From Clostridia bacterium (GTDB lineage Bacteria; CBDUZB01; JAGLHV01), in assembly GCA_030595925.1 (NCBI GenBank), contig JAUVLC010000075.1, positions 1 through 11,611 on the forward strand: a stretch of DNA of 11,611 nt, given 5' to 3'. Positions 1 to 11,611 of the stretch are shown piece after piece (within the stretch, counting starts at the first letter, position 1; every line of letters starts with the position of its first letter). Position numbers and translations under genes: made by a program. Below the pieces are notes generated by a model that ran no database searches, had not been told where the DNA came from, and saw only the letters and a program-made list of their open reading frames with translations.

Positions 1-44
1 TTTAGTTCTTTGTTAGATTAGAAAAAATTTATATTTGATTTAAA

Positions 45-70
45 CCTGCCACTTTTAGTAAAGTGACAGG
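45..70. repeat. Imperfect hairpin beside transposase remnant
   Basis: Arms CCTGCCACTTT (45-55) and AAAGTGACAGG (60-70) pair with one mismatch around a 4-nt loop. The hairpin lies just downstream of the 3' end of the minus-strand Y1 transposase remnant. IS200/IS605 elements carry subterminal hairpins at their ends that the transposase recognises, so this may be the right-end hairpin of that element; this is inference. No T-run follows on the minus strand, so a terminator is less likely. Confidence 0.4.
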
Positions 71-82
71 TGGAAATATGGG

Positions 83-313
83 TTAAGGTTCTGTGGTAAA
101 CTTTCCGCAGGATTCAGTGGCAGAATTCACAGGAATACGCAATTCGCTTATCTTAAAGATTTCATCTTTTGTTTGTTTCTTTCCCTGTTCCTCAATATAT
201 TCCATAATCATTTCATCTGTCACACTATTAGACTGTGTCGTAATCAATGTAGTTGCCCAATGAACTTGTACTGAGTGTAATTGAGGTATTGGGCTAATGG
301 ATACCTTTTCCAA
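83..313 (-). pseudogene. C-terminal remnant of IS200/IS605-type (Y1, HUH) transposase
   Basis: This 76-codon reading frame looks like the last third of a TnpA-like single-tyrosine transposase, a protein of about 140-150 aa that cuts and rejoins single-stranded DNA. The visible signature is HWATT followed by a helix ending in EYIEEQ. It retains the presumed nucleophile Tyr (residue 39 of the fragment) and a Gln four residues later, as in TnpA. The N-terminal half with the HUH metal-binding histidines is absent. Upstream, on the minus strand, the frame runs into the foldback element at 328-468, and no transposase N-terminus is recognisable beyond it. The remnant is therefore non-functional. The start of the frame is arbitrary and homology is clear only for about residues 17-55. 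The tail could be unrelated sequence read through to the first stop. Confidence 0.5.
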
Positions 314-327
314 CAGGCGTCATAAAT

Positions 328-468
328 AGATTGTTGAAAAAAGCCTCTAAGGTGTCGTTGCGAGGAGCAAAACGACGAAGCAATCTCGTCGTTATCGTCG
401 GAGAATGAGATTGCCTCGCCCTTAGGGCTCGCAATGACGGAGACAAAAAAAGAGTTTTTCAACAATCT
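328..468. mobile_element. Foldback MITE-like repeat, copy 1
   Basis: The element is about 141 bp and is bounded by perfect 14-bp inverted ends, AGATTGTTGAAAAA (328-341) and TTTTTCAACAATCT (455-468). Internally it carries nested inverted segments (GTCGTTGCGAG against CTCGCAATGAC, and GCAATCTC against GAGATTGC), so the whole unit can fold into one long hairpin. A second copy in the same orientation lies at 3663-3807. The core resembles the widely dispersed family with the theme TTGCGAGGAGCGAAGCGACG seen in many bacterial genomes. It encodes nothing and must be moved in trans if it is mobile. It sits immediately upstream of the transposase remnant. Confidence 0.75.
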
Positions 469-637
469 CTAAATGTCGCCACTACAATTGTTTTAAAAAT
501 CAGACTTATAACATAGTATTTTGTATGTGATGTCGTTCTATAGTATTCCATCTCCCCTACTATACTGAAGTTATGGACTAAAAGTCCGGAGATTGAAACT
601 TAAAGGAAGACAATTCAAAATACTAAATTCCTATTTT
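469..637. other. Non-coding DNA with only a small hairpin
   Basis: I see no gene here. The only structure is a short hairpin, GGACT (575-579) and AGTCC (583-587). It is followed by GATTGAAAC, which resembles the end of some CRISPR repeats but occurs once and has no array around it. Confidence 0.5.
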
Positions 638-686
638 CCCCTCACCCTACCCTCTCCCACAAGGGGAGAAGAATAAAAGAATAGCA
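638..686. repeat. CCCTCACCC-type palindromic intergenic repeat, copy 1
   Basis: A C-rich stretch (CCCCTCACCCTACCCTCTCC) is followed by ACAAGGGGAGAA and ends in AAAGAATAGCA. The same layout recurs at 3906-3961, including the AGAATAGCA tail, and a related stem-loop lies at 3591-3630. It has no coding potential. It belongs to a dispersed repeat style common between genes in many bacteria. Confidence 0.6.
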
Positions 687-699
687 GAGCAATCTCTGC
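684..699. repeat. Small perfect hairpin
   Basis: GCAGAG (684-689) and CTCTGC (694-699) form a perfect stem with loop CAAT. It lies between two dispersed repeats, and no function is apparent. Confidence 0.4.
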
Positions 700-710
700 A
701 ACTACAAAAT

Positions 711-748
711 AACTCCGACAATAACGCAGGCTAAAGCCTGCGGCTACC
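711..748. repeat. GCAGGCT palindromic repeat, copy 1
   Basis: A 38-bp block contains the palindrome CGCAGGCT-AA-AGCCTGCG (725-742) and ends in GCTACC. The block recurs at 3477-3514 with a single base difference (A against G at the tenth position). Both copies are intergenic, which suggests a dispersed extragenic palindrome. Confidence 0.7.
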
Positions 749-823
749 ACATAAAACCATGAATTGTGACACAGTCTGTCCGCAGGAATAACAACACTTA
801 AAAAAACCCTCCAGGTTTTTAAC

Positions 824-852
824 TTGACAATTGTATGCATATTGCATACAAT
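824..852 (+). promoter_or_regulatory. Sigma-70-type promoter of the MNT-HEPN operon
   Basis: The -35 box TTGACA (824-829) and the -10 box TACAAT (847-852) are 17 bp apart, nearly ideal for a housekeeping sigma factor. The first ATG of the nucleotidyltransferase gene follows about 30 bp after the -10 box, with AGGAG at 872-876. The operator palindrome fills the spacer and the -10 box, so a bound repressor should exclude RNA polymerase. Confidence 0.8.
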
Positions 853-860
853 TGTATGCA
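830..860. promoter_or_regulatory. Three-half-site operator over the MNT-HEPN promoter
   Basis: ATTGTATGCA (830-839) and TGCATACAAT (843-852) form a perfect 10-bp inverted repeat with the 3-bp centre TAT. A third half-site, ATTGTATGCA (851-860), follows directly and shares two bases with the second. The array covers the promoter spacer and -10 box and ends before the ribosome binding site. The adjacent gene begins with a winged-helix DNA-binding domain, so autorepression by that antitoxin is the likely mechanism; this is inferred from position. Confidence 0.75.
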
Positions 861-883
861 TAAACAATATAAGGAGAAATAAA

Positions 884-1462
884 ATGAATCCTTTATCAAA
901 AAATAGAGCATTATTATTACGGTTATTCTATACCAATCCTAAAAAGGAATTTTATATGCAAGAAATTGGACGCATACTTAATAAAAAACCCGGAACATTT
1001 CAAAGAACTTTAAACAGCATGGTTTCAGAAGGTATTTTAAGAAGTGAATATCGTGCTAATGCAAGGTACTTTAAAATCAACAAACAATATTCTCTTTACA
1101 AAGAATTAAAAAGCATTGTATTTAAAACGGTAGGTGTTATAGGAAGCTTAAAAGATACTTTAAAAAAATCAGGAAATATTAATTGTGCTTTTATTTATGG
1201 CTCTTTTGCCAAAGCAAAAGAAAATTTTCTCTCAGACATAGATCTTCTAATTATAGGAACTCCAAATGAAGATATATTAGTGAAAGAAATTGATAGGATG
1301 GAGAAGCAACTACAGCGAGAAATTAATTACAAGCTTTATGACCTAAAAAATTTAAAAAAAGACATTCAAAATAAAGATCCGTTTATTTTAAAAATTTTAA
1401 AGGATAAAAAAATTATAATTTTAGGAGAAGAAAATGAATTACGGAAAATTCTTGAAAAATAA
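884..1462 (+). CDS. Winged-helix / MNT-type nucleotidyltransferase antitoxin
   Basis: The protein has 192 aa. Residues about 1-75 look like a winged-helix DNA-binding domain (helix with EIGRILNKKPGTFQRTLNSM, then a wing with RANARYFKIN). Residues about 95-192 form a minimal nucleotidyltransferase with the motif GSFAKAKENFLSDID (106-120), which is GS-X10-D-X-D with Asp118 and Asp120 as likely metal ligands. In characterised MntA-HepT pairs such a protein AMPylates and neutralises the HEPN RNase. The fused helix domain suggests that it also represses its own promoter. I chose the ATG at 884 because AGGAG lies 7 nt upstream. The in-frame TTG at 824 is the -35 box of the promoter itself. The gene overlaps the HEPN gene by 29 nt, indicating translational coupling. 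The gene looks intact. Its third acidic residue is unclear, as in other small helix-fused members. Confidence 0.8.
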   Translation: MNPLSKNRALLLRLFYTNPKKEFYMQEIGRILNKKPGTFQRTLNSMVSEGILRSEYRANARYFKINKQYSLYKELKSIVFKTVGVIGSLKDTLKKSGNINCAFIYGSFAKAKENFLSDIDLLIIGTPNEDILVKEIDRMEKQLQREINYKLYDLKNLKKDIQNKDPFILKILKDKKIIILGEENELRKILEK

Positions 1463-1709
1463 TTTAATTAAAAAGCAAAATCCTGATTTTAAACAAATTG
1501 AGCTTCAACTCCAGCGTTCTTTAAAGGACTTACAAACCGCAAACGAAAATTTAAATATAGACCTTACATGGACATATACAATAGCATATCATGCTATGAT
1601 CCGAGCAGGCAGGGCACTTATGTATTCGAAAGGATTTTTGCCTACGACAAAAAACACACATAAAACAATTGTCGAATTCACAAAACTACAATTCACAGAT
1701 GACAGATGA
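1434..1709 (+). pseudogene. Truncated HEPN-domain (HepT-like) toxin
   Basis: This 91-codon frame has the N-terminal two thirds of a HEPN protein: helical segments with LTWTYTIAYHAMIRAGRALM and then a TTKNTHKTIVEFTKL segment. Family members usually run to about 130-150 aa and carry the catalytic R-X4-6-H RNase motif in a later helix. Here the homology stops at about residue 85, the frame enters a 7-bp tandem repeat (1694-1735), and it ends at TGA 1707-1709. The R-X4-6-H region is absent here and I find no displaced piece downstream. AGGAG at 1423-1427 and the 29-nt overlap with the nucleotidyltransferase gene show that it was the second gene of the operon. It is probably an inactive toxin, and the antitoxin is left behind. 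A short functional variant is less likely. Confidence 0.7.
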
Positions 1710-1735
1710 CAGACGAAAGACGACGGACGACAGAC
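1694..1735. repeat. Heptanucleotide tandem repeat (GACAGAY)n
   Basis: Six consecutive 7-bp units can be read: CACAGAT, GACAGAT, GACAGAC, GAAAGAC, GACGGAC, GACAGAC. Degenerate purine-rich sequence continues to about 1765. The repeat begins inside the HEPN frame and supplies its stop codon. An array of this kind can expand or contract by slippage, but the truncation cannot be repaired by that alone because the toxin's C-terminal coding sequence is missing. Confidence 0.75.
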
Positions 1736-2012
1736 AGAAACAAAAACAAAGATAAAAGACAGTCCATAGTATAACAGATAAAAAACTGCGAGTCGTGAAT
1801 GGTAAATGACGCTAATCAATTACCCTGTAGCACAATATAAAAAATTTGGTTCATTCGTATTTATTGTGGAATAATAGTATAAAAAAAGAGTAAAATAGAT
1901 TGTAAATAAAAGAGAATAAAGAAAAAAGCAGGAAAATTTAAGAGGTAAAATAAAAAAGCATCAATTACCAACAAAAACTTGGTATAGTTATGATAGCTGA
2001 ATCAAACTAACC

Positions 2013-2023
2013 AAGGAGGTGAT
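2013..2023 (+). promoter_or_regulatory. Full-length Shine-Dalgarno sequence of the 40-codon ORF
   Basis: AAGGAGGTGAT matches the anti-Shine-Dalgarno end of 16S rRNA over its whole length. It sits directly before ATG 2024-2026. It is the best ribosome binding site in the window and marks the small ORF as derived from a really translated gene. Confidence 0.65.
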
Positions 2024-2146
2024 ATGGTATCAGAAAATGTTTGGATATACCAGGATATAAAACACGAATTTTTTATAAATCTCTTTATAATTACATTAGA
2101 TTCCTTAAAAAGTTGTTACAAACTTGAACAAGTTTCGAATCAATAG
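2024..2146 (+). pseudogene. 40-aa ORF inside the inverted-repeat element, probable transposase N-terminus
   Basis: The frame begins MVSENVWIYQDIKHEFF, continues with a hydrophobic stretch (INLFIITLDSLKSCYKLEQ) and stops at TAG 2144-2146. It lies centrally between the inverted repeats and behind a perfect Shine-Dalgarno sequence. I do not recognise the protein with certainty. Position and context suggest the first part of a transposase whose remainder was deleted when the element shrank. The alternative is a genuine small protein, since the frame is clean and ends before the right arm. Confidence 0.4.
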
Positions 2147-2262
2147 TAGAGAATCTGAAAATGTTAAAAAAAAGAGTATATATGCAATATTATGGATTAC
2201 TAAACTATAGATTAGTTCCACAATAAACACGAATGAACCAAAATTTTGGATTATTTTAAAAT

Positions 2263-2281
2263 CCCCCTTTTCCAAAGGGGG
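2263..2281 (-). terminator. Perfect hairpin, possible weak terminator
   Basis: CCCCCTTT (2263-2270) and AAAGGGGG (2274-2281) form a perfect 8-bp stem around TCC. On the minus strand the stem is followed by ATTTT, a short U-run, so it could terminate transcription coming from the OmpA-like gene about 120 bp upstream. It also resembles the C-rich dispersed repeats of this window, so a repeat without such a role is equally possible. Confidence 0.3.
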
Positions 2282-2370
2282 AACTCAATAAGGTAAACCC
2301 TTAGCATGCTGCAGGAAATTACAAATTAAAAATTTGACTTTGAATTAGCAAAATAAGGAATGGCCAACTT

Positions 2371-2394
2371 TATCCTCTCAAAACGGAGGGGATA
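2371..2394 (-). terminator. Hairpin just after the OmpA-like gene
   Basis: TATCCTCTC (2371-2379) and GAGGGGATA (2386-2394) pair with one wobble around AAAACG. The hairpin starts 6 bp past the stop codon of the minus-strand gene. No U-tract follows, so it is not a canonical intrinsic terminator; it may protect the mRNA 3' end or be another dispersed repeat. Confidence 0.3.
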
Positions 2395-2400
2395 GGCGAA

Positions 2401-3315
2401 TTATTTTAAATGAATTGTAAAAAAGGTTATTTCGTTTTCTTCTTCTTTTCTTACCTTATATCTTATATCTTTTGGAACAATAATCATCTCTTTCGTTAAA
2501 TAACTTAATACTTTCTCTTTTCTTTCATGAGCTAATTCATATTCATCTTTTCCACCCTGGTATAATATTCCCACACTAAGAGGATGCCGGGAATATTGGC
2601 GTAAAATATCTATGATTTTATCTATAAGTTGTTTTCCGTTTTTTAAAAAGTTTGCTTTTTTGGAAGCATATAAAACCTTGTTGGCAATTTCAATCCGAAT
2701 TTTTCCTTTTTCTTCATACATTAAGGCATCTACTTGAAAAGTTTTTCCCAAGGTAGTATGTTCTCTACTATCTAAATCAATGGTTATGAATTTAAAAGAA
2801 TAAAGGGCATTTACATGAATCATTTTCCCCTTGTCATCTTTACCATCCCAGAGAATGACTTTTAAAGGAAGTCCCTTTCCTTCAATAACCTTAACCGTTC
2901 CCCCTTCTTCATTAGTTACCACCAGTCTCCATCCTTTTATTTTTCCCTGCGACAAATGGGGATAAAAAGAAATCAACGGTGGGGTAAGAATGTCAGATAA
3001 ATATGGCCTTACAACCTGATAACTATTTAACTGATTAAATTGAAGAAAATCACTCTTACTGGGAACAACAATATCATTTTGTAATAATTCCTCTGTTTTT
3101 TCCGTTGAAGAATCTAATAATTCCTCTATTTTTACATCAACTTTAGGGATTACTTTTTCTATTTCGATTTTATCCTTAGCCTCCCCTTTTATAACAACAT
3201 CCGATATTTCACTATCTGAACCTTTTTTATCAGGATCCTCTTTAGCTAATAAAATAGAACCATTCACTATCATCAATACGATAATTAATATTCCCGAAAA
3301 CTTTCCTTTTGTCAT
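2401..3315 (-). CDS. Exported protein with FlgD-like Ig domain and degenerate OmpA-like domain
   Basis: The protein has 304 aa. Residues 1-24 are a signal peptide (hydrophobic ILIIVLMIVNGSILLA) with no lipobox Cys. Residues about 37-85 are a charged linker. Residues about 127-195 match a FlgD-like Ig module (GWRLVVTNEEGG, then VILWDGKDDKG, then YSFKF), the same type as the C-terminal module of the PorV-like protein at 10027-11403. Residues about 208-280 follow the OmpA/Pal C-terminal fold: KVLYASKKANFLKNGKQLID, then EYELAHERKEKV. Arg265 fits the diaminopimelate-binding Arg, but the usual GxxD aspartate is not visible, so peptidoglycan binding is uncertain. I prefer the ATG at 3315 (GGAGGA 5 nt upstream) to the TTG one codon before it, which would be too close. 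Its role could be that of a Pal-like anchor for the neighbouring Exb/Tol machine; this is inferred. Confidence 0.65.
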   Translation of the reverse strand: MTKGKFSGILIIVLMIVNGSILLAKEDPDKKGSDSEISDVVIKGEAKDKIEIEKVIPKVDVKIEELLDSSTEKTEELLQNDIVVPSKSDFLQFNQLNSYQVVRPYLSDILTPPLISFYPHLSQGKIKGWRLVVTNEEGGTVKVIEGKGLPLKVILWDGKDDKGKMIHVNALYSFKFITIDLDSREHTTLGKTFQVDALMYEEKGKIRIEIANKVLYASKKANFLKNGKQLIDKIIDILRQYSRHPLSVGILYQGGKDEYELAHERKEKVLSYLTKEMIIVPKDIRYKVRKEEENEITFFTIHLK

Positions 3316-3435
3316 CAATATCCTCCCATTTCAAATTAATTTAAATTTTTAAATTTCCGCCTTAAAGACTGGCAAACAAAAATCATTTTTGGATTCCTAC
3401 TTTCCAGACTGTGTAATAATTCAATTTTTGGTAGT

Positions 3436-3472
3436 CGCAGGCTTTCTTGTCCGCCTTTGGAGGAAGCCTGCG
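3436..3472. repeat. GCAGGCTT hairpin repeat
   Basis: CGCAGGCTT (3436-3444) and AAGCCTGCG (3464-3472) form a perfect 9-bp stem around a 19-nt loop. It immediately precedes the related shorter palindrome at 3491-3508, with which it shares the GCAGGCT core. Confidence 0.6.
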
Positions 3473-3476
3473 GAAA

Positions 3477-3514
3477 AACTCCGACGATAACGCAGGCTAA
3501 AGCCTGCGGCTACC
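3477..3514. repeat. GCAGGCT palindromic repeat, copy 2
   Basis: This 38-bp block is identical to 711-748 except for one base. It contains CGCAGGCT (3491-3498), AA, and AGCCTGCG (3501-3508), followed by GCTACC. Confidence 0.7.
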
Positions 3515-3590
3515 TAAACAAATTCAAAACAAAGAAAAAAATAAGCATAAAGTTAAAAAACAATTCTCAAATGACAGACAAAAAACTAAC

Positions 3591-3630
3591 CACCCTCACC
3601 TTAATCCTCTCCCCTCAAGGGAGAGGAAAA
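3591..3630. repeat. CCCTCACC-type hairpin repeat, copy 2
   Basis: A CACCCTCACC lead is followed by a perfect stem CCTCTCCC (3606-3613) and GGGAGAGG (3619-3626) with loop CTCAA. It is related to the repeats at 638-686 and 3906-3961. Confidence 0.6.
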
Positions 3631-3662
3631 ATAAAAATTAAATCCGAAAGAAAGCCTGATAA

Positions 3663-3807
3663 AGAGATTGTTGAAAAACTCTTCGAAGGTGTCGTTGCGA
3701 GGAGAGAAACGACGAAGCAATCTTGTCGTTTTCGTCGAAGAATGAGATTGCCGCGCCCTTAAGGGCTCGCAAAGACAGAGACAAAAAGGCCTTTTTCAAC
3801 AATCTCT
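3663..3807. mobile_element. Foldback MITE-like repeat, copy 2
   Basis: This is a 145-bp element with ends AGAGATTGTTGAAAAA and, at the other side, TTTTTCAACAATCTCT. It aligns over its full length with 328-468 and has the same orientation, with scattered substitutions (for example GGAGAGAAACGACG here against GGAGCAAAACGACG there). The internal inverted segments are partly decayed (CTCGCAAAGAC instead of CTCGCAATGAC), which suggests age. No protein is encoded. Confidence 0.75.
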
Positions 3808-3905
3808 AAATCAGGAAACTACAAAACAAATTTTAAAGACTGATTCTTCGATTACACTCAGCAATAGTTCATCAGGCAACTACAAACTAATTACAAAATT
3901 TCTTA

Positions 3906-3961
3906 TAGCCCCTCCTCTTAATCTCCTCCCACAAGGGGGAGGAGAAACAAAAAGAATAGCA
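3906..3961. repeat. CTCCTCCC hairpin repeat next to the tonB-like stop codon, copy 3
   Basis: The stem CTCCTCCC (3923-3930) and GGGAGGAG (3937-3944) closes the loop ACAAGG, and an AAAGAATAGCA tail is shared with the copy at 638-686. It sits within 20 bp of the end of the minus-strand TonB-like gene, where a terminator would be expected. On that strand no U-run follows, so I class it as a dispersed repeat. Confidence 0.55.
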
Positions 3962-3963
3962 AA

Positions 3964-5244
3964 TTATTTAAGATAAAAATAGAAAGTTATAACTCCCCAT
4001 TGTTCTTTACCGTAAAACTTCTTCTCTAAAGCCGCAAATACCCATTGACTTAAAGCATCCATTACTAATCTATCCAATTTTGAATAACCGGATGTCCGTT
4101 CAACATAAATATTCTTCTTTACTTTTCCATTGGAAAGTACTACGAAATGTAAACTAACCGCCGCATCTACCCCTTGCCGTTTAGCCCATTCCGGATATTC
4201 AGGAATAATCTTATGAATTATTTTTCGGTTAGCTAATGGTCCTACTATTTCAAACAAGGTCTTCTTTTTACCCGCTGTACGCCGAATTACTTTCTCTTCG
4301 GTCTTTTTCTTGGACAGGGACTCCTCTTCCTCTATTTCTTCCCTAAATGACGCCCATCCTCCACCCCCTGTACCTCCTCCCGATGTCTTAAAAATTCCGC
4401 CGTATTTTCCACCGCCGCTTTTACCTCCTCCCGATGCTGTTTTATCACCACTTGTACTCCCTTCTGCCAAGTCACCGCCACCTCCGCCACTTATTTCCCC
4501 ACCAAAACGGTCACCCATACTATCAGATGATAATTCGTCTGAACCAAACCCTCCGCCAACTTTTGCCGTACCAAAAGTCTTCTCCCTCATCTTAGAGGAT
4601 TTAGCGTCCGGAATAAGCATTTTCTTGCTGGTACTGATACCTCTGGTAGTCTTACCTGTAGCAATAACGGCAACATTCTCTCCCACTTGTGAAATTCCTT
4701 CCTCTTTACTCACCTGAAAAGGAAGATCCTTGGAAGCTACAGAATAACTTCTGGATTCCATTTTTTTGACTTGCTTTTCGGTAACCTGTTCAGCATGTTT
4801 TGAAGCAAAAGCAATCTGCTCTTCGGTCATTGCCAGTTCCTGTTGAGCGGATTTACCTTTAAAACCAAAATCAGTCACCTTGCCATTTTTACTTACCAGC
4901 TTTCCCTTTGGTTTAATATCCTTTTCGGTAATTTTTATCGGTTTCAAAGTCATATCCATTTTACCGGCCAGTTCACTTTCCTTTTTTTTCGGCGGTTCTG
5001 CTTTTTTAAAAAACCGTTTTAGCTTACTGGCTAAACTAAGACTTTTTTTCTCACGATGGGTCATCGGAGGCGACCCTATTTCCTCGGTTATATAATCTAT
5101 ACTTATTATGGGATTGCGTATTTCTTTATTACGCATGGGGTCTACCTGCCAAAATAAAAGCAATAGATGCAACATCGCCGCTAATACCCAGCAAACTATT
5201 TCATCATTTATTCGGGGAGATATTAATTTTATTGTTATAACCAT
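3964..5244 (-). CDS. TonB/TolA-like energy transducer with glycine-rich linker
   Basis: The protein has 426 aa. It has a short cytoplasmic N-terminus, one membrane anchor (about 16-33, VCWVLAAMLHLLLLFW), a long Lys/Glu-rich periplasmic stretch (about 60-225), a Gly-rich region (229-297, with runs such as SGGGGGDL and SGGGTGGGG), and a TonB C-terminal domain (about 338-426: HKIIPEYPEWAKRQGVDAAV, then SNGKV). His26 in the anchor fits the His of the S-x-x-x-H motif that couples TonB/TolA to ExbB-ExbD/TolQ-TolR; the Ser position is Ala22. Classical TonB linkers are Pro-rich, so the Gly-rich linker is closer to AgmX/GltJ-type proteins. The ATG at 5244 has AGAGGT 9 nt upstream; a TTG start 13 codons earlier is less likely. 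It is the last gene of the operon, 137 bp after the second exbD. It should transmit inner-membrane motion to an outer-membrane or wall partner. Confidence 0.8.
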   Translation of the reverse strand: MVITIKLISPRINDEIVCWVLAAMLHLLLLFWQVDPMRNKEIRNPIISIDYITEEIGSPPMTHREKKSLSLASKLKRFFKKAEPPKKKESELAGKMDMTLKPIKITEKDIKPKGKLVSKNGKVTDFGFKGKSAQQELAMTEEQIAFASKHAEQVTEKQVKKMESRSYSVASKDLPFQVSKEEGISQVGENVAVIATGKTTRGISTSKKMLIPDAKSSKMREKTFGTAKVGGGFGSDELSSDSMGDRFGGEISGGGGGDLAEGSTSGDKTASGGGKSGGGKYGGIFKTSGGGTGGGGWASFREEIEEEESLSKKKTEEKVIRRTAGKKKTLFEIVGPLANRKIIHKIIPEYPEWAKRQGVDAAVSLHFVVLSNGKVKKNIYVERTSGYSKLDRLVMDALSQWVFAALEKKFYGKEQWGVITFYFYLK

Positions 5245-5381
5245 ATAAAAACTACCTCTTTTGCTATTCCCACCCCATATCAAGTTTAGGAACAGAAATA
5301 ACAGAGATTATCGGCGAACACACAATATATATATTTTTTTACATACAAAACAAGTTTTTTCCCCTGTATCTTTTTCAACCT

Positions 5382-5804
5382 TTACCATCTTTTAATCTTT
5401 TTAACTTTTTGTTTTGTTGCTACAGCTACTCTTCTCGCTCTTACTTTTTTAACCAGAATATCAAATATTTTTTCCACTTTGCCAAAAGGAATATCTTTAT
5501 CTGCCCTTACTATAACATATACATTCCTTCTTTTGCCTATCTTCTTTCTCACTTTAGGAACTAATTCCTCCCAGGTAACCTCTTCTGCATCTATAGCCAA
5601 TCTTCCATCCTTAGAATAACTAATCGTAACATTTTGCTCTTTTGATTCTTTAGTTACTGCTTCGGGTAATTCCACCGGAATACTGGGAATATTCACAATA
5701 GGAGCAACCATCATTAAAACAATTACCAAAACAAAAGCTACATTTATTATTGGTGCAATATATACCCCACCAATAGGGATTTCGTCTGTTCTTGTAACTT
5801 TCAT
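5382..5804 (-). CDS. ExbD/TolR-family protein, transmembrane Asp replaced by Asn
   Basis: The protein has 140 aa. It has a short N-terminal tail, one membrane helix (about 15-38, IAPIINVAFVLVIVLMMVAP) and a periplasmic ExbD/TolR domain (about 45-128). In the family the start of this helix carries an Asp that takes part in proton use. The canonical neighbour has PMCDLSLTL, while here the aligned residue is Asn21, codon AAT on the minus strand at 5744-5742. The rest of the domain looks sound (SKDGRLAIDAEEVTWEEL, then VYVIVRADKDIPFGKVEKI) and the gene is open, so this is not an obvious pseudogene. The C-terminus is very basic. The gene starts 12 bp after the first exbD, with TAGGAGAA overlapping that gene's stop codon. 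It may be a non-protonatable structural subunit of a hetero-oligomeric stator. Confidence 0.8.
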   Translation of the reverse strand: MKVTRTDEIPIGGVYIAPIINVAFVLVIVLMMVAPIVNIPSIPVELPEAVTKESKEQNVTISYSKDGRLAIDAEEVTWEELVPKVRKKIGKRRNVYVIVRADKDIPFGKVEKIFDILVKKVRARRVAVATKQKVKKIKRW

Positions 5805-5816
5805 TTTCGTATTCTC

Positions 5817-6242
5817 CTATTTTCTCTTTCGTCTTTTTATTAAAGAAACTTTACCGGCACCGTTTTGCTTAATAAGATCTAAAGTATGAACTACTTTCCC
5901 ATGCAAGACAGCCGGGTGAACCGTCACCATTACACTTTTATCCGCTTTTCTGGATAATTCAGCCAGTAGATGAGTAGCTAAATATAAATCAGATGGAACC
6001 TTCCTGTTGTTTAAATAAGTATCTTTCTCCCTGATATCAACAAAAAGCGGTTTTTCTTTTTTAGCTGCTTTAGTGCTACTTGCTACGGCACTGGAAGAAA
6101 AAACTTTTATCATCGATTGCATTATCATTGGGGAAATAACCATTAAAATAATTAACAGGGTCAATGAAAGGTCACACATTGGAGTAACATTTATATCAGC
6201 AATATCGCCCGATTCCCCTTTTTCCGTAGATCTTTTTCTCAT
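5817..6242 (-). CDS. ExbD/TolR-family protein (canonical Asp)
   Basis: The protein has 141 aa. The N-terminus is cytoplasmic and charged. A single membrane helix at about 18-42 contains NVTPMCDLSLTLLIILM, with Asp24 at the conserved proton-handling position, so this is the likely active ExbD/TolR subunit. The periplasmic part (about 55-135) is divergent but keeps the family's strand-helix layout (PLFVDIREKDTYLNNRKVPS). The gene follows exbB by 37 bp, with GGGAG about 8 nt before its ATG, and is followed 12 bp later by the second exbD. Two exbD/tolR genes behind one exbB/tolQ is a layout also seen in aglR-aglQ-aglS of myxobacteria. The C-terminal Lys/Arg cluster is shared with the second ExbD. 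Confidence 0.85.
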   Translation of the reverse strand: MRKRSTEKGESGDIADINVTPMCDLSLTLLIILMVISPMIMQSMIKVFSSSAVASSTKAAKKEKPLFVDIREKDTYLNNRKVPSDLYLATHLLAELSRKADKSVMVTVHPAVLHGKVVHTLDLIKQNGAGKVSLIKRRKRK

Positions 6243-6279
6243 TTATAATTCTCCCGTTTGTAAAAATAATTAAACGTTA

Positions 6280-6966
6280 CTATTTTATAATCCTATCGCC
6301 TTTGTGAGTAATAGAATGGGCGGCTGCCATTGCTGCTTTGGCTGTTCTTTTCTTCCTGAAAAGAAGAATTAATAATTCCTGGGTACAAGTGTCTATTTGG
6401 GTCATCTTACCGCGTATTTTATAAGTAAGAATGTTATAAACAACCGCAGACGGTATAGCAACTACTATTCCGGCTACAGTGGTAATCAATGCCTCGGAAA
6501 TACCTGCGGCCACAATAGTAGGCCCTCCTGATCCCGACAAAGCCAAATCATGAAAAGCACGAATAATTCCCAGCACCGTTCCCAACAGTCCCAGAAGAGG
6601 AGAAATAAAACTCATCGTTCCAAACAACCCCATTTTCCTGGAAAGAAGGTCGCGAATTCGCTGTTTGTAAATAGTCACCGTATCCTCTATGTCTAACCGG
6701 TTAAGCTGTGATGATTGTTCCAATACTACCATTATAAGCTGAGGAAACAATCCTTTTTCTTCTTTTGAAGCCATAATCGCTTCATTTAATTTGTTTTGCT
6801 CTGCAAGCGTTTTAACTTTAACCCAATAAGTATCTTTAAATTTTCCTGCCCGGGTAAAATAAACCCATCTCTCTAAAGCATAAGCAATCAACATAATAGA
6901 GCAGAATAAAAGAACCCCCATCACTACCGGACTTACCATCATAATATTCATAAAACTATAATCCAT
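6280..6966 (-). CDS. ExbB/TolQ/MotA-family proton channel protein
   Basis: The protein has 228 aa and three membrane segments: about 12-34, 116-138 and 155-181. The second and third form the MotA/TolQ/ExbB core: SPLLGLLGTVLGI (Thr130) and GISEALITTVAGIVVAIPSA (Glu158, Thr163). These match the conserved polar residues known as Thr148, Glu176 and Thr181 in E. coli ExbB. With ExbD it should form the inner-membrane complex that converts the proton motive force into movement of the TonB-like protein. The start codon follows the stop of the TPR gene without a gap (TAAATG), and its Shine-Dalgarno AAAGGAGG lies inside the last TPR codons, so translation is coupled. The length is normal for the family. 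ExbB and TolQ cannot be told apart from sequence alone. Confidence 0.9.
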   Translation of the reverse strand: MDYSFMNIMMVSPVVMGVLLFCSIMLIAYALERWVYFTRAGKFKDTYWVKVKTLAEQNKLNEAIMASKEEKGLFPQLIMVVLEQSSQLNRLDIEDTVTIYKQRIRDLLSRKMGLFGTMSFISPLLGLLGTVLGIIRAFHDLALSGSGGPTIVAAGISEALITTVAGIVVAIPSAVVYNILTYKIRGKMTQIDTCTQELLILLFRKKRTAKAAMAAAHSITHKGDRIIK

Positions 6967-9900
6967 TTACCTCTTTCCTCCTTTCAATAAATTAATTTTT
7001 TCCCTTGCCGTATTTATCCAACCGGCATCCGAACTATTTCCGGCAATATCCTGATAAACAACAATGGCTTCTTTGCTCTTGCCTTCCCTTTCATAAATCT
7101 CTCCTAAAGCAGCCAAACCAGCCAGCCGGAATTTATCCGTTGCCGGCCTAAATTTAAGAAATTGCTTATAAGTCTCCTTCACCTTGTCCGTCAGTTGTAA
7201 TTCCTGATAACACCTACCTGAATAAAATATCGCTTCGGATTTTTCTTTTAACTCGTCCGGCACTTTTTCGTAAAACTCAATGGCCTCCTTAAAGTTCCTT
7301 AATTCTTCATTTAATGACCCTATCTGTAAATAGGAAAAACCAACGGAATCATCCTGGGGATGATTTTCAATAAAACTTTTGTATCCTTCAATGGCTTCAT
7401 TAAAACGACGGGCTTTTTTATAACAAAGAGGAACATTTAACCGGGCATCTTTAGCAAGAGGATCCGTAGGATGTTTTTCTATAAAATTCATAAAAAAAGT
7501 AGTTGCCTGAAGATAATTTTTTCCTTTGAAAGCCGATACGGCTAAACGAAATCTCGCCTGTAGGGCAAGGTCATCTTCAGAAAAATTCCGAATAAAATTT
7601 TCATAGTCTTTTATGGCTGATTCATATTTTTCTTCCATAAAACTTACTTCAGCTAAATAATACATCGCTTTTTTAGCCGTTTCCGTTTCCGGAAAATCGA
7701 CAACGATTTTATTAAAATATTCTTTTGCCACAGCATAATTCTTTTTATTAAATGCCTCTGCCCCTAATTCCCAATAAGAATCTACCGCAAATTTACTTTT
7801 AGGAAATTCTTTAAGTAATTTTCCTAACTCTTTACCTTTTTTACCCTGCCGATAATAACAAGTCTGCAATTGTTCCAGAACATAAGGTATTTTTTCGTCT
7901 TGAGGAAATTGATTGATAAAATTTTTATAAAGCGTAATTGCCGAATCAATATTTCCTGCGTTATAATAGCATTGACCGAGTTGCAGAGAACTCTCTTTTA
8001 ATAATTCAGAAGAAGGATAAGCATCTACCAAAAGCTGATATGCCTGTATAGCTACCTTATATTTCCACATTCCAAAATAAGTTTTTCCTATTTGAAACAA
8101 GGCTTTTGGGGCAAACTCACTCTCCGAATATTTACCGGCTGTTTTTTTCCATTTTCTTACTGCTTCTTCATAAAATTGCAACCGGTACAAAGCCACTCCC
8201 TGTTGATACAATGCCCGACTTATATTAATATCATCAGGATATTTTAATACAAACATATCATAATAAGTAATTGCTTTTTCGTACTCTCTTTGATTAAAAA
8301 GGATATTAGCTGTTTCCAAACTGGCCCGTGCACTTACCTCTCTCTTTTCCATTTCAATAGCAAGTTCCCCCGCTTTCTTCTGAGCTCTTTTGGCCTCTTC
8401 ATATTTACCTTCTTTAGCATAGCAAGCGGCAATAGCATGCTGTGCTTCAGGAACAAGCCGATGATAAGGATAATTTTTAACTATCAAATCATAAACCGAA
8501 CTTGCACGATTATATTGTTTAAGCTGAAAATATGATTCCGCTACCCAAAAATATGCTTCCGCCTGCCATTTGCTCGGACTGGTAGGAGAATTTTTTAAAA
8601 TCTGATACACATGGGTAACTACCTGTGCATATTCTTCGCTTTGATAATAAGAAGTAGCTAAAAGGTATGTGGCCATTTCTGAAAACATTGTTTCCGGAAA
8701 TTGGTCAATTATCTCCTGATAATCCCTATTTGCTTCATCGAATTTTTCTGTTTTCTGGAAGGCAATAGCTTTAAGCAATTTCACTTTAGCCACTAATTTG
8801 CCCCATTGATATTCCTGCAGGAAATTTTCCGCACGGGTAATTACTTCCCCATATTGTTCTTCCAAAACATAACACCAAATTATTTTAAACGCAGCATCCA
8901 TACAAATTTCCGGTTCTTTTAACACCTGGGAAAAGTTATTTAATGCCGCAGCAAAGTCTCTTTTTCGCAACGCTAATTCTCCCAAAAAATATTTACTTAT
9001 AGGAACCAAAGAGTCATCAGGAAAACTTTCAATAAGCCTTGTAAACTTCATACTTGCTTCATTAAATTTTTCCTTTTGCATTTTGCAACAAGCCATATAA
9101 AACAAAGCATGCACCCTTAACTCGCTATCAACATATTCCCTAAATATTTTTTCAAACGATTTATAAGCTAAAGAATATTGTTTGATTTGATAAAGACATT
9201 CTCCACTGCTATAAACAGCCTTTTCTGCCCATTTACTATCCGGTGCTTTTTCTACCACCTGTTTAAACAGACTTAAAGCATTCATTGTTTCTTTTGCTTT
9301 TTGATGAACTATTCCATTATAATAAATACAGCCAATGTCTTCTTCATTTTCCTTCAAATAACCCATTGCTGTTTTTATTTGATTGTCCTGCAATAAAATA
9401 AGAATAAGAGGAAGGATAACCTTAGCTTCTTTTCGATATCCCGGATAAAATTGTATTAATTCCAGCAGATTTTCTTTACTTTTGGCATATTCTTCCATTG
9501 CCAAATAGCAAAGGGCAGATCCGTAAAATGCTTCCGCTCTAAGATTTTTATTTTTTCCTTTTAATGTTTTCTTAAAATAATCAAGCGCAACTAAATATTT
9601 ATTCATATTAAAATTACATTCGCCTAAACGATAAACAGCGTTTAAGTATATATTCTTATCCCGGGAATATTTATTTACCGTTCGTTTAAATTCCTTAGCA
9701 GCTAAAGGATATTTGTTTTGCTGAAAAAGGCATTCCCCGAGCATAAATTGAGCCTGGGCAGCTTTAATGTCGTCGGGAAAACTACGCACAAATTCCCGGT
9801 ATTCGCTAATAGCTAAATCTATATTCCCCTTCCGATAAGTAAAAGAGCCTAAATTATACTGAATTATAGCCTCTGTTCTATCTTTTTGTTTTTTAGCAAA

Positions 9901-9975
9901 ACCAACAACCGTAAACAAAAACACAAAAAAAACAATCAAACAAATTCCGGATTTTAATCTTCTAAAAAGATTCAT
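6967..9975 (-). CDS. Large exported tetratricopeptide-repeat protein
   Basis: The protein has 1002 aa. Residues 1-27 are a signal peptide (CLIVFFVFLFTVVGFA, then KK). The rest is an almost unbroken series of TPR-like helical pairs about 34-40 residues long, roughly two dozen by eye. They carry recurrent patterns such as GNIDLAISEYREFVRSFPDD, Y-x-x-A-x-x-x-Y/F, and FP at the end of the second helix. This is the YbgF/CpoB and BamD type of TPR. CpoB, the TPR protein of Tol-Pal operons, has about 260 aa, so this is around four times longer. It probably forms a periplasmic superhelical scaffold linking the barrel encoded upstream to the Exb complex encoded downstream. The ATG at 9975 is preceded by GAGGGG. 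It is the second gene of the operon, 51 bp after the PorV-like gene. No enzymatic domain is visible. Confidence 0.85.
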   Translation of the reverse strand: MNLFRRLKSGICLIVFFVFLFTVVGFAKKQKDRTEAIIQYNLGSFTYRKGNIDLAISEYREFVRSFPDDIKAAQAQFMLGECLFQQNKYPLAAKEFKRTVNKYSRDKNIYLNAVYRLGECNFNMNKYLVALDYFKKTLKGKNKNLRAEAFYGSALCYLAMEEYAKSKENLLELIQFYPGYRKEAKVILPLILILLQDNQIKTAMGYLKENEEDIGCIYYNGIVHQKAKETMNALSLFKQVVEKAPDSKWAEKAVYSSGECLYQIKQYSLAYKSFEKIFREYVDSELRVHALFYMACCKMQKEKFNEASMKFTRLIESFPDDSLVPISKYFLGELALRKRDFAAALNNFSQVLKEPEICMDAAFKIIWCYVLEEQYGEVITRAENFLQEYQWGKLVAKVKLLKAIAFQKTEKFDEANRDYQEIIDQFPETMFSEMATYLLATSYYQSEEYAQVVTHVYQILKNSPTSPSKWQAEAYFWVAESYFQLKQYNRASSVYDLIVKNYPYHRLVPEAQHAIAACYAKEGKYEEAKRAQKKAGELAIEMEKREVSARASLETANILFNQREYEKAITYYDMFVLKYPDDINISRALYQQGVALYRLQFYEEAVRKWKKTAGKYSESEFAPKALFQIGKTYFGMWKYKVAIQAYQLLVDAYPSSELLKESSLQLGQCYYNAGNIDSAITLYKNFINQFPQDEKIPYVLEQLQTCYYRQGKKGKELGKLLKEFPKSKFAVDSYWELGAEAFNKKNYAVAKEYFNKIVVDFPETETAKKAMYYLAEVSFMEEKYESAIKDYENFIRNFSEDDLALQARFRLAVSAFKGKNYLQATTFFMNFIEKHPTDPLAKDARLNVPLCYKKARRFNEAIEGYKSFIENHPQDDSVGFSYLQIGSLNEELRNFKEAIEFYEKVPDELKEKSEAIFYSGRCYQELQLTDKVKETYKQFLKFRPATDKFRLAGLAALGEIYEREGKSKEAIVVYQDIAGNSSDAGWINTAREKINLLKGGKR

Positions 9976-10026
9976 TTATAATATCCCCTCTCTTCAATAA
10001 ATATTCTGTTATTTGTATTTTACAAC

Positions 10027-11403
10027 TTATTCAATATTCTGTTTAATATTCTGAATATTTTCTTCTGATTTTTCTTTTGTTTTCTCTTCTACCACCTCTT
10101 CTTTTTCCTCTTCGCCGGTTACATCCCCTTCTCTACCGCGCATTTCCATTTCTACTTCTCCCCGCACCGGCACATTAAACCTTACGTTTACTTTTCCTTT
10201 TTCCATCCATTCCTTATCGTCTTTATAAATTACTTTGAATTTATACCGGTATAATCCTTCCTTCACCGGCCTGCCCGCCTCATCTTTCATATCCCAGATT
10301 ACTATCTTCGGCGGTTGATGTTCTCCTTTTATATCTCTAACCACTCCGCCCAATTCATCGATTACTTCTAAATTCCACATCCTTACTTCAAATCTTAACT
10401 CTCCTACCTCAAACTGCAATTCATTATGTAACCCTTCTAATACATACTCTCCTTTTCCCACTCCTTTTTTTAACTTCGGAACTGCCTTACCCCGATATAA
10501 ATTAAACCATTTTAAACTGAAACTTACCCGGTGTAAATCTCCTAACGTCTCATGCCCGCTATACGCATAATCTATTCCTATAGGTCCCCTGGCCATCCCT
10601 AAACCATAGGTAACCTCGCTTAAATGACTTAAACCTGCTCTGAAACTTATTAATTCTCCCCACGGTGATATCTCAAGCCCTCCACAATAATAAGCTTCCT
10701 CTCCTTCTAACCGGTTTACATCTATAGTCATTACGGCTTTATCTTTGAACGGCTTCAGAACTAATCCACCTTTGAAATTGGTCTTGTAAATATTCTCTTC
10801 GTCTCTTAATGTTACCTTCGGTGTTAAGATATTATCTATTGCCAATCCTATCCTTAGTACCGGAGAAAATTGATACATCCCTCCCAGATCAAATCCATAT
10901 CCGCTACCCGCATAGCCCATATCTTTTTCCTGCACTAACTTTAAATTTATTCCCGCACATACTTTCCCCGTCTTCCTTCCGTAGGAACATATTATCGTAT
11001 TGTGCATTATTGATTCATCGTCACTGATTAAATTATTTAAGTAATCCCTTTCTTCAAATCCTCCCGAATAAAGCATTACATCCGTTATCGCAAAACTCCC
11101 CAGTTTCGGGCCTAAAGGATGTGCCGAAGCTATAAAATTTAAACTCGTCCCTTCAAAAAAAGAAGCATACATACTACTTATTTCAAACTCATCCATCAGT
11201 GCCAATCCCGCCGGATTCCAATACCCTGCACTGGCTTCATCCGCTAAACCTACATATGCCCCTCCCATTGCCAACGCCCGTGCACCTATCCCATATTGTA
11301 AATAGTCGTTCGGCTGACCGTAATAGTTTTTGGAAAAAACTATTCCTTTCGCCAGGATTATAATAACAATACTGATAATAATTGTCAATATTTTTTTAAA
11401 CAT
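10027..11403 (-). CDS. PorV/PorQ-family outer-membrane beta-barrel with C-terminal FlgD-like domain
   Basis: The protein has 458 aa. Residues 1-24 are a signal peptide. Residues about 30-302 are a barrel of the PorV/PorQ (UPF0164) type, marked by GARALAMGGAYVGLAD (40-55) and WNPAGLA (62-68), followed by alternating beta strands. Residues about 341-412 form a FlgD-like Ig module (MWNLEVIDELGG, WDMKDEAGRPVKEG, YRYKFKV). Residues about 413-458 are a Glu/Lys-rich tail that may contact the periplasmic partners. PorV is an outer-membrane component of type IX secretion in Bacteroidota, but related barrels occur without that system, and no other type IX gene is seen here. It is first in the operon. 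GAGGG lies only 3 nt before the ATG, an unusually short spacing. A TGTGA-N6-TCACA palindrome lies about 55 bp upstream. The Ig module is shared with the OmpA-like protein at 2401-3315. Confidence 0.8.
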   Translation of the reverse strand: MFKKILTIIISIVIIILAKGIVFSKNYYGQPNDYLQYGIGARALAMGGAYVGLADEASAGYWNPAGLALMDEFEISSMYASFFEGTSLNFIASAHPLGPKLGSFAITDVMLYSGGFEERDYLNNLISDDESIMHNTIICSYGRKTGKVCAGINLKLVQEKDMGYAGSGYGFDLGGMYQFSPVLRIGLAIDNILTPKVTLRDEENIYKTNFKGGLVLKPFKDKAVMTIDVNRLEGEEAYYCGGLEISPWGELISFRAGLSHLSEVTYGLGMARGPIGIDYAYSGHETLGDLHRVSFSLKWFNLYRGKAVPKLKKGVGKGEYVLEGLHNELQFEVGELRFEVRMWNLEVIDELGGVVRDIKGEHQPPKIVIWDMKDEAGRPVKEGLYRYKFKVIYKDDKEWMEKGKVNVRFNVPVRGEVEMEMRGREGDVTGEEEKEEVVEEKTKEKSEENIQNIKQNIE

Positions 11404-11457
11404 TTTCCCTCGTTTTTTTAGATATTCTTAACGATAATAAATTTTCAATATAGCTAA

Positions 11458-11473
11458 TGTGAATTAAATCACA
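11458..11473. promoter_or_regulatory. CRP/FNR-family-like operator upstream of the operon
   Basis: TGTGA (11458-11462), six bases (ATTAAA), and TCACA (11469-11473) form a perfect palindrome with the half-sites and spacing of an E. coli CRP box. It lies 55-70 bp upstream of the first gene of the minus-strand operon. On the minus strand, TTCACA could act as a -35 box with TATTAT 18 bp later; this is weak. That a CRP-family regulator binds here is inference. Confidence 0.45.
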
Positions 11474-11504
11474 CATTAAACCCTAAAACAAAAAAAAACT
11501 CTTT

Positions 11505-11611
11505 TACATCTCTACCTGTTTTGTCTTTTTCCCGTTGTCGTTTTTCCTTTGCCTTTTGTAATTTGCCATTCGCAGTCTTTCGTTTTTGTCTTTTAACTTT
11601 GTGCCTGTCTT
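11505..11611. repeat. Low-complexity purine/pyrimidine-biased tract
   Basis: On the minus strand this is a purine-rich, GAC-punctuated sequence (for example AAAAGACAAAAACGAAAGAC, then TGCGAATGGCAAATTAC). It resembles in style the tract at 1694-1812, which contains TGCGAGTCGTGAATGGTAAA. No frame is convincing, and the tract runs off the window edge. Confidence 0.35.

Follow-up and report, generated by a model that had tools for sequence, protein, structure and literature searches.

Extraction of the PorV-substrate complex from SprA during type IX secretion requires PMF (PMC10994853), and the TPR protein PorW connects the motor with the translocon (PMC8754138); ExbBD/TonB is also able to drive protein secretion (PMC6434023). 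AglRQS gliding depends on one MotA/TolQ-type subunit together with two MotB/TolR-type subunits, and whether heterodimers are used there is stated to be unknown (PMC9389320). PVC bacteria encode vWA force-transducer clusters in which the transducer follows TPR-TolQ-TolR-TolR (PMC12204202), and growth of Fibrobacter succinogenes on cellulose raises FSU_2400-2403 (ExbB-ExbD-ExbD-TonB) along with CTD cellulases, a set for which a cognate receptor has not been identified (PMC6851124).

The DNA analysed here (the window, 11,611 nt) is an entire contig and encodes, in order, a PorV protein with a C-terminal Ig domain (PorV-Ig), a TPR protein of about 1000 aa, ExbB, two ExbD proteins (ExbDa and ExbDb), TonB, and a protein with Ig and OmpA-like domains (Ig-OmpA); no published report of this gene arrangement was found. 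We are inclined, though not strongly, to read the cluster as an ExbBD/TonB-type energiser of SprA/PorV type IX-like export and surface display that replaces GldLM, a function inferred with neither an experiment nor a model of the complex behind it. This reading is built on the observed genes and their order, the paralogy and residue states of their products, their co-occurrence with SprA, PorV and CTD proteins, and the absence of detectable GldM.

Organization of the locus

An ORF check found all seven genes on the minus strand (Table 1), and Pfam/NCBIfam matches, including ExbD scores of 77 and 58 bits, support the PorV-like barrel, TPR, ExbB, two ExbD and TonB assignments made in a preliminary description of this DNA. 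Its proposal that the TPR and ExbB genes are translationally coupled is borne out by the ExbB ATG, which abuts the TPR stop codon and has GGAGG upstream, and the ORF coordinates confirm the 12 bp between the two ExbD genes. The compact operon that it described is limited to the first six genes, since a long repeat-bearing spacer sets the Ig-OmpA gene apart; copies of the spacer repeats lie at 3654-3764 and 317-427, 3474-3514 and 708-748, and 3783-3824 and 446-487. In other lineages the Ig-OmpA gene directly follows the TonB gene. Translation of Ig-OmpA probably starts at ATG 3315, which has GGGAGGA upstream, and that of TonB probably at ATG 5244 rather than TTG 5283, the congener TonB starting at the matching ATG.

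Table 1. Features of the cluster and its flanks in window coordinates
Feature	Coordinates	Strand	Evidence or remark
PorV-family outer-membrane barrel with FlgD-like Ig domain	10027..11403	-	PorV_fam 87.8/90.3 bits
Exported TPR protein, 1002 aa	6967..9975	-	YbgF/BamD-type repeats; Pfam/NCBIfam; full-length homologue in another phylum
ExbB/TolQ-type proton-channel subunit	6280..6966	-	MotA_ExbB 93 bits; class-A group in ExbB tree
ExbDa	5817..6242	-	ExbD match; pore Asp retained (INVTPMCD)
ExbDb	5382..5804	-	ExbD match; pore Asp replaced by Asn (IAPIIN)
Long Gly-rich TonB	3964..5244 (ORF to TTG 5283)	-	TonB_C 41 bits; TM His
Exported Ig and OmpA-like protein	2401..3315 (ORF listed to 3318)	-	Nine-lineage profile against PDB
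Intergenic spacer, 648 bp, dispersed repeats	3316..3963		Lies before the last gene in the source genome
Upstream flank to contig end	11404..11611		76% identity over 211 nt to congener L149:7027-7237

Conservation and type IX secretion context

The cluster recurs in the same order and on the same strand in other phyla, at protein identities of 20-40%, and within one phylum of 45 genomes its order is likewise shared by several families; recurrence of the full order in other phyla is more than chance. Of the 386 genomes in the sample, nine, all belonging to different families, carry full-length Ig-OmpA, and every one of the nine has SprA, PorV-family proteins and type IX sorting domains. Among the PorV matches listed for the first 60 genomes there are six cases in which ExbB follows PorV by no more than 4 kb with both on one strand, against 0.59 expected under uniform placement. 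Chance co-location of the two was rejected on this rough count, p being 0.01 even if threefold local clustering is assumed. At least two genomes, G281 and G144, carry the six genes from TPR to Ig-OmpA with no PorV gene adjoining them, and SprA, the PorV family and CTD proteins are nonetheless encoded in both.

SprA (TIGR04189), the PorV family (NF033709, 5-40 per genome) and the type A CTD (TIGR04183, 2-130 per genome) were each detected in all 11 genomes tested. SprA is encoded elsewhere in the genome, outside the cluster, and that of G000 (1748 aa, 150.5 bits, E 3.6e-44) scores under the 200-bit cut-off. All nine class-A genomes are SprA-positive versus 144 of the 377 others (Fisher p 2e-4, uncorrected for phylogeny or shared ancestry). 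All class-A genomes remained without a GldM (TIGR03517) match at E 1e-3, although a divergent GldM could be missed and GldL lay outside the search; GldM exceeded its cut-off in three of the 386 genomes, none of them class A. Given SprA, the PorV family, the sorting domains, a giant CTD protein and no detectable GldM, type IX secretion is the closest frame for the cluster, rather than Tol-Pal or Agl-Glt. A large periplasmic TPR protein, PMF-type 5:2 motor proteins and an OmpA-like wall anchor (compare PorE) are further points of likeness, whereas the cluster differs in having ExbB, two ExbDs and TonB as its motor and in the Ig domain borne by its PorV.

Where the contig extends further, the gene directly upstream of PorV-Ig encodes, at most loci, a giant protein of Ig repeats with a type IX-like CTD; this gene is seen in the congeners L149 and L152, and the CTD of the G002 protein scores 31 bits on TIGR04183. 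Only about 200 bp of the present contig lie upstream of porV, and they correspond to the L149 sequence that separates porV from the giant CTD-protein gene. The cluster could be a dedicated adhesin machine, its motor serving to move, present or anchor the giant protein and not to power bulk secretion, in a gliding- or attachment-like manner as for SprB with GldLM. The placement of the giant protein and the PorV shuttle immediately upstream in several lineages favours this, as do F. johnsoniae operons of a CTD protein, a shuttle and a PorE-like protein, for which wall-anchored complexes have been proposed (PMC12618676), and the similar subunit make-up of AglRQS. We regard it as unlikely, while not dismissing it: in G281 and G144 the motor core has neither the giant protein nor PorV for a neighbour, and no Glt-specific family is matched other than generic TPR (GltC 21.5 bits, cut-off 450; TonB to the AgmX tail 19.5, cut-off 40). 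A place within Agl-Glt of Myxococcus, which likewise has one TolQ-type and two TolR-type subunits with TPR and TonB-like parts, is neither established nor excluded by such generic matches; the present cluster is linked to SprA, PorV and CTD proteins and in several lineages has one ExbD without the Asp. It differs from the vWA clusters too, its transducer being a TonB_C protein with no vWA domain, its next gene encoding Ig-OmpA, and its linked partners being PorV and a CTD protein.

Motor and envelope-spanning proteins

The features of the 5:2 motor superfamily are present, namely MotA_ExbB, the ExbD pore Asp (in ExbDa), and the TonB TM His with TonB_C. In a tree with 30 others, a 99/98 branch separates the class-A ExbBs, for which a single clade is not rejected; AglR/Q/S sequences were not included. 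ExbB and TolQ from E. coli are placed on the same side as class A, but on long branches, and no inference is drawn from their placement. The cluster ExbB is not nested with that of a receptor-linked ExbB/DUF3450 cluster on C93, the 99/98 branch lying between them. With the conserved gene order, this means that neither of the refuting conditions set out in the preliminary description was fulfilled, and it leaves the earlier proposal of a distinct machine energising a PorV-type outer-membrane complex as the best reading, although the energising itself remains an inference and the six-gene core is also found without PorV beside it.

The same evidence bears on an ordinary Ton nutrient-uptake system, working through TonB-dependent receptors and lying next to PorV by historical accident. 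The ExbB, ExbD and TonB domains are compatible with it, plug-domain proteins occur in 11 of 11 genomes, and the similar Fibrobacter operon was interpreted by its authors as serving cellodextrin import (PMC6851124). However, no receptor gene is seen in the window or the mapped clusters, G000 has a separate receptor-linked ExbB/ExbD/TonB set (that on C93, with its ExbBs across the branch), and G281 and G144 keep the entire core with a single plug-domain match each. Simple Ton uptake is therefore rejected as the main reading, for want of a receptor in the cluster and given the separate set, and we consider it very improbable.

Judged by their sequences, ExbDa and ExbDb represent two distinct paralogues of old origin, each set apart by a branch (97 and 84). 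The Asn that replaces the pore Asp of ExbDb is also present in the congener L037, and this proton-binding Asp has been lost from one of the two paralogues in at least four lineages, never from both. Such confinement of the loss predicts an ExbDa/ExbDb heterodimer, and its repetition is relevant to the question of heterodimer use by 5:2 motors.

The TonB TM His (..LAAMLH..) is kept in 28 of 28 loci, and the TonB C-terminal domain is 42% identical to that of G027. The TPR protein has no visible Cys lipobox; its full-length homologue in another phylum scores 206 bits over 848 aa. It reaches 114 bits on the PorW/SprE model (cut-off 250), and since other TPR models score higher the match is generic. 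PorV-Ig consists of a barrel (residues ~30-300) and a C-terminal FlgD-like Ig domain (~330-400), an architecture also found in L045, L117, L124, L128, L180-L183, L186-L188, L195 and L197. Its PorV_fam score falls under the cut-off of 90 and reaches the higher value only with neighbouring pieces in a whole-frame search, and a PDB sequence search with it returned nothing meaningful. We propose that PorV-Ig is a cargo shuttle with a periplasmic docking module.

The OmpA-like protein of the preliminary description is not recognized as such by Pfam in the window, but a profile from nine lineages finds OmpA-type domains (YiaD/MotS/MotY-type) and FlgD-Ig folds in PDB. A TonB-box-like segment, SDVVIKG, lies near its mature N-terminus, and is short and only moderately conserved. 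A single-sequence AlphaFold model (pLDDT 38) is unusable as evidence; beyond the Ig part, its succession of strands and helices is OmpA-like.

These proteins also invite comparison with Tol-Pal, in which case TolQ, two TolRs, a TolA-like TonB, a CpoB-like TPR protein and a Pal-like Ig-OmpA would serve to constrict or tether the outer membrane, and the connection with PorV would be secondary. The best scores point that way (ExbB to TolQ with 98 bits, the ExbDs to TolR, TPR to YbgF), the OmpA-like domain resembles Pal-type folds, and the core can stand without PorV. Nevertheless, the scores stay below the equivalog cut-offs for TolQ, TolR and CpoB, and Ig-OmpA lacks a visible lipobox and has an Ig domain in common with PorV-Ig. 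On the features examined, membership of Tol-Pal was rejected, there being neither a TolB nor a Pal match among the window proteins and no extra gene within the other mapped cores for TolB; two distinct TolR-type proteins and a PorV barrel further set the cluster apart from a system whose TolQ/TolR-like motor, TPR protein and OmpA-type domain it shares. A Tol-Pal-like role seems to us improbable.

Proposed mechanism and scope

For the favoured reading, energised type IX-like export, the complexes, force path, TonB docking and function are all inferred. An ExbB pentamer would hold the ExbDa/ExbDb heterodimer, and proton flow via one or both of the ExbD Asp residues would move this dimer. TonB, attached to ExbB through the TM helix that bears the conserved His, would transmit force across the periplasm, where its C-terminal domain may engage Ig-OmpA, the Ig domain of the PorV shuttle, or both. 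Ig-OmpA would contribute its TonB-box-like N-terminus and a putative peptidoglycan-binding-type C-terminus, and the giant TPR protein would form a bridge, as SprE/PorW does in the type IX system. The force would be spent on drawing the PorV-cargo complex out of the SprA translocon, which in Flavobacterium is powered by GldLM.

SprA is present in 153 of the 386 sampled genomes and GldM in only two of those 153, so the power source of SprA-type export elsewhere is an open question, for which the cluster offers a concrete candidate with testable parts where GldM is missing. The class-A cluster cannot be the general solution, since most SprA-positive sampled genomes lack it; in these, the task may fall to other Exb clusters. 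We suggest only tentatively that type IX-like secretion in most SprA-bearing non-Bacteroidota uses TonB-type motors and not GldLM, the cluster representing one branch with an obligate ExbDa/ExbDb heterodimer that needs one Asp. The Fibrobacter operon has the same ExbB-ExbD-ExbD-TonB order as the cluster, by gene order alone and without sequence comparison, and provides a test case in a cultured organism.

Gene order and its conservation

The window fills contig C68 entirely (11,611 bp) and belongs to a genome of 2.6 Mb that is 97% complete (G000); two genomes in the set are its kin at genus level or closer, and the remaining sampled relatives are kin only at domain level. Seven genes on the minus strand encode a PorV-family outer-membrane barrel with a C-terminal Ig domain (PorV-Ig), a TPR protein, ExbB, two ExbDs (ExbDa and ExbDb), TonB, and a protein with Ig and OmpA-like parts (Ig-OmpA). 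The ExbB ATG abuts the TPR stop codon and 12 bp separate the two ExbD genes. A 648-bp spacer with dispersed repeats lies between the TonB and Ig-OmpA genes, whereas in other lineages the latter directly follows TonB.

The seven genes recur in identical order in G027, a GC-rich genome from a different phylum. Pairwise matches between the two clusters cover 375 aa of PorV-Ig, Ig part included (29%), and 848 aa of the TPR protein (206 bits), and are also found for ExbB (32%), the TonB C-terminal domain (42%) and Ig-OmpA (44 bits). The window ExbDa scores 64 bits against ExbDa of G027 and 45 against its ExbDb, and the window ExbDb scores 83 against ExbDb and 35 against ExbDa. Further loci were found by scanning 386 genomes with a TonB profile, their gene content being taken from ORF/HMM maps. 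The core TPR-ExbB-ExbD-ExbD-TonB-Ig is present in G174, G074, G281, G337, G144 and G066; in G340 the stretch from ExbB to Ig was mapped, with a contig end close by. The Ig-OmpA protein is found in about 25 genomes of the 45-genome phylum containing G066 and G337. Nine loci fetched from this phylum (L180-L183, L186-L188, L195 and L197), besides those two genomes, are complete from PorV-Ig to Ig-OmpA. Parts of the cluster are rearranged in family f263, with PorV-Ig followed directly by ExbD-ExbD-TonB-Ig at L189, and TPR-ExbB without PorV at L193. No report of this arrangement was found in the literature searched, which excluded preprints and many subscription papers; the nearest found there are TPR-TolQ-TolR-TolR-vWA (PMC12204202) and the Fibrobacter ExbB-ExbD-ExbD-TonB (PMC6851124).

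Motor subunits and the Ig-OmpA protein

In the ExbB tree, a branch with 99/98 support separates the 16 cluster sequences, two other rows and the long-branched Escherichia coli references from 30 other ExbBs, which include the four other G000 copies and the second G074 copy. A single clade of cluster ExbBs is not rejected (AU p 0.43). At 15 loci ExbDa and ExbDb each fall on one side of a branch (SH-aLRT 97 and 84), and the pair is thus old. The pore Asp is present in all 21 ExbDs compared from outside the cluster. Inside it, Asp is replaced in ExbDb by Asn (window genus), Ala (G340) or Ser (G074), and in ExbDa by Asn in G281 and G144, which the ExbB tree places as sisters; this makes at least four losses if G340 and G074 are independent. 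Because the loss affects either partner and never both, we read it as evidence, from sequence alone, for a putative ExbDa/ExbDb heterodimer in one pentamer; for AglQ/AglS the same question is still open (PMC9389320). The TonB transmembrane His is kept at all cluster loci compared, and the Ser four residues before it at many, the window genus having Ala there instead. G000 also has a second ExbB-ExbD-ExbD-TonB set (L041, on C156) that keeps Asp in both ExbDs; the protein encoded next to it, of 551 aa, matches no Pfam family.

A nine-lineage Ig-OmpA profile matches OmpA-type domains (YiaD, DotK, MotS and MotY) and the FlgD Ig domain in PDB, with weak E-values; support for the OmpA call comes from G066 and G337, in which PorV-Ig-OmpA fusion proteins carry a clear PF00691 domain. 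A stretch [DES][VIL][VIT][VI]x[GA] lies close to the N-terminus of the mature protein in 26 of 27 sequences. TonB boxes include DTLVVTA and DALTVVG, and the apparent resemblance is suggestive only.

Type IX components and a possible role

The translocon SprA (TIGR04189) was detected in 11 of 11 tested cluster genomes and in 0 of 14 controls; that of G000 is 1748 aa long and matches in four stretches, its 150.5 bits (E 3.6e-44) being under the 200-bit cut-off. Cluster genomes have 5-40 PorV-family proteins and 2-130 type IX sorting C-terminal domains (CTDs). Among the 386 genomes, SprA is found in 153 (90 over cut-off) and GldM in four (three over cut-off), none of which is a cluster genome. 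Full-length Ig-OmpA (at least 258 bits; next best match 71) occurs in nine, from nine families and all SprA-positive (Fisher p 2e-4, without phylogenetic correction); the profile was built from these same nine genomes, and more distant members may be missed. TonB matches of at least 45 bits are commoner in SprA-positive genomes (32/43 vs 121/343, TonB-profile scan).

In Flavobacterium, CTD substrates are trapped on SprA-PorV after motor loss, and proton-motive force is thus needed to extract PorV-substrate (PMC10994853); PorW is a TPR protein linking ring and translocon (PMC8754138), and protein secretion through a receptor-type barrel can be powered by ExbBD-TonB (PMC6434023). Together these make it the simplest reading that the cluster replaces GldLM, the usual type IX motor, as energiser, in the absence of expression or interaction data and of a reliable structure model. 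Force would then pass from TonB to PorV by steps that are inferred.

In other genomes, PorV genes lie upstream of, and on the same strand as, ExbB/ExbD/TonB sets of a different make-up (L132, L133 and L137-L141). These runs comprise an Ig/CTD-protein gene, PorV and ExbB, mostly with ExbD and TonB, and may represent additional TonB-type motors serving PorV systems. By a rough estimate from the first 60 genomes, at least six same-strand pairs of PorV then ExbB within 4 kb, including the window, compare with 0.59 expected.

The giant Ig-repeat protein and other features

About 200 bp of sequence separate porV from the contig end. Congeners have a stretch that matches this flank and, upstream of it, a gene encoding a giant Ig-repeat protein, which is 1897 aa long in L149 and of which L152 contains the C-terminal 1074 aa. 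This gene is apparently flanked by two nearly identical PorV-Ig copies (L149, L151 and L152, on G001:C366, G002:C107 and G002:C109), which would explain the contig break. The same order of giant protein then PorV-Ig is seen at L045, L117, L124, L128, L183 and L186-L188. The C-terminal ends of the giant proteins are matched by the models FlgD_ig, Por_Secre_tail, PorU-CTD or TIGR04183, in several cases with scores close to the cut-off or under it; that of G002 is above (31 bits, TIGR04183). Among the CTD genes listed for G000, at least seven are followed immediately by one for a PorV-family protein, and pairs of cargo then shuttle are thus common in this genome. G281 and G144 keep the core without PorV nearby, yet have SprA, PorV-family proteins and CTDs, which favours a general motor role rather than one for the giant protein alone.

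Coordinates of additional features in the window and at fetched loci
Feature	Coordinates	Remarks
Dispersed intergenic repeat families	317-427 / 3654-3764; 708-748 / 3474-3514; 446-487 / 3783-3824	Two places in window, one inside the operon spacer
Inverted repeat, 32 nt	1840-1871 / 2216-2247	94% complementary, 344-nt gap between arms; by its sequence, resembles a small mobile or MITE-like element
MNT-type nucleotidyltransferase and short HEPN-looking ORF	824-1709 (+)	Nucleotidyltransferase with a winged-helix-like part at its N-terminus; 27.5 bits with the MntA model, under its cut-off
PorV-type barrel + Ig + clear OmpA domain, single protein	L201:3343-5382; L202:1150-3228	About 8-9 kb upstream of SprA, same strand
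PorV-family barrels with C-terminal TPR arrays (G000)	L209:1979-3973; L211:1971-4070	660-700 aa

The nucleotidyltransferase gene is followed by a short HEPN-looking ORF ending in repeat-like DNA, and is possibly part of a decayed MNT/HEPN toxin-antitoxin pair.
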